Assembly: GCF_029873215.1 (NCBI RefSeq)
Contig: NZ_CP123620.1
Span: forward strand, 3,038,001-3,102,000
DNA length: 64,000 bases
Source: Nocardioides sp. BP30
GTDB taxonomy: Bacteria > Actinomycetota > Actinomycetes > Propionibacteriales > Nocardioidaceae
Reading direction: 5' to 3'
The notes under the pieces were generated by a model that worked only from the letters and a program-made list of their open reading frames with translations, did not search any database and had not been told where the DNA came from. The position numbers and the translations under genes were made by a program. Positions 1 to 64,000 of this stretch are shown in pieces (within the stretch, counting starts at the first letter, position 1; each line of letters starts with the position of its first letter).

Positions 1-55
1 GTTCGAACGGATCAAGTGGGGATCCCCAGCAATCGCAGCGCCAGCGGCTCGCGCC

Positions 56-712
56 TCAAACCGTCGCGGCGACGTACTCCTCGATCTTCGCACGACCCTC
101 CGCGCCGAGCGCCGCCAGGATCTCCGGGACGTCGAACAGGGGTCGCAGCGAGTGGTCGAGGTTGAGCGCCCTGAAGAGCGTGGAGACGGTCAGCCCGTGA
201 CCGGGCCGGTGCACCACCTCGATCTCGTCCCCGGCCCGCACCACCCCCTCCTGGAGCACGCGCAGGTAGGGTCCGGGCCGCGCTTCGAGAGCGAAGCGCT
301 TCACCCAGGCCTTGTTGTCGTGCCCGGTGACGCCCATCCAGTTCTTGAAGTCGTTGCACGGCGTGCGCACGTGACACACCTCGACCTCCGCCGTACCGAT
401 CCGCCAGCGCTCGCCCACCTCCGCGCCGTTGACATCGATGCCCTCGGTGGTGAGGTTCTCGGAGAAGTGACCGTTGCGCAACCTCGCACCGAGCCGCTCA
501 CCCCAGAGGTCGAGGTCCTCGCGGGCGAAGACGTAGACCGCCTGGTCGGGACCGCCGTGGTGCTTGGTGTCCGAGACCACGTCACCGACCAGGCCGTTGC
601 GATGCACCCGGACAGGGCCGTCGACCCCGCGCTTGTCCATCGAGGTGTAGCCCAGTCCGGCCCAGGCCGCGTCCTGCGGCCGGCCGACGTTGACGGAGAG
701 CACCGATGCCAT
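56..712 (-). CDS. MOSC domain protein (YiiM-like)
   Basis: The 218-residue protein has the MOSC (molybdenum cofactor sulfurase C-terminal) fold signature. A His-His-Gly-Gly motif lies near residue 52 and the conserved cysteine is in RTPCNDF near residue 118. Family members bind sulfur at that cysteine, and several take part in handling molybdenum cofactor or reducing N-hydroxylated compounds; the substrate here is unknown. I chose the second in-frame ATG because the GGGAGG ribosome site abuts the first ATG (721) but sits 9 nt from this one. It is the last gene of the minus-strand run led by the 3841-4824 lipoprotein and lepA. A molybdoenzyme is encoded 37 kb away, with no direct link. Confidence 0.85.
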   Translation of the reverse strand: MASVLSVNVGRPQDAAWAGLGYTSMDKRGVDGPVRVHRNGLVGDVVSDTKHHGGPDQAVYVFAREDLDLWGERLGARLRNGHFSENLTTEGIDVNGAEVGERWRIGTAEVEVCHVRTPCNDFKNWMGVTGHDNKAWVKRFALEARPGPYLRVLQEGVVRAGDEIEVVHRPGHGLTVSTLFRALNLDHSLRPLFDVPEILAALGAEGRAKIEEYVAATV

Positions 713-764
713 GGCCGGCATCCTCCCATCCCGATGTTACGGATTCACTCTCTGCGCGATCGGG

Positions 765-1661
765 CTACTGCACAGCCTTCGCCAGCGTGATCCATCGAGT
801 GATCGCCGACCGGTCCGGCACGGGGACGGCCACCTCGTCCTTCAGGTTCACCAGCATCCGCACGATCACCCAGTCCCGAGCGCGATCCTCGTCCAGCCCG
901 GCCGCGTCGACCAGCGCGAAGAACCTGTCCCGGACGCCGTCACGGACGCGGCCCTCGAGCTCCTCCCAGCGGTTCCACAGCATCGGTGCGACCTCGTAGT
1001 GCGGGTCCCCCGAGAGCGGCTTGGGGTCGATCGCCAACCACTTCTCGCCGCGCTCCTCCCGGGGAGCCAGGACGTTCGCGTAGTGCAGGTCGGTGTGGAT
1101 CAGCCGGCCGTCGGTCGCCTCGTCCGCGGCGAAGTCGCGCGCGAGCGCCCGGGCGTGCTCGATCATCCGGCGCGGGATCGGCGCGGCGCGGTCGATCGCG
1201 GCAAGCTCCTCCACCCAGCGCGACGCATGTTCGGAGAGCCGCCGCAGCTGGGCCGGCGCGGGCACGTGCAGCCTGGCGTAGAGCCCGCCGACGATCTCGC
1301 AGGCCTGCAGGTCCCAGTGCTCGCCGAGGTCCTCGGAGCGGAGCCGCTCCAGCAGCAGCGCCCAGCGGTGCGGGTCGGCGCGCAGCAGCAGTACGGCGCC
1401 GCGCCCGTGCCAGTGCTGCAGCGCCAGGGCCTCGTGCTCGGCCTCGGGGTGCGGCCACCCGACCTTCAGCACCGCCCGCCGGCCGGCATCGGTGCGGACC
1501 GGCAGCACCAGCGCGGCATTGCCGTGCGTCGCCTCGCCGTCCGGCTGCAGCGACCACTCCTCGAGCAGCTCGGTCAGCAGCCGTGGGAGCCGGTCGAGCC
1601 AGGCGGCCCAGTCCGGCCCGCGGGCGGCGTACTCCCGCAGTGCGGGCGGGATCATCGACAC
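765..1661 (-). CDS. Streptomycin 6-kinase-like phosphotransferase
   Basis: A 298-residue protein of the aminoglycoside/hydroxyurea kinase family (APH(6)-like). The catalytic Brenner motif HxDxxxxN appears as HTDLHYAN near residue 190, followed by an Asp-Pro metal-binding segment (AIDPKPLSGDP). An N-terminal VLKVGWPHPEAEHE stretch fits the ATP-binding lysine and following helix. Such kinases phosphorylate aminoglycosides or other small molecules with ATP. Resistance cannot be inferred from sequence alone, because many soil actinobacterial homologues have unknown substrates. Start is GTG at 1661, with an ATG two codons later. It lies 34 bp downstream of a small membrane-protein gene in the lepA run. 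Confidence 0.8.
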   Translation of the reverse strand: MSMIPPALREYAARGPDWAAWLDRLPRLLTELLEEWSLQPDGEATHGNAALVLPVRTDAGRRAVLKVGWPHPEAEHEALALQHWHGRGAVLLLRADPHRWALLLERLRSEDLGEHWDLQACEIVGGLYARLHVPAPAQLRRLSEHASRWVEELAAIDRAAPIPRRMIEHARALARDFAADEATDGRLIHTDLHYANVLAPREERGEKWLAIDPKPLSGDPHYEVAPMLWNRWEELEGRVRDGVRDRFFALVDAAGLDEDRARDWVIVRMLVNLKDEVAVPVPDRSAITRWITLAKAVQ

Positions 1662-1695
1662 CGGACTGTCACCGTGACAGTGTGCGGCGCCGCGC

Positions 1696-1941
1696 TCAGA
1701 ACGCGGCGACCAGCGCGATCAGTGCGACGACCGCCGGGACCGCCACCGCCGCCCGGGCACGGCCGGAGCGCAGCTCGCCCAGCGAGCCTGCGGAGACGAC
1801 GCCGCCGCCGACGGTGGCGACAGCGCTGAGGATGCCCCAGCCGATGTGACCGGAGATCAGCAGGACCAGCGTCGCGACGGCGCAGGCGCCGAGGATCGCC
1901 GAGCGCCGGGTGACGGTGGAGATATCAGCACTGCGTGACAT
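1696..1941 (-). CDS. Small membrane protein, 81 residues
   Basis: The predicted protein is almost entirely hydrophobic after a short polar N-terminus, with about three transmembrane segments (residues 15-30, 33-50 and 64-80). It starts 10 bp after the lepA stop, so it is probably translated from the lepA transcript. I do not recognise a family. High alanine, valine and glycine content and location between two well-supported genes make it a likely real gene of unknown function. Confidence 0.6.
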   Translation of the reverse strand: MSRSADISTVTRRSAILGACAVATLVLLISGHIGWGILSAVATVGGGVVSAGSLGELRSGRARAAVAVPAVVALIALVAAF

Positions 1942-1951
1942 GGTGACGACC

Positions 1952-3820
<1,869 letters not shown>

Positions 3821-3840
3821 GGTGTGGCCATTGTCCCCTG

Positions 3841-4824
3841 TCAGTACTGATGGAACCAAAGGGACAGGTACGCCGACTGCCCGGGACAGGTGATGTCACG
3901 GTCGCGACCTTGCTCCACCCACTGCGCCAGCGCCGCTGCGCCACCCTGGAACATCCAGTCGCCCTGGCAGCGGCGCAGCGCCTCGGCGCGGCCCCGGCTG
4001 CCGGCGGGTCGCCACTCGGGGAGCCCGAGCCGCAGGTCGCCGACCACGCGCTGCCACAGCGAGCCGATCGAGTAGACGCCCACGCCGTACCCCTGGTCGG
4101 TGTAGCCGCGCGCCGCACCCTTGACCACGGCGGCGTTGGCGGCGGTGTCCTGCGACCACTCGAAGCCCGTGACCGGCTCGACGTCGAGCCACACGAACGG
4201 GGTCTGGAGTCCGGCGCCGCGCAGCGTCGCGATGTTGAACAGCGCCTCCTGGTACCCGAGGTTGGCCAGCCGCCCGGCCGCCGTCCGCTCGTCGTAGGGA
4301 CCGGTGCTCCCGTAGCGCTGGAGCGCGTCGCCGTAGGGGCCGCTGATCACCGAGTACGCCGAGACCAGCAGGTGCCGCTCCCTCGCCCAGGCCAGCTGCG
4401 AGCCGAGGCAGGGGTTGGCGACGAAGCCCGGGCCGTTGGTCAGCCCCAGGATCACGAACCGGGCCGAGGCCAGGGGCATCGGCGCCCCCTGCGAGCGCTT
4501 CTGCGCGATGCCCATCCCCTTCGGGCACTGCGGCCAGCTCGCGTCACCACCGACCACGGGCCCGCGGGCGGTGAAGGTCGGCAGCGGGGGGATCGAGAGC
4601 GACGGGACGGAGATCGACGGCGCCGCCGAGGTGGCCAGGACCGCGGGCGGCACCGGGCTCAAGGACGGAGCGGGGCTCGGCACGACGGCCGCCGATGCCG
4701 GCGGCGCGGCCGCCGTCGTGACGGCGGGGTCGGCCGCGGGCGCCGCCGTACCCCCGCACGCGGACAGCGCGAGGGCGAGCCCGACCGCGACGAGGGCCAT
4801 CAGCATCCCGAGCCGTCCACGCAC
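3841..4824 (-). CDS. Secreted lipoprotein, glycoside-hydrolase-like
   Basis: A 327-residue protein with a lipoprotein signal (hydrophobic residues 5-21, lipobox LSAC, Cys about 23) and a long Ala/Pro/Ser-rich linker to about residue 90. The folded domain starts at [10 protein letters not shown]. It has the pattern of the DUF1906 / GH25-like TIM-barrel group: [14 protein letters not shown], a WLDVEPV strand with an acidic pair, and [10 protein letters not shown]. Homologues are surface proteins thought to act on cell-wall glycans, so a hydrolytic role is inference. Start is GTG, 25 bp from the divergent kinase gene start at 4850. Four cysteines in the domain may form disulfides. Confidence 0.65.
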
Positions 4825-4849
4825 CCGGCGATCCTGTCAGGATGTGCGG

Positions 4850-5782
4850 GTGAGCGCGATCCCTGTCGACTTCCCCGTCGGCCGTACCGCCCGTCGCCTC
4901 GGCTGGGTGCACCTGCCACCGGCGATCCGCTCCGCTGTGGAGCGACGGCTCGGCTCACCCGTCGTCGAGGCGGTCTCCTGCGACGCGGGCTTCACCCCCG
5001 GGCTGGCCTCGGTGGTGACCTGCGCGGACGGCTCGCGGCACTTCCTCAAGGCGGCCTCCACCAAGGCGCAGAAGGTGGCCGCCGACGCCTATCGGATCGA
5101 GGCCCGCCGGTTGCGGACGCTGCCGCCGACGGTGCCGGCGCCGCGGCTGCGCTGGGTGCACGAGGCCGATGACTGGGTCGTGCTCGGCATCGAGTACGTC
5201 GAGGGCAGGGCCCCGCTGCGGCCCTGGACGCCCGATGACCTGGCTGCGTGCTCCCGGATGCTGGTCGACGCCGCCGGCGCGCTCACCCCGGCGCCGGGCC
5301 TCGGCGTACCGACCTATGCCGAGGAACTCGGCTCCTGGGCCGAGCTGTGGACGACCCGGTTGGCCGGCCTGCCCCACGCCCACGAGTGCGCGGCGCTGGC
5401 GGCGCGGATCGGCGAGGTGAGCGCCGGCGAGACGCTGGTGCACTGCGACGTGCGCGACGACAACCTGCTGCTCGGCGACGGGGGCGAGGTGTGGCTGTGC
5501 GACTGGAACTGGCCGGTGCGAGGCGCAGCGTGGCTCGACTCGCTGATCCTGCTCATCGGACCGCGCGGCGACGGGCTCGACGTGAAAGGTCACCTCGCCG
5601 AGCACCCGCTGCTCTCGACAGTGGCCTCCGAGGACGTGGACGTGGCGCTCGCGCATCTGCTCGGCTACTTCACCGCCTCGGCGGACCTCCCCCGGGTGAG
5701 CAACTCGCCGTACCTGCGGACGATCGCCGGTTGGCAGCGAGACGTGCTCTTCCGCTGGCTCGCCGAGCGGCGGGGCTGGTGA
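4850..5782 (+). CDS. Aminoglycoside phosphotransferase-family kinase
   Basis: A 310-residue kinase-fold protein. The catalytic loop is HCDVRDDNLLL (HxDxxxxN) near residue 200 and the metal-binding Asp is in LCDWNW about 18 residues later, as in the APH/choline-kinase superfamily. The substrate is unknown. The open frame runs much further 5', but that part overlaps the divergent lipoprotein gene. The GTG at 4850 gives a normal N-terminus (SAIPVDFPVGRTARRLGW) and leaves a 25-bp divergent spacer. It is unrelated in close detail to the two other APH-family genes in this window (765-1661 and 57656-58543). Confidence 0.78.
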   Translation: MSAIPVDFPVGRTARRLGWVHLPPAIRSAVERRLGSPVVEAVSCDAGFTPGLASVVTCADGSRHFLKAASTKAQKVAADAYRIEARRLRTLPPTVPAPRLRWVHEADDWVVLGIEYVEGRAPLRPWTPDDLAACSRMLVDAAGALTPAPGLGVPTYAEELGSWAELWTTRLAGLPHAHECAALAARIGEVSAGETLVHCDVRDDNLLLGDGGEVWLCDWNWPVRGAAWLDSLILLIGPRGDGLDVKGHLAEHPLLSTVASEDVDVALAHLLGYFTASADLPRVSNSPYLRTIAGWQRDVLFRWLAERRGW

Positions 5783-5784
5783 AT

Positions 5785-5814
5785 TTGAGGCGTCAGCAGC
5801 GCCGCTGGTAACCT
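5785..5814 (+). promoter_or_regulatory. Candidate rpsT promoter
   Basis: TTGAGG (5785-5790) and TAACCT (5809-5814) are separated by 18 bp, matching a housekeeping sigma promoter. Transcription would begin near 5821, leaving a leader of about 100 nt before rpsT. A CCCCTC...GAGGGG pairing is possible in that leader. Assignment is by eye. Confidence 0.5.
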
Positions 5815-5922
5815 CGGTGGTCGCGTGTTCGCAGTTGGGCCTCTCCCCTCTGATTTCCCCGAGGGGCCGGGCGGATCGCACCGAAGACCTGACTGACCGA
5901 ACCCAAGGACTGAAAGAAGCAC

Positions 5923-6183
5923 ATGGCGAACATCAAGTCGCAGATCAAGCGCAACAAGCAGGCCCTGAAGGCCCAGGCCCGCAACAAGGCCGTCAAGAGC
6001 GAGCTGAAGACCGCTATCCGCAAGTTCCGCGAGGCCGCTCGGGCCGGGGACAAGGAGACCGCGGCCAAGCTCGGCCAGGACGCGAACCGTCTCCTGGACA
6101 AGGCCGCCTCGAAGGGCGTCATCCACAAGAACCAGGCCGCCAACCGCAAGTCGGCCGTCTCCAAGCAGGCCGCCTCGCTCTGA
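5923..6183 (+). CDS. rpsT: 30S ribosomal protein S20
   Basis: The 86-residue, lysine- and arginine-rich protein has the S20 signature from the N-terminus ([14 protein letters not shown]) through the [20 protein letters not shown]-terminal helix. S20 is a primary 16S rRNA-binding protein of the small subunit. Codon use is strongly biased, as expected for a highly expressed gene. It is transcribed alone: a promoter candidate lies upstream and a strong hairpin follows the stop. It faces holA on the opposite strand, a common neighbourhood for rpsT in actinobacteria. Confidence 0.98.
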
Positions 6184-6203
6184 GGTCGCACCACAAGCAC
6201 CGC

Positions 6204-6239
6204 CCAGCAGGCCCCGCGCACCAGCGCGGGGCCTGCTGG
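6204..6239. terminator. Bidirectional hairpin between rpsT and holA
   Basis: A perfect 15-bp inverted repeat (arms 6204-6218 and 6225-6239, 6-nt loop) lies between two convergent genes. It is followed on the plus strand by a short CTTT tract. Its position and strength suit a factor-independent terminator used from both sides. Confidence 0.8.
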
Positions 6240-6269
6240 CTTTCCGGGCGACGAGCGTCGGTGACGCCG

Positions 6270-7235
6270 TCAGCGGCGCAGGCCGGTGATGGTCAGGACG
6301 AGCCGCTCCAGGGTGTACTCCGGGTCGCTGGCGGCACCCTTGAGGTCGGCGTCCGCGCGTGCGACGGCCCGGATCGCAGCGGCGAGCGAGGCGTCGTCCC
6401 ACCCGCGAGCGACGGCCGGCAGCTTCTTCAGCTGGTAGGGATTGATGTCCTTGCGATTCCCGCCGACGTAGTTGGCCAGCGTGCGCAGCTGTCCGGCGAC
6501 GCTGCTGAGCAGGTAGACAGGGCTGGTGCCGGACTCGATGGCCCAGCGGACGCCCTCCATCGCCTGCAGCCGCTGACCCGCGAGCAGTGCGTCGGCTATC
6601 TCGAAGTTCTTCACCTCCGCGCGGCCGCCGAAGTATTGAGCGACCTCCGCCGTCCCGATCCGGGCACCCGGGAAGTCGCTGACCAGCTGTTGGACCGCCG
6701 AGGCCAGCATCCGCAGGTCCTCACCGACCGCCTGCACCAGCGCGGCGGCGGCCTCGGTGTCGACGCGCGCACCTCGCGCCCGACCCTCACCGACCACGAA
6801 CGCGGGCAGGTCCCACGACTTGACCGCCTCGGACTTCACCTCGGTCACCGTGGCCAGCTTGCGCAGCTTGGCGAGGGTGCCGCTCCCCCGCGGGCCGCCG
6901 CCGTGCACCAGCACCAGGGCGACCTCCTCGGCGGGCCGGGAGGCGTAGTCGACCAACCCGGCGACGGACTCGTCCGGGAGTTGCTCGAAGGCCCGCACCA
7001 CCACGCACCGCACGCTGGAGAACAGGCTCGGGGCGCTGAGCTCGCCGAGGGTCGCCAGCGTCAGGTCGGCGGCGACCGCCTCGGAGAACTCGGCCTGGTC
7101 GTCGTGCGCGCGCACAGCGGCGCGCACCGCCTGGACGGTGCGCTCGCTGAGGAACTCCTCCTTGCCCGTCACCAGGGTGACCCGGCCGAGCACGTCGGCG
7201 GCCCGGGGCGAGGCGGGTGCGGAAGGAGGTGCCAT
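6270..7235 (-). CDS. holA: DNA polymerase III delta subunit
   Basis: A 321-residue protein matching HolA. It has an N-terminal AAA+-like domain (GRVTLVTGKEEFLSERTVQAVR), a central helical region with FELADALL-type sequence (KNFEIADALLAGQ), and a C-terminal collar domain ending in LERLVLTITG. Delta opens the beta clamp in the clamp-loader complex. The ATG at 7235 has a GGAGG-type ribosome site further upstream and fits the family better than the start seven codons earlier. comEC and comEA lie on the same strand just beyond the 7399-8709 gene, the usual comEA-comEC-holA neighbourhood with one gene inserted. Confidence 0.93.
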   Translation of the reverse strand: MAPPSAPASPRAADVLGRVTLVTGKEEFLSERTVQAVRAAVRAHDDQAEFSEAVAADLTLATLGELSAPSLFSSVRCVVVRAFEQLPDESVAGLVDYASRPAEEVALVLVHGGGPRGSGTLAKLRKLATVTEVKSEAVKSWDLPAFVVGEGRARGARVDTEAAAALVQAVGEDLRMLASAVQQLVSDFPGARIGTAEVAQYFGGRAEVKNFEIADALLAGQRLQAMEGVRWAIESGTSPVYLLSSVAGQLRTLANYVGGNRKDINPYQLKKLPAVARGWDDASLAAAIRAVARADADLKGAASDPEYTLERLVLTITGLRR

Positions 7236-7398
7236 GGTGCGGCCAGCCTGCCACACGGCACCGACCGATCAGGCGCCTGGGCACGGTCCGTGCGGACCCA
7301 TCCCCGCCGTTCACGTCACCTCGATCGACCCGAATCGTTAAGGTCTAGGCCGGATACAGGCCCCTGACGGTGTCCCCCCACCATCTACGGAGAACTCC

Positions 7399-8709
7399 AT
7401 GCACGTGACATATCGCTGCCTTGCCGCCGCCACGGCGGCTCTGCTCGCGGGACCGATGCTCGCCGCCGGCGCCGCCGACGCCCGTTCCGCCGGCACCTCC
7501 CCGACCGCTGCGCCCAGCGCGGTGACTGTCGCTCACCGCGCGGTCGACGCGCCCGGACAGGATCCGGACACGCTCAACGGCCACGGTCTCTACAAGGTCA
7601 GTCTGAGCAACACCGCCGATGGACACATCCTGGTGAAGTGGAAGTGGAAGAAGTCGCGCAGCAAGCGCCTCAAGAAGTGGAAGATCGTCACCTCCACCTC
7701 ACGCACCACCCAGACCGACGTGACGACCTACACCGCCAAGCGCAAGAAGCGCTCGATCGTCGTGTCGCCCGCGCCGTCGGTGACCCCGGCCTCGGGTGAC
7801 TACACCTTCGTCAAGGTCTACACCGTGCCCAAGCACGGCAAGAAGCACGGCAGCGCGACGCACTGGATCCAGGCGCCCGTGACGGCGCACCCGACCGGCA
7901 GCGCCCGGGTGACGATCGGGACGTTCAACGTCCGCGACGCGGACCTCGACAAGTCCGGTCCGCACACCTGGGCCAACCGCAAGCAGAACGTGATCAACAC
8001 GATCAAGAGCTCCGGCGCGGGGATCGTCAACCTGCAGGAGGCCAGCGGGATGAAGAAGGATGCGCAGGGTTACTCCTACCTGTCCCAGCTCCAGGACATC
8101 GCGCAGGGCACCGGGATGACGCCGGCCAACCCCAACTATCGCTCCTTCTTCGCGGGCAGCGGCAGCCAGGGCACCCGGATCCTCTACAACAGCAACCTCT
8201 ACACGGTCTCCAGCGAGGGCCACGCCCAGCTCACGGGCAGTCGCTTCATCGAGTGGGCGAAGTTCACCGAGCGCAGCAGCGGTCGGACGTTCTGGGACGT
8301 GTCGATGCACCTGTTCAGCAACACCTCCGCAGCGGGAGAGAACACCCGGGTGCAGGAGGCGAGGCAGATCATCGCCCGTGTCGGGGCGCTCCACGCCAGC
8401 GACGGCTCGCCGGTCTACCTCGCGGGCGACAGCAACTCGACCATCTACAGCAAGCCCAAGGGCCTGGTGCACCGCACGTTCATCGGAGCCGGCTTCTACG
8501 ACGCCTTCGCGACGACATCGATCACCAACCAGGCCTACCCGACCACGAACGACTTCGACTTCCCGGTCAAGCCCAGCCCGCACCGTCGCGACGTGATCCT
8601 CAGCTACGGCGCCCCGAAGGGCTCCTTCTGGTACCGCAACCTCTTCTACAACAGCGCAGCCCACGTCGCCTCGGACCACTTCATGCAGGTCGCCCAGCTG
8701 CCGCTGTGA
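7399..8709 (+). CDS. Secreted endonuclease/exonuclease/phosphatase-family protein
   Basis: A 436-residue exported protein with a Sec signal peptide (cleavage near residue 28, GAADA). A lysine-rich fibronectin-like or linker region covers residues 50-165, and an EEP (DNase I-like) domain starts near TIGTFNVRDAD. Catalytic motifs are visible in order: the Asn in FNVRD, Glu in NLQEAS, Asp-Asn in AGDSNS, and the terminal SDHF. It could be a nuclease or a phosphodiesterase; sequence does not separate these. A GGAGA ribosome site lies 5 nt before the ATG. Its stop is 4 bp from the comEC stop on the opposite strand, so it sits between comEC and holA like an insertion into that cluster. Confidence 0.85.
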   Translation: MHVTYRCLAAATAALLAGPMLAAGAADARSAGTSPTAAPSAVTVAHRAVDAPGQDPDTLNGHGLYKVSLSNTADGHILVKWKWKKSRSKRLKKWKIVTSTSRTTQTDVTTYTAKRKKRSIVVSPAPSVTPASGDYTFVKVYTVPKHGKKHGSATHWIQAPVTAHPTGSARVTIGTFNVRDADLDKSGPHTWANRKQNVINTIKSSGAGIVNLQEASGMKKDAQGYSYLSQLQDIAQGTGMTPANPNYRSFFAGSGSQGTRILYNSNLYTVSSEGHAQLTGSRFIEWAKFTERSSGRTFWDVSMHLFSNTSAAGENTRVQEARQIIARVGALHASDGSPVYLAGDSNSTIYSKPKGLVHRTFIGAGFYDAFATTSITNQAYPTTNDFDFPVKPSPHRRDVILSYGAPKGSFWYRNLFYNSAAHVASDHFMQVAQLPL

Positions 8710-8713
8710 CAGC

Positions 8714-11005
8714 TCAGCGGGTCGCATAGCCCAACCCGTTCGCACCGACCGTGACGGCCACCGTGCCGTCGCGGTCGGTGCGCAGCACCGGGATACCGGC
8801 AGCAGTCAGCGGACCGAGCGTGGAGGCCGCCGGATGGCCGTAGTCGTTGTCGGCCCCGACCGACGCGATCGCCAGCCTCGGCCGAAGCCCGAGCAGCCAG
8901 CCCTCGTCCTGGTAGCGCGAGCCATGGTGCGGAATCTTCAGCACGTCGACAGCCAGGCCGGGAACCGTCCGGGCGATCTCCTCCTGGCCGTCGGGTTCGA
9001 CGTCGCCGGTGAGCAGGATCCGGATGCCGTGGGTCAGCGCCAGCAGCACCACACTCGCCCCGTTGGCCGTAGACCCGTCGCCGGGCCCCTCGGTCGGCGA
9101 ATCGGGCAGCGGCCACAGCACCTGGAGCGTCACCTCACCGATCCGCACACTGGCGCCGTACGGCGCGGGCACCGGCGCCACCCCGGCTGACCGCGCCGTG
9201 TGCTGCAGCAGCGCCACGCCGTCGGGCGGGTCCTGCAACCGGGTCGTCCACACCCTGTCCACCTGCCGACCGTCGAAGACGGCGCCGACCCCGTCCACAT
9301 GGTCGGCATGGAAGTGGGTGAGCACGAACAGCGCCACCCGGCGCACCTGGAGTCGGTCGAGGCAGGCATCCATCGGGCCCGGGTCGGGTCCGGCGTCGAC
9401 CACGACGGCCGTGTGCGGGCCGACCCGGAGGACGGTGCCGTCGCCCTGACCCACGTCGCACACGACGTATACCCAGTCGGCCGGGGGCCAGCCAGGGGTC
9501 GGCCAGCGCACCACCGACGCCACCACCACGCTCAGACAGCACGCCGCACCCACCCCACGATGTCGCAGCAACCGGGGCGCGCACAGACCCGCCGCCACGG
9601 TGAGCACCGTGAGCACCGTCAGCGCGATGACACCGGTGCCCCAGTCGAGCGCCGCGGTGGGCAACGCGGCGGCGTGCCGGGCCACCGCGACGATCCAGGC
9701 CACGCACCACGAGGCGAGCCAACCGAAGCAGCGCCCGAGCCCGGGCCAGACCAGCCCGACCAGCCCACCGAGCAGGCCGAGCACCGTCGCCGGGCCGACC
9801 GCCGGCTCGGCGAGGAGGTTGGCCGGCACCGCGACGACACTGACCTGACCGGAGATGACGGCGATCAGCGGTGTGCACGCCAGCTGTGCCGCGGCGGGTA
9901 CGGCGATGGCCTCGGCCAACCACCGCGGGAGCCACCGACCCAGCGCGTCGCGCCATGCCGGCGCGAGCAGCAGGATCCCGGCCGTCGCCAGCACCGAGAG
10001 CGCGAAGCCGGGCGAGACCGCCAGCACGGGATCGAGCAGCATCAGACCGACCACGGCGGCACCGAGACCGCGCAGCGCTCGGGAACGGCCGTTGTGTCCC
10101 ATGGCCAGCAGCCCGACGGCGCCCATCGCCGCGGCGCGCAGCACGCTCGGCTCCGATCGCGCGAGCAGCACGAAGCCGCCGATCCCGGATGCCGCCACGA
10201 CGGTGAGCCAACGCCCTCTGACCCCGGCCCACCGCGCGACCAGCAGCAGGAAGCCGACGACCAGGGTCAGGTTGGTCCCGGAGACGGCGAGCAGGTGGGT
10301 CAGCCCGGTCGCCCGGAAGGAGTCCGCCAACGCGTCGTCGACGTCGCTCTCGTCCCCGTCCACGAGGGCGGGCACGATCGCCCGCTCCGCTGCGGGCCTT
10401 CCGGCGACCGAGGCTCGGATCTGTGCTCTGAGGCGCGAGGACGCGCTCCACCACGCGCTGGGTGGAGCGACCACCTGCGGCTCGGTCTGGGCCAGCAGCA
10501 GCGCCGCCACATCGGAATCGTCCGCCGCGACGAGCCGCCCGGAGGTGGTGATCGACGTACCGAGGCGAACACCCGCCCACGCATCGTCACCGAGCAGGAT
10601 GACCGGCGCCCTGACCGCGTAGGCCTGGCCGCGGCCCGTGACCCGCCGGATCTGGACACGGAGGAGCTGCTGGGTGCCATGCGCCTCCACCACGGTGCGC
10701 GCATCGCTGGTGACCACGCCGACCACGTCGGCCACCGCACCCCGCCGGGCCAGCTGCGCGACGGGATCGTGCCGCATCTGAGCCGTCCGCAGGCCGGCCA
10801 CCGCCACGACGGTCAGGAGCACCGCCAGCGCCGCGACGACAGTGGCCCGCAGTCGCGGGCGGCACGCTGCCGTGATCGTGGCACCGACGGCGACCGGCAG
10901 TATCAGCACCCAGGGCGGGATCGGAAGGTGGGCCTCGACCGCCAGGCCGCCGACCCAGGCACAGGCACCGAGCAACGGCAGCCGGAGGTCGCGCACGCCC
11001 GTCAC
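8714..11005 (-). CDS. comEC: ComEC/Rec2 DNA-uptake channel
   Basis: A 763-residue membrane protein. The N-terminal membrane and DUF4131 region covers about residues 1-190, the polytopic Competence domain follows (TGLTHLLAVSGTNLTLVVGF marks its start), and a metallo-beta-lactamase domain with HFHADHVDG is C-terminal. The family forms the inner-membrane channel for single-stranded DNA in natural transformation. The open frame extends 294 codons further, but that stretch overlaps comEA in another frame. The GTG at 11005 overlaps the comEA stop as GTGTGA, a typical coupled start. Actinobacterial competence is largely untested, so uptake is inferred from family. Confidence 0.92.
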   Translation of the reverse strand: MTGVRDLRLPLLGACAWVGGLAVEAHLPIPPWVLILPVAVGATITAACRPRLRATVVAALAVLLTVVAVAGLRTAQMRHDPVAQLARRGAVADVVGVVTSDARTVVEAHGTQQLLRVQIRRVTGRGQAYAVRAPVILLGDDAWAGVRLGTSITTSGRLVAADDSDVAALLLAQTEPQVVAPPSAWWSASSRLRAQIRASVAGRPAAERAIVPALVDGDESDVDDALADSFRATGLTHLLAVSGTNLTLVVGFLLLVARWAGVRGRWLTVVAASGIGGFVLLARSEPSVLRAAAMGAVGLLAMGHNGRSRALRGLGAAVVGLMLLDPVLAVSPGFALSVLATAGILLLAPAWRDALGRWLPRWLAEAIAVPAAAQLACTPLIAVISGQVSVVAVPANLLAEPAVGPATVLGLLGGLVGLVWPGLGRCFGWLASWCVAWIVAVARHAAALPTAALDWGTGVIALTVLTVLTVAAGLCAPRLLRHRGVGAACCLSVVVASVVRWPTPGWPPADWVYVVCDVGQGDGTVLRVGPHTAVVVDAGPDPGPMDACLDRLQVRRVALFVLTHFHADHVDGVGAVFDGRQVDRVWTTRLQDPPDGVALLQHTARSAGVAPVPAPYGASVRIGEVTLQVLWPLPDSPTEGPGDGSTANGASVVLLALTHGIRILLTGDVEPDGQEEIARTVPGLAVDVLKIPHHGSRYQDEGWLLGLRPRLAIASVGADNDYGHPAASTLGPLTAAGIPVLRTDRDGTVAVTVGANGLGYATR

Positions 11006-12048
11006 ACCGTCACGAACGGCGTCAGCTTGGCCAGCGTGGCAGGACCGATGCCGTCGACCTCGAGCAGCTCCTGCACCGAGGTGAACCCGCCGTTCTGCTC
11101 GCGCCACTCCAGGATCGATTGAGCGGTGACCGGTCCGACGCCCGGGAGCGTGTCGAGCTGCTCGGCGGTCGCGGTGTTGAGATCGACCGACGCGGGCGTT
11201 GTCGGTGTCCCGACAGGCGCCCCCGCGGGCGCCTGGGCGCCGGCCCCGGCCACCGCGGCGCCCCCGGAGACTCCGCCACCCGCACCGACGACGATCTGCT
11301 GGCCGTCGGTGAGAACGGCCGCGAGGTTGAGCCCGTCGAGGACGCGGTGGCGTGGCACTCCCCCGGCCGCCCGCAAGGCATCGGTCACCCGGGAGCCGGC
11401 GGGCACGACGACGATGCCGGCGTGCGCGACCTTGCCCTCGACGTCCACGGTGACCATCGCCGCCGGCGACGTCGGGGCGGTGGCCGCCGAGGTGGTGGCC
11501 GCCGACGTGGTGGCGAAGGGGGCGGTCGCCGTTGGGGCGGTCGGCACCGAGGCAGCCGACGCCGAACCCAGTGGCGTCACCAGGGGCGAAGCGGCGGCCG
11601 GCGTCGCCACCACCGTGGTCGCCCGACCGCGGGCGAGCCACCAGCAGGTCGCCACCAGGGCGACGACCAGAGCAAGGACGACGACGGCGAGCTGCGCCGT
11701 CCCGAGTCGTGCCCGGCCCTGGAGCACCTCCGGCAGTCGCGGAGCGATCGCGGTGGATCGCCGTGACGCGTGCCGGCCCGGGAACGGCACCGTCACCGGG
11801 CCGGGCGCCGGCACCGGCGGCGGTTCCCACTCGGCCTCGCCGCTCTCGCCGGCCCGGATCGCGACGCTGGTGTGGGCACCCCACCACTCCTGCGTCACGT
11901 CGTCGGCAGCGTCAGGGGCCGGCTCAGGGCTGGGATCGGGGCTGGGATCGGGGCTGGGATCGGGGCTGGGATCGGGGCTGGGATCGGCACGCAGCAGGGC
12001 GAGCCGACGGGCCAGCGCCTCCTGGTGGGCGTCGGGTCGTGTGCGCAT
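11002..12048 (-). CDS. comEA: ComEA-type DNA-binding competence protein
   Basis: A 348-residue protein: cytoplasmic N-terminus with a Pro-Asp-Pro-Ser repeat (residues 20-45), one transmembrane segment near residues 118-138, an Ala/Thr/Pro-rich stalk, a SLBB domain (VDVEGKVAHAGIVVVPAGSR), and a C-terminal double helix-hairpin-helix (DLNTATAEQLDTLPGVGPVTAQ). ComEA receptors bind double-stranded DNA outside the membrane and pass it to ComEC. TAGCGT (12055-12060) ends 6 bp before the ATG, so the mRNA may be leaderless. comEC follows with overlapping codons. The unusually long cytoplasmic tail with repeats is the odd feature. Confidence 0.9.
   Translation of the reverse strand: MRTRPDAHQEALARRLALLRADPSPDPSPDPSPDPSPDPSPEPAPDAADDVTQEWWGAHTSVAIRAGESGEAEWEPPPVPAPGPVTVPFPGRHASRRSTAIAPRLPEVLQGRARLGTAQLAVVVLALVVALVATCWWLARGRATTVVATPAAASPLVTPLGSASAASVPTAPTATAPFATTSAATTSAATAPTSPAAMVTVDVEGKVAHAGIVVVPAGSRVTDALRAAGGVPRHRVLDGLNLAAVLTDGQQIVVGAGGGVSGGAAVAGAGAQAPAGAPVGTPTTPASVDLNTATAEQLDTLPGVGPVTAQSILEWREQNGGFTSVQELLEVDGIGPATLAKLTPFVTV
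11927..11986. repeat. Five perfect 12-bp tandem repeats inside comEA
   Basis: The unit GGGCTGGGATCG occurs five times without mismatch. On the coding strand it encodes the repeated Asp-Pro-Ser-Pro motif near the ComEA N-terminus. The length is a multiple of three, so copy-number change would lengthen or shorten the tail without a frameshift. Confidence 0.95.
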
Positions 12049-12191
12049 GGCTCGACGCTAGGAACTCTCCCGCCTCCCCGCGCGGCCTGCCGACCCGACT
12101 GGGGACAACGCCGCGAAAGCGACCGCCTGTGGACGGAAAGCATCCAGGACGGCGCCTGTTGCAGGACCTCGTGCGGCCGGTAGGACGATGC

Positions 12192-13052
12192 TCAGAGCGC
12201 CGGTGTCACCACGACGGCCACCATCCCCGGCCCCACGTGCGCTCCGAGCCCTGCCCCTACCTGGCCGCACCGCACCGGCGACCGCAGCCGGTCACCGAGA
12301 CGGGTCGACAAGGAGTCGGCGAGGCGCTCGGCGCGCTCGGCAGCCGCCAGGTGCGCGACGGCCACCTCGACCGGCCCGTCCCCCGCGGCCTCCAGCGCGA
12401 GCTCCTCCATCCGAGCGAGCGCGCGCTGGGCGGTGCGGACCTTCTCCAAGACCTTGATCCGCCCGTCGTCGAGGGTCAGCAACGGCTTGACGGCCAGGGC
12501 CGAGCCGAGCAGGGCCGCCGCCGTCCCGATCCGGCCGCCGCGGCGCATGGGCTCCAGCGAGTCGACGTAGATGAGCGACCGGGTCGCCTCGGCACGAGCC
12601 TTGGCGACCAGCGCCGCCTCCGTCGCCGACGCACCCCGCCGTACGGCGGCGACGGCTGCCGACGCGGCGAAGCCGACTCCCGGGCCGACGGCGCGGGTGT
12701 CGAGGGCGACGACCGGGATCGCTGACTCACGGGCGGCCAGCTGGGCCGATTCGAAGGTGCCGCTCATGTCGGCCGAGAGATGGATCGAGAGGATCTCGGC
12801 GTACCCCTCGGCGGCGAGCCGGGCGTAGGTCTCGCGCATCGTGGCGGGCGCGGGCCGCGAGGTGGTCACGTTCCTCTTCGCGGCGAAGGCGGCGACGACC
12901 GCGTCCGGGGAGGCCCGCTCGTCGCCCTCGGGGAAGCTCTCCCCGTCGATGATCACCTCGAGGGGAACGACGCTCACGCCGTCCGGCGCCTCACCCGAGG
13001 GATAGAGGGCGGTCGAGTCGGTGACGACCGCGACCTTCGGCGCCGAGGGCAT
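12192..13052 (-). CDS. DegV family fatty-acid-binding protein
   Basis: A 286-residue DegV protein: N-terminal VAVVTDSTALYP, the TSRPAPATM loop near residue 66, and SAQLAAR after IHLSADMSGTFESA. DegV (FakB-like) proteins bind a fatty acid between two lobes. In Firmicutes FakB presents it to the kinase FakA, but no FakA homologue lies in this window. It is transcribed in the same direction as comEA, 143 bp upstream of it, and divergently from a small membrane peptide gene. The assigned function is family level only. Confidence 0.88.
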   Translation of the reverse strand: MPSAPKVAVVTDSTALYPSGEAPDGVSVVPLEVIIDGESFPEGDERASPDAVVAAFAAKRNVTTSRPAPATMRETYARLAAEGYAEILSIHLSADMSGTFESAQLAARESAIPVVALDTRAVGPGVGFAASAAVAAVRRGASATEAALVAKARAEATRSLIYVDSLEPMRRGGRIGTAAALLGSALAVKPLLTLDDGRIKVLEKVRTAQRALARMEELALEAAGDGPVEVAVAHLAAAERAERLADSLSTRLGDRLRSPVRCGQVGAGLGAHVGPGMVAVVVTPAL

Positions 13053-13118
13053 GGCGAAACCCTATCCGTTGGGTGGAGGAGCGACAGACTCCCGTGGAAC
13101 GGGGTACTTGAGCTCACC

Positions 13119-13235
13119 ATGACGATCGAGATCAACGAACGCGAGCCGAACAGCGACCCCGCCGAGCTGCACGGGATCATCCTGGTGCTTGTCCTGGTGG
13201 CGCTGCTGACCGCTATCTGCTGGCTCAGTCTCTGA
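13119..13235 (+). CDS. Small single-span membrane peptide, 38 residues
   Basis: Frame from ATG 13119 to TGA 13235. It encodes a polar, acidic N-terminus (MTIEINEREPNSDPAELHG) followed by one strongly hydrophobic segment (IILVLVLVALLTAICWL). The layout is that of a genuine single-pass small membrane protein, and the segment is not a shadow of a gene on the other strand. No ribosome site is obvious. Function unknown. It faces degV divergently and leuS convergently. Confidence 0.5.
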   Translation: MTIEINEREPNSDPAELHGIILVLVLVALLTAICWLSL

Positions 13236-13293
13236 CCGGTTCGGGCGGTGCCGGAGGCACCGACCACGACCACTCGTGGCCCGAGAACTGACC

Positions 13294-13322
13294 TCTCGAC
13301 CCGCGAAAGGTGACGTCTCGAC
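13294..13322. repeat. Dispersed intergenic repeat, copy A
   Basis: A CTCGACCCGCGAAAGGTGAC-containing element lies between the 38-codon gene and leuS, which converge here. Its 25-bp core is found perfectly, in reverse orientation, at 18449-18473 and imperfectly at 18493-18520. All copies sit between convergent genes. Confidence 0.8.
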
Positions 13323-13325
13323 GGT

Positions 13326-15770
13326 TCAGGGGACGATGTTGACCAGCTTCGGCGCGCGCAGGATCACCTTGCGCGGCGTCGCACCGTCCAGCAGGGCGGC
13401 GATCGTCGGGTCGGCCAGCGCCGCCGCCTCCAGGTCGGCCTCGCTGACGGCCGGCGACACCTCGAGCCGGGCGCGCACCTTCCCGGCGACCTGGACGACC
13501 GCGGTGACGGTGTCCTCCACCAGCAGGGCCTCGTCCACGACGGGCCAGCCGGCGCGGGCCACGGTGCCGGTCTGGTCGGGATTGCGGCCCAGCCGCTCCC
13601 ACATCTCCTCGGCCGTGTAGGGCGCGACCAGCGAGAGCAGGATCGCGACGGCCTCGGTTGCCTCCCGCACGGCCGGGTCGGCCGGGCCGACCTGCTCGTT
13701 GTCGATCGCCTTGCGGGTCGCGTTGACCAGCTCCATCGTCCGCGCGACGACCACGTTGAAGCGGTAGGTCTCCATGAGGTGCTCGACCTCGTGCAGCGTC
13801 TTGTGCGTCACGCGGCGCAGCGCCACGTCACCCCCGGCGAAGGAGACGCCCGGCTCCGAGGTGACCTCGCCCGCCAGCCGCCAGGCACGCTGCAGGAAGC
13901 GCAGCGAGCCGGCCGGCGAGACGTCGGCCCAGTCGATGTTGTCCTCCGGCGGGCTGGCGAAGACCAGGGTCAGCCGTACGGCGTCGACGCCGTACGCGTC
14001 CAGCTGCTCGCCCAGGTTGACGCCGTTGCCCAGCGACTTCGACATCTTCTTGCCCTGGTTGATCACCACGCCCTGGCTCATCAGCCGGCTGAACGGCTCC
14101 TCGAAGTCCAGGTAGCCGTGGTCGTGCAGCACCTTGGTGAAGAACCGGCTGTAGAGCAGGTGGAGCACGGCGTGCTCGACGCCGCCGACGTACTGGTCGA
14201 TCGGACCCCACGCGCGCATCGCCTCGACGTCGAAGGGAGCGGTGTCCAGGTGTGGCGAGACGTAGCGCAGGTAGTACCACGAGGAGTCCACGAAGGTGTC
14301 CATCGTGTCGGAGTCGCGCTTGGCCGGGCCGCCGCACTGCGGGCACGCGACGTTGACCCAGTCCTCGATCGCCGCCAGCGGCGAGCTGCCCTTGGGCTTG
14401 AGCTCCTCGCCGCGCACGTCGTCGGGCAGCCGCACCGGCAGCTGGTCCTCCGGTACCGCGACCTCGCCGCACGCCTCGCAGTGGATGATGGGGATCGGAG
14501 CGCCCCAGAACCGCTGGCGGGAGAGCAGCCAGTCGCGCAGCCGGAAGTTGACCGTCCGCTCGCCGGTGCCGGCAGACTCCAGCTTCTCGATCGCGGCGGC
14601 GACCTGACCGGCCTTGTCGTACGGCTGCTCGGGGTCGTAGACGGGCACGATCGGCAGGCCGAAGACCTCGGCGAACTCGCGGTCGCGCTCGTCGTGGGCC
14701 GGGACGGCCATGATCGCGCCGGTGCCGTAGTCGGCCAGCACGTAGTCGGCGGCCCAGACCGGGATCTGCTCCCCGGTCAGCGGGTTCGTGGCGGTGATGC
14801 CGAGGTCCACGCCGGTCTTGGGCCGGTCGGTGGCCAGGCGGTCGATGTCGGAGGCCTTGCGGACCTCCTCCAGGTAGCTCTCCAGGTCACCGGCGCGGCT
14901 CGGCGCGACCACCTCGGAGGCCAGCGCGGCGTCCGCCGCGATCACCATGAACGTCGCGCCCGAGAGCGTGTCGGGTCGCGTCGTGAAGACCGTGACCGTG
15001 CGCTGCGAGCCGTCGGCCAGCTGCAGCACGAAGTCGACGTGCGCCCCCTCCGAGCGACCGATCCAGTTGCGCTGGGAGTGGACGACCCGCTCGGGCCAGC
15101 TGCCCTCCAGCTGGTCGATCCCGTCGAGCAGCCGCTGGGCGTAGTCGGTGATCTTGAAGTACCACTGGGTCAGCTCCTTCTTGGTCACCACCGCCCCGCA
15201 ACGCTCGCAGGTGCCGTCGGCCAGGACCTGCTCGTTGGCGAGCACCGTCTGGTCGTTGGGGCACCAGTTGACCGGGGAGTTCTTGCGGTAGGCCAATCCC
15301 CACTCGCGGAACTTCAGGAACAGCCACTGCGTCCAGCGGTAGTACTCCGGGTCGGAGGTGTGCAGCCGGGTGGACCAGTCGAAGCTGACGCCGTAGCGCT
15401 TGAACGACTCGGCCTGGGTCTCGATGTTCGCGTAGGTGAACTGCGCCGGGTGCTCGTTGCGCTTGATCGCGGCGTTCTCCGCCGGCAGGCCGAAGGAGTC
15501 CCAGCCGATCGGGTTGAGGACGTCGTAGCCCTGGTGCCACCAGTAGCGCGCGATCACGTCGTGCAGCGCCATCACCTCGGCGTGACCCATGTGCAGGTCG
15601 CCGGAGGGGTAGGGGAACATCGTCAGGGCGTACCGCTTGGGAGCAGGAACGCCGGGACTGCTCTCGCGCAGCCCGGCCCTGAACGGCTCCAGCCGCTCCC
15701 AGACCGGTCGCCACTTCTCCTGCAGCGCCGCTGCGTCGTACGCCGCGGTCTCCTGCTGCTCCTGCGTCAT
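13326..15770 (-). CDS. leuS: Leucyl-tRNA synthetase
   Basis: An 814-residue class I synthetase. The HIGH-type motif is [14 protein letters not shown] near residue 53. A zinc-type CxxC pair (CERCG) and the CP1 editing domain ([12 protein letters not shown]) follow, and KMSKSLGNG lies in the C-terminal half. It charges tRNA-Leu in the cytoplasm. The leader of about 125 nt carries a leucine-rich leader peptide and a factor-independent terminator, so expression is probably set by attenuation (see the separate entries). The start is ATG with AGGAACGGG upstream. The tetR gene ends 145 bp upstream on the same strand. Confidence 0.98.
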
Positions 15771-15814
15771 CGTTCCCGTTCCTCTACCGCTCGACCTCGA
15801 GTGCCCCTGACATG

Positions 15815-15868
15815 AAAAAACCCCTCGCAGGGAGGGGTTGCCGCGCGATCGCAGGGATCAACGCGGCA
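15815..15868 (-). promoter_or_regulatory. Leucine attenuator of leuS (terminator and competing hairpins)
   Basis: On the minus strand an 8-bp stem (15832-15839 with 15819-15826, 5-nt loop) is followed directly by six U, a textbook terminator, 45 bp before leuS. Upstream arms can form alternatives. TGCCGCG (15862-15868) pairs perfectly with CGCGGCA (15839-15845). TCGCGCGG (15841-15848) pairs with CCCTGCGA (15825-15832) in 7 of 8 positions, which would disrupt the terminator. The leader peptide overlaps the first arm. Comparative work has predicted leuS attenuators in some Streptomyces; this arrangement fits that class. Confidence 0.8.
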
Positions 15869-15896
15869 TGGCAAGAAGAAGGGCGCTCGTCTGCAC
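15858..15896 (-). CDS. leuS leader peptide with three consecutive CUU leucine codons
   Basis: A 12-codon frame GTG to TGA reads M-Q-T-S-A-L-L-L-A-M-P-R. The three leucines are all CTT, a codon rare in this GC-rich genome, as expected for a sensor of charged tRNA-Leu. TACCCT (15903-15908) ends 6 bp before the GTG, the spacing of a leaderless transcript. Ribosome stalling at the leucines would cover the first hairpin arm and favour read-through into leuS. Confidence 0.75.
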   Translation of the reverse strand: MQTSALLLAMPR

Positions 15897-15914
15897 CCGC
15901 TCAGGGTACTCCAC

Positions 15915-16571
15915 TCAGGCGGGCAGGAGCAGGGTGGGGAGCAGGTCGCGGATGGAGGCCTCGATCCGGTCCACCGCCTCGGACGCGTGGTCGTGCATGC
16001 CGAGCAGCGCCTGCTGGAACAGGCCGTCGACGATCGCGTACGCCGTCGCGGGCGGCACCGCGATGCCCCTGTCGGCCAGGCTCGCGTAGCGGGTGACCAC
16101 GCGCCACACCATGTCCTGGAGCCAGCCGTCGATGAGCGCGACCGTCTCGCGCAGCGGCTCCTCGAACATGCTGGCGGTGCGCAGGTCGTACCAGAGCCGG
16201 TGCATCGGGGCGTCCTCGACGAGGGTCTCACGCAGCTTGGCGACGAACCCGTCGATCAGCCCCTGCGCGGAATCCGCCGCCTCGATCACGTCGTCGTAAC
16301 GCAACACGCATGTCGACTTGTGGAATCGCACGCAGTAGACGATCAGCTCGAACTTGTCGCGGAAGTAGTAGTGCACGACGCCGTGACTGAACGGCGAGTT
16401 GGCCGCTATCTCTCGCAGGCTGGTGCGCGCGTAGCCAAGCTCCCCCAGCGTCACCAGCGCGGACTCGGCGAGCTGGTCGCGACGCTGCTGGTGCTTGTCG
16501 ACCTTCGTTCGCCGGCGGCGCGGGACGACGGTGGCGGTGGCTACCGATTCCTCCACGAGCTCAGCGCTCAT
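15915..16571 (-). CDS. TetR-family transcriptional regulator
   Basis: A 218-residue regulator with an Arg-rich N-terminal tail and a TetR helix-turn-helix (residues 35-80: ALVTLGELGYARTSLREIAA, then FSHGVVHYYFRDK). The C-terminal ligand domain is helical and of BetI-like layout. It is divergent from an MFS exporter gene 415 bp away, the standard arrangement for local repression of efflux with an unknown inducer. AAAGGGG lies 6 nt before the ATG. Its 3' end carries the likely promoter of the leuS leader. Confidence 0.88.
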   Translation of the reverse strand: MSAELVEESVATATVVPRRRRTKVDKHQQRRDQLAESALVTLGELGYARTSLREIAANSPFSHGVVHYYFRDKFELIVYCVRFHKSTCVLRYDDVIEAADSAQGLIDGFVAKLRETLVEDAPMHRLWYDLRTASMFEEPLRETVALIDGWLQDMVWRVVTRYASLADRGIAVPPATAYAIVDGLFQQALLGMHDHASEAVDRIEASIRDLLPTLLLPA

Positions 16572-16986
16572 CGTGCACCCCTTTCGCTGGCAGCAACCTC
16601 GTCACTCTAACCGGTGGGACGGGTTGAGGAACCCGAATCGGCCCGAGTGGAGAATCTGTCGGGAGGCCCCGGAATTTTTTGACGAACGTCAAGTCACCGC
16701 GCATGCGGAGGGATGATCCGGATATACGAGCGGCGCTCGTCACACAGGGCGTACACAGCACCGAAAATTCATTTACCGAATGATTTGGAACCGCTTGCAC
16801 TCCGTGTGAAGATGTCCCTGCGCCGCTGACCTGCCGCGCGGCCTGCGGCGAGGACCCCCCCATCTCGTCAAGGTCGTCGCCGGGTCAGCGGCGTCTCGCA
16901 TCTCCGTCGTCGGGCCGGCGTGATCTGCCTCCCATCGCCCGGCGACGAGTGCCTAAGCGGAGGCTTCGTCCATTACCGTGATGCCC
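16572..16986. promoter_or_regulatory. Divergent tetR/MFS control region
   Basis: This gene-free stretch contains two clean inverted repeats that could bind the TetR regulator: TTGACG-AA-CGTCAA (16679-16692) and ACGAGC-GGC-GCTCGT (16726-16740). A patch with lower GC follows (about 16755-16800). TACCGT (16974-16979) ends 7 bp before the ATG at 16987, so the exporter mRNA may be leaderless. No further gene was seen here. Confidence 0.5.
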
Positions 16987-18444
16987 ATGACGACGATGAG
17001 CCGGGAAGCCGAGATCGCCTCCCACACCTCGCCCGGACGCGCCCGCCTCGAGCTGCTCATCATCGGTACGGCGGCGCTCGCGGTGTCGCTGTGTCAGTCG
17101 CTCCTGATCCCCATCCTCGGCATCCTCCCCCAGCAGATCCCCTCACACCCCTCCAGCGCCGCTGTCGAGTGGCTGCTGACCTCCACGCTGCTCGTCGGCG
17201 CCGTGGCGGTGCCGCTCTTCGGCCGGCTCGGCGACATGTTCGGCAAGCGGCTGATGCTGATGGTCGCCGTGCTGGCACTCGTCGTCGGCTCGGTGCTGTG
17301 CGGCGTCACCTCCGCGATGCCCCTCCTCATCCTCGGTCGCGCGATCCAGGGGGCGTCGATGGCGGCGATCCCGCTCGGCATCAGCCTGCTGGCCTCGCTC
17401 CTGCCGCGCGAGAAGGTCGGGCGCGCGATCGCGCTGATCAGCGCGATGCTGGGCGTCGGCGGCGCGCTCGCGCTGCCGATCGGCGGCTTCGTCGGCGAGC
17501 ACGCCGACTTCCACTGGCTGTTCTGGATCACCGCGATCGTCGGCGGCCTCTCCTTGGGCGGCATCCTCCTGGTCGTCCCCGAGGCTCCCAGCCGCTCCCG
17601 AGGCCGGGTCGACGTCGTCGGCGCGGTCCTGCTGAGCGCGGCGCTCGTGGCACTGCTGCTGCCGCTCGCCCAGACCTCCACGTGGGGCTGGGGCTCGCCG
17701 AAGACGATCGGTCTGCTGGTGCTCGCCGTCGTCCTGCTCCTCGTCTTCGGGCTCGTCCAGACCCGCACCCGTGAGCCCCTGGTTGACCTGGCGGCGCTGC
17801 GGCGCAAGCCGATCGTGCTGACCAACACCGCCTCGGTCCTGTTCGGGTTCGCGCTGTTCGCGATGATGATCGGCACCGCGCAGTACGTCCAGGCTCCGAA
17901 GGAGAGCGGCTACGGCTTCGCCTCCTCGATCCTGGTCAGCGGCGTGTGCATGCTGCCCGCGGGCCTGATGATGCTGTTGCTCTCGAACGTCTCGGCGGCC
18001 ATGATCCACCGCATCGGCGCTCCGCGGACGCTGGCGATCGGCGCCCTCGTCGTCGCCCTCGGCTGGGTGCTCCGCATCGCCCTGACCGGCCACCTGTGGG
18101 AGATCGTCGTGGGCACCGCCGTCATCGGCGTCGGCGTCGCGCTCGGGTACGCCGCGATGCCCACCCTGATCAACACGCACACGCCGGTCACCGAGCTGGC
18201 CGCCGCGAACGGGCTCAACTCGCTGGCCCGCTCACTGGGCACGTCGCTGGCCAGCGCGATCGGCGGCTCCGTCCTCGCCGGCCACGTCGTGGTCGCCACG
18301 ATCGACGGCACGGCCGTCGGCTGGTCCACGCTGGGCGCCTACCGGGCGCTGTTCGCCGCCTGCATCGTCGCCTCGATGATCGCGGCCGGACTGGCGCTGC
18401 TGGTCCCCCGCCACGCCGACACTGACGCGATGCCCGAGCTCTGA
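16987..18444 (+). CDS. MFS drug exporter, DHA2 (14-span) family
   Basis: A 485-residue polytopic protein with about 14 transmembrane segments. The GRLGDMFGKRLMLM loop between helices 2 and 3 (motif A), the GRAIQGASMAA region (motif B) and the ISAMLGVGGALALPIGGF stretch (motif C) mark a proton-driven antiporter of the EmrB/QacA type. Three in-frame ATGs are clustered at the start; I chose 16987 because of the -10-like TACCGT 7 bp upstream. The divergent TetR gene is the likely repressor. Substrate unknown. Confidence 0.88.
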   Translation: MTTMSREAEIASHTSPGRARLELLIIGTAALAVSLCQSLLIPILGILPQQIPSHPSSAAVEWLLTSTLLVGAVAVPLFGRLGDMFGKRLMLMVAVLALVVGSVLCGVTSAMPLLILGRAIQGASMAAIPLGISLLASLLPREKVGRAIALISAMLGVGGALALPIGGFVGEHADFHWLFWITAIVGGLSLGGILLVVPEAPSRSRGRVDVVGAVLLSAALVALLLPLAQTSTWGWGSPKTIGLLVLAVVLLLVFGLVQTRTREPLVDLAALRRKPIVLTNTASVLFGFALFAMMIGTAQYVQAPKESGYGFASSILVSGVCMLPAGLMMLLLSNVSAAMIHRIGAPRTLAIGALVVALGWVLRIALTGHLWEIVVGTAVIGVGVALGYAAMPTLINTHTPVTELAAANGLNSLARSLGTSLASAIGGSVLAGHVVVATIDGTAVGWSTLGAYRALFAACIVASMIAAGLALLVPRHADTDAMPEL

Positions 18445-18448
18445 CGCC

Positions 18449-18520
18449 GAGACGTCACCTTTCGCGGGTCGAGTGTCCACCCACTCCGGCCACTCGACCC
18501 GCCGAAGGTGACCTCTCGAC
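18449..18520. repeat. Inverted pair of the dispersed intergenic repeat
   Basis: Copy B (18449-18473) is the exact reverse complement of 25 bp of the element at 13294-13322. Copy C (18493-18520) is an imperfect forward copy. Together they form a long inverted repeat with a 19-bp spacer right after the MFS stop codon, able to fold into a large hairpin between convergent genes. Confidence 0.75.
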
Positions 18521-18528
18521 CGCGAACA

Positions 18529-18564
18529 GATCGCCCCCGGACCCAGCTGGGTCCGGGGGCGATC
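18529..18564. terminator. 36-bp perfect palindrome after the phospholipase C gene
   Basis: An 18-bp perfect self-complementary arm pair, GC-rich, lies between the MFS gene and the minus-strand phospholipase gene. It is placed to end the efeO-efeB-phospholipase transcript. No clear U tract follows, so efficiency is uncertain. A near relative of its outer arm (GATCGCCCCC) is used at 23393-23427. Confidence 0.7.
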
Positions 18565-18593
18565 CGCTGTCTCAGTCAGCCACGTTCACTGGC

Positions 18594-20639
18594 TCACTTG
18601 GCGTGCACCTTGAAGGTCGAGCCGGTGAAGGCCTTGACCGAGCGCGTGCCCAGGAAGCTCAGGTGGAGCTTGTGCAGACCCTTGGTCTTCAGCTTGAACC
18701 TCAGCGTCGCCACGTTCTGGCTGGCGTTGCCCGAGGCGATCACCTTCTTGCCGTCGTAGAGCTTGACCGGACCCGCGACCGTGCCGGTCGCGGCGAAGAG
18801 GAACGAGGCCTTGATCTTCTTCTTGACCTTGACCTTCTTGTCCACGCCGACGACCCCGATCTTGGTGATCCGCGCGACGGTCGGAGCCGGGGACGTGGTC
18901 GTGCCGCCGCCGGTGGTCGTCTTGTCGGAGACGATGCGGGCCACGGTGCCGTTCTGGTTCAGCAGCACGCTGCGCTGCTGCGGCTTGGCGAAGTCGAGCA
19001 TGCCGGTGATGGTGCCGGCGGTGGTGTCGAAGGAACCGCCACCGATCGGGTCCAGGCTCCAGTTGCTCTCAATGAACTTCACCACCGAGGCCTGGCTGGT
19101 CTGGGTGTGGTCGATGTAGTTCTGCTTCGAGTACGGCGAGATGACCAGGAAGGGCAGCCGCTGCGAGGGACCGCACCGGTCGGCGATGCCACCGATCGGG
19201 CTGTTCGCGTTGGCGGCCGTGTTGCAGACCTGGACGTCGTCGGAGGTGTTCGAGCCGTTGATGATCGTCGGCAGCTGGTGGTCGTACCACCCGTCGGAGT
19301 CGTCGTAGGCGATGACGATCGCGGTCGAGGACCACTCCGGCGAGAGCTCGATCTTGTTGATCTCGTCGGTGACGAAGCGCTGCTCGTCGACCGGGTCGGA
19401 GTAGCCCGGGTGGGCGTCCTCGTACTGCGCGGCCTTGAGGTAGGACACGGCCGGCAGCTGGTTGTTCGCCAGCGCCATGTCGAAGGCGCTCAGGTCGTAC
19501 TGGTGGTTGGCGCCGGTCTTGGTGGTGTCGTTGGTCGGGTCGTTGGCACCGATCGCCACGCCCGGGGTGCCCGGGTAGTGGTGCGGGTTGGACGTCGACT
19601 TGTAGTACGCGAACGGGTTGTGGTGCGGCGAGTAGTCGATGTCGCTCGCGCCCGCGATGTTGGTGTGGGTGGAGTCGCACTTGGCGTAGCCGCTGCCGGT
19701 GTACTTGGTCGTCGGGGTGAAGCCACCCTGGAACCAGCCCCAGGTCACGCCCTTGGCGTTGAGCAGGTCGCCGATGTTCTTGCCGTTCATGCCGACCAGG
19801 TTGCTGGTGCCGGTGTGGTCGGCGTCGGCGCAGTCGTCGTAGACCGGGTCGGGGTCGCCGATGACGGTGCCGGTGTTGCCCGTGCTGGTCGCGGTGATCG
19901 CCGAGAAGCCGGAGGCGGAGACGGTGCCCGCGTTGGTCAGCGCCGTCGGGTTGGAGTCGTCACTGGTCGAGGAGTACGCCGTGGCGTTGCCGGTCTGGCC
20001 GGAGACGACGTTGAGCGCGCCGACGGTCGAGGGACCGAAGTTGTCCGCCCACGAGTTGTCGCTCATCGCGTAGTTCTGCGCGTAGTTCCATAGCCCGGTG
20101 ACGGTGTTGCCGTCGAAGTAGCCCATGTTCGTCGGCGTGCTGCCGTTGATGGCGCAGCCGCTGGTGTTCTCCGGGAAGGTGCTCATCGGAACGCCGGTGT
20201 TGGTGGCGCCGTTGATGCCGCTGACCGCCTTCTGCTCCGGGGTGTAGTTGTGGTTCTGCGAGCAGGTCACGGCCTGGCTGTTGGTCAGCCGGAACGGCGC
20301 GGTGCTGTTCGGGTTCGTGCCGCCGTCGGTGGTCTTCTTCAGCAGCGAGGGGGTCTTGGCGTAGTTGTTCGACAGCGGCGTACCGGTGGCGGCAGTGAAG
20401 GGGACGCCGTCGGTGTTGGCCGCGTTCGGGTAGGTGCCGAAGTAGTGGTCGTAGGACTCGTTCTCGTCGAAGAGCACCACCACGTGCTTGATCGGGGTGG
20501 TGGTGTTGGCCGAGTTGTCGGCGGGGTCCGCCGTCGCCATCGAGACGTAGGTGAACGACGCTCCGACGAGCGCCGCGGCCGCGATGCCGAAGCCGGCGAT
20601 CTTCGCCCGGCGGGAGCCGCGGACGATGGGATTCCTCAT
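18594..20639 (-). CDS. Secreted phospholipase C / acid phosphatase-family phosphoesterase
   Basis: A 681-residue exported protein with an Arg-rich N-terminus (RRAKIAGFG) and a hydrophobic signal segment. The alkaline-phosphatase-superfamily phosphoesterase domain begins at HVVVLFDENESYDHYFGTYP, the metal and nucleophile region typical of bacterial non-haemolytic phospholipases C and AcpA-type acid phosphatases. Late motifs YDDSDGWYDH and PFLVISPYSK also fit. An Ig-like C-terminal domain rich in lysine follows. It probably releases phosphate from phosphodiesters or monoesters outside the cell. AGAGAGGAAA precedes the ATG. It lies 46 bp after efeB and is probably co-transcribed with efeO and efeB. 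Confidence 0.88.
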   Translation of the reverse strand: MRNPIVRGSRRAKIAGFGIAAAALVGASFTYVSMATADPADNSANTTTPIKHVVVLFDENESYDHYFGTYPNAANTDGVPFTAATGTPLSNNYAKTPSLLKKTTDGGTNPNSTAPFRLTNSQAVTCSQNHNYTPEQKAVSGINGATNTGVPMSTFPENTSGCAINGSTPTNMGYFDGNTVTGLWNYAQNYAMSDNSWADNFGPSTVGALNVVSGQTGNATAYSSTSDDSNPTALTNAGTVSASGFSAITATSTGNTGTVIGDPDPVYDDCADADHTGTSNLVGMNGKNIGDLLNAKGVTWGWFQGGFTPTTKYTGSGYAKCDSTHTNIAGASDIDYSPHHNPFAYYKSTSNPHHYPGTPGVAIGANDPTNDTTKTGANHQYDLSAFDMALANNQLPAVSYLKAAQYEDAHPGYSDPVDEQRFVTDEINKIELSPEWSSTAIVIAYDDSDGWYDHQLPTIINGSNTSDDVQVCNTAANANSPIGGIADRCGPSQRLPFLVISPYSKQNYIDHTQTSQASVVKFIESNWSLDPIGGGSFDTTAGTITGMLDFAKPQQRSVLLNQNGTVARIVSDKTTTGGGTTTSPAPTVARITKIGVVGVDKKVKVKKKIKASFLFAATGTVAGPVKLYDGKKVIASGNASQNVATLRFKLKTKGLHKLHLSFLGTRSVKAFTGSTFKVHAK

Positions 20640-20685
20640 TCCCTGGGTTTCCTCTCTTGAGTGCATTCCTTGATCGAGGTCGGGT

Positions 20686-21981
20686 TCATGCGAACAGCCC
20701 CCGACCAAGCCAGTCGCCGCTGTCCCGGACGCCGGGAAGGGCGAAGTAGTAGCCGCCGCCGTACGGCGCGATGTAGTCCACGAGCGGCTCGTCGACCAAG
20801 CGCTTCTGGACGGTCACGAACTGCCGGTCGAGGTCGGCGTTGAACGCGGTGAAGATCAGGCCCATGTCGAGCTGGCCGTTGGCGTCGGTGCCGGCGTCGT
20901 AGTTGAACGAACGGCGCAGCATCTGCTGGTCGTCGGTCTTCCCGTTGCGGGGGTTGGCCAGCCGGATGTGCGCGGTGAAGGGGATGGCGTCGCCGGTGCT
21001 GTCGGTGGCGTACGCCGGCACGTCGAACTCGTGGGTGCCGGTCAGGGGTGCGCCGGTGACCCGGTCACGGCCGATCATCTGCTGCTGCTCCAGCAGGGAG
21101 ACCCGGTCCCAGAACTCCACCAGCATCCGGATCACCCGCACCACGTGGTAGCTGCCGCCGGCGACCCAGGCGGGCTCGTCTCCCCCGGCCTTGGTCCAGA
21201 CCAGCCGATCCATCAGCGCGCTGTCGGCGGTCGAGGGGTTGGCGGTGCCGTCCTTGAAGCCCAGCAGGTTGCGCGGGGTGCCACTGGGACGCGGCGGCGA
21301 CATGAAGCCGTCCTTGCGCCAGCGCACCTGCAGTGCTCCGCGGGTCGAGCGCATGATCTGGCGCAACGCGTGGGTGACGGTGTCGACGTTGTCGGCGCAC
21401 AGCTGCAGCAGCAGGTCGCCGTCGCAGACCGAACGGTCGAGGGAGTCGTTGGGGAACTCGTCCATCCGCCGCAGCCGCGCGGGCTTGAGCGCGCTGAGCC
21501 CGAAGCGGTCGTCGAACAGGCTGGCACCCACGCTGACGGTGGCGGTCAGAGCGTCGGCCGGGACGACCGGCCCGAGGATGCCGTCGTCGGCGGGGGTCGC
21601 ACCGATCCCGTGGTCGGCGGGGATACCACCCTTGGTGAGGAACCTCGCTTGGTCGGTGAGCTCGCGCAACGCGGCCTGCAGCTCGTCCCGGTCGGCGGCG
21701 GTGACGTCGAAGGCGACGTAGGCGGCATGCCGCTGGACAGGGGTGAGGATGCCCTGCTGGTGCTCACCCTGGAAGGGGTACGCCGCGGCTGCCTTCGCCG
21801 TCCCCGACGCGGCCGTCGACGGGTCGACGGCCTGGGCCCGGCCGCTCGCCGTGGCGACCACCGCGGCGGTCGCCGCCACGCCGAGCGCGCCGCCCATCAG
21901 CCCGCGGCGGCTGAGCCCTGGCGACTCGGCGCGAGACTCCGGGAGCGCCTCATCGTGCTGGCTGCTGAAGGGGCAGGTCAC
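20686..21981 (-). CDS. efeB: EfeB-type dye-decolorizing peroxidase, Tat-exported
   Basis: A 431-residue DyP peroxidase. The N-terminus carries a twin-arginine signal (LSRRGLMGGALGVAAT) for export of the folded haem protein. The conserved GFKDGTANP (GxxDG) motif lies near residue 245, with downstream His and Arg haem residues (LRRSFNYD). In EfeUOB systems EfeB is the periplasmic haem peroxidase partner of EfeO in iron acquisition. GTG start overlaps the efeO stop as GTGA. Upstream in-frame sequence belongs to the efeO gene in another frame and was excluded. Confidence 0.92.
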   Translation of the reverse strand: MTCPFSSQHDEALPESRAESPGLSRRGLMGGALGVAATAAVVATASGRAQAVDPSTAASGTAKAAAAYPFQGEHQQGILTPVQRHAAYVAFDVTAADRDELQAALRELTDQARFLTKGGIPADHGIGATPADDGILGPVVPADALTATVSVGASLFDDRFGLSALKPARLRRMDEFPNDSLDRSVCDGDLLLQLCADNVDTVTHALRQIMRSTRGALQVRWRKDGFMSPPRPSGTPRNLLGFKDGTANPSTADSALMDRLVWTKAGGDEPAWVAGGSYHVVRVIRMLVEFWDRVSLLEQQQMIGRDRVTGAPLTGTHEFDVPAYATDSTGDAIPFTAHIRLANPRNGKTDDQQMLRRSFNYDAGTDANGQLDMGLIFTAFNADLDRQFVTVQKRLVDEPLVDYIAPYGGGYYFALPGVRDSGDWLGRGLFA

Positions 21982-23207
21982 TGATCGGTCCTTCGGGGCT
22001 CGGTGATGGCGGCGACCTCGGAGAGGTACTCGACGGTCTGCTCGAGATCGGCGTCGATCTCCTCGTGCTGGGCACGGGTCAGTCGCCCGAGCGGCGTCCA
22101 GGTGCCGCCGTGGTCGAAGCTGCGCACCAGCGCCTGCGAGCGCTGCAGCCACCGGTCGGTGACCGCCAGGTCGGGATCGCGCTGACCGAGCAGGGGGCGC
22201 AGCGGCTTGAGCGCCTGGCGTGTGCCGGTGAGGTTGGCGTCGACGGTGGCCAGGTTGGTGTGGCTGCCGCGGTCGGTGGACCCGGTCAGCTCGAACTGGA
22301 CGGCGTTCTCCAGGATCTCGTGCGAGCGCAGTCCGATCGCCTGGGTGCCCATCTGGTCGGCCACCGTCGGGAACGCCCGCTGCAGTCGCTGGACGGCCCT
22401 CACCAAGGCTGCAGCCGGCTGCGTGATCCGAGCTGCCGGGGCGCCGCCCCACAGCAGCGCCTCGATCTGGTGGAAGCCGGCGTGATCGCCGTTGATGGCC
22501 GCGTCGTACGTGCCGAAGGCGTCGTAGGCGGCGCCCAGGGTCTCGTAGGTGCGATGGCCCGCCAGCCAGTCCTTCCTGGCAGCTCCGAGATCGCCCCTGC
22601 CGATGTCCGCGGCGAGGGCCCCCACCTGCCGGTGCAACACCGGCAGCCGGGTCTGGATCCACGCGGTGTAGGCCTGCGTCGCCGGCACCAGCTCGGCCGA
22701 GGAGACCGGCACCAACCCCGGCGTGGCAGCGGCGGGTGCCGCGCCGATGACGCCGTGCGCGGGGCCGGCGACCGGGTCACCGTCGTCGGGCAGGCAGTAG
22801 AACTGGTAGGTCCCGGGGGCCAGCGTCGTGCTCGCGCTGCGCGTCACCCCAGCGCCGAGGTTCTCCACCTCGAGGTAGACCTTCTGGCTGGCAGCGTCGC
22901 GCAGGTAGACCTCCTCGCCGCCGATCGAGTTGTTCCACAGCGCGAAGGTCTGCCGCCCGGCCCTTCCCCCCGTCCAGCCGGCGCCGCAGACGTCGGTCCC
23001 GACCGTGACGGGCGTGCCCTGCACCGACGCGTCGGCATGCGGCACCGGCCAGGTCGGTGCGCTGGGCCGGCGCACCAGGTAGAGGGTCAGCGCCACCGCG
23101 GCGATGAGGAGCACCGCGATGCCTGCGCGCACCCGCCGGGCTGCGAGGAGATCGCGCCACGTGGTCCCGCGCTCGACAGCGATCCGCGCGTCATCGGTGC
23201 TTGCCAC
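21978..23207 (-). CDS. efeO: EfeO-type iron-binding protein, membrane anchored
   Basis: A 409-residue protein with one N-terminal transmembrane segment (residues 28-46) and no lipobox. A cupredoxin-like domain covers about residues 60-150 (QTFALWNNSIGGEEVYL...GTYQFYC) and an imelysin/M75 domain with the HxxE motif (HQIEALLWG) follows. EfeO captures ferric or ferrous iron for the EfeU permease. No EfeU/FTR1 gene precedes or follows it here, which is unusual. The GTG start has GGGAGGG upstream. The efeB start overlaps its stop. Confidence 0.9.
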   Translation of the reverse strand: MASTDDARIAVERGTTWRDLLAARRVRAGIAVLLIAAVALTLYLVRRPSAPTWPVPHADASVQGTPVTVGTDVCGAGWTGGRAGRQTFALWNNSIGGEEVYLRDAASQKVYLEVENLGAGVTRSASTTLAPGTYQFYCLPDDGDPVAGPAHGVIGAAPAAATPGLVPVSSAELVPATQAYTAWIQTRLPVLHRQVGALAADIGRGDLGAARKDWLAGHRTYETLGAAYDAFGTYDAAINGDHAGFHQIEALLWGGAPAARITQPAAALVRAVQRLQRAFPTVADQMGTQAIGLRSHEILENAVQFELTGSTDRGSHTNLATVDANLTGTRQALKPLRPLLGQRDPDLAVTDRWLQRSQALVRSFDHGGTWTPLGRLTRAQHEEIDADLEQTVEYLSEVAAITEPRRTDQ

Positions 23208-23392
23208 GTTCCACCCTCCCTGCGCCGCTCGGCGCGGCGGTTGGAGTCTGGAATCGGCCGTCTACATCGCGGCTCCCTTTGCCCGACCAGTCGGTGAACG
23301 GAGGGCAGCCAACAGACCACGACCGCGCGGATCGCCCCGATCTCCAGGTTGTGATCAGGTCATGCCCAGGCTCCGGTCAGGTCGGGAGAGGC

Positions 23393-23427
23393 GATCGCCC
23401 CCAGATCCGGCGGACCTGGGGGCGATC
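23393..23427. terminator. Hairpin after the purple acid phosphatase gene
   Basis: Arms 23393-23404 and 23416-23427 (GATCGCCCCCAG and its complement) pair over 12 bp with an 11-nt loop, 29 bp beyond the minus-strand stop codon at 23456. It is placed to separate that gene from efeO. The rest of the gap to 23207 shows no gene. Confidence 0.7.
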
Positions 23428-23455
23428 GGGGCAGCGGTCGACGCTGCCGGTGGTG

Positions 23456-25741
23456 CTACTTCTTGACCTTGGCGGTCGGAGCGCTGAAGTTGCTCGCCTG
23501 CGCGCCGCCGAGGACGCCGGTCACCAGGACCTTGACCTTCTTGCCGGCGTACTTCTTGCTCAGCTTGAGCGAGGAGCCGTTGTGCACGGCCTTCTTGCCG
23601 ACGTACCAGGTGGTGGTCAGCTTGGCGCCCTTGCTCCATGAGCCGGTGACGACCTTGAGCGTCTTGCCGACCTTGGCCTTGCCCTTGATCACCGGGGCGG
23701 TCGACGTGATGGAGGCCGCCGGTCCCGCGGGGCCGGCGGGACCGGCCGGACCCTGGGCGCCCGGTACGACGGACGTGGCCGCCGAGGTGACCGCCAACGG
23801 GTCGTAGTCGCCGAGCGTGCCGGTCGCCGTGACGGTGATCCGCTTGCCGCGCTCGTCGGCGGTGAGGGTGGCGGCGTTGCCGGTCGCGAACTCGACGCCG
23901 TCGGCCTTCCAGGAGTAGGCCACCGAGGTGCCGGTGGTGAACGCACCGGTGAGGTTCGCGGTCAGGGTCTGGCCGACGTCGGCCTTGCCGGAGATGGTGA
24001 CCGCGCTCGGCGCGACGAACTGCGCGATGGTGACCTGGTCGACCAGCGAGCCCTTCGGGTGGGCCGTCGTCCAGGCGTTGTTGGCGGTGGCGTCGACGGG
24101 CGCGGCCGGCGTCGTCAGCACGCCGTTGGCGTCCTTGACCGCACCGGCCCAGGTGTTGCCGACGTTGCCGGCCCACGGCACGTTGCCGCGCTGGACCGCC
24201 GCGTTGGCGCTGGTGGTGGCGGTGTCACCGCTGCGGACGTCCTTGACGTTGATGCCGTCGGCGCCGAAGTTCACCTGCAGGTAGCTCTGCACGTGCTCCT
24301 GGTTCTCCACCGCGTTGGCCCAGTGGTTGGTGTGGCCCCCGCTGACGGCGCCGTTCGAGGCGGCCTGGGCCGCGCTCTCGGACTGGTCCGGGCCGTAGTC
24401 GCGGTTGTTGGCGGTGCCGGGCGCGGTCAGGTCGTAGTACTTCGAGCCGGAGGCCGAGTTGGCGGTCACGTAGATGACGCCCCCGGGGCCCGGAAGGATC
24501 GTGGTGCCGTCCGGGTTACCGGCCGCGTCGGACTGCTCGGCGGTCCACTGGCCGTTCGAGAGCTCGGCCGCCTCGCCGCTGCGCGCCCCGTTCTTGATCG
24601 TGTAGCTGCGCGAGTAGGAGTGGTCGTGCCCCTGCAACACCAGGTTGATCCCGAGCTGGGAGAACGCGGTGGTGAAGTCGGCGCGCCGCTGGGCGTTGTC
24701 GGCGTCGTTGGCGTGGTCGGCCGGCGAGTAGATCGAGTGGTGGTAGATGAGCACCTTGTACTTGGCGTCCGCACCGTGCGCGGCGACGACGTTCTTGATG
24801 TACGCCACGTGTGCCGGGTCACCGGTGAGCGTGCCACCGGTCGCCGCGTAGGAGTTGGAGTTGATGTCGATGAAGAGCACGTCGCGGTAGGTGAACCAGT
24901 AGTCGCCGCCGCTGACCGATGCCGGGTCACCGGAGTAGTACCGGGAGTCGTCGGTCAGGTTCGGCTGGGCGAGGTGCTGCTGGTAGGTCTTGGTGGCGAC
25001 GTCGTGGTTGCCGATCGTGGAGGCCCACGGGATCTCGTCGCCGGTCGCGATGTCGGAGCCACCGCGGGCGAAGGGCCGCAGGAAGTTGTTCCACTGGTCC
25101 TCGAGCAGGTTCGCCGTTCCGCCCGGCACCGTGGAGCTGGTGCTGGTGGCGTCGATCTGGTCACCGCCGGAGAGGTACAGCTCGGAGTCGGTGTCGTGCG
25201 ACTGTGCGAACTTCACGGTCTGGACCCAGCCGTCGCCGTCCAGGCTGTCCTGGCCCGACGCGCCGATCTGCGGGTCGCCGAAGAAGTCGGCCGAGAACCC
25301 GGAGTCGAAGGTCGAGGACTTGGTGGTGAAGGTGAAGGTCTGCGACCAGCCGCCAGCGGTGCTGCCCACCTTGTAGGAGTACTGCGTGTTGGCGGCGAGG
25401 CTCTTCAGCACCGCGTGGGCGTTGAACTCGGTGGTGGCCCCCTGGGTGTTGGCGACCGGCGTGACGTCGACCGACGTCGTGCCGGTGCCGGCAGCGAACG
25501 TGCTGGTCGGCCCGTAGACCAGCTGCTGGACGTCGCCGGTCTGGGAGTACCACGCCAGCGTGCGCTGGGAGGCGTCTGCACCGACGCCGAGGATGATGCC
25601 GTGGTCGTTGTTCGGGCCGGCCGCCTGGGCGGTCGTGCCCGAGACACCCAGGAAGACGGTGGCGCCGAGGCCGGCGACCGCCATCGCCGCGATGCCGCGG
25701 CGGACGAGGCCGGGGCGCTCGGCGAGAATGCTGAGTTTCAT
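23456..25741 (-). CDS. Secreted purple-acid-phosphatase-like metallophosphoesterase
   Basis: A 761-residue exported protein. A signal peptide ends near TAQAA. A fibronectin-like purple acid phosphatase N-domain (residues 40-150) precedes the metallophosphatase core with ordered metal motifs: DPQIG, GGDQID, GNHD, HHS and GHDHSYSRSY. The C-terminal third has two Ig-like repeats (VSGKADVGQTL..., IKGKAKVGKTLKVV...) joined by a short collagen-like Gly-Pro-Ala stretch. It probably cleaves phosphomonoesters outside the cell. The ATG at 25741 is chosen because GGGA lies 6 nt upstream; an ATG seven codons earlier is possible. Repeats in the promoter region suggest control, perhaps by phosphate. Confidence 0.88.
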   Translation of the reverse strand: MKLSILAERPGLVRRGIAAMAVAGLGATVFLGVSGTTAQAAGPNNDHGIILGVGADASQRTLAWYSQTGDVQQLVYGPTSTFAAGTGTTSVDVTPVANTQGATTEFNAHAVLKSLAANTQYSYKVGSTAGGWSQTFTFTTKSSTFDSGFSADFFGDPQIGASGQDSLDGDGWVQTVKFAQSHDTDSELYLSGGDQIDATSTSSTVPGGTANLLEDQWNNFLRPFARGGSDIATGDEIPWASTIGNHDVATKTYQQHLAQPNLTDDSRYYSGDPASVSGGDYWFTYRDVLFIDINSNSYAATGGTLTGDPAHVAYIKNVVAAHGADAKYKVLIYHHSIYSPADHANDADNAQRRADFTTAFSQLGINLVLQGHDHSYSRSYTIKNGARSGEAAELSNGQWTAEQSDAAGNPDGTTILPGPGGVIYVTANSASGSKYYDLTAPGTANNRDYGPDQSESAAQAASNGAVSGGHTNHWANAVENQEHVQSYLQVNFGADGINVKDVRSGDTATTSANAAVQRGNVPWAGNVGNTWAGAVKDANGVLTTPAAPVDATANNAWTTAHPKGSLVDQVTIAQFVAPSAVTISGKADVGQTLTANLTGAFTTGTSVAYSWKADGVEFATGNAATLTADERGKRITVTATGTLGDYDPLAVTSAATSVVPGAQGPAGPAGPAGPAASITSTAPVIKGKAKVGKTLKVVTGSWSKGAKLTTTWYVGKKAVHNGSSLKLSKKYAGKKVKVLVTGVLGGAQASNFSAPTAKVKK

Positions 25742-25821
25742 CAGTGATCCCGTTCTCTTCATGAAGTCGCGGTCAACGGACCGCGCCGCGAGGCTCTCGG
25801 GATCAGGTAAATGAGAGGGAA

Positions 25822-25873
25822 AGTTCATCGAGACGATGAACTAAGTCTGGCGTTCAGGTTCTCTCAGGTTCGC
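25822..25873. promoter_or_regulatory. Repeat cluster upstream of the acid phosphatase gene
   Basis: A perfect 9-bp inverted repeat AGTTCATCG-AGA-CGATGAACT (25822-25842) is followed by a 10-bp direct repeat TCAGGTTC(T/G)C (25854-25863 and 25864-25873). Tandem GTTCA-type units are typical of actinobacterial PHO boxes, but the match is partial. Binding protein unknown. Confidence 0.4.
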
Positions 25874-25906
25874 GCGTCGCCGCGGCGACAGGACCGCTGG
25901 GGCGGC

Positions 25907-27160
25907 TCAACTCAGCTGCGCGCCGTGGGCGACGTCCCACACCCGCTGCACGAACCAGAGCAGACCGAAGATCGCCACGACGGCGGCCACGGAGCCGCTG
26001 ACCCACAGGCCGACGCGGGGCGAGCGGTGCCGGATGAGCGCCAGGATCGGGAAGATCAGGACGATCAGACCGATCTGCACCGACTCGATGCCGATGCTGA
26101 AGACCAGCAGGGACCACAGCAGCGTCCAGGACCAGGGGTTGTCGATGCCGAGCGCGCCGGCGAAGCCCATCCCGTGGATGAGGCCGAAGAAGAACACCAC
26201 GCCGAGACGCAGATAGCCGGCACGGTCGAGGGCGAAGTGGCTGCGACTGGCGGTGATGATGTCGGTGGCATGGCTGCCACGACGCCACAACCGGACCAGG
26301 TGCCAGCCGGCCACGGCAGCGATGGAGAGCGCGATCAGCGGCTCGACCAGGTTCTCCGAGACGTGCACGATCCCCAGTGCGGTCAGCGCCAACGTGACCA
26401 GGTGCGCGATGGTGAAGGTGGTGGCGCCGAGCACGACCTCGCGCAATCGGCGCGAGCCGACGATGAGGGCGGCGAGGAAGAGCAGGTGGTCGATCCCGGT
26501 GAGCAGGTGGTGGGTGCCGAGCCGGTAGAACTCGCCGAAGCGCTGGCCGAAGCTCTGGTGGGTGGAGAACGACGTCTGGTCCATCTCCAGCGCGGCGCTG
26601 CCGTGGCGCATGTCGAGGTCGTAGGTGGCGATCGTGGTCGTGCCCTTGACGTAGCCCTCGTCGGCGTTGAAGAACGTCGTCGTGAAGTCGTGCACCGAGG
26701 CGTTCGGATCACAGGCGTAGTCGACGTCGACGAACGCGTACGGCACACCCTGGCGCATCTTGATGGTCGCGTCACTCACCGAGGTGGTGGTGCAGGCCTT
26801 TCCGCTCCCGGTGATGTGGAAGTGATCGGCGATGTACCTCAGCGTCGAGGACTTGTTGTCATCCATCGCCTTCGCCATGCCCGGCGCGTCACCGTCGTCC
26901 CAGGCCGGCTGGCCCGCGCGGTAGAGCGCGTCGTCGTGCTCGTAGTCGGCGACCGAGACCTCGAACAGGTCGTACTCCAGCCCGAGGTCGACCCGCACGA
27001 CCCCTCGTTCGGGCGAGGTCATGTCGACGTACACGACCGAGGTGAGACCGTGCGCCTGCGAGGGGCCGGCGAGGGCGGTCAGCACGAACAGCAGCATCGC
27101 GACGGTCGTGAGCAGCAGGGCGACAGCGTCGCGGCAGCGGCCGTGGAGGAGACGGGACAC
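25907..27160 (-). CDS. HupE/UreJ-like membrane protein
   Basis: A 417-residue protein with an N-terminal signal segment (VALLLTTVAMLLFVLTALAG) and an extracellular domain of about 190 residues. Around seven transmembrane helices follow, with the HupE_UreJ_2 signature: FYRLGTHHLLTGIDHLLFL near residue 220 and GLIHGMGFAGAL later. Histidine-rich helices in this family are linked to nickel or cobalt transport, but the long form is poorly characterised. GTG 27160 is chosen because GGAAGGAAG lies about 8 nt upstream and the protein then starts at its signal peptide. It stands alone between two gaps. Confidence 0.78.
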   Translation of the reverse strand: MSRLLHGRCRDAVALLLTTVAMLLFVLTALAGPSQAHGLTSVVYVDMTSPERGVVRVDLGLEYDLFEVSVADYEHDDALYRAGQPAWDDGDAPGMAKAMDDNKSSTLRYIADHFHITGSGKACTTTSVSDATIKMRQGVPYAFVDVDYACDPNASVHDFTTTFFNADEGYVKGTTTIATYDLDMRHGSAALEMDQTSFSTHQSFGQRFGEFYRLGTHHLLTGIDHLLFLAALIVGSRRLREVVLGATTFTIAHLVTLALTALGIVHVSENLVEPLIALSIAAVAGWHLVRLWRRGSHATDIITASRSHFALDRAGYLRLGVVFFFGLIHGMGFAGALGIDNPWSWTLLWSLLVFSIGIESVQIGLIVLIFPILALIRHRSPRVGLWVSGSVAAVVAIFGLLWFVQRVWDVAHGAQLS

Positions 27161-27338
27161 GAGCGGACTTCCTTCCGGATCGCGCCGAGAGTCGCGGTGG
27201 CCGACGACCTGCGATCGACCTGGCGGTGAACCCGCGACGACCGGGATGTGACAGCTGTCGGTCGATACTCGAGCGGCTCTACCCATCAGGTAGGAATGGT
27301 CCGCACCGACGCCTCTCCTCCGTCACGAAGGACCCCGC

Positions 27339-28085
27339 ATGGGCAACCGTTCCCGTCTCGGCATCGTCTCGGCGACGCTCGCTCTCCTCCCGACGCTGGC
27401 GGCGTGCTCGGGCTCGAGCACCACCGCCCCGGACGCGTCAGCGAGCACGTCACAGAGCACGTCAGCGAGCCCGTCGGCCAGCCCCACCGGCCTGTACGAC
27501 GAGAACCTCTCGCACCACCCCACCACCTACGGGACGCTCGCCCCCGGCTTCGTCGCCACCGACTCCCCGCCGCCGCCCGAGGGCACCTTCACCCCCGCGC
27601 CGGGCTCGTGGAGCGAGGTACACCCACCGAAGGGCTACCGCGTGCAGCTGGTCGCCGCGGCCCACGACAGGCAGGCCGCCGTGACGGTGGCAGCAGTCCG
27701 ATCCTGGGCGAGGGCCGAGTCGGTGGACCTGAGCGTGATCAAGGTGGCGAAGCCGGCCGACAACCTCCAGGACCTGAGCACGGCCATGAAGGCCGAGCCC
27801 GACCTGCTGGTCTCGGCCGGCGACAGCCTCGTCGACGCGATGGCACTGGTCACCGCCAGCGCCCCGGGCATCCGCTTCCTCATCCTCGGCGGCGAGCTCG
27901 CCGAGCCCACCCAGAACGTCACCGCCGTCGACTGGGCCGGCGCCTCCTACCGCGGCGAGGGCCTGGGCACTGCCCCCACCCACGACCCCGCCTCGTTCAC
28001 CCCCGAGCGCACCGGGCGAGCCATCCGAGCGGGCGTGGCGGCTGTGCTGACCAACTGGGTCAACACCGTGGTCTGGCTCAGCTAG
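27339..28085 (+). CDS. Lipoprotein resembling BMP-type substrate-binding proteins
   Basis: A 248-residue lipoprotein: hydrophobic residues 8-20, lipobox LAAC with Cys near 23, then a Ser/Thr-rich linker. The later region (SWARAESVDLSVIKV, DLLVSAGDSLVDAMALVTASAPGIRFLILGG, TGRAIRAGVAAVLTNW) resembles one lobe of BMP/periplasmic-binding-protein folds. It is too short for a full two-lobed receptor and no ABC transporter genes flank it, so a transport role is doubtful. Its last 8 bp overlap the 3' end of the convergent dehydrogenase gene. Confidence 0.6.
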   Translation: MGNRSRLGIVSATLALLPTLAACSGSSTTAPDASASTSQSTSASPSASPTGLYDENLSHHPTTYGTLAPGFVATDSPPPPEGTFTPAPGSWSEVHPPKGYRVQLVAAAHDRQAAVTVAAVRSWARAESVDLSVIKVAKPADNLQDLSTAMKAEPDLLVSAGDSLVDAMALVTASAPGIRFLILGGELAEPTQNVTAVDWAGASYRGEGLGTAPTHDPASFTPERTGRAIRAGVAAVLTNWVNTVVWLS

Positions 28086-29238
28086 CAGCCGCCGCCCGCG
28101 GGTCGATCAGGATCTTCGCGTGCTCCCCCGCCTCGGCCAGATCCGCGAAGGCACCCGCCACGCCGTCGAGGCCGACGGTGCCGGTGATCAGCGGCGACGG
28201 GTCGACCTTCCCGGAGGCGATCCACTGCAGTGTCTGGTGGAACTCGGCAGGGTCGTAGCCGAACACGAAGCGCAGGTCGATCTCCTTGCCGATGGCGATC
28301 GAGGGACGGATGGTGTCCGGCTCCATGCACACGCCCACCACGATCACCCGCGAGCGCAGCGGCGCCGTGGCCACCATGGTGTCGATCATCCCTGGTACGC
28401 CGACGCACTCGAAGACGACCGGGCCCTTCGGCAGCTGACCGGTCCGCTCGGCCAGTCGCATGAGCCTCGCCCACGACGAGCCCGGCAGGCGGCGGGCCGC
28501 GCGCATGCTGCCCAGCGCGAGGTCGAAGAGCCCCTGGGCGCTGCGCAGGTGGCCGCGGCGCTCGCCGTACGCGTCGAAGGGGTCGGTCTCACGCGGGTCG
28601 ACGACGACGTCGGCGCCGCACCGCTGCGCGAGCTCCCGCCGCCCCGGGGAGGGGTCGGAGGCGACGACCGTCCGCACCCCGGCCGCCTTGAGCAGCAGGA
28701 TCACCGCCAGCCCGATCGGGCCGCAGCCGACGACGACCGCTACCTCGCGCCTGCCGATCTCGCTGCGGCGCACGGCGTGGTGCGCGACGGCGAGCGGCTC
28801 GACCAGGGCGGCGTGGTCGTCGCTCACCGCGTCCGGCACCGGGAAGGCGAACGCCTCCGAGACCAGCACCTGCTCGGCGTACCCTCCGGGCGCCTTGGCG
28901 GACAACCCGGTCAGCTGGACGCCGTCGCCGGTGCCGAGCATCGGCAGCGCCACCACCCGGGTGCCGGGCTTCCAGGCCCGCCGGGTCCCGGGGCCGTACG
29001 CCGTGACCGTCCCGACGAACTCGTGCCCCAGCACGACGGTGTCCCGCGAGCGGATGAAGTCGTTGTATCCCATCTGTGCCAGCGCGTCGGCGGTGACGTC
29101 GCCGTGCGTGCGGGCGTGCAGGTCCGAGCCGCAGATGCCGCAGCGCCGGACGTCGAGCAGGATCTGGCCGGGGCCGGGCTCGAGGTCAGGGACCTGCGCG
29201 ACCTCGAGTCGGCCCTCGTGGGTGGTGACGGCTCTCAC
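28078..29238 (-). CDS. Zinc-dependent alcohol dehydrogenase (MDR family)
   Basis: A 386-residue medium-chain dehydrogenase. Catalytic zinc ligands are visible in RRCGICGSDLHA (Cys) and LGHEFVGTV (His-Glu). The NAD-binding GCGPIGLAVILL Rossmann motif lies near residue 175. The usual four-cysteine structural zinc cluster is absent, since the segment after GHEF reads TRRAWKPGTRVVALPML, as in some alcohol dehydrogenases with one zinc. Substrate unknown. GTG 29238 replaces an unlikely start 18 codons upstream that would run into the divergent MBL promoter. Confidence 0.85.
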   Translation of the reverse strand: MRAVTTHEGRLEVAQVPDLEPGPGQILLDVRRCGICGSDLHARTHGDVTADALAQMGYNDFIRSRDTVVLGHEFVGTVTAYGPGTRRAWKPGTRVVALPMLGTGDGVQLTGLSAKAPGGYAEQVLVSEAFAFPVPDAVSDDHAALVEPLAVAHHAVRRSEIGRREVAVVVGCGPIGLAVILLLKAAGVRTVVASDPSPGRRELAQRCGADVVVDPRETDPFDAYGERRGHLRSAQGLFDLALGSMRAARRLPGSSWARLMRLAERTGQLPKGPVVFECVGVPGMIDTMVATAPLRSRVIVVGVCMEPDTIRPSIAIGKEIDLRFVFGYDPAEFHQTLQWIASGKVDPSPLITGTVGLDGVAGAFADLAEAGEHAKILIDPRAAAAS

Positions 29239-29330
29239 GGTGCCGAGTGTGTCAGGTGCGCGGTGCCGACGGTCGGATATCCGGCACAGCACGTCCCACC
29301 TGGCGTCGGGACGTGGCTAGATTGGCCGAC

Positions 29331-30146
29331 ATGCGCGTCCATCACCTCAACTGCGGGACCATGCGGCCGCCACTGACGCCGGCCCTGGTGGCCCACGTGC
29401 TGCTCGTGGAGACCGACACCGCCGGTCTGGTGCTGGTCGACACCGGCTTCGGCGTTGCCGACGTGGCTGACGCGGCCGGTCGGCTGGGGCCGGGGCGCCA
29501 CCTGATCCGGCCGGTGCTCGAGCCGCGGGAGACGGCTCTGCACCAGGTCGAGGCGCTCGGCTTCGCGGCGGCGGACGTGCGCCACATCGTGCTGACGCAC
29601 GGCGACAGCGACCACGTGGGCGGCCTGAGCGACTTCCCCCACGCCCGGGTGCACCTGACCATCGCCGAGGCCCGCGCCCTCCAGCGGCCGCTGACCCGGC
29701 TGGAGAAGGCGAGGTACGCCGCCGCGCAGCTCGCTCACGGCCCCCACCTCGTCGAGCACTCCCCCGTCGCCGGTGAGGCCTGGCGCGGCTTCCCCGCTGC
29801 CCGCGAGCTGACCGAGATCGGCACCGGGATCGTGCTGATCGGGCTGCCCGGACACACCCGCGGCCATGCAGCGGTGGCCGTCGATGCCGGCGATCACTGG
29901 GTACTGCACGCGGGTGACGCGTTCTACGACCAGCGACAGCTCACCGCAGCAGGGCGTGTCCCGCTGCCGTTGCGGCTCACCGAGCGCTGCTTCGCCCACG
30001 ACTGGGCCCAGGTACGCCGCAACCACGAGCGGCTCTCGGAGCTGTGGTCGAGCCAGGATCCCGGCCTCCTCCTGGTCAACGCGCACGACCCGGCGCTGCT
30101 GCGGCACGCCCAGGGGCGCGCGCAGGGCCGCACGCAGGGGCGCTGA
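29331..30146 (+). CDS. MBL-fold metallo-hydrolase
   Basis: A 271-residue metallo-beta-lactamase-fold protein. The metal motif is LTHGDSDHVGGL (HxDxDH) near residue 88, with later HTRGH and HAGD metal ligands. Family members are hydrolases such as lactonases, thioesterases or glyoxalase-like enzymes, and the substrate cannot be read from sequence. TAGATT (29318-29323) ends 7 bp before the ATG, suggesting a leaderless transcript. The C-terminus has a Gln-Gly-Arg repeat (AQGRAQGRTQGR). The photolyase gene starts 3 bp after its stop, so both probably share one mRNA. Confidence 0.87.
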   Translation: MRVHHLNCGTMRPPLTPALVAHVLLVETDTAGLVLVDTGFGVADVADAAGRLGPGRHLIRPVLEPRETALHQVEALGFAAADVRHIVLTHGDSDHVGGLSDFPHARVHLTIAEARALQRPLTRLEKARYAAAQLAHGPHLVEHSPVAGEAWRGFPAARELTEIGTGIVLIGLPGHTRGHAAVAVDAGDHWVLHAGDAFYDQRQLTAAGRVPLPLRLTERCFAHDWAQVRRNHERLSELWSSQDPGLLLVNAHDPALLRHAQGRAQGRTQGR

Positions 30147-30149
30147 GGC

Positions 30150-31535
30150 ATGAGCGCCTCGGTGCTGTGGTTCCGGCGCGACCTGCGGCTCGGCGACCAT
30201 CCCGCCCTGGATGCCGCGGCCGAGGCAGCGGGCGAGGACGGCGTCGTCCCGCTCTTCGTGCTCGACGACGCGCTGCTGCGCGCCTCCGGACCGGTCCGGA
30301 CCGCCTGGGTGCTGCGCTCGCTGCACGCCCTCGACAGGGATCTGCGCGAGCACGGCACCCGCCTGCTGGTCCGGCACGGCAGGCCCGAACAGGTCGTGCC
30401 GGCGGTCGCCGCCGAGACGGGCGCCGGCAGCGTCCACATCAGCGCCGACTTCGCGCCGTACGGCAAGGAGCGCGACGAGCGCGTGCGCCAGGCGCTCGGC
30501 ACGCTCGACGTGCCCGTCGACCTCACGGCGACGGGCTCGCCCTATGCCGTCGCGCCCGGCCGCGTGCGGACCAGGTCCGGCGGCGCGTTCCAGGTCTACG
30601 GGCCGTTCTACCGGGCGTGGGTCGCGCACGGCTGGCGCGGTCCGGCGCACACCGACGCGAACGGGATCGCGTGGGCGCTCTCCACCTCCTCGCGCAAGGT
30701 GCCCGGCGATCCGCTGCCGAAGGAGCCGGCGATCGGCGACACGGCGCTGCCCGAGGCGGGCGAGGCAGCAGCCCTGGCGACCTGGGCGGACTTCCGCGAC
30801 CGGCTCGCTGACTACCCCGAGGCCCGGGAACGGGCGGACAAGGACGGCAGCTCGCGGCTCTCGCCGTACCTGAAGATCGGCAGCATCCATCCGCGCACCC
30901 TGCTCGCCGGGCTGGGCCCGCACGACGACACCTTCCGGCGCGAGCTGGCGTGGCGGGAGTTCTACGCGGCGGTGCTGGACGCCTGGCCGGCCAGCGCACG
31001 CGACTACTTCCGCCCCGAGCTGCGGGGCCTCCCCTACGTCACGGGGGCAGGGTTGCACGAGCGGCTGGAGGCGTGGCGACAGGGCAGGACCGGCTACCCG
31101 CTGGTCGACGCGGGGATGCGGCAGCTGCTGGCCCAGGGGTGGATGCACAACCGGGTCCGGATGCTGGTCGCGTCGTTCCTGGTCAAGGACCTGCACATCG
31201 AGTGGCAGCACGGTGCCCGGCACTTCCTGCGGCACCTGATCGACGGCGACCTCGCCAGCAACCAGCACAACTGGCAGTGGGTGGCGGGCTGCGGGACCGA
31301 CGCGGCGCCGTACTTCCGGATCTTCAACCCGGTCACCCAGTCGAAGAAGTTCGACCCCGACGGTGCCTACATTCGCCGCTGGATTCCCGAGCTGCGGTCG
31401 CTGGAGGGCCGTGCGGTGCATGAGCCGTGGAAGCTGCCGGACGGTCCGCCGGACGGCTATCCGACGCCGATCGTCGACCACGCCGAGCAGCGTGCCGACA
31501 CGCTGGCGGCGTACGAGGAGCTGCGGCGGGGCTGA
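30150..31535 (+). CDS. phr: Deoxyribodipyrimidine photolyase (CPD photolyase)
   Basis: A 461-residue photolyase/cryptochrome. The N-terminal antenna-binding domain starts with VLWFRRDLRLGDHPAL. The FAD-binding region includes SRLSPYLKIGSIHPR, FRRELAWREFY, GYPLVDAGMRQL, WMHNRVRMLVASFLVKDLHI, and the tryptophan-rich DLASNQHNWQWVAGCGTDAAPYFRIFNP. It repairs cyclobutane pyrimidine dimers using blue light. It follows the MBL gene with a 3-bp gap. Photolyase genes belong to singlet-oxygen regulons in some proteobacteria, which is relevant because a lipid-modifying SigK-type locus begins 0.7 kb downstream. Confidence 0.96.
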   Translation: MSASVLWFRRDLRLGDHPALDAAAEAAGEDGVVPLFVLDDALLRASGPVRTAWVLRSLHALDRDLREHGTRLLVRHGRPEQVVPAVAAETGAGSVHISADFAPYGKERDERVRQALGTLDVPVDLTATGSPYAVAPGRVRTRSGGAFQVYGPFYRAWVAHGWRGPAHTDANGIAWALSTSSRKVPGDPLPKEPAIGDTALPEAGEAAALATWADFRDRLADYPEARERADKDGSSRLSPYLKIGSIHPRTLLAGLGPHDDTFRRELAWREFYAAVLDAWPASARDYFRPELRGLPYVTGAGLHERLEAWRQGRTGYPLVDAGMRQLLAQGWMHNRVRMLVASFLVKDLHIEWQHGARHFLRHLIDGDLASNQHNWQWVAGCGTDAAPYFRIFNPVTQSKKFDPDGAYIRRWIPELRSLEGRAVHEPWKLPDGPPDGYPTPIVDHAEQRADTLAAYEELRRG

Positions 31536-31612
31536 GCCGGTCGTCGGTTGGTCGGCATCCCTTGATGAGCAGACCGCACGCGCCTGCGACGCTTTCCTTG
31601 ACTAACATCATC

Positions 31613-31653
31613 TTGGTATGACCATGTTGGTCAGGTGGTACTTGTCATACCAA
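31613..31653. promoter_or_regulatory. 41-bp inverted repeat, candidate operator
   Basis: Outer arms TTGGTATGAC (31613-31622) and GTCATACCAA (31644-31653) are perfect complements. A second inverted repeat, GACCA-TGT-TGGTC (31620-31632), is nested within, and TGGT-ATG-ACCA is itself symmetrical. The half-sites resemble those of GntR/FadR-family regulators. TTGACT lies at 31598-31603. No such regulator gene is adjacent. Confidence 0.55.
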
Positions 31654-31728
31654 CAGACTCAGCGTCTTGCCACGCCGGCTCCGCCCCCAGCCCGCGTCCG
31701 CACTCGACGCACTCAGCGAGGGAAGCAC

Positions 31729-32160
31729 GTGGCCGGGATGAAGCAGATGAGATTGATCGCCGCCGGAGCAACGATGGCGATGATCGTGGGACTCACTCTC
31801 GCGGCCTGCGGCAGCGACTCGTCACAGCGTGGAGTGCTGGCTGCCGTCACCACTGCTGGGACCCCCATCGTTCCGGCCACCCAGGGACACGGGGTCCGCG
31901 ATCTAGGAGCGTTCTCCGGCTCGGGTCAGGTGACCGTGTCTGTCACGTGCGTAGGTCCGGGAACAGTGCGCGTGGTGCTGGACGGGATCGACCTCCGGGT
32001 CGGCGCACCATGCGTCCCCACGCGGTCCGACAGCGGTGGGTCGCAGACAGCCACCGCGCGCGTGGGAGTGCCGGCGAACGCCGGCTTCGACGTGCGCGTC
32101 CTCGGCGGGGTGGCCGACCACTGGCTGGTGGCCGTCTCGCAGGACGCCCCGCGGCCCTGA
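31729..32160 (+). CDS. Small secreted lipoprotein
   Basis: A 143-residue protein with a lipoprotein signal (MRLIAAGATMAMIVGLTLAAC; the lipobox is LAAC) and a mature part of about 115 residues rich in Gly, Val, Ser and Thr. Two cysteines in the mature domain could form a disulfide. I do not recognise the family. GAGGGA lies 5 nt before GTG 31729; an ATG three codons later is also possible. The frame stays open upstream into the inverted repeat, but that part has no coding character. It is preceded by the operator-like element at 31613-31653. Confidence 0.6.
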   Translation: MAGMKQMRLIAAGATMAMIVGLTLAACGSDSSQRGVLAAVTTAGTPIVPATQGHGVRDLGAFSGSGQVTVSVTCVGPGTVRVVLDGIDLRVGAPCVPTRSDSGGSQTATARVGVPANAGFDVRVLGGVADHWLVAVSQDAPRP

Positions 32161-32171
32161 GCGGGGCGGGG

Positions 32172-32207
32172 CTGCGCCGGCAGGCACGCTGAGGCCTGCC
32201 GACGCAG
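32172..32207. terminator. Hairpin between convergent genes
   Basis: Arms 32172-32185 and 32194-32207 pair in 13 of 14 positions with an 8-nt loop. They lie between the small lipoprotein gene and the convergent DUF1295 gene, so both could end here. Confidence 0.7.
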
Positions 32208-32215
32208 ATCGGGGA

Positions 32216-33016
32216 CTACCGCCGCGGCGGACGCGGGAGGAACATCGAGGTGCGGGCGGCGTACGCGTCCCAGCCCGGCCGGCCCTCCATCCGCTTCTCG
32301 GTCGGCTTCGCGCCGGTGACGACGGTCAGGAACAGCGTCATCACGATCGGCGCCGGCAGCGTGGCGAGCCCGGCGATCGGGCCGGCCGCGAGCGCTCCGG
32401 CGAGCCACAGGCCCCACCAGACGCAGGCGTCGCCGAAGTAGTTCGGGTGGCGGGTCCACGCCCACAGTCCCCGGTCGAGCACGGGTCCACGGTGCTCGTC
32501 GCGGCGGTACGCCGCCAGCTGGGCGTCGCCGACCGCCTCGAAGACGACGCCGACCACCCACACCCCCACACCCAGCGCGACCGCCCACCACCACCGGGTG
32601 TGGGTGGCGACGCCGACCACCACCGGTGCGGAGATCAGCGCCACGGCGAAGCCCTGCAGCGCGAAGACCCGGCGGACGACCGTGCCGAAGCCGACCTCGC
32701 GGAACGAGCCGCCCAGCATCTCCTCGTAGCGCGGGTCGTCATGCCCGGCCGCGCGGACGCGGCTCCACAGGTGGCGGGTCAGGCGCAGGCCCCACAGTGC
32801 GACGAGCACGACCAGCAGCCAGCGCCGCCAGCCCCCGTCGGCACCGATGATCGTGGCCACCACGGCGGTGGCCACCGCCACCAGCACGAAGGCGGCGCCC
32901 CAGGCGGCGTCGACGACGGCGAAGCGCCGCAGGCGGTGCGACCACACGGCCGCTGCGGTCATCACCGCAGCGGCCGCGACCAGCGTGGTCAGCACCAGCT
33001 CCCACGCCGTCGTCAT
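32216..33016 (-). CDS. DUF1295 membrane protein (steroid-reductase-like)
   Basis: A 266-residue protein with about six transmembrane segments and the DUF1295 core: AAWGAAFV, the RLTRHLWSRVRAAGHDDPRY loop, and the NADPH-site-like LWAWTRHPNYFGDACVWWGLWL. The fold is related to 5-alpha-steroid reductases and isoprenylcysteine methyltransferases. It is the counterpart of M. tuberculosis Rv0446c in the SigK locus. ATG 33016 lies 4 bp after the stop of the upstream methyltransferase gene. A role in reducing or modifying membrane lipids is inferred from context. Confidence 0.85.
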   Translation of the reverse strand: MTTAWELVLTTLVAAAAVMTAAAVWSHRLRRFAVVDAAWGAAFVLVAVATAVVATIIGADGGWRRWLLVVLVALWGLRLTRHLWSRVRAAGHDDPRYEEMLGGSFREVGFGTVVRRVFALQGFAVALISAPVVVGVATHTRWWWAVALGVGVWVVGVVFEAVGDAQLAAYRRDEHRGPVLDRGLWAWTRHPNYFGDACVWWGLWLAGALAAGPIAGLATLPAPIVMTLFLTVVTGAKPTEKRMEGRPGWDAYAARTSMFLPRPPRR

Positions 33017-33020
33017 CGAC

Positions 33021-34301
33021 TCACCACTCCCGTCGGGCCGGCAGCGTGTGGGCCGCGCCGGGACGGACCGCGAGGATCTGGTCCACGCCCATCCGGCCGT
33101 CGCGGAAGGCGGCCGAGCCGCCGACCAGATAGAGCCGCCAGACGCGGACCATCTCAGGCCCGACGAGGGCGGTGATCGCGTCGAGGTTCGACTCGAAGCG
33201 CTCGATCCAGCCCGCGACGGTGCGCACGTAGTGCTCGCGCAGGGCGTGCACGTCGCGCACCTCCAGCCCGGCGCGCTCGAGGTAGCCGACCGTCTCCCCG
33301 ACCGGTCGCATGTGCATGTCGGGCGCGATGAACGACTCGATGAACGCGCCGCCGCCGGGACGTCGGCCACGCCTCGACATCTGCTGCACGAGCACGCGGC
33401 CGCCGGGACGGACGGATCGCGCGAGGACGGCGGCGTACGTCGGGTAGTTGCGCTCGCCGACGTGCTCGCCCATCTCGACCGAGGCGACGGCGTCGTAGTG
33501 GCCCGTCGCGTCGCGGTAGTCGCAGAGCCGGACCTCGACCAGGTGCTCGAGCCCCTCGGCGCGGACCCGCTCCTGCACGAAGCGCTGCTGCTCGGCGGCG
33601 ATCGTCAGCCCCACCACGCGGGCGCCGAAGTGCCGGGCCGCGTGGATCGCCAGCGATCCCCATCCACAGCCGACGTCGAGCAGCGTGCTGCCCGCCTCGA
33701 GTCCCAGCTTGGTGCAGATCAGCGACAGCTTGGCATGCTGCGCCTGCTCCAGCGTCGTCGTCTCGTCGGCGTAGTAGCCACAGGAGTAGGCCATCGACGG
33801 GTCGAGGATCAGCGCGTAGAAGTCGGTCGAGAGGTCGTAGTGGTGGTGGATCGACTCGCGATCGCGGGCCTGGGAGTGCAACCGGCCGCGGACCCGCGCC
33901 TGGGTGACCGGCGCGGCCGGTGGAGCGCCGACCAGGCGCAGCTCCCGGGCCAGGCCGGTGAGCCGGGCCAACGCGGTCGCCGACGCCTTCAACGAGGGTC
34001 GGCCGACGGTCTGGCCCACGGAGAGGAGCAGGGAGAGCGTCTCGTCCAGGTCGCCGGGCAGGTCCGCCTCACCGGTGACGTACGCCTGGGCGGCGCCGAG
34101 CTCGCCGGGGTGCCAGAGCATCCGCCGCAACGCGTCGGGTGAGGAGATGACCACCTCGGGGGCATCCTCGGGTCCGGCGGACGAGCCGTCCCAGGCGCGC
34201 AGCCGGACGGGCAGCTCCCCGACGATCGGCTCGACGACCGCGGCCAGCCGCGGAGCGATCGGGTCGGCGCCCGACGCTCCTGACACAAGGGCGGTGCTCA
34301 T
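33021..34301 (-). CDS. Cyclopropane-fatty-acid-synthase-type methyltransferase, paralogue 2
   Basis: A 426-residue SAM methyltransferase of the CFA synthase family. An N-terminal lipid-binding domain precedes IHHHYDLSTDFYALILDPSM. The motif YSCGYY retains the cysteine that CFA and mycolate cyclopropane synthases use near the bicarbonate site. The SAM motif is LLDVGCGWGSLA and the late acidic ASVEMGEHV segment is present. It would methylate or cyclopropanate unsaturated acyl chains of membrane lipids. Counterpart of UfaA1 (Rv0447c). Its ATG overlaps the stop of the neighbouring paralogue (34298-34301). Confidence 0.9.
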   Translation of the reverse strand: MSTALVSGASGADPIAPRLAAVVEPIVGELPVRLRAWDGSSAGPEDAPEVVISSPDALRRMLWHPGELGAAQAYVTGEADLPGDLDETLSLLLSVGQTVGRPSLKASATALARLTGLARELRLVGAPPAAPVTQARVRGRLHSQARDRESIHHHYDLSTDFYALILDPSMAYSCGYYADETTTLEQAQHAKLSLICTKLGLEAGSTLLDVGCGWGSLAIHAARHFGARVVGLTIAAEQQRFVQERVRAEGLEHLVEVRLCDYRDATGHYDAVASVEMGEHVGERNYPTYAAVLARSVRPGGRVLVQQMSRRGRRPGGGAFIESFIAPDMHMRPVGETVGYLERAGLEVRDVHALREHYVRTVAGWIERFESNLDAITALVGPEMVRVWRLYLVGGSAAFRDGRMGVDQILAVRPGAAHTLPARREW

Positions 34302-35557
34302 GCGGTTGCCTCTCGCTCGTAGCGCAGTTGCAGGTCGTCGAGGTAGCCCGCGACGAAGCCGGCCCGGGAGTACTCCAGGTAGAAGTGCCACATCCGTTCG
34401 AAGACGCCGTCGAAGCCCAGCGCCGCCACCTCGGTGCTGGCCGCCCGGAAGCGCTCGTCCCACTGCCGCAGCGTCTCCGCATAGTGCGCACCCAGCGAGG
34501 TGCGGTGGGTCATCCGCAGGCCGTGCTCACCGGCGCTGTGGGCCAACGCCTCCTCCGAGGGCAGGAAGCCGCCGGGGAAGATGTACTTGTTGATCCAGGT
34601 GTAGGAGTCGCGGGTCGCCAGCATCTGCCGGTGCGGCATGGTGATCGCCTGCAGGGCCACAGCGCCGTACGGCGCCAGCAGCCGATCCAGGGTGCCGAAG
34701 TAGGTCCCCCAGTGCCGCCAGCCGACGGCCTCGATCATCTCGACCGAGACGATCGCGTCGTACTGGCCCTGGATTTCGCGGTAGTCGCACAGCTCGACCT
34801 CGATGCGGTCGCTCAGCCCGGCGGCAGCGATCCGCTCCATGGCCAGCGCCCGCTGCTCGACCGAGAGGGTGACGGTGTGGACCTGAGCGCCGCGCTCGGC
34901 CGCCATGATCGCCAGCTGCCCCCAGCCGGTGCCGATCTCCAGCAGCCGGGTGCCGTGCCCGACCCGGGCGAGGTCCAGCAGCGCGTCGATCTTGCGTCGC
35001 TGCGCGTGCTCGAGGTCGTCGCCGATCGCCGGACGGCCGTCGGCGTAGGCCCGGAACCAGGCTGCCGAATAGGACATGGTCGGGTCGAGGAAGAGCGCGA
35101 AGAACTCGTTGGACAGGTCGTAGTGGTGCGCGATGTTGCGCTGGGTGTCGCGGCGCGCACCACGGTCGCGTGCCGGCGTGCGCGGCATCGCCAGACCCCG
35201 CACCGCCTGCAGCCAGCGCGGCGTCAGGTGCTCGACCTCGGCGGCGAGCACGGCGAGGAAGCCTGCGAGGTCCTCCGCGTCCCACGCTCCGGTGAGATAG
35301 GCCTCGCCGAATCCGACCAGTTTGTCGCGACCCAGCCGGGCGAAGAACTCCTCGGGACGGTGGATCACCATCTCGGGGCCGCCCCGTCCCACCGTACGGC
35401 CCTCGAGCCGCACGGTGACGTCGAGTCGCTCGACCGCGTGCACGAAGAGCCGCCGGGCGATCCTCGCGGTGACCGCGACGGCCGGGCCGCTCGGCACCCG
35501 GTCGAGATGGGCCCAGCTGGCGCGTGGGCTCTGCACGGGCTGGTCGGTGGTGGTCAT
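34298..35557 (-). CDS. Cyclopropane-fatty-acid-synthase-type methyltransferase, paralogue 1
   Basis: A 419-residue CFA-synthase-family protein with AHHYDLSNEFFALFLDPTM, the SAM motif LLEIGTGWGQLA and VSVEMIEAVG. Where its neighbour has YSC it reads YSAAWF, so the active-site cysteine position is alanine. This suggests a different reaction, such as methyl or methylene transfer without ring closure; that is inference. Overlapping ATGA codons join it to the FAD/DUF1365 gene upstream and to paralogue 2 downstream, so all are co-translated in one operon. Confidence 0.9.
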   Translation of the reverse strand: MTTTDQPVQSPRASWAHLDRVPSGPAVAVTARIARRLFVHAVERLDVTVRLEGRTVGRGGPEMVIHRPEEFFARLGRDKLVGFGEAYLTGAWDAEDLAGFLAVLAAEVEHLTPRWLQAVRGLAMPRTPARDRGARRDTQRNIAHHYDLSNEFFALFLDPTMSYSAAWFRAYADGRPAIGDDLEHAQRRKIDALLDLARVGHGTRLLEIGTGWGQLAIMAAERGAQVHTVTLSVEQRALAMERIAAAGLSDRIEVELCDYREIQGQYDAIVSVEMIEAVGWRHWGTYFGTLDRLLAPYGAVALQAITMPHRQMLATRDSYTWINKYIFPGGFLPSEEALAHSAGEHGLRMTHRTSLGAHYAETLRQWDERFRAASTEVAALGFDGVFERMWHFYLEYSRAGFVAGYLDDLQLRYEREATA

Positions 35558-37647
35558 CGCACGCCTTCCTGGTGGTGGACGGGTCGGGCTTGAAGGGGCA
35601 GACCGCGGGTCCACAGCCGGATGCCGTGGAGCCGGATCAGGAGGGCGTCGCGGAGACCGGCGAGGCCGGCGGCGCGCGCTGCCGCGCTCCCCGGCGCGAC
35701 CCGGCGGCCGCTCAGCGAGGCGCTGAACGGTGCGCCGCCGGCGGTGCGCAGCCGCACCGCGATGTCGAGCCGATCGGTCGGCACGGGCGCTCGGACGTCG
35801 TACTCTCCGTCGACGCCGTGGAAGGGCGAGACGTACATCTGCTTGGCCAGCGGCTCCTGCCGCTCGGGGTCGAGTAGGTAGGCATGCCGGTCGCCGTAGG
35901 TGTTGTGCACCTCCACGACGGTGGCCAGCGGGCTGCCGTCCTCGCGGTGGCACCAGAACACGCTGATCGGGTTGAAGCAGAAGCCGAATGCCCGCGGGTG
36001 CGCCGCGAGCAGCACCCGACCCTGACCCAGGACGACGTCGTGCCGGGCGAGGAAGCGGGTGAGGTTCTCCCGCACGCTGAGCGCCGGGTCGCCGAGGTGG
36101 TCGCGCGGCTCGATGCTGCCGCGCCACCACGCCCGCCACCGGTCGCGACGGGTGCGCGTCGGGGGCAGCCGGTCGAGGTCGACCACCCAGAGGTTGGAAC
36201 GGTGCACGAACTCCCGGCGCCACGGCGTACGGCGCAGATGCCGCACCGTGGTGGCGTACACGACCGGATCGACCGGATCGACCGGCTCCGGCCGGGAAAC
36301 GGGCTCCTCGGTGGCAGCTGTCGGGGACCCGGGCGCCGCGGCTGCGGAGCCCCCGGGTGCGGGGGCGAGCCGCACCGGCGTGGTGAAGCCGAGCCGGTGC
36401 GCCGCCTCCAGCCCCGACCGGGCACCGTCCTCGTGGAAACCCCAGCCGTGGTAGGCGCCGGCGAACGCGACCCTCGGCGTCTCGATCTCGGGCAGTCGCG
36501 CCTGCGCGGCGACCGACTCCGGCGTGTAGAGGGGGTGCTCGTAGGACATCCGGTCGATCACGGTGGCGGGGTCGACCAGGTCCTCCCCACCGAGCGTGAC
36601 CAGGTAGTGGACGTCGGTGTCGAGGCGCTGGAGCCGGGTCAGGTCGTAGGTGACGACCACCGGTCCCTCCTCGTCGCGGACGCGCCGGAAGTTCCACGAG
36701 GACCAGGCGCCTCGGGCCTGGGGCAGTAGCGAGGTGTCGGTGTGCAGAAGCGCGCTGTTGCTGGAGTAGCCCATCGCGCCGAGCACTTCGCGCTGCAGCG
36801 CGGTGGGATCGGGCAGCATCGCCAGTGCCTGGCCCGGGTGGGCGGCGATGATGACGGCGTCGTACTCCTGGGCGGTGCCGTCCTGGGTGCGCACACGCAC
36901 GCCGCCGCTGTGCTCGCGCACCTCGGCGACGGGCGACCCGAGCCTGATCTCGTCCAGCCGCTCGGCGATCCTGCGCACGTACTCCCGCGAGCCGCCCGTC
37001 ACCGTCCGCCAGGTCGGGCTGCCCGTGATGGAGAGCATGCCGTGGTGCTGCAGGAAGCGGAACAGGTAGCGAGCCGGGTAGGCGGTCGCCACCCGGGGGT
37101 CACACGACCACACCGCCGCGACCAGCGGCTCCATGAAGTCGCGGACGAACCGCGCCGAGAAGCCGCCCTCGGCCAGGAAGGCGGCCAGCGTCTGGTCGGC
37201 ACCGCCCGGTGACGCGTCGTCGGCCGCGAGAAGAGTGCGCGCGCGACGGTGGAAGCGCGGGATCTCGGAGAGCATCCGCAGGTGACCGCTGTCGGTGAGC
37301 CGGGCCGCGGTCGGGAAGATCCCCCGCAGCCCGCGGGCGCCGGCCCACTCCACGCCGCGGCGCGGGTCGCTGATCGACATCGACATCTCGGACGCCTGGG
37401 TGGCAACCCCCAACTCGTCGAAGATGCGGGTCAGCACCGGGTAGGTGCGCAGGTTGTGCACGATGAAGCCGGTGTCGATCGCGAGGGTGCGTCCGCCCTC
37501 GTGCACCTCGTGGGTGTCGGCGTGCCCACCCAGTCGGTCCGCGGCCTCGTACAGGGTCACCTCGGCCGCGACGCGGCACTCGTAGGCAGCCACGAGTCCC
37601 GCCACGCCCGAGCCGATCACGGCTACGCGCGCCCGCGTGTGATGCAT
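35554..37647 (-). CDS. FAD-dependent amine-oxidase-like protein fused to DUF1365
   Basis: A 697-residue two-domain protein. Residues 1-425 form an FAD/NAD(P)-binding amine-oxidase-type flavoprotein (VAVIGSGVAGLVAAYE, ADRLGGHADTHEV, and a late FAGAYHGWGFHEDGARSG). An Ala/Pro/Glu linker (about 430-465) joins a complete DUF1365 domain (VYATTVRHLRRTPWRREFVHRSNL..., FGFCFNPISVFWCHRE, KQMYVSPFHGVDGEYDV). In M. tuberculosis these are separate neighbours, Rv0449c and Rv0448c. GGAGGAA lies 4 nt before the ATG. It leads the lipid operon and a SigK-like promoter lies about 50 bp upstream. The reaction is unknown; desaturation or oxidation of acyl chains is plausible. Confidence 0.9.
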   Translation of the reverse strand: MHHTRARVAVIGSGVAGLVAAYECRVAAEVTLYEAADRLGGHADTHEVHEGGRTLAIDTGFIVHNLRTYPVLTRIFDELGVATQASEMSMSISDPRRGVEWAGARGLRGIFPTAARLTDSGHLRMLSEIPRFHRRARTLLAADDASPGGADQTLAAFLAEGGFSARFVRDFMEPLVAAVWSCDPRVATAYPARYLFRFLQHHGMLSITGSPTWRTVTGGSREYVRRIAERLDEIRLGSPVAEVREHSGGVRVRTQDGTAQEYDAVIIAAHPGQALAMLPDPTALQREVLGAMGYSSNSALLHTDTSLLPQARGAWSSWNFRRVRDEEGPVVVTYDLTRLQRLDTDVHYLVTLGGEDLVDPATVIDRMSYEHPLYTPESVAAQARLPEIETPRVAFAGAYHGWGFHEDGARSGLEAAHRLGFTTPVRLAPAPGGSAAAAPGSPTAATEEPVSRPEPVDPVDPVVYATTVRHLRRTPWRREFVHRSNLWVVDLDRLPPTRTRRDRWRAWWRGSIEPRDHLGDPALSVRENLTRFLARHDVVLGQGRVLLAAHPRAFGFCFNPISVFWCHREDGSPLATVVEVHNTYGDRHAYLLDPERQEPLAKQMYVSPFHGVDGEYDVRAPVPTDRLDIAVRLRTAGGAPFSASLSGRRVAPGSAAARAAGLAGLRDALLIRLHGIRLWTRGLPLQARPVHHQEGVR

Positions 37648-37694
37648 CCGTTCCTCCGCGCTCCCTGGGGACCCGTCGTGGGCTCTCATGCGTT

Positions 37695-37721
37695 CTTCGG
37701 GGCCGCGGCGGATCCGGATGG
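37695..37721 (-). promoter_or_regulatory. SigK-like promoter of the lipid operon
   Basis: Read on the minus strand, CCATCC (37716-37721) is followed after 15 bp by CCGAAG (37695-37700). The fasciclin-sigK promoter candidate has the same spacing and nearly the same hexamers. From memory, mycobacterial SigK promoters are of CCATCC...CGAAT type. Transcription would start about 40 bp before the ATG at 37647. Confidence 0.6.
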
Positions 37722-37725
37722 GTGG

Positions 37726-37753
37726 CGATCCGATACGACTTCCGGCTCCGAAC
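37726..37753 (+). promoter_or_regulatory. Possible SigK-like promoter of the molybdoenzyme gene
   Basis: CGATCC (37726-37731) and CCGAAC (37748-37753) are separated by 16 bp, each one base off the elements at 39391. The -10-like element ends 7 bp before the ATG at 37761, consistent with a leaderless transcript. It overlaps the region of the opposite-strand promoter. Confidence 0.4.
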
Positions 37754-37760
37754 ACCCTCC

Positions 37761-39383
37761 ATGAGCAACGAGCCGGCCGGCCATCAGTACCCACCGCCGC
37801 TTCTCCCAGCACCGCCCCGACCCGCGGGTCGGCGGCGCGGGGCGTTCGCCACGGCGCTGTGGCTGCTCGTGGGGCCCGTCACCGGCGGCCTCGGGCTCGC
37901 GGCCGGCCATCTCGTCGCCGCCCTCACGACCCCGGCCGCCTCACCGGTGCTCGCGGTCGGCTCCACGGTGATCGACCGTACCCCGACATCGCTCAAAGAG
38001 TGGGCGATCGCCCACTTCGGCACCCACGACAAGACCATCCTGGTCGGCTCGGTGCTGGTGGTGGTGCTCCTGCTCTCCACGGCCGTCGGCCCCCTCGCCC
38101 GCCGGCGCGCGGTGTACGGCGCGGCAGCCCTCGTGCTGCTCGCCGGCATCGCCGCCGCCTGCGCGCTGCGGCGTCCGGAGGCCTCGGCCGGCGCCGCCGT
38201 GCCGAGCCTGGTGGCGGGTGTCGTGGCGGTGCTCGCCCTCATGCTGGTGCTGCGACTGCAGGCGCGGCATGTCCGCCCCTCCTCGACCGGGGAGGCGGTC
38301 GGGGGCGGGCAGACACGCGGCCCGCGCTCCTCCCGGCGGACCCTCGTCGTCCTCGGCGCGCTGGCTGCGCTCGCCGCGGCGCTCGGCGAGACGGGTCGCC
38401 TGGTGATCGCGCGCCGGGCGCGAGCCGAGGATGTCACGCTGCCGGCCCCGGCGGAGCCGGCGCCGGCGTTCCCGGCCGGCATCGACCGCACCGTCCCCGG
38501 CATCACCGCCTTCCGCACGCCGGCCAGCAGGTTCTACCGCGTGGACACCCGCCTCGACGTGCCGGTGGTCGACAGCGACGGCTGGTCCCTGCGCATCGAC
38601 GGCGACGTCGCCCGGCCCTTCGAGATCGACTACCGCGAGCTCCTGGCGATGCCGATGATCGAGCGCGACATCACCCTGACCTGCGTCTCCAACAGCGTCG
38701 GCGGCCCGTACGTCGGTGGCGCGCGCTGGCTCGGGGTGCGCCTCAGCGATCTGCTCGAGCGGGCAGGGGTCGGCCACTCCGCCGACCAGATCCTGAGCAC
38801 CGATTTCGCCGGCATGACGATCAGCACCCCGCTGGCCCTGGCGACCGACGGCCGCGACGCCATGGTCGCCGTCGGCATGAACGGCGCACCGCTCCCCCGC
38901 GCCCACGGATTCCCGGCCCGGTTGGTGATCCCCGGTCTGTACGGCTTCATCAGCGCCACCAAGTGGGTGACCAGGCTGACGCTGACCACCTACGCGCAGC
39001 ACAGCGCCTACTGGACCGACCGCGGCTGGGCCACCGATGCACCGATCAAGATCTCGAGCCGGATCGACACCCCGCGACCGCTGGCCAGCGTCAAGCGCGG
39101 CGACCAGGTGCTCGGCGGCGTCGCCTGGGCCCAGCAGAACGGCGGTGTGGCCAAGGTGGAGGTCAGCATCGACGGCGGACCCTGGACGGCCGCGCACCTC
39201 GGACCCTCGGCCGGCAACGACTACTGGCGGCAGTGGTACGCCCCGTGGCGGGCCACTCCGGGCACGCACACGCTGGCCTGCCGCGTCGTCGACGGGGCGG
39301 GTCAGACCCAGACGCCGGTGCGGGCCGAGCCGTTCCCGTCCGGCGCCAGCGGCGTGCAGACGATCACCGTGAGTGTGGCGTGA
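37761..39383 (+). CDS. Membrane-anchored sulfite-oxidase-family molybdoenzyme
   Basis: A 540-residue protein. The first 250 residues hold about five transmembrane segments. The extracytoplasmic molybdopterin-binding domain starts near GITAFRTPASRFYRVDT and contains the cofactor cysteine in LTCVSNSVGG and the ARWLGVRLSDLLE and RLVIPGLYGFISATKWV segments. A C-terminal Ig-like dimerisation domain (AWAQQNGGVAKVEVSIDGG) follows. The family oxidises or reduces small sulfur or nitrogen compounds; the substrate here is unknown. The start is ATG 37761, matching a leaderless promoter. It stands between the lipid operon and the fasciclin-sigK-rskA genes, ending 83 bp before the fasciclin start. Confidence 0.88.
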   Translation: MSNEPAGHQYPPPLLPAPPRPAGRRRGAFATALWLLVGPVTGGLGLAAGHLVAALTTPAASPVLAVGSTVIDRTPTSLKEWAIAHFGTHDKTILVGSVLVVVLLLSTAVGPLARRRAVYGAAALVLLAGIAAACALRRPEASAGAAVPSLVAGVVAVLALMLVLRLQARHVRPSSTGEAVGGGQTRGPRSSRRTLVVLGALAALAAALGETGRLVIARRARAEDVTLPAPAEPAPAFPAGIDRTVPGITAFRTPASRFYRVDTRLDVPVVDSDGWSLRIDGDVARPFEIDYRELLAMPMIERDITLTCVSNSVGGPYVGGARWLGVRLSDLLERAGVGHSADQILSTDFAGMTISTPLALATDGRDAMVAVGMNGAPLPRAHGFPARLVIPGLYGFISATKWVTRLTLTTYAQHSAYWTDRGWATDAPIKISSRIDTPRPLASVKRGDQVLGGVAWAQQNGGVAKVEVSIDGGPWTAAHLGPSAGNDYWRQWYAPWRATPGTHTLACRVVDGAGQTQTPVRAEPFPSGASGVQTITVSVA

Positions 39384-39390
39384 GTCGCAC

Positions 39391-39417
39391 CCATCCATCG
39401 GCGTACCTGCTCCGAAT
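39391..39417 (+). promoter_or_regulatory. SigK-like promoter of fasciclin-sigK-rskA
   Basis: CCATCC (39391-39396), 15 bp, CCGAAT (39412-39417), about 50 bp before the fasciclin ATG. This is the best match in the window to the mycobacterial SigK promoters that drive mpt83 and mpt70. It would place sigK under its own control. Confidence 0.65.
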
Positions 39418-39466
39418 CACTGCCAGAACCTCGTACCCGAGCTCGACTCACCTGGAAGGCATCACC

Positions 39467-40150
39467 ATGAAGATCTCCACCCTGCGTCGCTCCGGCACCG
39501 TCCTCGCCACCGCCGCCGTCCTCGGCCTCGGTCTGACCGCCTGCGGCAGCAACGACAACACCGCTGCCACCGACAGCACCGCGAGCTCGAGCTCGATGAG
39601 CTCGATGGACTCCAGCTCGATGGGCGCGAGCTCGATGGACTCCAGCTCGGCCGCGACCGGCATGACGAACGCCGGCTCGCAGACGTTCGGCCCCGGCTGC
39701 TCCTCGATCCCGACCAGCGGCGCCGGCTCCTTCGACGGCATGGTCAAGGACCCGGTGGCGACGGCGGCGAGCAACAACCCGCTGCTCAGCACGCTGGTCA
39801 CAGCCGTCGGCAAGGCCGGCCTGGTCGACACGCTCAACGGCGCCGATGGCCTGACGGTCTTCGCCCCCACCAACGACGCCTTCGCCAAGCTGCCCAAGGC
39901 GACGCTGAAGAAGGTCCTGGCCAACAAGAAGATGCTCACCGCCATCCTCACCCACCACGTCGTGGCCGGCCAGCTCGACCCGACCAAGGTCGTCGGCACC
40001 CAGACCACCCTCGACAAGGACACGGTGACGGTGAAGGGCGACACCAACGGCATGACCGTCGATGGTGCGAAGGTGTTGTGTGGCAACATCCCCACCGCGA
40101 ACGCGACCGTCTACGTCATCGACTCGGTGCTCATGCCCAAGGGCATGTGA
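39467..40150 (+). CDS. Fasciclin-domain lipoprotein (MPT83/MPT70-like)
   Basis: A 227-residue lipoprotein: signal MKISTLRRSGTVLATAAVLG, lipobox LTAC, a low-complexity Ser/Met/Asp linker (residues 35-65), then a single FAS1 domain (TLVTAVGKAGLVDTLNGADG, LTVFAPTNDAFAKLP, ILTHHVVAGQL, TANATVYVIDSVLMPKGM). In M. tuberculosis the related MPT83 and MPT70 are the dominant SigK-dependent antigens, thought to act in adhesion or envelope structure. GGAAGG lies upstream of the ATG. A SigK-like promoter precedes it and sigK follows 27 bp after the stop, so this is probably the main output of the sigma factor. Confidence 0.92.
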   Translation: MKISTLRRSGTVLATAAVLGLGLTACGSNDNTAATDSTASSSSMSSMDSSSMGASSMDSSSAATGMTNAGSQTFGPGCSSIPTSGAGSFDGMVKDPVATAASNNPLLSTLVTAVGKAGLVDTLNGADGLTVFAPTNDAFAKLPKATLKKVLANKKMLTAILTHHVVAGQLDPTKVVGTQTTLDKDTVTVKGDTNGMTVDGAKVLCGNIPTANATVYVIDSVLMPKGM

Positions 40151-40177
40151 CGCCAGCCTGACGAGGATCGAGGAGAG

Positions 40178-40783
40178 ATGAGCGACCTCAGGCCTGTGCC
40201 GGGCGGCGCCCCCGAGGAGGGGGTGCCGTCCGGCCCCGACCTGGCCGCACTGCTGCGCCGCTCGGCGCGCGGCGACGAGAGCGCCTTCGCCGAGGTGTAC
40301 GACGCCGTCTCGGCCAAGGTGTACGGCCTGGCCGTGCGGGTGGTCAGGGACCCGGCGCAGGCCGAGGAGGTCGCTCAGGAGTCGTTCCTCGAGGTCTGGC
40401 GGATGGCATCGCGGTTCGACCCCGACCGGGGCAGCCCGATGGCCTGGATCCTCACCATCGTCCACCGTCGGGCGGTCGACCGGGTGCGTTCGGCCGAGTC
40501 GGCCACCCGCCGCGACGCGGTCTACCACGACCGCAACCGGTCGGTCAGCCACGACGAGACAGCCGAGGCCGCGACGGCCTCGCTGGAGGCGCACCGGGTC
40601 CGGTCCGCTCTGGCGACGCTCACCGAGGTCCAGCGCGAGGCGGTCGAGCTGGCCTACCTGCAGGGCTACACCCATACCGAGATAGCCCGGACGCTCGATC
40701 TGCCGATCGGCACCGCCAAGACCAGGATCAGGGACGGCCTGATCAGACTACGAGACACGATGGGAGTGGGGAGCGGACGATGA
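40178..40783 (+). CDS. sigK: ECF sigma factor, SigK type
   Basis: A 201-residue group IV sigma factor. Region 2 (AFAEVYDAVSAKVYGLAVRVVRDPAQAEEVAQESF, then VWRMASRFDPDRGSPMAWIL) recognises the -10 element. Region 4 (LTEVQREAVELAYLQGYTHTEIA...GTAKTRIRDGLIRLRD) recognises the -35. Neighbour context (RskA-type anti-sigma gene with ATGA overlap, fasciclin lipoprotein upstream, UfaA1/DUF1365/DUF1295 operon) identifies it as the SigK lineage rather than SigE or SigH. GAGGAGAG precedes the ATG. It is probably held inactive by the downstream membrane anti-sigma factor. Confidence 0.92.
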   Translation: MSDLRPVPGGAPEEGVPSGPDLAALLRRSARGDESAFAEVYDAVSAKVYGLAVRVVRDPAQAEEVAQESFLEVWRMASRFDPDRGSPMAWILTIVHRRAVDRVRSAESATRRDAVYHDRNRSVSHDETAEAATASLEAHRVRSALATLTEVQREAVELAYLQGYTHTEIARTLDLPIGTAKTRIRDGLIRLRDTMGVGSGR

Positions 40784-41493
40784 GCACTGACATCCACGCC
40801 CTGTCGGGCGCCTATGCCATCGACGCCCTCGACGACGAGGAGCGGGCCGACTTCGAGCGTCACCTCGCCGACTGCCCGACCTGCCAGGCCGAGGTCGACG
40901 GGCTGCGCGAGGCGGCCACGACCCTCGCCGAGCTGCACACGGCGGAGCCTCCCGCGGCGCTGCGCCAGCACGTGCTGGACAGCATCCGGGTCGTCCGCCC
41001 CCTGCCGCCGGTCGTCGAACCCATCAGGCGCTCCGCCACCGGCGTACGGCGCCGGTGGATCGGGCTCGTCGCCGCGGCCGTTGTCGCGATCGCGCTCGGT
41101 GGTGCAGTCTGGCACCCGTGGACGAACCCTGCCGAGCAGCCGGAGTCAGGTGTGCTGGCGCAGATCGAGCGGGCTCCCGACGTCCAGCGCTTCACCACCC
41201 ACGGCCCGGGCAACGCCACCGTCACCGTCTACCGCTCGGTCTCGCTGAACGAGGCCGCGGTCGAGGCCCACGATCTGGGCCAGGCCCCGGACGGGAAGGT
41301 CTACCAGGTCTGGCTGCAGAACACCGCTGGCGCGATGGTCCCGGCCGGCTTCCTGGCACCAGGCACCAGCACCGCTACCGCTCTCAATGGCGATGCCTCC
41401 GCCGCCGAGGGCGCCGGCATCACCGTCGAGCCGGCCGGTGGCTCACCGGCACCGACCTCGGATCCGGTCGCGCTGGTGGCCTTCACCACCTGA
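40780..41493 (+). CDS. rskA: Anti-sigma-K factor RskA
   Basis: A 237-residue membrane protein. The N-terminal anti-sigma domain has a HxxxCxxC motif (RHLADCPTC) near residue 30. One transmembrane segment (about residues 92-111, IGLVAAAVVAIALGGAVW) and an extracytoplasmic RskA domain (VYRSVSLNEAAVEAHDLGQAPDGKVYQVWLQ) follow. It would bind SigK at the membrane until regulated proteolysis releases it. Overlapping ATGA codons couple it to sigK. In M. tuberculosis complex, rskA changes control MPT70/83 levels, so this pair probably controls the whole locus. Confidence 0.9.
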   Translation: MSTDIHALSGAYAIDALDDEERADFERHLADCPTCQAEVDGLREAATTLAELHTAEPPAALRQHVLDSIRVVRPLPPVVEPIRRSATGVRRRWIGLVAAAVVAIALGGAVWHPWTNPAEQPESGVLAQIERAPDVQRFTTHGPGNATVTVYRSVSLNEAAVEAHDLGQAPDGKVYQVWLQNTAGAMVPAGFLAPGTSTATALNGDASAAEGAGITVEPAGGSPAPTSDPVALVAFTT

Positions 41494-41502
41494 CCAGACC
41501 GG

Positions 41503-41544
41503 GCGGTGCCCTGATGGCGGTGCCCTGATGGCGGTGCGCTGATG
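41503..41544 (+). repeat. Three 14-bp tandem repeats forming overlapping mini-ORFs before the cyclase start
   Basis: The unit GCGGTGCCCTGATG occurs twice exactly (41503, 41517) and once with one change (41531). Each carries TGATG, so four-codon frames Met-Ala-Val-Pro or Met-Ala-Val-Arg start at 41514 and 41528. The stop of each overlaps the start of the next, ending at the cyclase ATG (41542). Confidence 0.85.
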
Positions 41545-42390
41545 GCGCTGTTCTGGGCGCTGGCGCTCGCGCTGGTGGCCGCCCTGGTCGCCGTCCTCCT
41601 CGGAGCCGGCGTGGCGCTGCGGCGGCGCGACACCGAGCTCGTCGCGGCGCGCGCCCGTATCGCCGAGTTGGAGTCGGCGGTGCTGCGACTCGAGGCGACG
41701 GCGGACGGCGATCGGTCGGACCCCCGCGCGGTCCGGGTCGCCCGGACCGCCGCCCGCGCCGTGGTCGGCACGGCCGGGAGATGGCGCGAAGGCGGCGTCA
41801 GCGGTCTGGTGGCCGCCTCGCTGGACGATCTCGCCCGACTCGTCACCGAGGACCGGATCGAGATCGAGCGGGTCGCCACGCCTGACGGCACCGTGACGGT
41901 GCTCTTCTCCGACATCGTCGACTCCACGGCCCGCAACGAGCTGCTCGGCGACAGGCGCTGGCTCGGGGTGCTCCACGCCCACGACACGGTGGTCCGTCGC
42001 GAGGTCGAGGCCCGCCGCGGCCACGTGGTGAAGTCCCAGGGCGACGGCTACATGGTCGTCTTCCCCGACGCGCTCGCCGGGGTGCGGGCGGCGCTCGCGA
42101 TCCAGGAACGCCTTCCCGCCGCTCGCCGACTGCGCCGGGCCGACATCCACGTCCGGATCGGCCTCCACACCGGCCGTGTCCTCTCCCACGACGGCGACTA
42201 CTTCGGTCGCAACGTGGCCCTCGCCGCGCGGGTCGCAGCGCACGGGGCCGCCGACGACGTCCTGGTCAGCGACGCCGTCCGCGATGTCATCGCCCACGCG
42301 CCGGGCCTCACCCTCGAGCTCCGCAGCACCACCGAGCTCAAGGGCCTCGCCGGCGAGCACCGGCTCTGGTCGGTCGCCGCCCTCGCCTGA
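41542..42390 (+). CDS. Membrane-anchored class III nucleotide cyclase-like protein
   Basis: A 282-residue protein with one N-terminal transmembrane segment (residues 3-25), a short coiled region, and a class III adenylate/guanylate cyclase domain from about residue 112. Both metal aspartates are visible (VLFSDIVDST and SQGDGYMVVF) and the base-binding lysine precedes the second. The usual transition-state asparagine (VNxAAR) reads VALAAR, so activity may be altered. It lies 48 bp after rskA behind three overlapping mini-ORFs, so its translation may depend on re-initiation and be tied to the sigK transcript. Confidence 0.85.
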   Translation: MALFWALALALVAALVAVLLGAGVALRRRDTELVAARARIAELESAVLRLEATADGDRSDPRAVRVARTAARAVVGTAGRWREGGVSGLVAASLDDLARLVTEDRIEIERVATPDGTVTVLFSDIVDSTARNELLGDRRWLGVLHAHDTVVRREVEARRGHVVKSQGDGYMVVFPDALAGVRAALAIQERLPAARRLRRADIHVRIGLHTGRVLSHDGDYFGRNVALAARVAAHGAADDVLVSDAVRDVIAHAPGLTLELRSTTELKGLAGEHRLWSVAALA

Positions 42391-42431
42391 ACCGACCGGC
42401 CCCGCCCGGTGCCCCCGGCGGCACGACGCAG

Positions 42432-42462
42432 CGAGGGCCGGCCTCCAGGAGACCGACCCTCG
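42432..42462. terminator. Possible hairpin between cyclase and katG
   Basis: CGAGGG (42432-42437) pairs with CCCTCG (42457-42462), and an inner CTCC/GGAG pair extends the fold. It lies between convergent genes. It is weaker than the other terminators here. Confidence 0.4.
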
Positions 42463-42480
42463 TGCGCGGAGATCCTCAGA

Positions 42481-45179
<2,699 letters not shown>

Positions 45180-45186
45180 GGCCGCG

Positions 45187-45217
45187 AGTCTTCCCCGCAA
45201 TCTTGAAAGAGTCAAGA
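45187..45217 (-). promoter_or_regulatory. furA-katG promoter with Fur-type operator
   Basis: On the minus strand TTGACT (45210-45215) and AAGACT (45187-45192) are 17 bp apart. A perfect inverted repeat TCTTGA-5-TCAAGA (45201-45217) overlaps the -35. The arrangement matches the autoregulated furA promoters described in mycobacteria. Confidence 0.7.
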
Positions 45218-45258
45218 AAACTTCGACGGCGCGCCGCCCACATTTCGTTGAATCCCAG

Positions 45259-45285
45259 GGAACCGACCGACCGACTCGCTGCGTC
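45259..45285 (+). promoter_or_regulatory. ECF-type promoter of the SigE-family sigma gene
   Basis: GGAACC (45259-45264), 17 bp, CGTC (45282-45285): the classic ECF sigma pattern. It lies 34 bp before the ATG of an ECF sigma gene, suggesting autoregulation. An inverted repeat CTGTC-A-GACAG follows just downstream. Confidence 0.6.
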
Positions 45286-45318
45286 GTACTGTCAGACAGC
45301 GTTCAGGGAGGGGCGGGG

Positions 45319-45822
45319 ATGCAGCACGAGCGGGAGTACGCCGCGTTCGTCGCCGAACGCTGGCCGACGCTGCTGCGCTCCGCCGTGTTCCTCGGCGCCA
45401 CTCCGGACGAGGCCGAGGACCTGGTCCAGGTCACGCTGGTGCTCTGCTACCGCAAGTGGCACCTGGTCCGAACCGCCGAGAACCGGGACGGCTACGTGTA
45501 CCGCATGCTGCTCAACGTGCTGCGCTCGGACCGCCGCTCAGCCTGGCACCGCATCCGCAGTCCCCGCGAGGCCACCGATCAGCCCGTGGCCGACACCACG
45601 GAGGCCACCGAGATCGCCGATGCTGTCCACCGGGCGCTCGCGACCCTGTCGAAGGAGCAGCGCGAGGTGGTCGTGCTGCGCTACTTCGTGCAGCTCAGCG
45701 AGGCTCAGACCGCGGCCGCGCTCGGCATTCCCGCGGGCACCGTGAAGAGCCGACTCGCCCGCTCCCTGGCGCAGCTGAGCGCCAACGACCATCTCGCCGA
45801 CGTCACCGGAGGCAGGTCATGA
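45319..45822 (+). CDS. ECF sigma factor, SigE-family (actinobacterial 170-residue class)
   Basis: A 167-residue sigma factor with region 2 (EYAAFVAERWPTLLRSAVFLGATPDEAEDLVQVTL) and region 4 (LATLSKEQREVVVLRYFVQLSEAQTAAALGIPAGTVKSRLARSLAQL). It belongs to the short SigE-family group that usually pairs with a downstream membrane protein. GGGAGGGGCGGGG precedes the ATG. The downstream beta-propeller gene overlaps its stop (ATGA). An ECF-like promoter upstream suggests autoregulation. It is divergent from furA, with a shared 139-bp control region. Signal unknown. Confidence 0.9.
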   Translation: MQHEREYAAFVAERWPTLLRSAVFLGATPDEAEDLVQVTLVLCYRKWHLVRTAENRDGYVYRMLLNVLRSDRRSAWHRIRSPREATDQPVADTTEATEIADAVHRALATLSKEQREVVVLRYFVQLSEAQTAAALGIPAGTVKSRLARSLAQLSANDHLADVTGGRS

Positions 45823-47879
45823 CGGACCTCGACGACCTGTGGGCCCGGTACCCGGTCCCGGACGCTCCCCTGGAGGACCTGCTCGCACGCGGGCGCCGCG
45901 AGACGCGGCTGCGGGCCGCGCGGCGCGAGGCGTCGGCGCGACGACGGCGTCTCGTCATCCGCCCACTGCTCGTCGCCGGGGTGGTCGCGGCAGTGGGCTC
46001 GGCGTACGCCGTGGGGGCGCACGGCGGCCTGTTCGGCGGACTCGGTGGCGCCGGTGGTGGGTCCGGCCAGGGTGCCGCTTCCAGCGCGCGGGACGGCGGC
46101 GCCGGCGCCGACGCGGGATTGCGTGCCAGCGCTTTCCAGGCCGACCTCCACCCCGCGACGTCGTGCGCCGCGCTGCTCGCCGACTACCGCAGCCGGGCCG
46201 CCGAGCAGGTGAGCGCCTACGGCCTGGAAGCATCGGTCCACGCTCTGGCCGCCGTCGGGGACGCTCTCGGGTCACCGCTGGCGAGCCTGCCGTCCCCGGC
46301 CGTCGCCGGACCCTCGGAGGGTGTGGCGAGCTCGGCCACCGGCACCAACGTCCAGGAGGCCGGTGTCGACGAGCCCGACGAGGTCAAGACGGACGGCTCG
46401 CTCCTGGTCCGGATCGCCGACGGCACCCTGACCACCTACGACGTGAGCGGCTCGGCGGTGAGCGTCGTGTCACACCTCCGGCTCCCCCGGCTGAGCGGCG
46501 GCCAGATCCTGCTCAGCGGCACGACCGTCGTCGCCGTGGGGCTGGACACCGAGCGGACGCGCGCCGCAGGCACCCGCGTCGAGACGGTCTCGATCGCCGA
46601 TCCGCACCATCCGGCGCTGCTCTCGGACGTCCGCTACTCCGGCACCTCGGTCTCGGCACGCCAGCACGGCACGACGATCCGACTGGTGCTCACCCAAGGT
46701 GCGCCGAGCCTGCCGTTCGTCCACCCCCACGCCGGCCTGAGCACCGAGGAGGCGCTCACGCGCAACCGCGCGATCGTGGCGCGCTCGACCCTGGCCGACT
46801 GGCTGCCGACGTACGACAACGGGTCGGGCAGCCGCCGCCTCCTCGACTGCGCCGAGGTGGCACTGCCCCCGTCGGGTCTCGCACTCGGCACCGAGAGCGT
46901 CGTCGGGTTCGACGTGCGCACCCCGACAGCGGTCACGGCGATCGGCATCGCCGGACAGACCACCGTCGCGTATGAGTCGGCGGACCACCTGTATCTGGCC
47001 GCCGGTGGCGCAGGCTGCGGGCCGGGCTCGTGCGCGATCGCTCCCGGAGCGGCCGGACCCGTCCGATCCGCGGGCCCGTCCTCGGACGAGGGCGACACCA
47101 CGACGATCTTCCAGTTCGACCTGTCCGGAACCGCAGCGACCCACGTCGCGACCGGTGAGCTGAAGGGCTTCCTCGCGGGTCGGTGGTCGATGGACGAGGC
47201 CGGCGGCATCCTCCGCGTCGCCGTGACCCACGACGGCGACAGCAAGCAGGCGAGCGCCGTCGTGACGCTCAGGCCGCTCGGCCGCGAGCTCGTCGAGCTG
47301 GGCCGGGTCGAGGGCCTGGGGGTGGGCGAGACGCTGACAGCGGCACGGTGGTTCGACGACCTGGCGATCGTCTCCACGGCGCGGCGGACCGACCCGGTCT
47401 ACACCGTCGACCTCTCGGATCCCGCCCATCCCCGTATCGCCGGCGCGCTCCACCTCCCGGGCTACACGACCTACTTCCACCCGATCGGGGACGATCTGCT
47501 GCTCGGCGTCGGTCAGAGCGTCGCCTTCTCCGGTGCGAACGAGGATGACGAGAAGGCGCAGGTAGGGCTCTTCGACATCAGTGATCCCGGTGACGTACGG
47601 CGTCTGGACACGGCCGCCCTGCCGAGCTGGACATGGCCGCTCGCGAACGACGACCCGCGTGCCTTCACCTGGTCGAACGACCTGCACACGGCCTTCACCG
47701 CGTTCTCCACGCGCCACGGCGTGCTCCTGGGCGAATACCGCGTCGACGGCAGCACCATGACCAGCCGGACGGTCCGGGTGAGCACCGGCCACGACCCCGG
47801 TTCGGTCCGCACCCTCGAGCTGCCGGACCACCGCGTCCTGCTGGTCGCCGGGAGCCGGGTCTCGTTCCTGGACCTGTGA
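45819..47879 (+). CDS. Membrane-anchored beta-propeller domain protein, possible sigma partner
   Basis: A 686-residue protein. The first 45 residues are cytoplasmic and Arg-rich, one transmembrane segment covers about residues 47-68 (LVIRPLLVAGVVAAVGSAYAVGA), and a Gly-rich linker leads to a large extracytoplasmic domain with the Beta_propel signature (GTNVQEAGVDEPDEVKTDG, then repeated ISDPxDPxxL-like blades). The short cytoplasmic part (MTDLDDLWARYPVPDAPLEDLL) may contact the sigma factor encoded just upstream. That is inference from the overlap and topology. Ligand unknown. Confidence 0.82.
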   Translation: MTDLDDLWARYPVPDAPLEDLLARGRRETRLRAARREASARRRRLVIRPLLVAGVVAAVGSAYAVGAHGGLFGGLGGAGGGSGQGAASSARDGGAGADAGLRASAFQADLHPATSCAALLADYRSRAAEQVSAYGLEASVHALAAVGDALGSPLASLPSPAVAGPSEGVASSATGTNVQEAGVDEPDEVKTDGSLLVRIADGTLTTYDVSGSAVSVVSHLRLPRLSGGQILLSGTTVVAVGLDTERTRAAGTRVETVSIADPHHPALLSDVRYSGTSVSARQHGTTIRLVLTQGAPSLPFVHPHAGLSTEEALTRNRAIVARSTLADWLPTYDNGSGSRRLLDCAEVALPPSGLALGTESVVGFDVRTPTAVTAIGIAGQTTVAYESADHLYLAAGGAGCGPGSCAIAPGAAGPVRSAGPSSDEGDTTTIFQFDLSGTAATHVATGELKGFLAGRWSMDEAGGILRVAVTHDGDSKQASAVVTLRPLGRELVELGRVEGLGVGETLTAARWFDDLAIVSTARRTDPVYTVDLSDPAHPRIAGALHLPGYTTYFHPIGDDLLLGVGQSVAFSGANEDDEKAQVGLFDISDPGDVRRLDTAALPSWTWPLANDDPRAFTWSNDLHTAFTAFSTRHGVLLGEYRVDGSTMTSRTVRVSTGHDPGSVRTLELPDHRVLLVAGSRVSFLDL

Positions 47880-47991
47880 CCGGCCGGGACCTGAGGCCCG
47901 GCGGATCGAGCAGGGTCAGCAGGACCGACGCGGCCTTCCGCGGCGCGCCGGCGCCGCTCTGAGCCCTGCTTCAAGCCTGCCCCAGCCTGCC

Positions 47992-48489
47992 TCAAGCCTC
48001 CCAGCGGACGACCCAGTACTGGACGCCGTAGGGAGCGACGTCGTGGTCGACGGCGACCGTTCGCGCCTCGGCCAGCAGTGCCGCGAGCTCCGGGAGGGCT
48101 GCGACGTCGGCCCAGAGCTCCTCGGCGAGGCGACGATCGACCGCGCCGAGCGCGGCCGCCGACGGCTCACGCAGGGCCGCGCCCAGGTCGCTGTCGAACG
48201 CCTCGGCGCGCGGATCCAGGAAGCCCGGGGCTCGCTCCGTGCGGCAGGCGCTGCCGTTCGCGACCACGAGAACGCTGCGCTCCTCACCCGTGTCGGCAGC
48301 GACCCGCGGCCGAGCCGCCAACGCGCTCGCCGCGACCCGCCGGCCCTGCTCGGTGCCGATGATCTCGACCTCCTCGCCGAGCCAGGAGACCGCCTCCAGC
48401 ACCGCACGTCGCAGGTCGGCGACAGGGTCGTTCAACGAGGCGTACTCCGGCAGCAGCGCCAGGCACCCGGGCATCAGGACGATCCTCAC
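47992..48489 (-). CDS. LigB-like (class III extradiol dioxygenase subunit B-like) protein, short
   Basis: A 165-residue protein. The segment VLVVANGSACRTERAPGFLDPRAEAFDSDL and the following Ala/Leu-rich helix (LAEELWADVAALPELAALL) match the C-terminal part of actinobacterial LigB-like proteins of about 230 residues. The copy is short and lacks an obvious metal site, so enzymatic activity is doubtful. GTG 48489 overlaps the folP2 stop, so it is the last gene of a gpgS-folP2 operon. It ends near short direct repeats (GCCTGC-rich, 47957-48000) between convergent genes. Confidence 0.6.
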   Translation of the reverse strand: MRIVLMPGCLALLPEYASLNDPVADLRRAVLEAVSWLGEEVEIIGTEQGRRVAASALAARPRVAADTGEERSVLVVANGSACRTERAPGFLDPRAEAFDSDLGAALREPSAAALGAVDRRLAEELWADVAALPELAALLAEARTVAVDHDVAPYGVQYWVVRWEA

Positions 48490-49349
48490 TGGATCCCCCT
48501 GATCGACGAGGCCGGCCGGCGACGACCCGCGATCGTCCACGCCATGTCGACGGTCTGCCGGGTCTCCTCCACCTGGTGGACGCGATAGATGCGCGCCCCT
48601 GCCATCGCGCAGATCGCCGTCGCTGCCAGCGTGCCGAGCAGCCGTTCGCCGACGGGGCGGTCCAGGGCCTCGCCGACGAAGTCCTTGTTGGACAGCGAGA
48701 CCAGCACCGGCCAGCCGGTCTCGACCATCTCGCCGAGCCGGCGGGTCACCTCCAGGGAGTGGAAGGTGTTCTTGCCGAAGTCGTGAGCCGGATCGATCAC
48801 GATCGACTCCCGGGCGACCCCCGCATCGAGCGCGCGCCGGGCGTAGCCGAGCGTGTCCTCGAGGACGGCGCGCATCACGTCGTCGTACTCGATCCGGTAG
48901 GGCCTGGTGCGCGGCGTGACGCCACCGGTGTGGGTGCACACGATCCCGGCGTCGTACTGCGCCGCGACGTCGACCAGCTCCGGGTCCGCGCCGCCCCAGG
49001 CATCGTTGAGCACGTCGGCCCCGGCCTCGCACACCGCGGCGCCGACCTCCGCGCGCCAGGTGTCGACCGAGATCACCAGATCCGGATACTCCGCTCGCAC
49101 CCGGGCGACGAAGTCCACCACCCTGGCCTTCTCCTCGGCCGCGCCGATCTCCACTCCGGGCGCCGCCTTGATCCCGCCGATGTCGACGATCTCGGCACCC
49201 TGCTCGGCGACGAGCCGGACGCGCTCGAACGCCGCGTCCTCGGCCCACGTCGCGCCCTTGTCGAAGAACGAGTCGGGGGTGCGGTTGACGATCGCCATCA
49301 TCAGCGTCTCGTCGTCGCCGAAGACGTGTCGTCTCAGCCGCAGGGTCAT
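48486..49349 (-). CDS. folP2: Dihydropteroate-synthase-like protein, FolP2 type
   Basis: A 287-residue TIM-barrel protein with DHPS landmarks: MAIVNRTPDSFFDKG (usual NVTPDSFSDGG), IVDIGG, ISVDTWR, VLNDAWGG, IDPAHDFGKNTFHSLEV, SLSNKDFVGE and RVHQVEETRQ. Deviations in the pterin loop and in the usual SRK motif, together with linkage to gpgS, place it with Rv1207 (FolP2). Mycobacterial FolP2 was reported to lack DHPS activity, so a folate role should not be assumed. It is sandwiched with overlapping codons between gpgS and the LigB-like gene. Confidence 0.85.
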   Translation of the reverse strand: MTLRLRRHVFGDDETLMMAIVNRTPDSFFDKGATWAEDAAFERVRLVAEQGAEIVDIGGIKAAPGVEIGAAEEKARVVDFVARVRAEYPDLVISVDTWRAEVGAAVCEAGADVLNDAWGGADPELVDVAAQYDAGIVCTHTGGVTPRTRPYRIEYDDVMRAVLEDTLGYARRALDAGVARESIVIDPAHDFGKNTFHSLEVTRRLGEMVETGWPVLVSLSNKDFVGEALDRPVGERLLGTLAATAICAMAGARIYRVHQVEETRQTVDMAWTIAGRRRPASSIRGIQ

Positions 49350-50245
49350 CGGGCCTCCCGTGCCGGTGGTCGCTCGTGGGTGAGCACGTCGCGCGTGACC
49401 CGCTCCACCCCTGCCGGGCCGGGCAGGAACTGCTCGACGGGGATCAGGTCCCCCGGGACGCCCTCCCGTCGGCGCGCGACGGCGGCCAACAGTTGGGTCG
49501 ACATGAGGCCGAGGTCGAACAGGTCCTGGTGCCGGTGCCCGCGCCGACCGAGGTCGACCTGCGCGATCGCATCGGCTCCGCGCTCGCCCAGGGTGTCGAT
49601 GAGCGCGGCGATCTCCACGGCGTACCCGACCGGCACGGCGAGCGTCTCGAACAGGCTTCTGCGCACCGCCCACTCCCCCGCCAGTGGCTGTACGAGCCCG
49701 GCGAGCTGTGGATAGTGCATCGCGATCAGCGGCCTGGCGACCAGTTCGGTGACGCGACCGCCGTCGAGGCCGTGCTCGCCCGGGCGCCGGTAGAACCCCT
49801 TCACCAGCTCGATCTCGGGGCGGTTCAGCAGGGGGCCGAGCAGCCCCGGGACGAAGTGCGTGTCCCACTCGACCAGGTCCGCGTCCATGAACACGATCAG
49901 GTCCCCGCGGGTCACGAACAGCGACTTCCACATCGCCTCGCCCTTGCCCGGATAGGTGCCCAGCTCGGGCCTGATCGCACCCGCCGCGAACACCGCCGCC
50001 CCGGCCTCGGCGGCGACCCGCGCCGTGGCGTCGGTCGAGTCGGAGTCGATGACGACGATCTCGTCGACGAGCGCCGCCGTCTCCATCAGCGCCTCCCGCG
50101 CCCGCGAGACGATCCGCCCCACGGTGGCGGCCTCGTTCCGAGCCGGTACGACGAGGCTGACCCGGTGCTCGGCCTTCGCCGCCACCAGAGACTCGAGGGT
50201 CCACTCGCTCGCGGCGTGGGTGTTCCGCTCGAACCAGGACAGCAC
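49346..50245 (-). CDS. gpgS: Glucosyl-3-phosphoglycerate synthase
   Basis: A 299-residue GT-A glycosyltransferase (GT81). VSLVVPARNEAATVGRIV is the nucleotide-binding start, FMDADLVEW the DxD metal motif, and PLAGEWAVRRSLFETLAVPVGYAVE the acceptor region typical of GpgS. It transfers glucose from UDP-glucose to 3-phosphoglycerate, the first step toward glucosylglycerate and, in mycobacteria, methylglucose lipopolysaccharides. It is first in the gpgS-folP2-LigB operon, as in M. tuberculosis Rv1208-Rv1207. The matching phosphatase gene (gpgP) lies about 4.3 kb away in this window. Confidence 0.93.
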   Translation of the reverse strand: MLSWFERNTHAASEWTLESLVAAKAEHRVSLVVPARNEAATVGRIVSRAREALMETAALVDEIVVIDSDSTDATARVAAEAGAAVFAAGAIRPELGTYPGKGEAMWKSLFVTRGDLIVFMDADLVEWDTHFVPGLLGPLLNRPEIELVKGFYRRPGEHGLDGGRVTELVARPLIAMHYPQLAGLVQPLAGEWAVRRSLFETLAVPVGYAVEIAALIDTLGERGADAIAQVDLGRRGHRHQDLFDLGLMSTQLLAAVARRREGVPGDLIPVEQFLPGPAGVERVTRDVLTHERPPAREAR

Positions 50246-50288
50246 AGCGCGACCTTACTCAGCAGCGGCGAACCGGAGGTGACCGGGC

Positions 50289-50398
50289 GTTGAGTCGGGC
50301 CTGCGTCCGGGTTGAGTCGGGCCTGCGTCCGGGTTGAGTCGGGCCTGCGTCCACGTTCAGTCGGGCCTGCGTCCGGGTTGAGTCGGGCCTGCGACACC
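50289..50398. repeat. 22-bp minisatellite, five copies
   Basis: Contiguous units, each containing AGTCGGGCCTGCG, start at 50289, 50311, 50333, 50355 and 50377. The first two are identical and the others carry a few changes, mostly at the end of the unit. It lies in the 390-bp gene-free stretch between gpgS and the HNH gene. The rest of that stretch (50399-50592) shows no gene or RNA that I can recognise. Confidence 0.9.
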
Positions 50399-50592
50399 GG
50401 TCTGTACGCGGGGTCGGTGCAAAGACAAACGAAAGGCGTGGGCCAGTCCCAGCGTGGCCCGGTGTCTTGGCTGGGTTGAGTGCCTTCCCTACGGTTGCGT
50501 CGGGCCACCATGGCTGTGATCCAGTACGACGAGATCTCCGCCGAACGCGTTTGTTGAAAGAGGGTTGACCACACACATCCGACCACCTAGGC

Positions 50593-50610
50593 TTCGAACA
50601 TGCGTTCGAA
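50593..50610. promoter_or_regulatory. LexA SOS box
   Basis: TTCGAACATGCGTTCGAA is a perfect match to the actinobacterial SOS box (TCGAAC-N4-GTTCGA) with one extra paired base on each side. It lies 25 bp before the HNH gene start, where LexA would block transcription until DNA damage. Confidence 0.85.
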
Positions 50611-50635
50611 CTGATCTCTCTCGGTGGTGGTCCTC

Positions 50636-51865
50636 ATGCATCAGATCCAGGCGACACTCGCCACGATCGCTGCTGCCCTCGACCAGGCCACGGACGCGAA
50701 CCCGGTCTTCCTGGGAACGAATGAGAAGAAGGAAGCGCTCGCCGCGCTGATGCGGTCCCGGACGCGGCTGGAGGAGCTGTACCTGCGCGTGGTCGCCTCC
50801 GCCGACGATGTGGCCGCCGAGGTCGGTGCCCGCGATGTCGCAGCCTGGCTGATCGCCCAGCACCGGGTCGAGAGTCCCGCCGCGCACGCCACGCTACGTC
50901 TCGCCCAGGAGTTGGAGGGTCGGCCGGTGGTCCGGGCAAGGCTCGCACAGGGTCGGTTCAGTCTCGAGCACGCCCGCGTCATCCTCCGTGGACTCGACGA
51001 CCTGCCCGACGACCTACCCGCCGAGGTCCTCGCCCAGGCAGAGGTCACCCTGTGCGACCTCGCCGGTGAGCACCGGCCCAAGAACCTACGCCGCCTCACC
51101 ACGCATCTGTTAGAGGTCATCGCCCCCGAGGTCGCCGAAGCCGCCGAAGCCGCAGCCATCGGCCGGTTAGAACAGGCCGCGAACGCGAAGGCCACGCTGT
51201 CGATCACCGACCAAGGCGACGGGACAACCCGCATCCACGGCATCGTCCCCGAAACGGTGGGGCACCGGTTGCGGACCTACCTGCAGGCCTACACCCAACC
51301 CCGCATCGCCGCCCTGGAAGCCGACGGCAGAGTCCAACCCCGCAGCCGGCTCCTCGCCCACGCCTTCGCCCAACTCCTGGAGAACACCGACCCCACCCGA
51401 CTCCCCGCCCACGGCGGCGACGCCACCACCGTCATCGTCACCATGACCCTGGACCAGCTACAGGCCGACCTCGGTGCCGCGTGGCTCGACGACGGCACCC
51501 CCATCAGCACCGGCGAAACCCGCCGCCTCGCGTGCACCGCCGGGATCATCCCCGCCGTCCTCGGCGGCAACTCCGAACCCCTCGATCTGGGCCGCACCCG
51601 ACGACTCTTCACCCCAACCCAGCGCAAAGCCCTCGCACTACGCGACAAACACTGCCGTGCAGAAGGCTGCACCGTCCCCACCGCCTGGTGCGACGCCCAC
51701 CACGACCAACCCTGGAGCCACGGCGGCCACACCGACCTAGATCACGGATCCCTCCTCTGCGGCCACCACCACAGACGAGCCCACGACCCCACCTACCAAA
51801 CCACCCGACTCCCCGACGGCCGCTACCGCTTCCAACACCGAACCCGGACCGCCCTCCGCCGGTGA
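50636..51865 (+). CDS. DUF222 / HNH endonuclease domain protein (13E12 family)
   Basis: A 409-residue protein. The N-terminal DUF222 region covers about residues 30-300 and the C-terminal HNH nuclease domain has KHCRAEGCTVPTAWCDAHHDQPW and the zinc and catalytic His cluster LCGHHHRRAH. Related 13E12 genes in M. tuberculosis often carry SOS boxes, as this one does. Molecular role unknown; mobile or damage-related DNA processing is suspected. Two TTA codons (51110, 51167), very rare in such genomes, suggest foreign ancestry or translational control. GTG 50624 is an alternative start. Confidence 0.85.
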   Translation: MHQIQATLATIAAALDQATDANPVFLGTNEKKEALAALMRSRTRLEELYLRVVASADDVAAEVGARDVAAWLIAQHRVESPAAHATLRLAQELEGRPVVRARLAQGRFSLEHARVILRGLDDLPDDLPAEVLAQAEVTLCDLAGEHRPKNLRRLTTHLLEVIAPEVAEAAEAAAIGRLEQAANAKATLSITDQGDGTTRIHGIVPETVGHRLRTYLQAYTQPRIAALEADGRVQPRSRLLAHAFAQLLENTDPTRLPAHGGDATTVIVTMTLDQLQADLGAAWLDDGTPISTGETRRLACTAGIIPAVLGGNSEPLDLGRTRRLFTPTQRKALALRDKHCRAEGCTVPTAWCDAHHDQPWSHGGHTDLDHGSLLCGHHHRRAHDPTYQTTRLPDGRYRFQHRTRTALRR

Positions 51866-51872
51866 GACCACC

Positions 51873-53318
51873 TCAGAACGGATACCGTTCGATCTCGCCC
51901 TGCATCGTCACCCACTGCACGTCGCAGAACGTGTCCAGGTTGACCGAGCCGCCGAAGTGTCCCCCGACCCCGGAAGCCTTCGCGCCGCCGAACGGGGCGA
52001 CGGCCTCGTCGTCGACCGTCTGGTCGTTGATGTGGACCGCGCCGGACTTGATCCTCTCGGCGAGCTCGAAGGCCCGGAACGGGTTGGCGGTCAGGATGGC
52101 GACCGAGAGCCCGTACTCGGAGGCATTGATGATCTCGACCGCCTCCTCTAGGGTCTCGTAGCCCACCACCGGTGCGACCGGGCCGAAGATCTCCTGGTCG
52201 AAGGCCGGACTGTCCAGCGGTACGTCGGTCAGCACCGTCGGCCGGTAGAACAGCCCCTCGTGGGTGCCCCCCGCCAGGAGCGTCGCCCCGGCGGCGACGG
52301 TCTCCTCGACGATCGAGTGGACCCGCTTGAGCTGGTGCTCGTCGATGATGGGGCCGAGCGCGTTGTTCGGGTCGCTGGGGTCGCCGACAGGGATGTGACG
52401 GGCCTTCTCGGCGAGCTTGGCGGCGTACTCCTCGACCTTGTCCTTCGGCACGAGGTGTCGCCCGGTCGTCATGCAGATCTGTCCCTGGTGCAGGAACGAT
52501 CCCCAGGCGCCGGCCGAGGCCGCGGCGTCGATGTCGGCGTCGGGCATGACCAGCAGCGCGTTGTTCCCGCCGAGCTCCAGGTGGACCTTCTTCAACAGCG
52601 GGCCGGCCGCCTCGCCGATCTTGCGGCCGGCGGCGGTGGACCCGGTGAACGAGAGGCACGGTACGTCGGGGTGCGCGACCAGCGCGGCACCGACGTCGGC
52701 CCCACCCGGCAGCACGTGCAGAAGCCCCTCGGGCAGTCCTGCCTCGGCGAGAAGGTCCGCCAGGGCGAGGCCGCCCGAGATCGACGTGCGCGGGTCCGGC
52801 TTGAGCACGACGGCATTGCCGAGGGCCAGCGCGGGCGCGACCGAACGCATCGAGAGGATCGCCGGGAAGTTGAACGGGCTGATGACCCCGACCACCCCGA
52901 CCGGGACGTGGCGGCCGATCGAGACGCGCGGCTTCATGCTGCGCAACATCTGCCCGTACGGCTGCGCCGCCAGCGCGGCGGCGGCGCTGAGCTCGGAGGT
53001 GACCAGCATGGCCTCGAACCCGGCCTTGCCCTGGCCGGACCCCGCCTCGGGCACCAGCCATCGGATCAGCCGCTCGGGCTCCGCCTCCAGGAGCGCGGCT
53101 GCGCGCGTCATCACCGCTGCCCTCTCGGTGTAGGGCAGCGCCGCCCAGGCCGGCTGGGCGGCCTTGGCCGCGGCGACGGCCGCATCCAGGTCCGTGACGT
53201 CGGCGCGGCCGACGGTCGCGATCGGCGCCCCGGTGGCCGGTGCGATCACCTGCGCCGTGCCTCCGTTGCCCGTGACGAATCCGCCACTGAAGATCTTGCC
53301 GTCCCACCGATTGCTCAT
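51873..53318 (-). CDS. NAD(P)-dependent aldehyde dehydrogenase (benzaldehyde/vanillin type)
   Basis: A 481-residue aldehyde dehydrogenase. The catalytic Cys is in HQGQICMTTGR near residue 281 and the general-base Glu in HLELGGNNAL. The cofactor region includes GVISPFNFPAILSMRS and SFTGSTAAGRKIGEAAG. Similarity of the HQGQICMT segment to benzaldehyde and vanillin dehydrogenases suggests an aromatic aldehyde substrate. ATG 53318 fits family length. It converges with the HNH gene (8-bp gap) and diverges from the small ORF at 53492. No pathway partners are adjacent. Confidence 0.92.
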   Translation of the reverse strand: MSNRWDGKIFSGGFVTGNGGTAQVIAPATGAPIATVGRADVTDLDAAVAAAKAAQPAWAALPYTERAAVMTRAAALLEAEPERLIRWLVPEAGSGQGKAGFEAMLVTSELSAAAALAAQPYGQMLRSMKPRVSIGRHVPVGVVGVISPFNFPAILSMRSVAPALALGNAVVLKPDPRTSISGGLALADLLAEAGLPEGLLHVLPGGADVGAALVAHPDVPCLSFTGSTAAGRKIGEAAGPLLKKVHLELGGNNALLVMPDADIDAAASAGAWGSFLHQGQICMTTGRHLVPKDKVEEYAAKLAEKARHIPVGDPSDPNNALGPIIDEHQLKRVHSIVEETVAAGATLLAGGTHEGLFYRPTVLTDVPLDSPAFDQEIFGPVAPVVGYETLEEAVEIINASEYGLSVAILTANPFRAFELAERIKSGAVHINDQTVDDEAVAPFGGAKASGVGGHFGGSVNLDTFCDVQWVTMQGEIERYPF

Positions 53319-53417
53319 GGACTTTCCCTTCTCGAGGCCAGTTCCGCCAGTCAAGTCCGCTCGCCCGCCGGATACCAGGGCGAACTTCCGGTCAGCGAAA
53401 TCGACCCGCGGATCTTG

Positions 53418-53446
53418 GTGACACGGGTCACACCATGCTTTACATT
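53418..53446 (+). promoter_or_regulatory. Promoter with overlapping operator before the small Cys-rich ORF
   Basis: GTGACA (53418-53423), 17 bp, TACATT (53441-53446) resembles a housekeeping promoter. The -35 lies inside the inverted repeat GTGAC-ACGG-GTCAC (53418-53431), a possible repressor site for the ORF or the divergent dehydrogenase. Confidence 0.45.
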
Positions 53447-53491
53447 CTCCTCCCACACAGGTTTGCGCGGGTACGGTCGGAAAGGCAGGAC

Positions 53492-53686
53492 ATGGGATCG
53501 AGGATCTGGCGCTTGCGCGCCTCGCTGGTACACGCGATGTGCAGCCTCGGGGCACTCAGCGGCGTCGCTGTCTGCCACGACCAGGAGCGGCGCATCTTCG
53601 GTCCGACCTGCTGCTGCGCCAATCCCCTGGAGCGCTACCTCGATGCCGACCTCGACGTGGTTCTCGAGGAGTTCTTCGCCGTCTGA
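53492..53686 (+). CDS. Small cysteine-rich protein, 64 residues, unknown
   Basis: Frame from ATG 53492 with AAAGGCAGGA upstream. It encodes a basic N-terminus ([17 protein letters not shown]), five cysteines including CCC near residue 42, and an acidic C-terminus ([15 protein letters not shown]). A promoter-like element lies at 53418-53446 and cspA follows on the same strand. The opposite strand has no convincing gene here. I do not recognise a family; metal binding is possible but unproven. Confidence 0.4.
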
Positions 53687-53742
53687 GCAGCCGCCGGGAT
53701 CTGGTCGCAGGACGAGGAACTGGTAGGGTTGTACCCGTTGAA

Positions 53743-53764
53743 GGAGCGACCACGTGGTCGCTCC
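53743..53764. promoter_or_regulatory. 22-bp perfect palindrome in the cspA leader region
   Basis: Arms GGAGCGACCAC and GTGGTCGCTCC meet without spacer. A -10-like TAGGGT lies at 53724-53729, so the palindrome would be in the first part of a leader of about 165 nt. It could be an operator or an RNA hairpin that responds to temperature. No gene is seen in 53690-53901. Confidence 0.5.
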
Positions 53765-53901
53765 CCCGCGGTGACCATCACCCGGGCTCATCTTGTTGGT
53801 TCTTGGTATCACCGGCTCAGCTGGACATCAGGTGCAATCCGGATGTCTTCAGCTCCACCGCTCGCCTCACTCGAGGCGTCGATCATCACCAAGGAACAGA
53901 C

Positions 53902-54102
53902 ATGGCTCAGGGCACCGTGAAGTGGTTCAACGCCGAGAAGGGCTTCGGCTTCATCTCGCACGACGGCGGCGACGACGTGTTCGTGCACTTCTCCGCCATC
54001 CAGACGCAGGGCTACAAGAGCCTGGACGAGGGTCAGAACGTCGAGTTCGACATCACCCAGGGCCAGCGCGGCCTGCAGGCGGAGAACGTCCGCGCGATCT
54101 GA
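53902..54102 (+). CDS. cspA: Cold shock protein (CspA family)
   Basis: A 66-residue single cold-shock domain with both RNA-binding motifs: [12 protein letters not shown] (RNP1) and VFVHFSAI (RNP2), ending in [12 protein letters not shown]. CSPs bind single-stranded nucleic acid and melt mRNA structure. In actinobacteria the main ones are abundant and not always cold induced. An AAGGA-type ribosome site precedes the ATG. The long leader contains a 22-bp palindrome. A strong hairpin follows the stop. Confidence 0.97.
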
Positions 54103-54121
54103 TCTTCGCGCATCACCGGCC

Positions 54122-54157
54122 AAGCGCCCCGGACCTCTCACGAGGACCGGGGCGCTT
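54122..54157 (+). terminator. cspA terminator
   Basis: Arms AAGCGCCCCGG (54122-54132) and CCGGGGCGCTT (54147-54157) pair perfectly over 11 bp, and an inner CCTC/GAGG pair shortens the loop. It begins 19 bp after the cspA stop. Confidence 0.8.
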
Positions 54158-54225
54158 CGTCGTCATGGGGGCCGGCTTCGAGGAAGCCCCGCTTCCAGGA
54201 GGGCCGCCCTCGAAGGGTCCCGGGG

Positions 54226-54260
54226 AAAACGAAACCGCCGGGCTCCGAAGAGCCCGGCGG
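54226..54260 (-). terminator. Terminator of the tRNA-Ala genes
   Basis: On the minus strand a perfect 10-bp stem (54251-54260 with 54235-54244, 6-nt loop) is followed by TTTCGTTTT, a clear factor-independent terminator 24 bp after the last tRNA. Confidence 0.85.
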
Positions 54261-54283
54261 TCATGGGTCGAGGACCCTGTCGG

Positions 54284-54356
54284 TGGAGCTGAGGGGACTC
54301 GAACCCCTGACCCTCTGCATGCCATGCAGATGCGCTACCAGCTGCGCCACAGCCCC
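54284..54356 (-). tRNA. tRNA-Ala (GGC), copy 1
   Basis: A 73-nt cloverleaf read on the minus strand: acceptor GGGGCUG...CAGCUCC, D arm with GCUGGUAGC, anticodon stem UCUGC/GCAGA with loop AUGGCAU (anticodon GGC, reading GCC), and T arm GGUUCGAGUCCC. CCA is not encoded. It is identical to the copy 120 bp away. Confidence 0.96.
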
Positions 54357-54403
54357 GTGTTCAGTTGAAGCCGACGATCTCCGCCGCAGCGACCATCGTC
54401 CGG

Positions 54404-54476
54404 TGGAGCTGAGGGGACTCGAACCCCTGACCCTCTGCATGCCATGCAGATGCGCTACCAGCTGCGCCACAGCCCC
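54404..54476 (-). tRNA. tRNA-Ala (GGC), copy 2
   Basis: The same 73-nt sequence as copy 1, transcribed first of the pair. The 47-bp spacer between them is unrelated to the sequence before copy 2, so the duplication covers the tRNA and only a few flanking bases. GCC is a very frequent alanine codon in a GC-rich genome, which may explain the extra copy. Confidence 0.96.
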
Positions 54477-54535
54477 GGAACCGCCCGGAATCACACCCGG
54501 CGACGAAGATGAACGTTAGCGGAGAGAGGAGCCGT

Positions 54536-55147
54536 TCAGGAAATCGGGGTCACCCGGTTGTACGCCGCCAGCCGCCACGGCGCGCCCCCGGACCACGTCC
54601 CGGGCTCGTCGACGAGCTCGATCCAGCCGCAGTTGTCCAGCGGCCCGAGCGTGCGGACCTGCTCCAGCGGCCAGCCGAGGAAGCGCAGCATGCCGCAGCG
54701 CATCGCGGCACCGTGCGAGACGAGCACGGCGGTCTCGCCGTCGCGCAGCTTCGCGGTCGCATCACCGAGCACGGCCGTCATCCGCTCGGCGGTCGCGGCG
54801 TCACTCTCGCCCCCGTGGTCGCCGTAGTCCCACGGCCCGTTGCCGAACCGATCCGCTGCCTCGGCGTGCGTCAGGCCCTGGAAGTCGCCCACGTGCACCT
54901 CGCGCAGGCGGGCGTCCAGGACCACCTCGGCCCCGCACGCCGCCGCGACGTACTGTGCCGTGACCTTGGCGCGGGTGAGGTCGGAGGACCACACCGCCGT
55001 CGGCCCATACGCCGCCAACGCCGCCGCGGCCGCCTTGGCCTGCAGCACACCCGTCTCGGTCAGGTCGGTGTCGGCCTGTCCCTGAAAGCGCCGCTCGGCG
55101 TTCCAGGCGGTCAGGCCGTGCCGCAGCACGACCAGTCGTCTTCCCAA
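54536..55147 (-). CDS. gpgP: Histidine phosphatase, probable glucosyl-3-phosphoglycerate phosphatase
   Basis: A 203-residue phosphoglycerate-mutase-like phosphatase. The catalytic LRHGLTAWN (RHG) is at residues 8-16, the Glu is in LREVHVGDFQGLT, and the second His is in VLVSHGAAMR. Position after nadD-rsfS equals that of M. tuberculosis Rv2419c (GpgP), which dephosphorylates glucosyl-3-phosphoglycerate made by GpgS. The symbol rests on that synteny and on gpgS being in the same window; other phosphatase roles remain possible. It starts 8 bp after rsfS. Confidence 0.78.
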   Translation of the reverse strand: MGRRLVVLRHGLTAWNAERRFQGQADTDLTETGVLQAKAAAAALAAYGPTAVWSSDLTRAKVTAQYVAAACGAEVVLDARLREVHVGDFQGLTHAEAADRFGNGPWDYGDHGGESDAATAERMTAVLGDATAKLRDGETAVLVSHGAAMRCGMLRFLGWPLEQVRTLGPLDNCGWIELVDEPGTWSGGAPWRLAAYNRVTPIS

Positions 55148-55155
55148 CGCTGCGC

Positions 55156-55533
55156 CTAGCGCTGGTGGGAGATGACGTCGGCCGGCAGCTGGATCGTCGG
55201 GCAGTCCCGCCAGAGCCGCTCGAGGGCGTAGAACTGACGCTCCTCCTCGTGCTGGACGTGCACCACCACGTCGCCGTAGTCGAGCAGGACCCAGCGGCCC
55301 TCGCGCTCGCCCTCGCGTCGGATCGGCTTGGCGCCGTGCTCGCGCAGCTTCTCCTCGACCTCGTCGACGATGGACTGCACCTGCCGCTCGTTGCCGGCAG
55401 AGGCGAGCACGAAGGCATCGGTGATCGCGAGCTGGTCGCTGACGTCGAACGCGATGATCTGGGAGGCGAGCTTGTCGGACGCCGCGCGGGCGGCGACGAC
55501 GACGAGCTCGAGTGCGTAGTCGGTGGCGGTCAT
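55156..55533 (-). CDS. rsfS: Ribosomal silencing factor RsfS
   Basis: A 125-residue protein of the RsfS/Iojap family: [56 protein letters not shown], then [17 protein letters not shown]. RsfS binds ribosomal protein L14 and prevents subunit joining under nutrient limitation. ATG 55533 overlaps the nadD stop (ATGA), as in most actinobacteria. Confidence 0.95.
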
Positions 55534-56207
55534 GGGCCCTTCCGATCGGGCTGGGGTTTGGCTGGATAGAGGTCGTGCTTGGCGATGTACTGCACCACGC
55601 CGTCGGGAACGAGGTACCACACCGGCTCTCCGCGACGGTGCCGCTCGCGGCAGTCGGTCGAGGAGATCGCCAGTGCCGGGATCTCGATCATGGTGACCCG
55701 GTCGGACGGGATCTTGGTCAGGGTCTCCTCGTCCATGGTGTACCCGGGACGGGTACAGCCCACGAACTGGGCCAACGCGAACAGCTCCTCGACGTTGCGC
55801 CAGGTGAAGATCTCCGCGAGCGCGTCGGCTCCCGTGATGAAGAACAGCTCCGTGTCGGGCATGGAGTCGCGCAGGTCGCGCAGGGTGTCGATGGTGTACG
55901 TCGGGCCCGACCGGTCGATGTCGACCCGGCTGACGGTGAACCGCGGGTTGGCCGCCGTGGCGATCACCGTCATGAGGTAGCGGTGCTCGGCCGGGCTGAC
56001 CTCGCGGTCGGACTTCTGCCACGGGTCACCGGTCGGCACGAAGATGACCTCGTCGAGGTCGAACCACGCCTGCACCTCGGAGGCGGCCACCAGGTGGCCG
56101 TGGTGGATCGGGTCGAAGGTGCCGCCCATGACTCCGACGCGTCGGGGGCCGGCGGGCAGCGACGCGTCCCCCTGGGCCGGCCCGTCGGCGCGCGGGAGGT
56201 CGGTCAC
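55530..56207 (-). CDS. nadD: Nicotinate-nucleotide adenylyltransferase
   Basis: A 225-residue nucleotidyltransferase with [15 protein letters not shown] near residue 25 and the ISSTDCRER motif near the C-terminus. It makes deamido-NAD from nicotinate mononucleotide and ATP. GTG 56207 gives a 20-residue polar N-terminal tail, so a later start is possible. It is followed by rsfS with overlapping codons and preceded by a small membrane protein gene. Confidence 0.95.
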
Positions 56208-56223
56208 CGGGCGGCCAGCCGAC

Positions 56224-56373
56224 TCAGGAGTGCTCGCGACCCGAGCCGAAGATCAGCAGCGCGCCCATCGCGCCGAACAGGATCACCAGGGCGATGAGGC
56301 CGATGATCCAGTGGTTGACCTTCTCGTGGTGCTCGCCGGCCTCGGCGGCCAGGCGCAGGACAGTGCTCGACAT
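56224..56373 (-). CDS. Small membrane protein, 49 residues
   Basis: Frame ATG 56373 to TGA 56224. It encodes [20 protein letters not shown] and then one hydrophobic helix ([21 protein letters not shown]) with a short charged tail. It fills the gap between proA and nadD in the same direction, 35 bp from proA and 17 bp from nadD. That spacing and the clear topology make it a likely gene. Function unknown. Confidence 0.65.
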
Positions 56374-56408
56374 GGGCGACACCCTATCCGAGGCCGGGCC
56401 CGGGTCGC

Positions 56409-57659
56409 TCAGCGGACCTGGCCGTCACCGGTGACGACGTACTTGGTGGAGGTCATCTCCGGCAGGCCCATCGGACCCCGGGCGTGCAGCTTCTGGGTGG
56501 AGATGCCGATCTCGGCGCCGAAGCCGAACTCGCCGCCGTCGGTGAACCGGGTGGAGGCGTTGACCATCACCGCGGCCGCATCGACGGCCGCGGTGAACCG
56601 CCGCGCGGCGCCGAGGTCCTCGGTGACGATGGCCTCCGTGTGCTGGCTCGACCAGCGCCGGATGTGGCCGATGGCCGCCTCGAGCGAGGGTACGACGGCC
56701 GCCGCGATGTCGAGCGAGAGGTACTCCGATGCCCAGTCCTCGTCGGTGGCGGGCGTGACCCCGTCGAAGCCGCAGAAGGTCTCGTCGCCGTGGATCGCCA
56801 CCCCTTCGGCCTGCAGCGCCGCGACCACCCGGGGCAGGAACTCCTCGGCGATGTCGGCGTGGACCAGCAGTGACTCGGCACTGTTGCAGACGCTGGTCCG
56901 GTGGGTCTTGGAGTTGAGCACGATGGCCAGAGCCTTGTCCTGGTCGGCCGCCCTGTCCACGTAGACGTGCACGTTGCCCACGCCGGTCTCGATGACCGGC
57001 ACGATCGACTCCTCGACGACGGTACGGATCAGGCCGGCACCACCGCGCGGGATCAGCACGTCGACCAGACCGCGAGCGCGCATCAGCGCCTTGACCGAGT
57101 CCCGGCTCTCCCCCGGCACGAGCTGGACGGCGTCGGCCGGGAGGCCACCGGCCACCGCCGCATCGCGCAGCACCGCCACGATCGAGGCGTTGGAGGCCCT
57201 CGCGCTGGACGAACCGCGCAGGAGCACGGCGTTGCCGGACTTGACGCAGATGCCGGCCGCGTCGGCGGTGACATTGGGACGGGCCTCGTAGATGATCCCG
57301 ACGACGCCGAAGGGCACCCGCACCTGACGCAGCTCCAGCCCGTTGGCGAGCGTCAACCCGCGCACCACCTCTCCGACCGGGTCGGGCAGGCCGGCCACGT
57401 CGCGCAACCCCTGCGCCATGCCCGCCAGCCGCTCGGGGGTCAGCCGCAGGCGGTCGATGATGTTGGCCGGCGTGCCGCCCTCCTCGGCCCGGGCCACGTC
57501 GTCCGCGTTGGCTGCCAGCACCTCCTCGGCGCGGGCGAGCAGCGCGTCGGCCATCGCCTGCAGCGCCGCGTCCTTCACGGCGCGGGTGGCCAGCGCCAGC
57601 TCGTAGCTGGCCTCGCGCGCCCGCAGTGCGACCTCGCGGATGTCCTGCTCGGAGCTCAT
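56409..57659 (-). CDS. proA: Gamma-glutamyl phosphate reductase
   Basis: A 416-residue aldehyde-dehydrogenase-fold enzyme of proline synthesis. It reduces gamma-glutamyl phosphate to the semialdehyde with NADPH. Visible landmarks are [68 protein letters not shown], the catalytic Cys in [14 protein letters not shown], and the C-terminal [21 protein letters not shown]. The proB partner is not in the window. The upstream kinase gene overlaps its start (57656-57659). Confidence 0.97.
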
Positions 57660-58543
57660 GGAGCACAGGGTACGACGTGCCAGTCCTCGGCCTCGGCGAT
57701 CGTCAGCAGGTGATCGTGTGCCCGGGCGGCCACCGGGTTCGCCGCTCGGCGCCCGGCGAGCTCGACCAAGGCCACCAGGTCGGCGGCGCGGGCCAGGTCG
57801 AGGGTCGCGTCACGCTCGCCACCGCGGACCGCGAGATAGCCCGCGAGCACGCCCTCGACCCAGGCCGCGCGACGGTCGAAGCGCAGCAGGTTGCCCAGGT
57901 CCGCGTACGGCGACCCGGCGTGGGCGAACTCCCAGTCCAGGACGGCGGCGACCTCGAGCGACGCGGGCTCCAGCAGGACGTTCTTCGGGTTGAGGTCGCC
58001 GTGGACGAGGCTGGTGCGTCCGACGCCGTCGAGGAGGTCCTGGGCACGCAGGGCCAGCGTGCGAAGCCTGTCCAGCGTCCCGGCGTCCCAGTCGAGTGAC
58101 GCGGCGTGCGTCTCGACCCAGGCCGGCAGGTCAGCCGCCTCGGACTCGAACGGTGCCACCCTCAGCTCGGCGTCGACGAACCGTCCGGCACGCGTCTGCG
58201 GCATCCCCGCCAGCGTGCCGGCGATCCGTCCGAGCCGCTCTCCGGCATCGGCGAGGCGGGAGGGGTCGAGCTCCGGCAGGACCAGATCGGCCCGGGTGGC
58301 GACGACGTACTCGGTGATGAGCAGGGCCGGCGCGCCGGCGCGGGCGTGCCTCACCTCCAGCACGCGCGGCACGGGGACCAGACCTCGGACCAGCTGCAGC
58401 AGCGCGGCGTTGACCTCGGCGGCGAACGGCGCGTGGCGCGGACCCGCGAAGATCCGCACCACGCTGCGTTCGCTGGGAGACTCCGCCAGGAAGGTCTCGC
58501 CGGACCAGCCGCCCTCGAGCGGGGTGAGCCCTGTCAGCTCCAC
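57656..58543 (-). CDS. APH-family phosphotransferase
   Basis: A 295-residue kinase-fold protein. The N-terminal [22 protein letters not shown] fits the nucleotide-binding strand pair, [13 protein letters not shown] is the catalytic HxDxxxxN, and [22 protein letters not shown] the metal-binding Asp. Substrate unknown. GTG start. Its stop overlaps the proA ATG, so it may be translationally coupled to proline synthesis, though no functional link is known. Confidence 0.82.
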
Positions 58544-58571
58544 GACCGGTTCGAACCTGTCCCGATGAGGG

Positions 58572-59972
58572 TCAGTTCCAGGGCTTCGGCGGCCAGCCGT
58601 AGTCCTCGCGGCCGGTCTCGGTGTGCGTGGCGTTGGTCGTCCACATGTGGTTGAACTGGCCGAGGTAGGCCTTGTAGAAGGCGGCGCCGGTCAGCTGCAG
58701 GGTCACCTCGTCGTTGGAGAAGGAGATGCCCGACCAGTTCTCCGAGCCGGCGAAGACGATGTCCTGGTTGACGCCGTTGTACTTGCCGCTGATCAGCATC
58801 CACTTCAGGTGGGAGTACAGCCGCGGACCCCAGACCTGCTTCGAGCCGTCGGTGGCCAGCTTCTCGCCGTAGTTCCAGGCGGCGTCGCGCAGCGGCACCC
58901 CTGCAGCGCGCAGGATGCTGACGGTCTGCCCACCGGGCTCGGTCAGGATGGCCTCGACGTTGCAGCCGGCGTGCTTGAGCGCCGCGACCTTCCGCGCGAT
59001 CGGCACCGACCGGTTGCCGAACCAGGCGTACATGATGATCCGGATGACGGTGTGGCCCTTGCCGTCGCCGTGCGCGGCACTGGTGCTGCAGCTGACGTTG
59101 TTGAGGCGCGCCAGGACCGGGTCGCCGGCCTTCTTCTTTTTCTTCTTCCGCGCGCTGATCGTGGTGACCTTGTCCTTGGTCGCGATCGGCTGCGACGTCG
59201 CGGCGGTGTTGAGCCGGTGCCAGGTCACGTCGAGCTGCTTCGACTTGTAGAGGATCGTCCGCTTCTTGACCGGCTTGTCCTTCTTGTACTGGTTGAAGAC
59301 CTTCACCCAGGTGTCGAAGAGCTTGGTGTTGCCCATGATCGAGAAGACGTCGTTCCACTGACCCGCGGCCGCACCGCTGGTCAGGTTGCCCGAGCTCTCG
59401 ATCATCAGGTCCTTGGCGCCGCCGGTGGCGCTGAAGGAGTAGATCTTGGCGTGCTCGTTGCCGCCACCCTTGCCGCGGCAGGAACCCCGGCAGATGTGGA
59501 AGAAGCTGGACTTCTTGGTGTTCTTGCCGAGCCGCCTCTGCAGCCACAGCTCGTTCGGCGTAACCACGTTGTGGTTCACCACCACCTGCACGTTGACGTG
59601 CTTCTTCTTGTGCGCCTGGTAGAGCGCCTTGGTGATGTCCTCGCGGTCGAAGGAGTACGTCGAGAAGCGGATCGTGCTGTTCGGCTTCGCGTGCTTGACC
59701 GCCTTGAGGATGCGGGTGTTGACGACGTACTTCTGCTTCTGCGACCCGAGCGGGTTGTTGAAGGCCGGCCCCAGGTCGGGCATCCACGGCTTCTTGACCA
59801 CCGGCGGCGTGGGTGTCGTGGTGGGGGTCGCGCTCGGCGATGCGCTCGCCGTCGTGGTCGGCGTGCTCCCGGGCGCCCCGTCGGCCTGCATGGGCAGCGC
59901 GACGACCGCCGCTGCCATCAGCGTCGCCATCGCCGCGGTGGCACCTGCCACCGTCCATCGTCGAGCCAGCAC
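58572..59972 (-). CDS. Secreted phospholipase D-like protein
   Basis: A 466-residue exported protein: signal peptide residues 1-33, Thr/Pro-rich linker to about residue 60, then two PLD repeats. The first HxK is in GNEHAKIYSF with a following Ser-Gly-Asn; the second is YSHLKWMLISGKYNG with GSENWSG. Both halves are needed for a phosphodiesterase active site. A run of six lysines (Arg then Lys) lies in between. Substrate may be phospholipid or another phosphodiester. GTG start; it ends 28 bp before the kinase gene. Confidence 0.85.
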   Translation of the reverse strand: MLARRWTVAGATAAMATLMAAAVVALPMQADGAPGSTPTTTASASPSATPTTTPTPPVVKKPWMPDLGPAFNNPLGSQKQKYVVNTRILKAVKHAKPNSTIRFSTYSFDREDITKALYQAHKKKHVNVQVVVNHNVVTPNELWLQRRLGKNTKKSSFFHICRGSCRGKGGGNEHAKIYSFSATGGAKDLMIESSGNLTSGAAAGQWNDVFSIMGNTKLFDTWVKVFNQYKKDKPVKKRTILYKSKQLDVTWHRLNTAATSQPIATKDKVTTISARKKKKKKAGDPVLARLNNVSCSTSAAHGDGKGHTVIRIIMYAWFGNRSVPIARKVAALKHAGCNVEAILTEPGGQTVSILRAAGVPLRDAAWNYGEKLATDGSKQVWGPRLYSHLKWMLISGKYNGVNQDIVFAGSENWSGISFSNDEVTLQLTGAAFYKAYLGQFNHMWTTNATHTETGREDYGWPPKPWN

Positions 59973-60090
59973 CGGCCCTCCCCCTCTAGATCCGAGAATT
60001 CCCGGTGACTGTACCTGTGACTGCTGTGATTTGCGGGTTTCAGAGCCACGTCCCCGGGATATTCACAGGTACGGCCCAGACGGCTGCACG

Positions 60091-60128
60091 ACACAGCGGG
60101 CCGCCGGAGGTCCGGCGGCCCGCTGTGT
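60091..60128. terminator. 18-bp hairpin after etfA
   Basis: Perfect arms 60091-60108 and 60111-60128 with a 2-bp centre, 7 bp beyond the etfA stop. It is the most stable hairpin I saw in the window and should end the etfBA transcript. Confidence 0.8.
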
Positions 60129-60135
60129 CGACTTC

Positions 60136-61113
60136 TCAGCCCTTGCGCTGGTTGATCTCCTGGGTCAGCGCCGGGAGGACGGTGTGCAGGTCGCCCACGA
60201 CGCCGAAGTCGACGAGCTCGAAGATCGGCGCCTCCTCGTCCTTGTTGACCGCCACGATGGTCTTGGAGGTCTGCATGCCCGCGCGGTGCTGGATCGCACC
60301 GGAGATGCCGTTGGCCACGTACAGCTGCGGGGAGACGACCTTGCCGGTCTGGCCGACCTGGAAGGAATGCGGCTTCCAGCCGGAGTCGACGGCGGCACGC
60401 GAGGCACCCACTGCGGCCCCCAGGGCGTCGGCCAGGTTCTCCACCGGCTCGAAGTTGCCCCCGGTGCCGCGACCACCCGAGACCACGATCGCGGCCTCGG
60501 TCAGCTCCGGGCGGCCGGTCGCCTGCCGCGGCTGGGTCGCCACGATCTGGGCGGTCTTGGCGGCGTCCGAGATCGTCACGGCGACGTTCTCCACCGCCCC
60601 GGCGCCGGCCGACTCCTCCGGCGCGGCCGAGTTCGGCTTGACCGTGATGATCGGCGTGCCCCGGGTGACCTTGGCCTGCACGGTGTAGTTGCCGGCGAAG
60701 ACCGACTGAGTGGTCGTGACTCCCCCGTCCCCGCCGTCGACATCGACCGCGTCCGTGATCAGACCGGACTCCAGCTTGATCGCCAACCGGCCCGCGACCT
60801 CCTTGTTCTCCGCGGAGGAGGCCAGCAGGATCGCTGCCAGGTCCTTGCCCGAGGCCACCTGCTGCAGCGCCTCGGCCTTGGGGGCCACCAGGTAACCCTT
60901 GATCTCGGCGTCGTCGATCGCGTAGACCTTCTCGGCGCCGTACTTCTTCACCGCCTCGGCGACGGTCTCGACCTGCGCGGCCGGGCCGACGAAGACGGCC
61001 GAGGGCGTGCCCAGTCGTTTGGCGATGGTGAGCAGCTCGAAGGTCGGCTTCTTCACTGCGACGTTGCCCTGCTCGTCAGGCACAGCGTCGACGAGGACCA
61101 GAACCTCAGACAT
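60136..61113 (-). CDS. etfA: Electron transfer flavoprotein alpha subunit
   Basis: A 325-residue ETF alpha. The N-terminal domain ([27 protein letters not shown]) is followed by the FAD-binding C-terminal domain with the signature [50 protein letters not shown] and [19 protein letters not shown]. With EtfB it passes electrons from acyl-CoA dehydrogenases to the quinone pool. ATG 61113 has AGGGAG upstream. etfB precedes it by 27 bp. Confidence 0.97.
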
Positions 61114-61140
61114 GTCCAATTCTCCCTATCTCGCCGGTGC

Positions 61141-61941
61141 TCAGATGAACTTCTTCGAGGCGAGGAAGTCGGCCAGCGCCTTGGCGCCCGAGCCGTCCTC
61201 GTCCTTGACGATCTCGCCGGCGGTGCGCGGCGGGCGGGCAGCGGTGTCCTCGACAGCGGTCCACGCGGCCGCCAGGCCGAGCTGGCCGCCGTCGACGCCC
61301 AGGTCGCCCAGGCTCCAGGTCTCCAGCGGCTTCTTCTTCGCCGCCATGATGCCCTTGAACGAGGGGTAGCGCGCCTCCCCCGACTGGTCGGTGACCGACA
61401 GCACCAGCGGCATGGTGCCGCCGACGACCTCCGTCGCGGTGTCGGTGTCGCGCTTGATCCGGACCTGGTCACCCTGGGTCTCGACCACCGAGGCGAGCGT
61501 GACCTGCGGGACGCCGAGACGCTCGGCCAGCATGGCCGGGACCACCGAGCCGGAGGCGTCGGTGGAGGCCAGGCCGCACACGACCAGGTCCGGCACCGAG
61601 CCGCCGCCGGCCTTCTTGATCGCCTCGGCCAGCACCAGCGAGGTGCCGACATAGTCCGAGCCGGCGATGGCGTCGTCGAGGACGTGGATGGCCTTGTCGG
61701 CGCCCATCTGCAGCGCCTTGCGGACCGCATCCACGGCCTTCTCGGGGCCCACCGTCAACGCGGTGACCTCGATCTCCTCATCGGCGCGCTTCTCCTTGAT
61801 CTGCAGCGCCTGCTCGACGGCGTACTCGTCGAGCTCGGACAGCAGGCCGTCGACGTCGACGCGGTCGACGGTGTTGTCAGCCTCGAAGCGGCGGTCGGCC
61901 GTCGCGTCGGGCACGTACTTCACACAGACAACAATGTTCAT
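61141..61941 (-). CDS. etfB: Electron transfer flavoprotein beta subunit
   Basis: A 266-residue ETF beta: MNIVVCVKYVPD start, ALQMGADKAIHVLDD AMP-site region, and LVVCGLASTDASGSVVPAMLAERLGVPQVT. It forms the heterodimer with EtfA. ATG 61941 fits the family exactly. A strand-matched enoyl-CoA hydratase gene nearby (62441) suits fatty-acid oxidation. The 161-bp gap upstream holds its promoter; I see no distinct regulatory repeat. Confidence 0.97.
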   Translation of the reverse strand: MNIVVCVKYVPDATADRRFEADNTVDRVDVDGLLSELDEYAVEQALQIKEKRADEEIEVTALTVGPEKAVDAVRKALQMGADKAIHVLDDAIAGSDYVGTSLVLAEAIKKAGGGSVPDLVVCGLASTDASGSVVPAMLAERLGVPQVTLASVVETQGDQVRIKRDTDTATEVVGGTMPLVLSVTDQSGEARYPSFKGIMAAKKKPLETWSLGDLGVDGGQLGLAAAWTAVEDTAARPPRTAGEIVKDEDGSGAKALADFLASKKFI

Positions 61942-62102
61942 GGTGTGCGGCCGGAGCGGCCCCTCCTGTGATGGTCGTAGGACGACGCCGATGTTACCGG
62001 CGGGTATGCACCTGTTCACGGCGCCCCGCAGTGCAGAATGTCACACGCCTCCTCGCTCTGGCAGTGCGGGAGGTCACACCGGCGTCATCGGACGCGTTCG
62101 CG

Positions 62103-62438
62103 TCAGCGTCCGGGGCGCAGGATCCGGTCCAGGATCCGGCCCACCACGAGCCAGGCGAGCGCGCCCAGGCCCCAGTTGAACAACGCATCCTTGATGGCGG
62201 CGTTGTGGCCGGTGAACTGCTTGATGCCGTTGTAGCGGTCGAACAGACCCAGATCGACCGCGTCCGCCACCTTCAGCACGAACTTCACCAGCGCGTTGTC
62301 CCCGTTCGCCTTGACCGCAATCAGCAGGGCGCCGAGGGCCAGGAACAGTGCGGCGAGCACGGCCAGCGTCCAGACGACCTGGGCCAGCACGGTGCGGGCG
62401 CGGGCGATGCCCGTCGCGGCGGTCTTGGTCTCGGCCAT
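62103..62438 (-). CDS. Membrane protein, 111 residues, unknown
   Basis: Three probable hydrophobic segments: residues 20-42 (VVWTLAVLAALFLALGALLIAV), a weaker amphipathic one around 48-62, and 87-105 (FNWGLGALAWLVVGRILDRIL). The N-terminus is short and polar. Similar small proteins of unknown role occur near acyl-CoA genes in actinobacteria. It starts 2 bp after the enoyl-CoA hydratase stop, so they are co-transcribed. Confidence 0.7.
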   Translation of the reverse strand: MAETKTAATGIARARTVLAQVVWTLAVLAALFLALGALLIAVKANGDNALVKFVLKVADAVDLGLFDRYNGIKQFTGHNAAIKDALFNWGLGALAWLVVGRILDRILRPGR

Positions 62439-62440
62439 CC

Positions 62441-63235
62441 TCAGCGCCCCTCGAAGGTGGCCTTGCCGGGCCCGTTCTCGACGAAGGAACGCATCCCCGA
62501 CCGGGCGTCCTCGGTGGCGAAGACGGCCGCGAACTGCTGCCGCTCGATCTCCAGCCCGGTGGCCAGGTCGCTGGCCAGGCCGCTGTCGATCGCCTCCTTG
62601 GCCGCCCGCACGGCGTACGGCGCCGCCTGGGCGAACTGTCGCGCCCAGGTCAGCGCCTCGGCGTACGGGTCCTCGACCACGCGGTCGACGAGCCCGATCG
62701 CCAGGGCCTCCTCGGCGTCGACGAACCGGCCGGTGAAGATGATGTCCTTGGCCCGGCTCGGCCCCACCAGCCGCGCCAGCCGCTGCGTGCCACCCGCACC
62801 CGGGATGATGCCGAGCAGCACCTCGGGCTGACCGAAGACGGCCTTCGGCGAGGCGAACCGAAGGTCGGCGGCCAGGCTCAGCTCGCAGCCACCGCCCAGC
62901 GCGTAGCCGGTGACGGCCGCGACCGTCGGCTTGGGGATCTGCGCCAGGGCGGTGATCGCCGCCTGCACCCCGGCCGAGCGATCGACCATCTCGGCATAGG
63001 ACAGCTGGGCCATCTCCTTGACGTCGTTGCCGGCCGCCAGCAGCCGCTCGCCGCCGTACAGGACGACCGCCCGGATCTCGGGGCTGGCGGTGGCCGCCTC
63101 GGCCGCGGCCCGGAGCTCGGCCTGCACCTGGAAGCTGATCGCGTTCATCGTGGGCCGGTCGAGCCGCAGCGTCGCGACCCCGTCGGCCACCTCGAGACGG
63201 ACGAACTCGCCGGTGTACTCACCAGTACCAGTCAT
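62441..63235 (-). CDS. Enoyl-CoA hydratase/isomerase family protein
   Basis: A 264-residue crotonase-fold enzyme. The oxyanion-hole segments are YGGERLLAAGNDVKEM and TGYALGGGCELSLAADLRFAS, and the second catalytic Glu lies in FGQPEVLLGIIPGAGGTQRL. It hydrates enoyl-CoA in beta-oxidation or a related pathway. ATG 63235 removes an unlikely N-terminal extension that would overlap the divergent glgX region. It is co-transcribed with a small membrane protein gene. Confidence 0.93.
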   Translation of the reverse strand: MTGTGEYTGEFVRLEVADGVATLRLDRPTMNAISFQVQAELRAAAEAATASPEIRAVVLYGGERLLAAGNDVKEMAQLSYAEMVDRSAGVQAAITALAQIPKPTVAAVTGYALGGGCELSLAADLRFASPKAVFGQPEVLLGIIPGAGGTQRLARLVGPSRAKDIIFTGRFVDAEEALAIGLVDRVVEDPYAEALTWARQFAQAAPYAVRAAKEAIDSGLASDLATGLEIERQQFAAVFATEDARSGMRSFVENGPGKATFEGR

Positions 63236-63290
63236 GGAGCCGACCCTAGGGCATATCCGGAGGGCCTGGCCTGCGGGCCGATCCGCAAGA

Positions 63291-64000
63291 ATGCTCCGAG
63301 TGGAACCCGGTATCTGGAGCAAGCTCGGCGAGTCCGCCACCGTCTGGCCGGGGCGCAACTGGCCCCTCGGTGCGGAGTGGACCGAGCAATGGACGAACTT
63401 CGCCGTCTACGCACCCAACGCCACAGCGGTGTGGTTGTGCCTGTTCTCGGACGGGTCCGACGGGTCGGTCGAGGAGGTGGAGACCCGCTACCGGCTGACC
63501 GAGCAGTCGCTGGGGATCTGGCACGGCCGGCTGCCCGGCATCCGACCCGGCCAGCGCTACGGCTACCGCGCCGACGGCCCCTGGGACCCGGCCCAGGGTC
63601 ACCGGTTCAACGTCAACAAGCTGCTGCTCGACCCGTACGCGCTGGCGACCTCGGGAACCATCCGCAACGAGCAGGCGCTGTTCGGCTACGACTGGGACGA
63701 CCCAACCCAACTCGACCCGACCGACTCGGCGCCGGTGACGGCCCGCTCGGTGGTCATCGACCCGGCCTTCGACTGGGAGGGCGACACCCCGATGCGGGTG
63801 CGGTGGCGCGACAGCGTCATCTACGAGCTCCACGTCAAGGGCTTCACCCACCTGCACGACCGCGTGCCCGAGGAGTTGCGCGGCACGTACGCCGGCCTGG
63901 CCACACCGGCGGTCGTCGACTACCTCAAGGACCTCGGCATCACGGCGGTCGAGCTGCTCCCGGTGCACCAGTTCTTCTCCGAGCCCGCGCTGCTGGACCG
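63291..64000 (+). CDS. glgX: Glycogen debranching enzyme GlgX, 5' part (cut by window end)
   Basis: The open frame runs to the window edge without a stop. The translation begins MLRVEPGIWSKLGESATVWP, continues with WPLGAEWTEQWTNFAVYAPNA (CBM48 start), RYGYRADGPWDPAQGHRFN and NKLLLDPYALATSG, and reaches the GH13 domain with VIYELHVKGFTHLHD and LGITAVELLPVHQF. This matches GlgX/TreX isoamylase-type debranching enzymes, which cleave alpha-1,6 branches of glycogen. A GTG three codons downstream is an alternative start. Confidence 0.92.
   Translation, partial: MLRVEPGIWSKLGESATVWPGRNWPLGAEWTEQWTNFAVYAPNATAVWLCLFSDGSDGSVEEVETRYRLTEQSLGIWHGRLPGIRPGQRYGYRADGPWDPAQGHRFNVNKLLLDPYALATSGTIRNEQALFGYDWDDPTQLDPTDSAPVTARSVVIDPAFDWEGDTPMRVRWRDSVIYELHVKGFTHLHDRVPEELRGTYAGLATPAVVDYLKDLGITAVELLPVHQFFSEPALLD

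What the first reader, a model, noticed from the sequence alone, without database searches (positions are those of the whole stretch)
32216..42390. Compact SigK-type regulon: lipid-modifying operon, molybdoenzyme, fasciclin lipoprotein, SigK/RskA and a membrane cyclase in one locus
Seen: a minus-strand operon (FAD oxidase-DUF1365 fusion, two CFA-type methyltransferases, DUF1295) back to back with a plus-strand set (molybdoenzyme, fasciclin lipoprotein, ECF sigma, anti-sigma, cyclase). Known: in M. tuberculosis SigK controls Rv0449c-Rv0446c and the fasciclin antigens MPT83/MPT70, held by RskA. Related lipid genes belong to singlet-oxygen regulons in Rhodobacter. Inferred: this locus is a self-contained envelope-stress module coupling acyl-chain modification, a secreted redox enzyme and a surface adhesin-like protein, possibly extended to cyclic-nucleotide signalling and to the photolyase upstream.
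Basis: partly seen in the sequence, partly recalled or inferred. Interest (0 to 1): 0.75.

Follow-up and report, generated by a model that had tools for sequence, protein, structure and literature searches.

The report
SigK-controlled membrane photo-oxidation gene module
A soil bacterium carries, in one compact self-regulated block, the stress switch best known from the tuberculosis bacillus together with a predicted pathway for making antioxidant membrane lipids, which suggests that this long-unexplained switch may answer to light damage.

Summary
The sigma/anti-sigma pair is a SigK/RskA pair and the fasciclin lipoprotein an MPT70/MPT83 relative. A SigK-type promoter precedes the fasciclin gene in 24 of 31 loci, related ones included (0.7 expected). 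In this single-contig 4.28-Mb genome C[CA]ATCC-N15-CCGAA occurs exactly twice, once before each arm. In all 28 other genomes of the genus sample that have the FAD-DUF1365 fusion it lies one gene's length from sigK; here, and in two named near relatives, the lipid operon is moved and inverted but has its own SigK site. The fusion corresponds to UfaD joined to UfaO, which make furan fatty acids (singlet-oxygen scavengers) in Rhodobacter; homologues sit beside rpoE-chrR on two alphaproteobacterial plasmids. A photolyase lies near SigK in eight genomes of three other families. My reading: a light/singlet-oxygen membrane-protection module under SigK-RskA. SigK lacks the redox cysteine pair of M. 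tuberculosis SigK; RskA keeps a zinc motif. The cyclase is not a conserved part. Against: SigK and UfaD also occur apart, the fusion lies away from SigK in three genomes of another genus, and SigK control of the molybdoenzyme is weakly supported. Chemistry and signal are inferred, not shown.

The parts
30150..31535 (+). DNA photolyase (FAD-binding + antenna domain); recurrent neighbour of SigK loci, not shown to be SigK-driven here
   Evidence: Pfam PF03441 2e-82 and PF00875 1.1e-42; matches at the SigK locus in L042, L043, L045, L066 and L125; within 10 kb of SigK in 8 genomes of families f19, f20, f40; no SigK motif upstream
32216..33016 (-). DUF1295 membrane protein, steroid-5-alpha-reductase-like; last gene of the lipid operon (Rv0446c type, recalled)
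   Evidence: PF06966 1.6e-55, PF02544 25.6 bits over its 22.6 cut-off; same last position in the complete loci
33021..34301 (-). CFA-type SAM methyltransferase b
   Evidence: PF02353 4.9e-82 (on the longer ORF)
34298..35557 (-). CFA-type SAM methyltransferase a (52% to the methyltransferase beside UfaD/UfaO on a Streptomyces plasmid, 56% to the first of two on a Rhodococcus plasmid)
   Evidence: PF02353 1.4e-82 (on the longer ORF)
35554..37647 (-). Fused UfaD-UfaO: FAD desaturase domain (residues 1-about 430), linker, DUF1365 oxygenase domain (residues 462-697)
   Evidence: Pfam PF01593 + PF07103; in frame and stop-free in 13 of 20 loci, these 13 in Nocardioides and genus g5; all 120 listed of 7966 homologues, the query among them, carry both domains; DUF1365 residues invariant in 19 rows are kept
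37696..37721 (-). SigK-type promoter CCATCC-N15-CCGAA of the lipid operon
   Evidence: one of only 2 matches in the genome; same in L042 and L043
37726..37752 (+). Variant SigK-type site CGATCC-N16-CCGAA, 8 nt before the molybdoenzyme ATG (leaderless mRNA possible, inferred)
   Evidence: same in L042 and L043; only 2 of 21 loci reach 10 of 11 before the molybdoenzyme
37761..39383 (+). Membrane-anchored, probably extracytoplasmic sulfite-oxidase-family molybdoenzyme; about 5 TM helices by eye, twin-arginine-like motif before the last
   Evidence: PF00174 2.6e-40; best solved relative SorA sulfite dehydrogenase; loose RR pattern in 21 of 21 proteins scored, window included, and a TCVSN motif
39391..39416 (+). 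SigK-type promoter CCATCC-N15-CCGAA of fasciclin-sigK-rskA
   Evidence: 24 of 31 loci have a 10-11 of 11 match before the fasciclin gene, 0.7 expected; one of 2 in the genome
39467..40150 (+). Fasciclin (FAS1) lipoprotein of MPT83/MPT70 type, Met/Ser-rich linker
   Evidence: PF02469 1.8e-30; best solved relative MPT70, 3.3e-41
40178..40783 (+). ECF sigma factor SigK, without any cysteine
   Evidence: NCBIfam SigK 263.5 bits, cut-off 226; PDB SigK 161 bits, next 89
40780..41493 (+). Anti-sigma factor RskA with zinc motif HLADCPTC and RskA_C domain
   Evidence: PF10099 2.4e-23, PF22618, PF13490; PDB RskA
41542..42390 (+). Class III adenylate/guanylate cyclase with one N-terminal TM helix (by eye); neighbour, not core
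   Evidence: PF00211 6.6e-17; of the loci compared only L042 and L043 share it at this place

Best explanation
A SigK-RskA-controlled envelope-protection module. At rest, membrane-bound RskA holds SigK by its cytoplasmic anti-sigma domain. A signal acting on RskA (most likely a light-generated oxidant such as singlet oxygen; inferred) frees SigK, which transcribes fasciclin-sigK-rskA (positive feedback), the divergent lipid operon and, less certainly, the molybdoenzyme. The lipid operon adds a methyl group to membrane acyl chains (CFA-type enzymes as UfaM), desaturates them (FAD domain as UfaD) and closes a furan ring with O2 (DUF1365 domain as UfaO), the last two steps on one polypeptide. Furan fatty acids trap singlet oxygen in the membrane. 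The fasciclin lipoprotein and the exported molybdoenzyme act outside the membrane; their substrates are unknown. Shown by sequence: gene identities, promoter sites, module conservation, fusion. Inferred: enzyme chemistry, signal, order of events.
For: SigK/RskA identity. Promoter footprint and only two strict sites in the genome. Module conservation; outside the family UfaD lies within 15 kb of a listed SigK in 12 of 13 f19 and 5 of 5 f20 genomes that have UfaD. UfaD/UfaO homologues directly beside an ECF sigma and a ChrR-family gene on Aminobacter and Azospirillum plasmids, with a CFA-type gene in Azospirillum. UfaM, UfaD and UfaO chemistry, with DUF1365 named as the UfaO domain: PMC7380195 passages. 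A SigK/RskA-like pair in R. capsulatus is induced by singlet oxygen: PMC7074977 passages. Light induces the fasciclin genes of M. kansasii and the SigK stimulus is called obscure: PMC9861118 passages. Photolyase recurrence.
Against: No expression or lipid data. UfaO identity to the two ChrR-linked DUF1365 proteins is 31% and, over part of the domain, 40%; UfaD 41-42%; the Rhodobacter proteins themselves were not compared. UfaD and SigK often occur apart: in families f3, f13, f17 and f33 no listed UfaD lay near a listed SigK; 7 of 36 genus genomes have SigK without the fusion; three g19 genomes (G056, G088, G134) have an apparently fused gene away from SigK. Before UfaD only 4 of 20 loci have a strong SigK site; in the collinear loci SigK control of the operon assumes read-through from upstream. 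Before the molybdoenzyme only 2 of 21 do. 18 of 21 Nocardioides and g5 loci lack the photolyase. In M. kansasii the light effect was small (6- and 3-fold), dipZ did not respond, and SigK dependence was not shown. M. tuberculosis UfaA1 was reported to make 10-methylstearate in vitro (PMC5660069 passage). An Agrococcus makes a furan fatty acid, but without a beta-methyl group and its authors found no UfaO homologue (PMC9323897 passages).
Confidence: 0.58

Rival explanations
1. The lipid operon makes methyl-branched or cyclopropane (tuberculostearate-like) acids, not furans; SigK adjusts membrane order under general envelope stress.
For: The CFA-type enzymes are profile relatives of cyclopropane synthases, below the curated cut-offs. 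UfaA1 of M. tuberculosis was reported to make 10-methylstearate from crude extracts in vitro (PMC5660069 passage).
Against: The established 10-methyl pathway genes are described as distinct from ufaA1 (PMC7791843 passage); that their FAD enzyme is of another type is recalled. A DUF1365 domain fused to the FAD enzyme has no known role in that pathway, whereas it is the ring-forming enzyme in furan synthesis (PMC7380195 passages).
Confidence: 0.25
2. SigK-RskA here answers to a cytoplasmic thiol or zinc redox signal through the Hx3Cx2C motif of RskA, in place of the cysteine pair of M. tuberculosis SigK.
For: No cysteine at the 133/183 positions in any Nocardioides SigK examined; zinc motif in 63 of 72 RskA rows and zinc-finger domain in all 120 listed homologues.
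Against: The zinc motif also coexists with the cysteine pair in related genera, so it is not a replacement. In PMC7406223 passages the AS19-1 group mixes zinc and non-zinc members and a structural role is suggested. RskA has a conserved C-terminal domain outside the cytoplasm.
Confidence: 0.3
3. The fasciclin lipoprotein is a methionine sink recycled by the molybdoenzyme, as in MrpX-MsrPQ systems under ECF16 sigma factors.
For: Met-rich linker here and in L042 (5 and 7 Met); an ECF sigma, a molybdoenzyme and a Met-rich protein together recall Brucella BcrXQP (PMC8315932 passages).
Against: The other linkers that could be cut out have 0-3 Met; about half of the fasciclin rows could not be cut by the script, some of these with a few Met. 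The molybdoenzyme is nearer to sulfite dehydrogenases than to MsrP.
Confidence: 0.07
4. The whole locus including the cyclase is one envelope-stress unit coupled to cyclic-nucleotide signalling.
For: The cyclase starts 48 bp after rskA on the same strand.
Against: Of the loci compared only L042 and L043 share it; spacing to rskA varies there; no SigK site of its own.
Confidence: 0.1

Closest known systems
SigK-RskA regulon of Mycobacterium tuberculosis (Rv0449c-Rv0444c, mpt83, mpt70)
   Different: FAD and DUF1365 fused; two methyltransferases; molybdoenzyme as frequent partner; SigK without the Cys133/Cys183 pair; zinc motif in RskA; photolyase nearby
RpoE-ChrR singlet-oxygen regulon of Rhodobacter sphaeroides (ECF11)
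   Same: Same kind of enzyme set as output (UfaM, UfaD, UfaO, photolyase) and a zinc anti-sigma domain
   Different: Different sigma clade (RpoE and the two ChrR-linked sigmas form their own clade); ChrR is soluble with a cupin domain (recalled), RskA is membrane-bound; UfaD and UfaO separate
Furan fatty acid pathway UfaM-UfaD-UfaO (PMC7380195)
   Same: FAD and DUF1365 proteins and a CFA-type methyltransferase as the enzyme set
   Different: Bifunctional fusion, second methyltransferase, DUF1295; product not shown
BfaA/BfaB (tms) 10-methylstearate pathway of actinobacteria
   Same: FAD enzyme plus CFA-type methyltransferase
   Different: Described as distinct from ufaA1-type genes; no DUF1365 (recalled)

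Membership tests
ECF sigma factor SigK | Scores above the curated SigK profile cut-off | tested here: met
   NCBIfam NF007228 263.5 bits against 226; next subfamily 136.8, below its own cut-off
ECF sigma factor SigK | Groups with M. tuberculosis SigK, apart from RpoE-ChrR sigmas | tested here: met
   Tree of 29 rows: 16-row clade 94/88 with Mtb SigK inside, RpoE and two ChrR-linked sigmas in a separate 100/99 clade; inner fork only 86/81, several long branches
ECF sigma factor SigK | Redox cysteine pair 133/183 | tested here: not met
   No cysteine in this SigK; of 76 rows (65 distinct sequences) 11 have both, no Nocardioides among them. PMC7509140 passages report the pair in 94% of ECF18 and 56% of ECF19 members, so it is common but not defining
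Anti-sigma factor RskA | RskA_N and RskA_C domains, gene next to sigK | tested here: met
   PF22618 and PF10099 over cut-off; genes overlap by 4 nt; helices resemble the AS19-1 consensus printed in PMC7406223
SigK regulon | SigK-type promoter before the fasciclin gene | tested here: met
   24 of 31 loci at 10-11 of 11, loci partly near-identical; the consensus itself was recalled and then supported by this footprint
SigK regulon | Transcription depends on SigK | not testable with these tools
   No expression data for this organism
UfaM-UfaD-UfaO furan fatty acid pathway | FAD desaturase, DUF1365 protein and CFA-type methyltransferase encoded together | tested here: met
UfaM-UfaD-UfaO furan fatty acid pathway | Homology to genes of an RpoE-ChrR locus | tested here: met
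   UfaD 41-42%, UfaO 31% and 40% (partial) to the genes beside an ECF sigma and a ChrR-family anti-sigma on Aminobacter and Azospirillum plasmids; Rhodobacter sequences not compared
UfaM-UfaD-UfaO furan fatty acid pathway | Furan fatty acids formed | not testable with these tools
   Needs lipid analysis
MsrP/MsrQ with Met-rich sink | MsrP-type catalytic subunit and Met-rich partner | tested here: not met
   SorA 100.7 bits against MsrP 47.8, both below cut-off; Met-rich linker not conserved where it could be read
RpoE-ChrR (ECF11) | ECF11 sigma | tested here: not met

The most novel reading that the evidence does not exclude
SigK-RskA is an actinobacterial light/singlet-oxygen response whose main output is furan fatty acids, made here by a bifunctional desaturase-oxygenase. 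The same enzyme cassette has come under two different ECF systems, RpoE-ChrR and SigK-RskA. The MPT70/MPT83-Rv0446c-Rv0449c regulon of the tuberculosis bacillus would then descend from a photo-oxidation module.
Probability: 0.43. Interest if true: 0.75.

Novelty: new variant of a known kind. Interest (0 to 1): 0.55.

Why it matters
The stimuli of SigK, a regulator of major mycobacterial antigens, are described as obscure (PMC9861118 passage). Reading its lipid operon as UfaM-UfaD-UfaO gives a definite chemical product and a definite stimulus to test, in a soil genus where the regulon appears to sit in one 10-kb block with two strict promoters. It also offers a natural fusion of two little-studied enzymes (UfaD and the DUF1365 oxygenase; no credible solved relative of DUF1365) for biochemistry, and a cysteine-free SigK with full-length RskA for studying how RskA signals.

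Tried and rejected
Methionine-sink idea (Met-rich fasciclin plus molybdoenzyme as in MrpX-MsrPQ): rejected. Simple swap of redox sensing from SigK cysteines to RskA zinc: rejected because related genera have both. Cyclase as core: rejected. Extra-locus regulon: relaxed patterns gave 11 matches (6 for the reversed control) and 18 matches (3 for the control), 2 and 3 of them in this locus. Of the 15 others, one (N16, G000:C1:107586-107612) has a GCTCCGAA tail and lies just before a plausible secreted-protein start without a Pfam match; five others also precede an open frame by 200 nt or less but looked less convincing by eye; left open. DUF1365 structure: the sequence profile found only hits I judge spurious and no fold was obtained. 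Papers: search 29 (Rv0449c with furan) and one search (DUF1365, cyclopropane, sigma, Actinobacteria) found 0 papers; one search found 512 papers with two of three terms, and in the 15 listed 'furan fatty acid' does not occur; PMC7380195 holds no mention of mycobacteria or actinobacteria. Veyrier 2008 and Dufour 2008 are not held, so priority cannot be excluded. An error of mine: the UfaO query was one residue because of a wrong split; corrected. Proximity counts were read by eye from the printed tables; the match tables of 16, 34, 35, 56 and 82 are cut off, so class-level counts are lower bounds; the SigK-UfaD gaps of 29 genomes were recomputed and the cysteine and zinc rows recounted. The expectations come from 20 first-order Markov randomisations of each upstream region.
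Full report
Observation. On the minus strand, four genes with overlaps or gaps of at most 4 bases: FAD oxidase-DUF1365 fusion, two CFA-type methyltransferases, DUF1295. Back to back on the plus strand: an Oxidored_molyb protein, a fasciclin lipoprotein, an ECF sigma factor, RskA and a class III cyclase. The organism is taken to be a Nocardioides from its nearest named locus (L042, Nocardioides sp. Iso805N, SigK 94% identical), and genus g1 of the genome searches to be Nocardioides (inference).

Regulator identity. The sigma factor passes the curated SigK profile (263.5 bits, cut-off 226), its best solved relative is M. tuberculosis SigK (161 bits, next 89 for Rhodobacter RpoE), and it falls in the SigK clade in a 29-row tree (94/88, inner fork 86/81, several long branches). 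RskA has both RskA domains and hits the SigK-RskA complex; its helices HALSGAYAIDAL and LDDEERADFERHL resemble the AS19-1 consensus printed in PMC7406223 (PMC7509140 calls the M. tuberculosis protein ECF18). The fasciclin protein is closest to MPT70 (3.3e-41).

Promoters. The consensus CCATCC...CCGAA was recalled and then tested. Upstream of the fasciclin gene 24 of 31 loci carry a 10-11 of 11 match with 15- or 16-base spacing (23 of the 24 have 15), against 0.7 expected from Markov randomisations; the second base is C or A. The 31 loci include the window and close relatives (seven Microbacterium), so they are not independent. Other genes: before sigK 13 of 46 (0.65 expected), before UfaD 4 of 20 (0.3), before the molybdoenzyme 2 of 21 (0.15). 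In this genome C[CA]ATCC-N15-CCGAA occurs twice, at 37696-37721 (-) before the lipid operon and at 39391-39416 (+) before fasciclin-sigK-rskA, with none for the reversed control. A third, N16 variant (37726-37752, +) ends 8 nt before the molybdoenzyme ATG and is kept in L042 and L043. The spacing implies that the ATG at 37689 lies within the promoter region and that 37647 is the likely start (inference).

Module conservation. In genus g1, SigK is found in 36 of 36 genomes, the molybdoenzyme within 3.2 kb of it in 34 of 36 (exceptions G108, G131), and the fusion in 29 of 36. In 28 of these 29 the fusion lies 716 to at most 1000 bases from sigK, the room of one rskA gene; the window is the only outlier in the sample (2531 bases). 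The complete order molybdoenzyme, fasciclin, sigK, rskA, UfaD-UfaO, two methyltransferases, DUF1295 is seen in L044, L046, L112, L115, L116, L117, L119 and L121. Here and in the named relatives L042 and L043, which are not in that sample, the lipid operon has been inverted to the other side, yet has a perfect SigK site: control seems kept although gene order was not. In the class sample of 296 genomes UfaD is found in 76, 58 of them outside family f1; within 15 kb of a listed SigK in 12 of 13 f19 and 5 of 5 f20 genomes, and in none of the listed cases of f3, f13, f17 and f33 (SigK list cut off). SigK itself is in 172 of these 296 genomes, so many SigK genomes lack UfaD.

The lipid operon. [quoted passage not shown] tblastn of the window fusion finds adjacent FAD oxidoreductase and DUF1365 genes on plasmids; on one Aminobacter and one Azospirillum plasmid they sit directly beside an ECF sigma and a ChrR-family anti-sigma gene, in Azospirillum followed by a CFA-type gene. 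A Cupriavidus plasmid has FAD, DUF1365, CFA-type, DUF1295 and photolyase genes with a TetR regulator; Rhodococcus and Streptomyces plasmids have FAD, DUF1365, CFA-type, DUF1295 in that order without sigK in view. Identity to the ChrR-linked proteins is 41-42% (UfaD) and 31% and, over part of the domain, 40% (UfaO). The fusion is in frame and stop-free in 13 of 20 loci, all Nocardioides or genus g5; the other 7 are separate genes. The 120 listed of 7966 homologues (8000 candidates scored) all carry both domains. By shared open frames the gene also looks fused in three g19 genomes (G056, G088, G134), where it is not near SigK, and looks split in one g5 genome (G084). The FAD domain profile is nearest to LkcE among solved structures; for DUF1365 no credible solved relative was found.

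Signal. Literature pointers to light or singlet oxygen: the R. capsulatus RpoE/ChrR pair shares more identity with M. tuberculosis SigK/RskA than with R. sphaeroides RpoE/ChrR and is induced by singlet oxygen (log2 3.7 and 3.4; PMC7074977 passages), although R. capsulatus lacks RSP_1087-1091 homologues; light raises mpk83 and mpk70 of M. kansasii 6- and 3-fold, not dipZ (PMC9861118 passages); the Rhodobacter enzymes belong to the RpoE regulon of the singlet-oxygen response. In genomes, a photolyase match lies at the SigK locus in the window, L042, L043, L045, L066 and L125, and within 10 kb of SigK in 8 further genomes of families f19, f20 and f40 (G186, G218, G244, G411, G292, G310, G295, G385), plus beside UfaD without a listed SigK in G324, G338 and G354 (lists cut off). 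Against: 18 of the 21 Nocardioides and g5 loci lack it, and here it has no SigK site. One actinobacterium, Agrococcus, is reported to make a furan fatty acid, but of a type without beta-methyl and with no UfaO homologue found (PMC9323897 passages).

Sensing. Activation of M. tuberculosis SigK needs Cys133 and Cys183 (PMC7509140 passages). Of 76 locus rows (65 distinct sequences) 11 have both, none of them Nocardioides. RskA has Hx3Cx2C in 63 of 72 rows, including every Nocardioides row read; the 9 without are Microbacterium, Agrococcus and Streptomyces NP160 rows, 5 of them matched only in the C-terminal part. All 120 listed homologues carry the zinc-finger domain, while the M. tuberculosis chain lacks the motif. 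The published disulfide mechanism therefore cannot work here as described. Cysteine-free SigK has been described before, in Nocardia, with truncated RskA (PMC7509140).

Other parts. The molybdoenzyme has about five membrane helices by eye, a twin-arginine-like motif (loose pattern RRxx[LVIAMGF]) before the last in 21 of 21 proteins scored, and the cysteine expected to bind molybdenum (a 22nd, L113, was dropped because its motif reads CVSTS). It is nearer to SorA/SoxC than to MsrP but below all cut-offs, so its substrate is unknown. The cyclase was found at this place only in the window, L042 and L043.

Verdict. SigK regulons are known; this one is a compact variant with a fused UfaD-UfaO, a molybdoenzyme partner and a cysteine-free SigK. 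The furan reading of the SigK lipid operon was not found by two searches nor among the 15 papers listed by one search, but two key older papers were not held.

Noticed in passing
window 42481-44736 (-) and 44733-45215 (-): katG and a Fur-family regulator lie next to the module, convergent with the cyclase, also in L042 and L043. PMC7509140 mentions a report that SigK influences katG in M. tuberculosis; no SigK site was found here.
   Followed up: partly
window 45178-45822 (+): A second ECF sigma factor (SigE-fam_strep profile, 141.2 bits, just under its 141.55 cut-off), its ORF start overlapping the start of the fur gene on the other strand.
   Followed up: no
G000:C1:107586-107612 (-): N16 SigK-like site 11 nt before a GTG and shortly before the ATG of a 226-residue secreted-looking protein without Pfam match; possible extra regulon member.
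   Followed up: partly
window about 41500-41545: Three head-to-tail copies of about 14 bases (GGTGCCCTGATGGC, the last with one change) run into the cyclase start codon, giving alternative ATGs.
   Followed up: no
window about 31613-31653: Inverted repeat TTGGTATGAC...GTCATACCAA between photolyase and lipid operon (seen), possibly an operator.
   Followed up: no
window 39467-40150: Linker of the fasciclin lipoprotein is Met/Ser-rich here and in L042, but mostly acidic with 0-3 Met in the other linkers that could be cut out.
   Followed up: yes
window 37761-39383: Polytopic molybdoenzyme with a twin-arginine-like motif before its last membrane helix, in 21 of 21 proteins scored: possible two-route (Sec then Tat) membrane insertion.
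   Followed up: partly
window 54282-54356 and 54402-54476 (-): Two tRNA-Ala(GGC) genes in tandem.
   Followed up: no
L131 12301-13612: Second CFA-type gene of the Rhodococcus plasmid matches in two pieces and is not in the gene table; perhaps broken.
   Followed up: no
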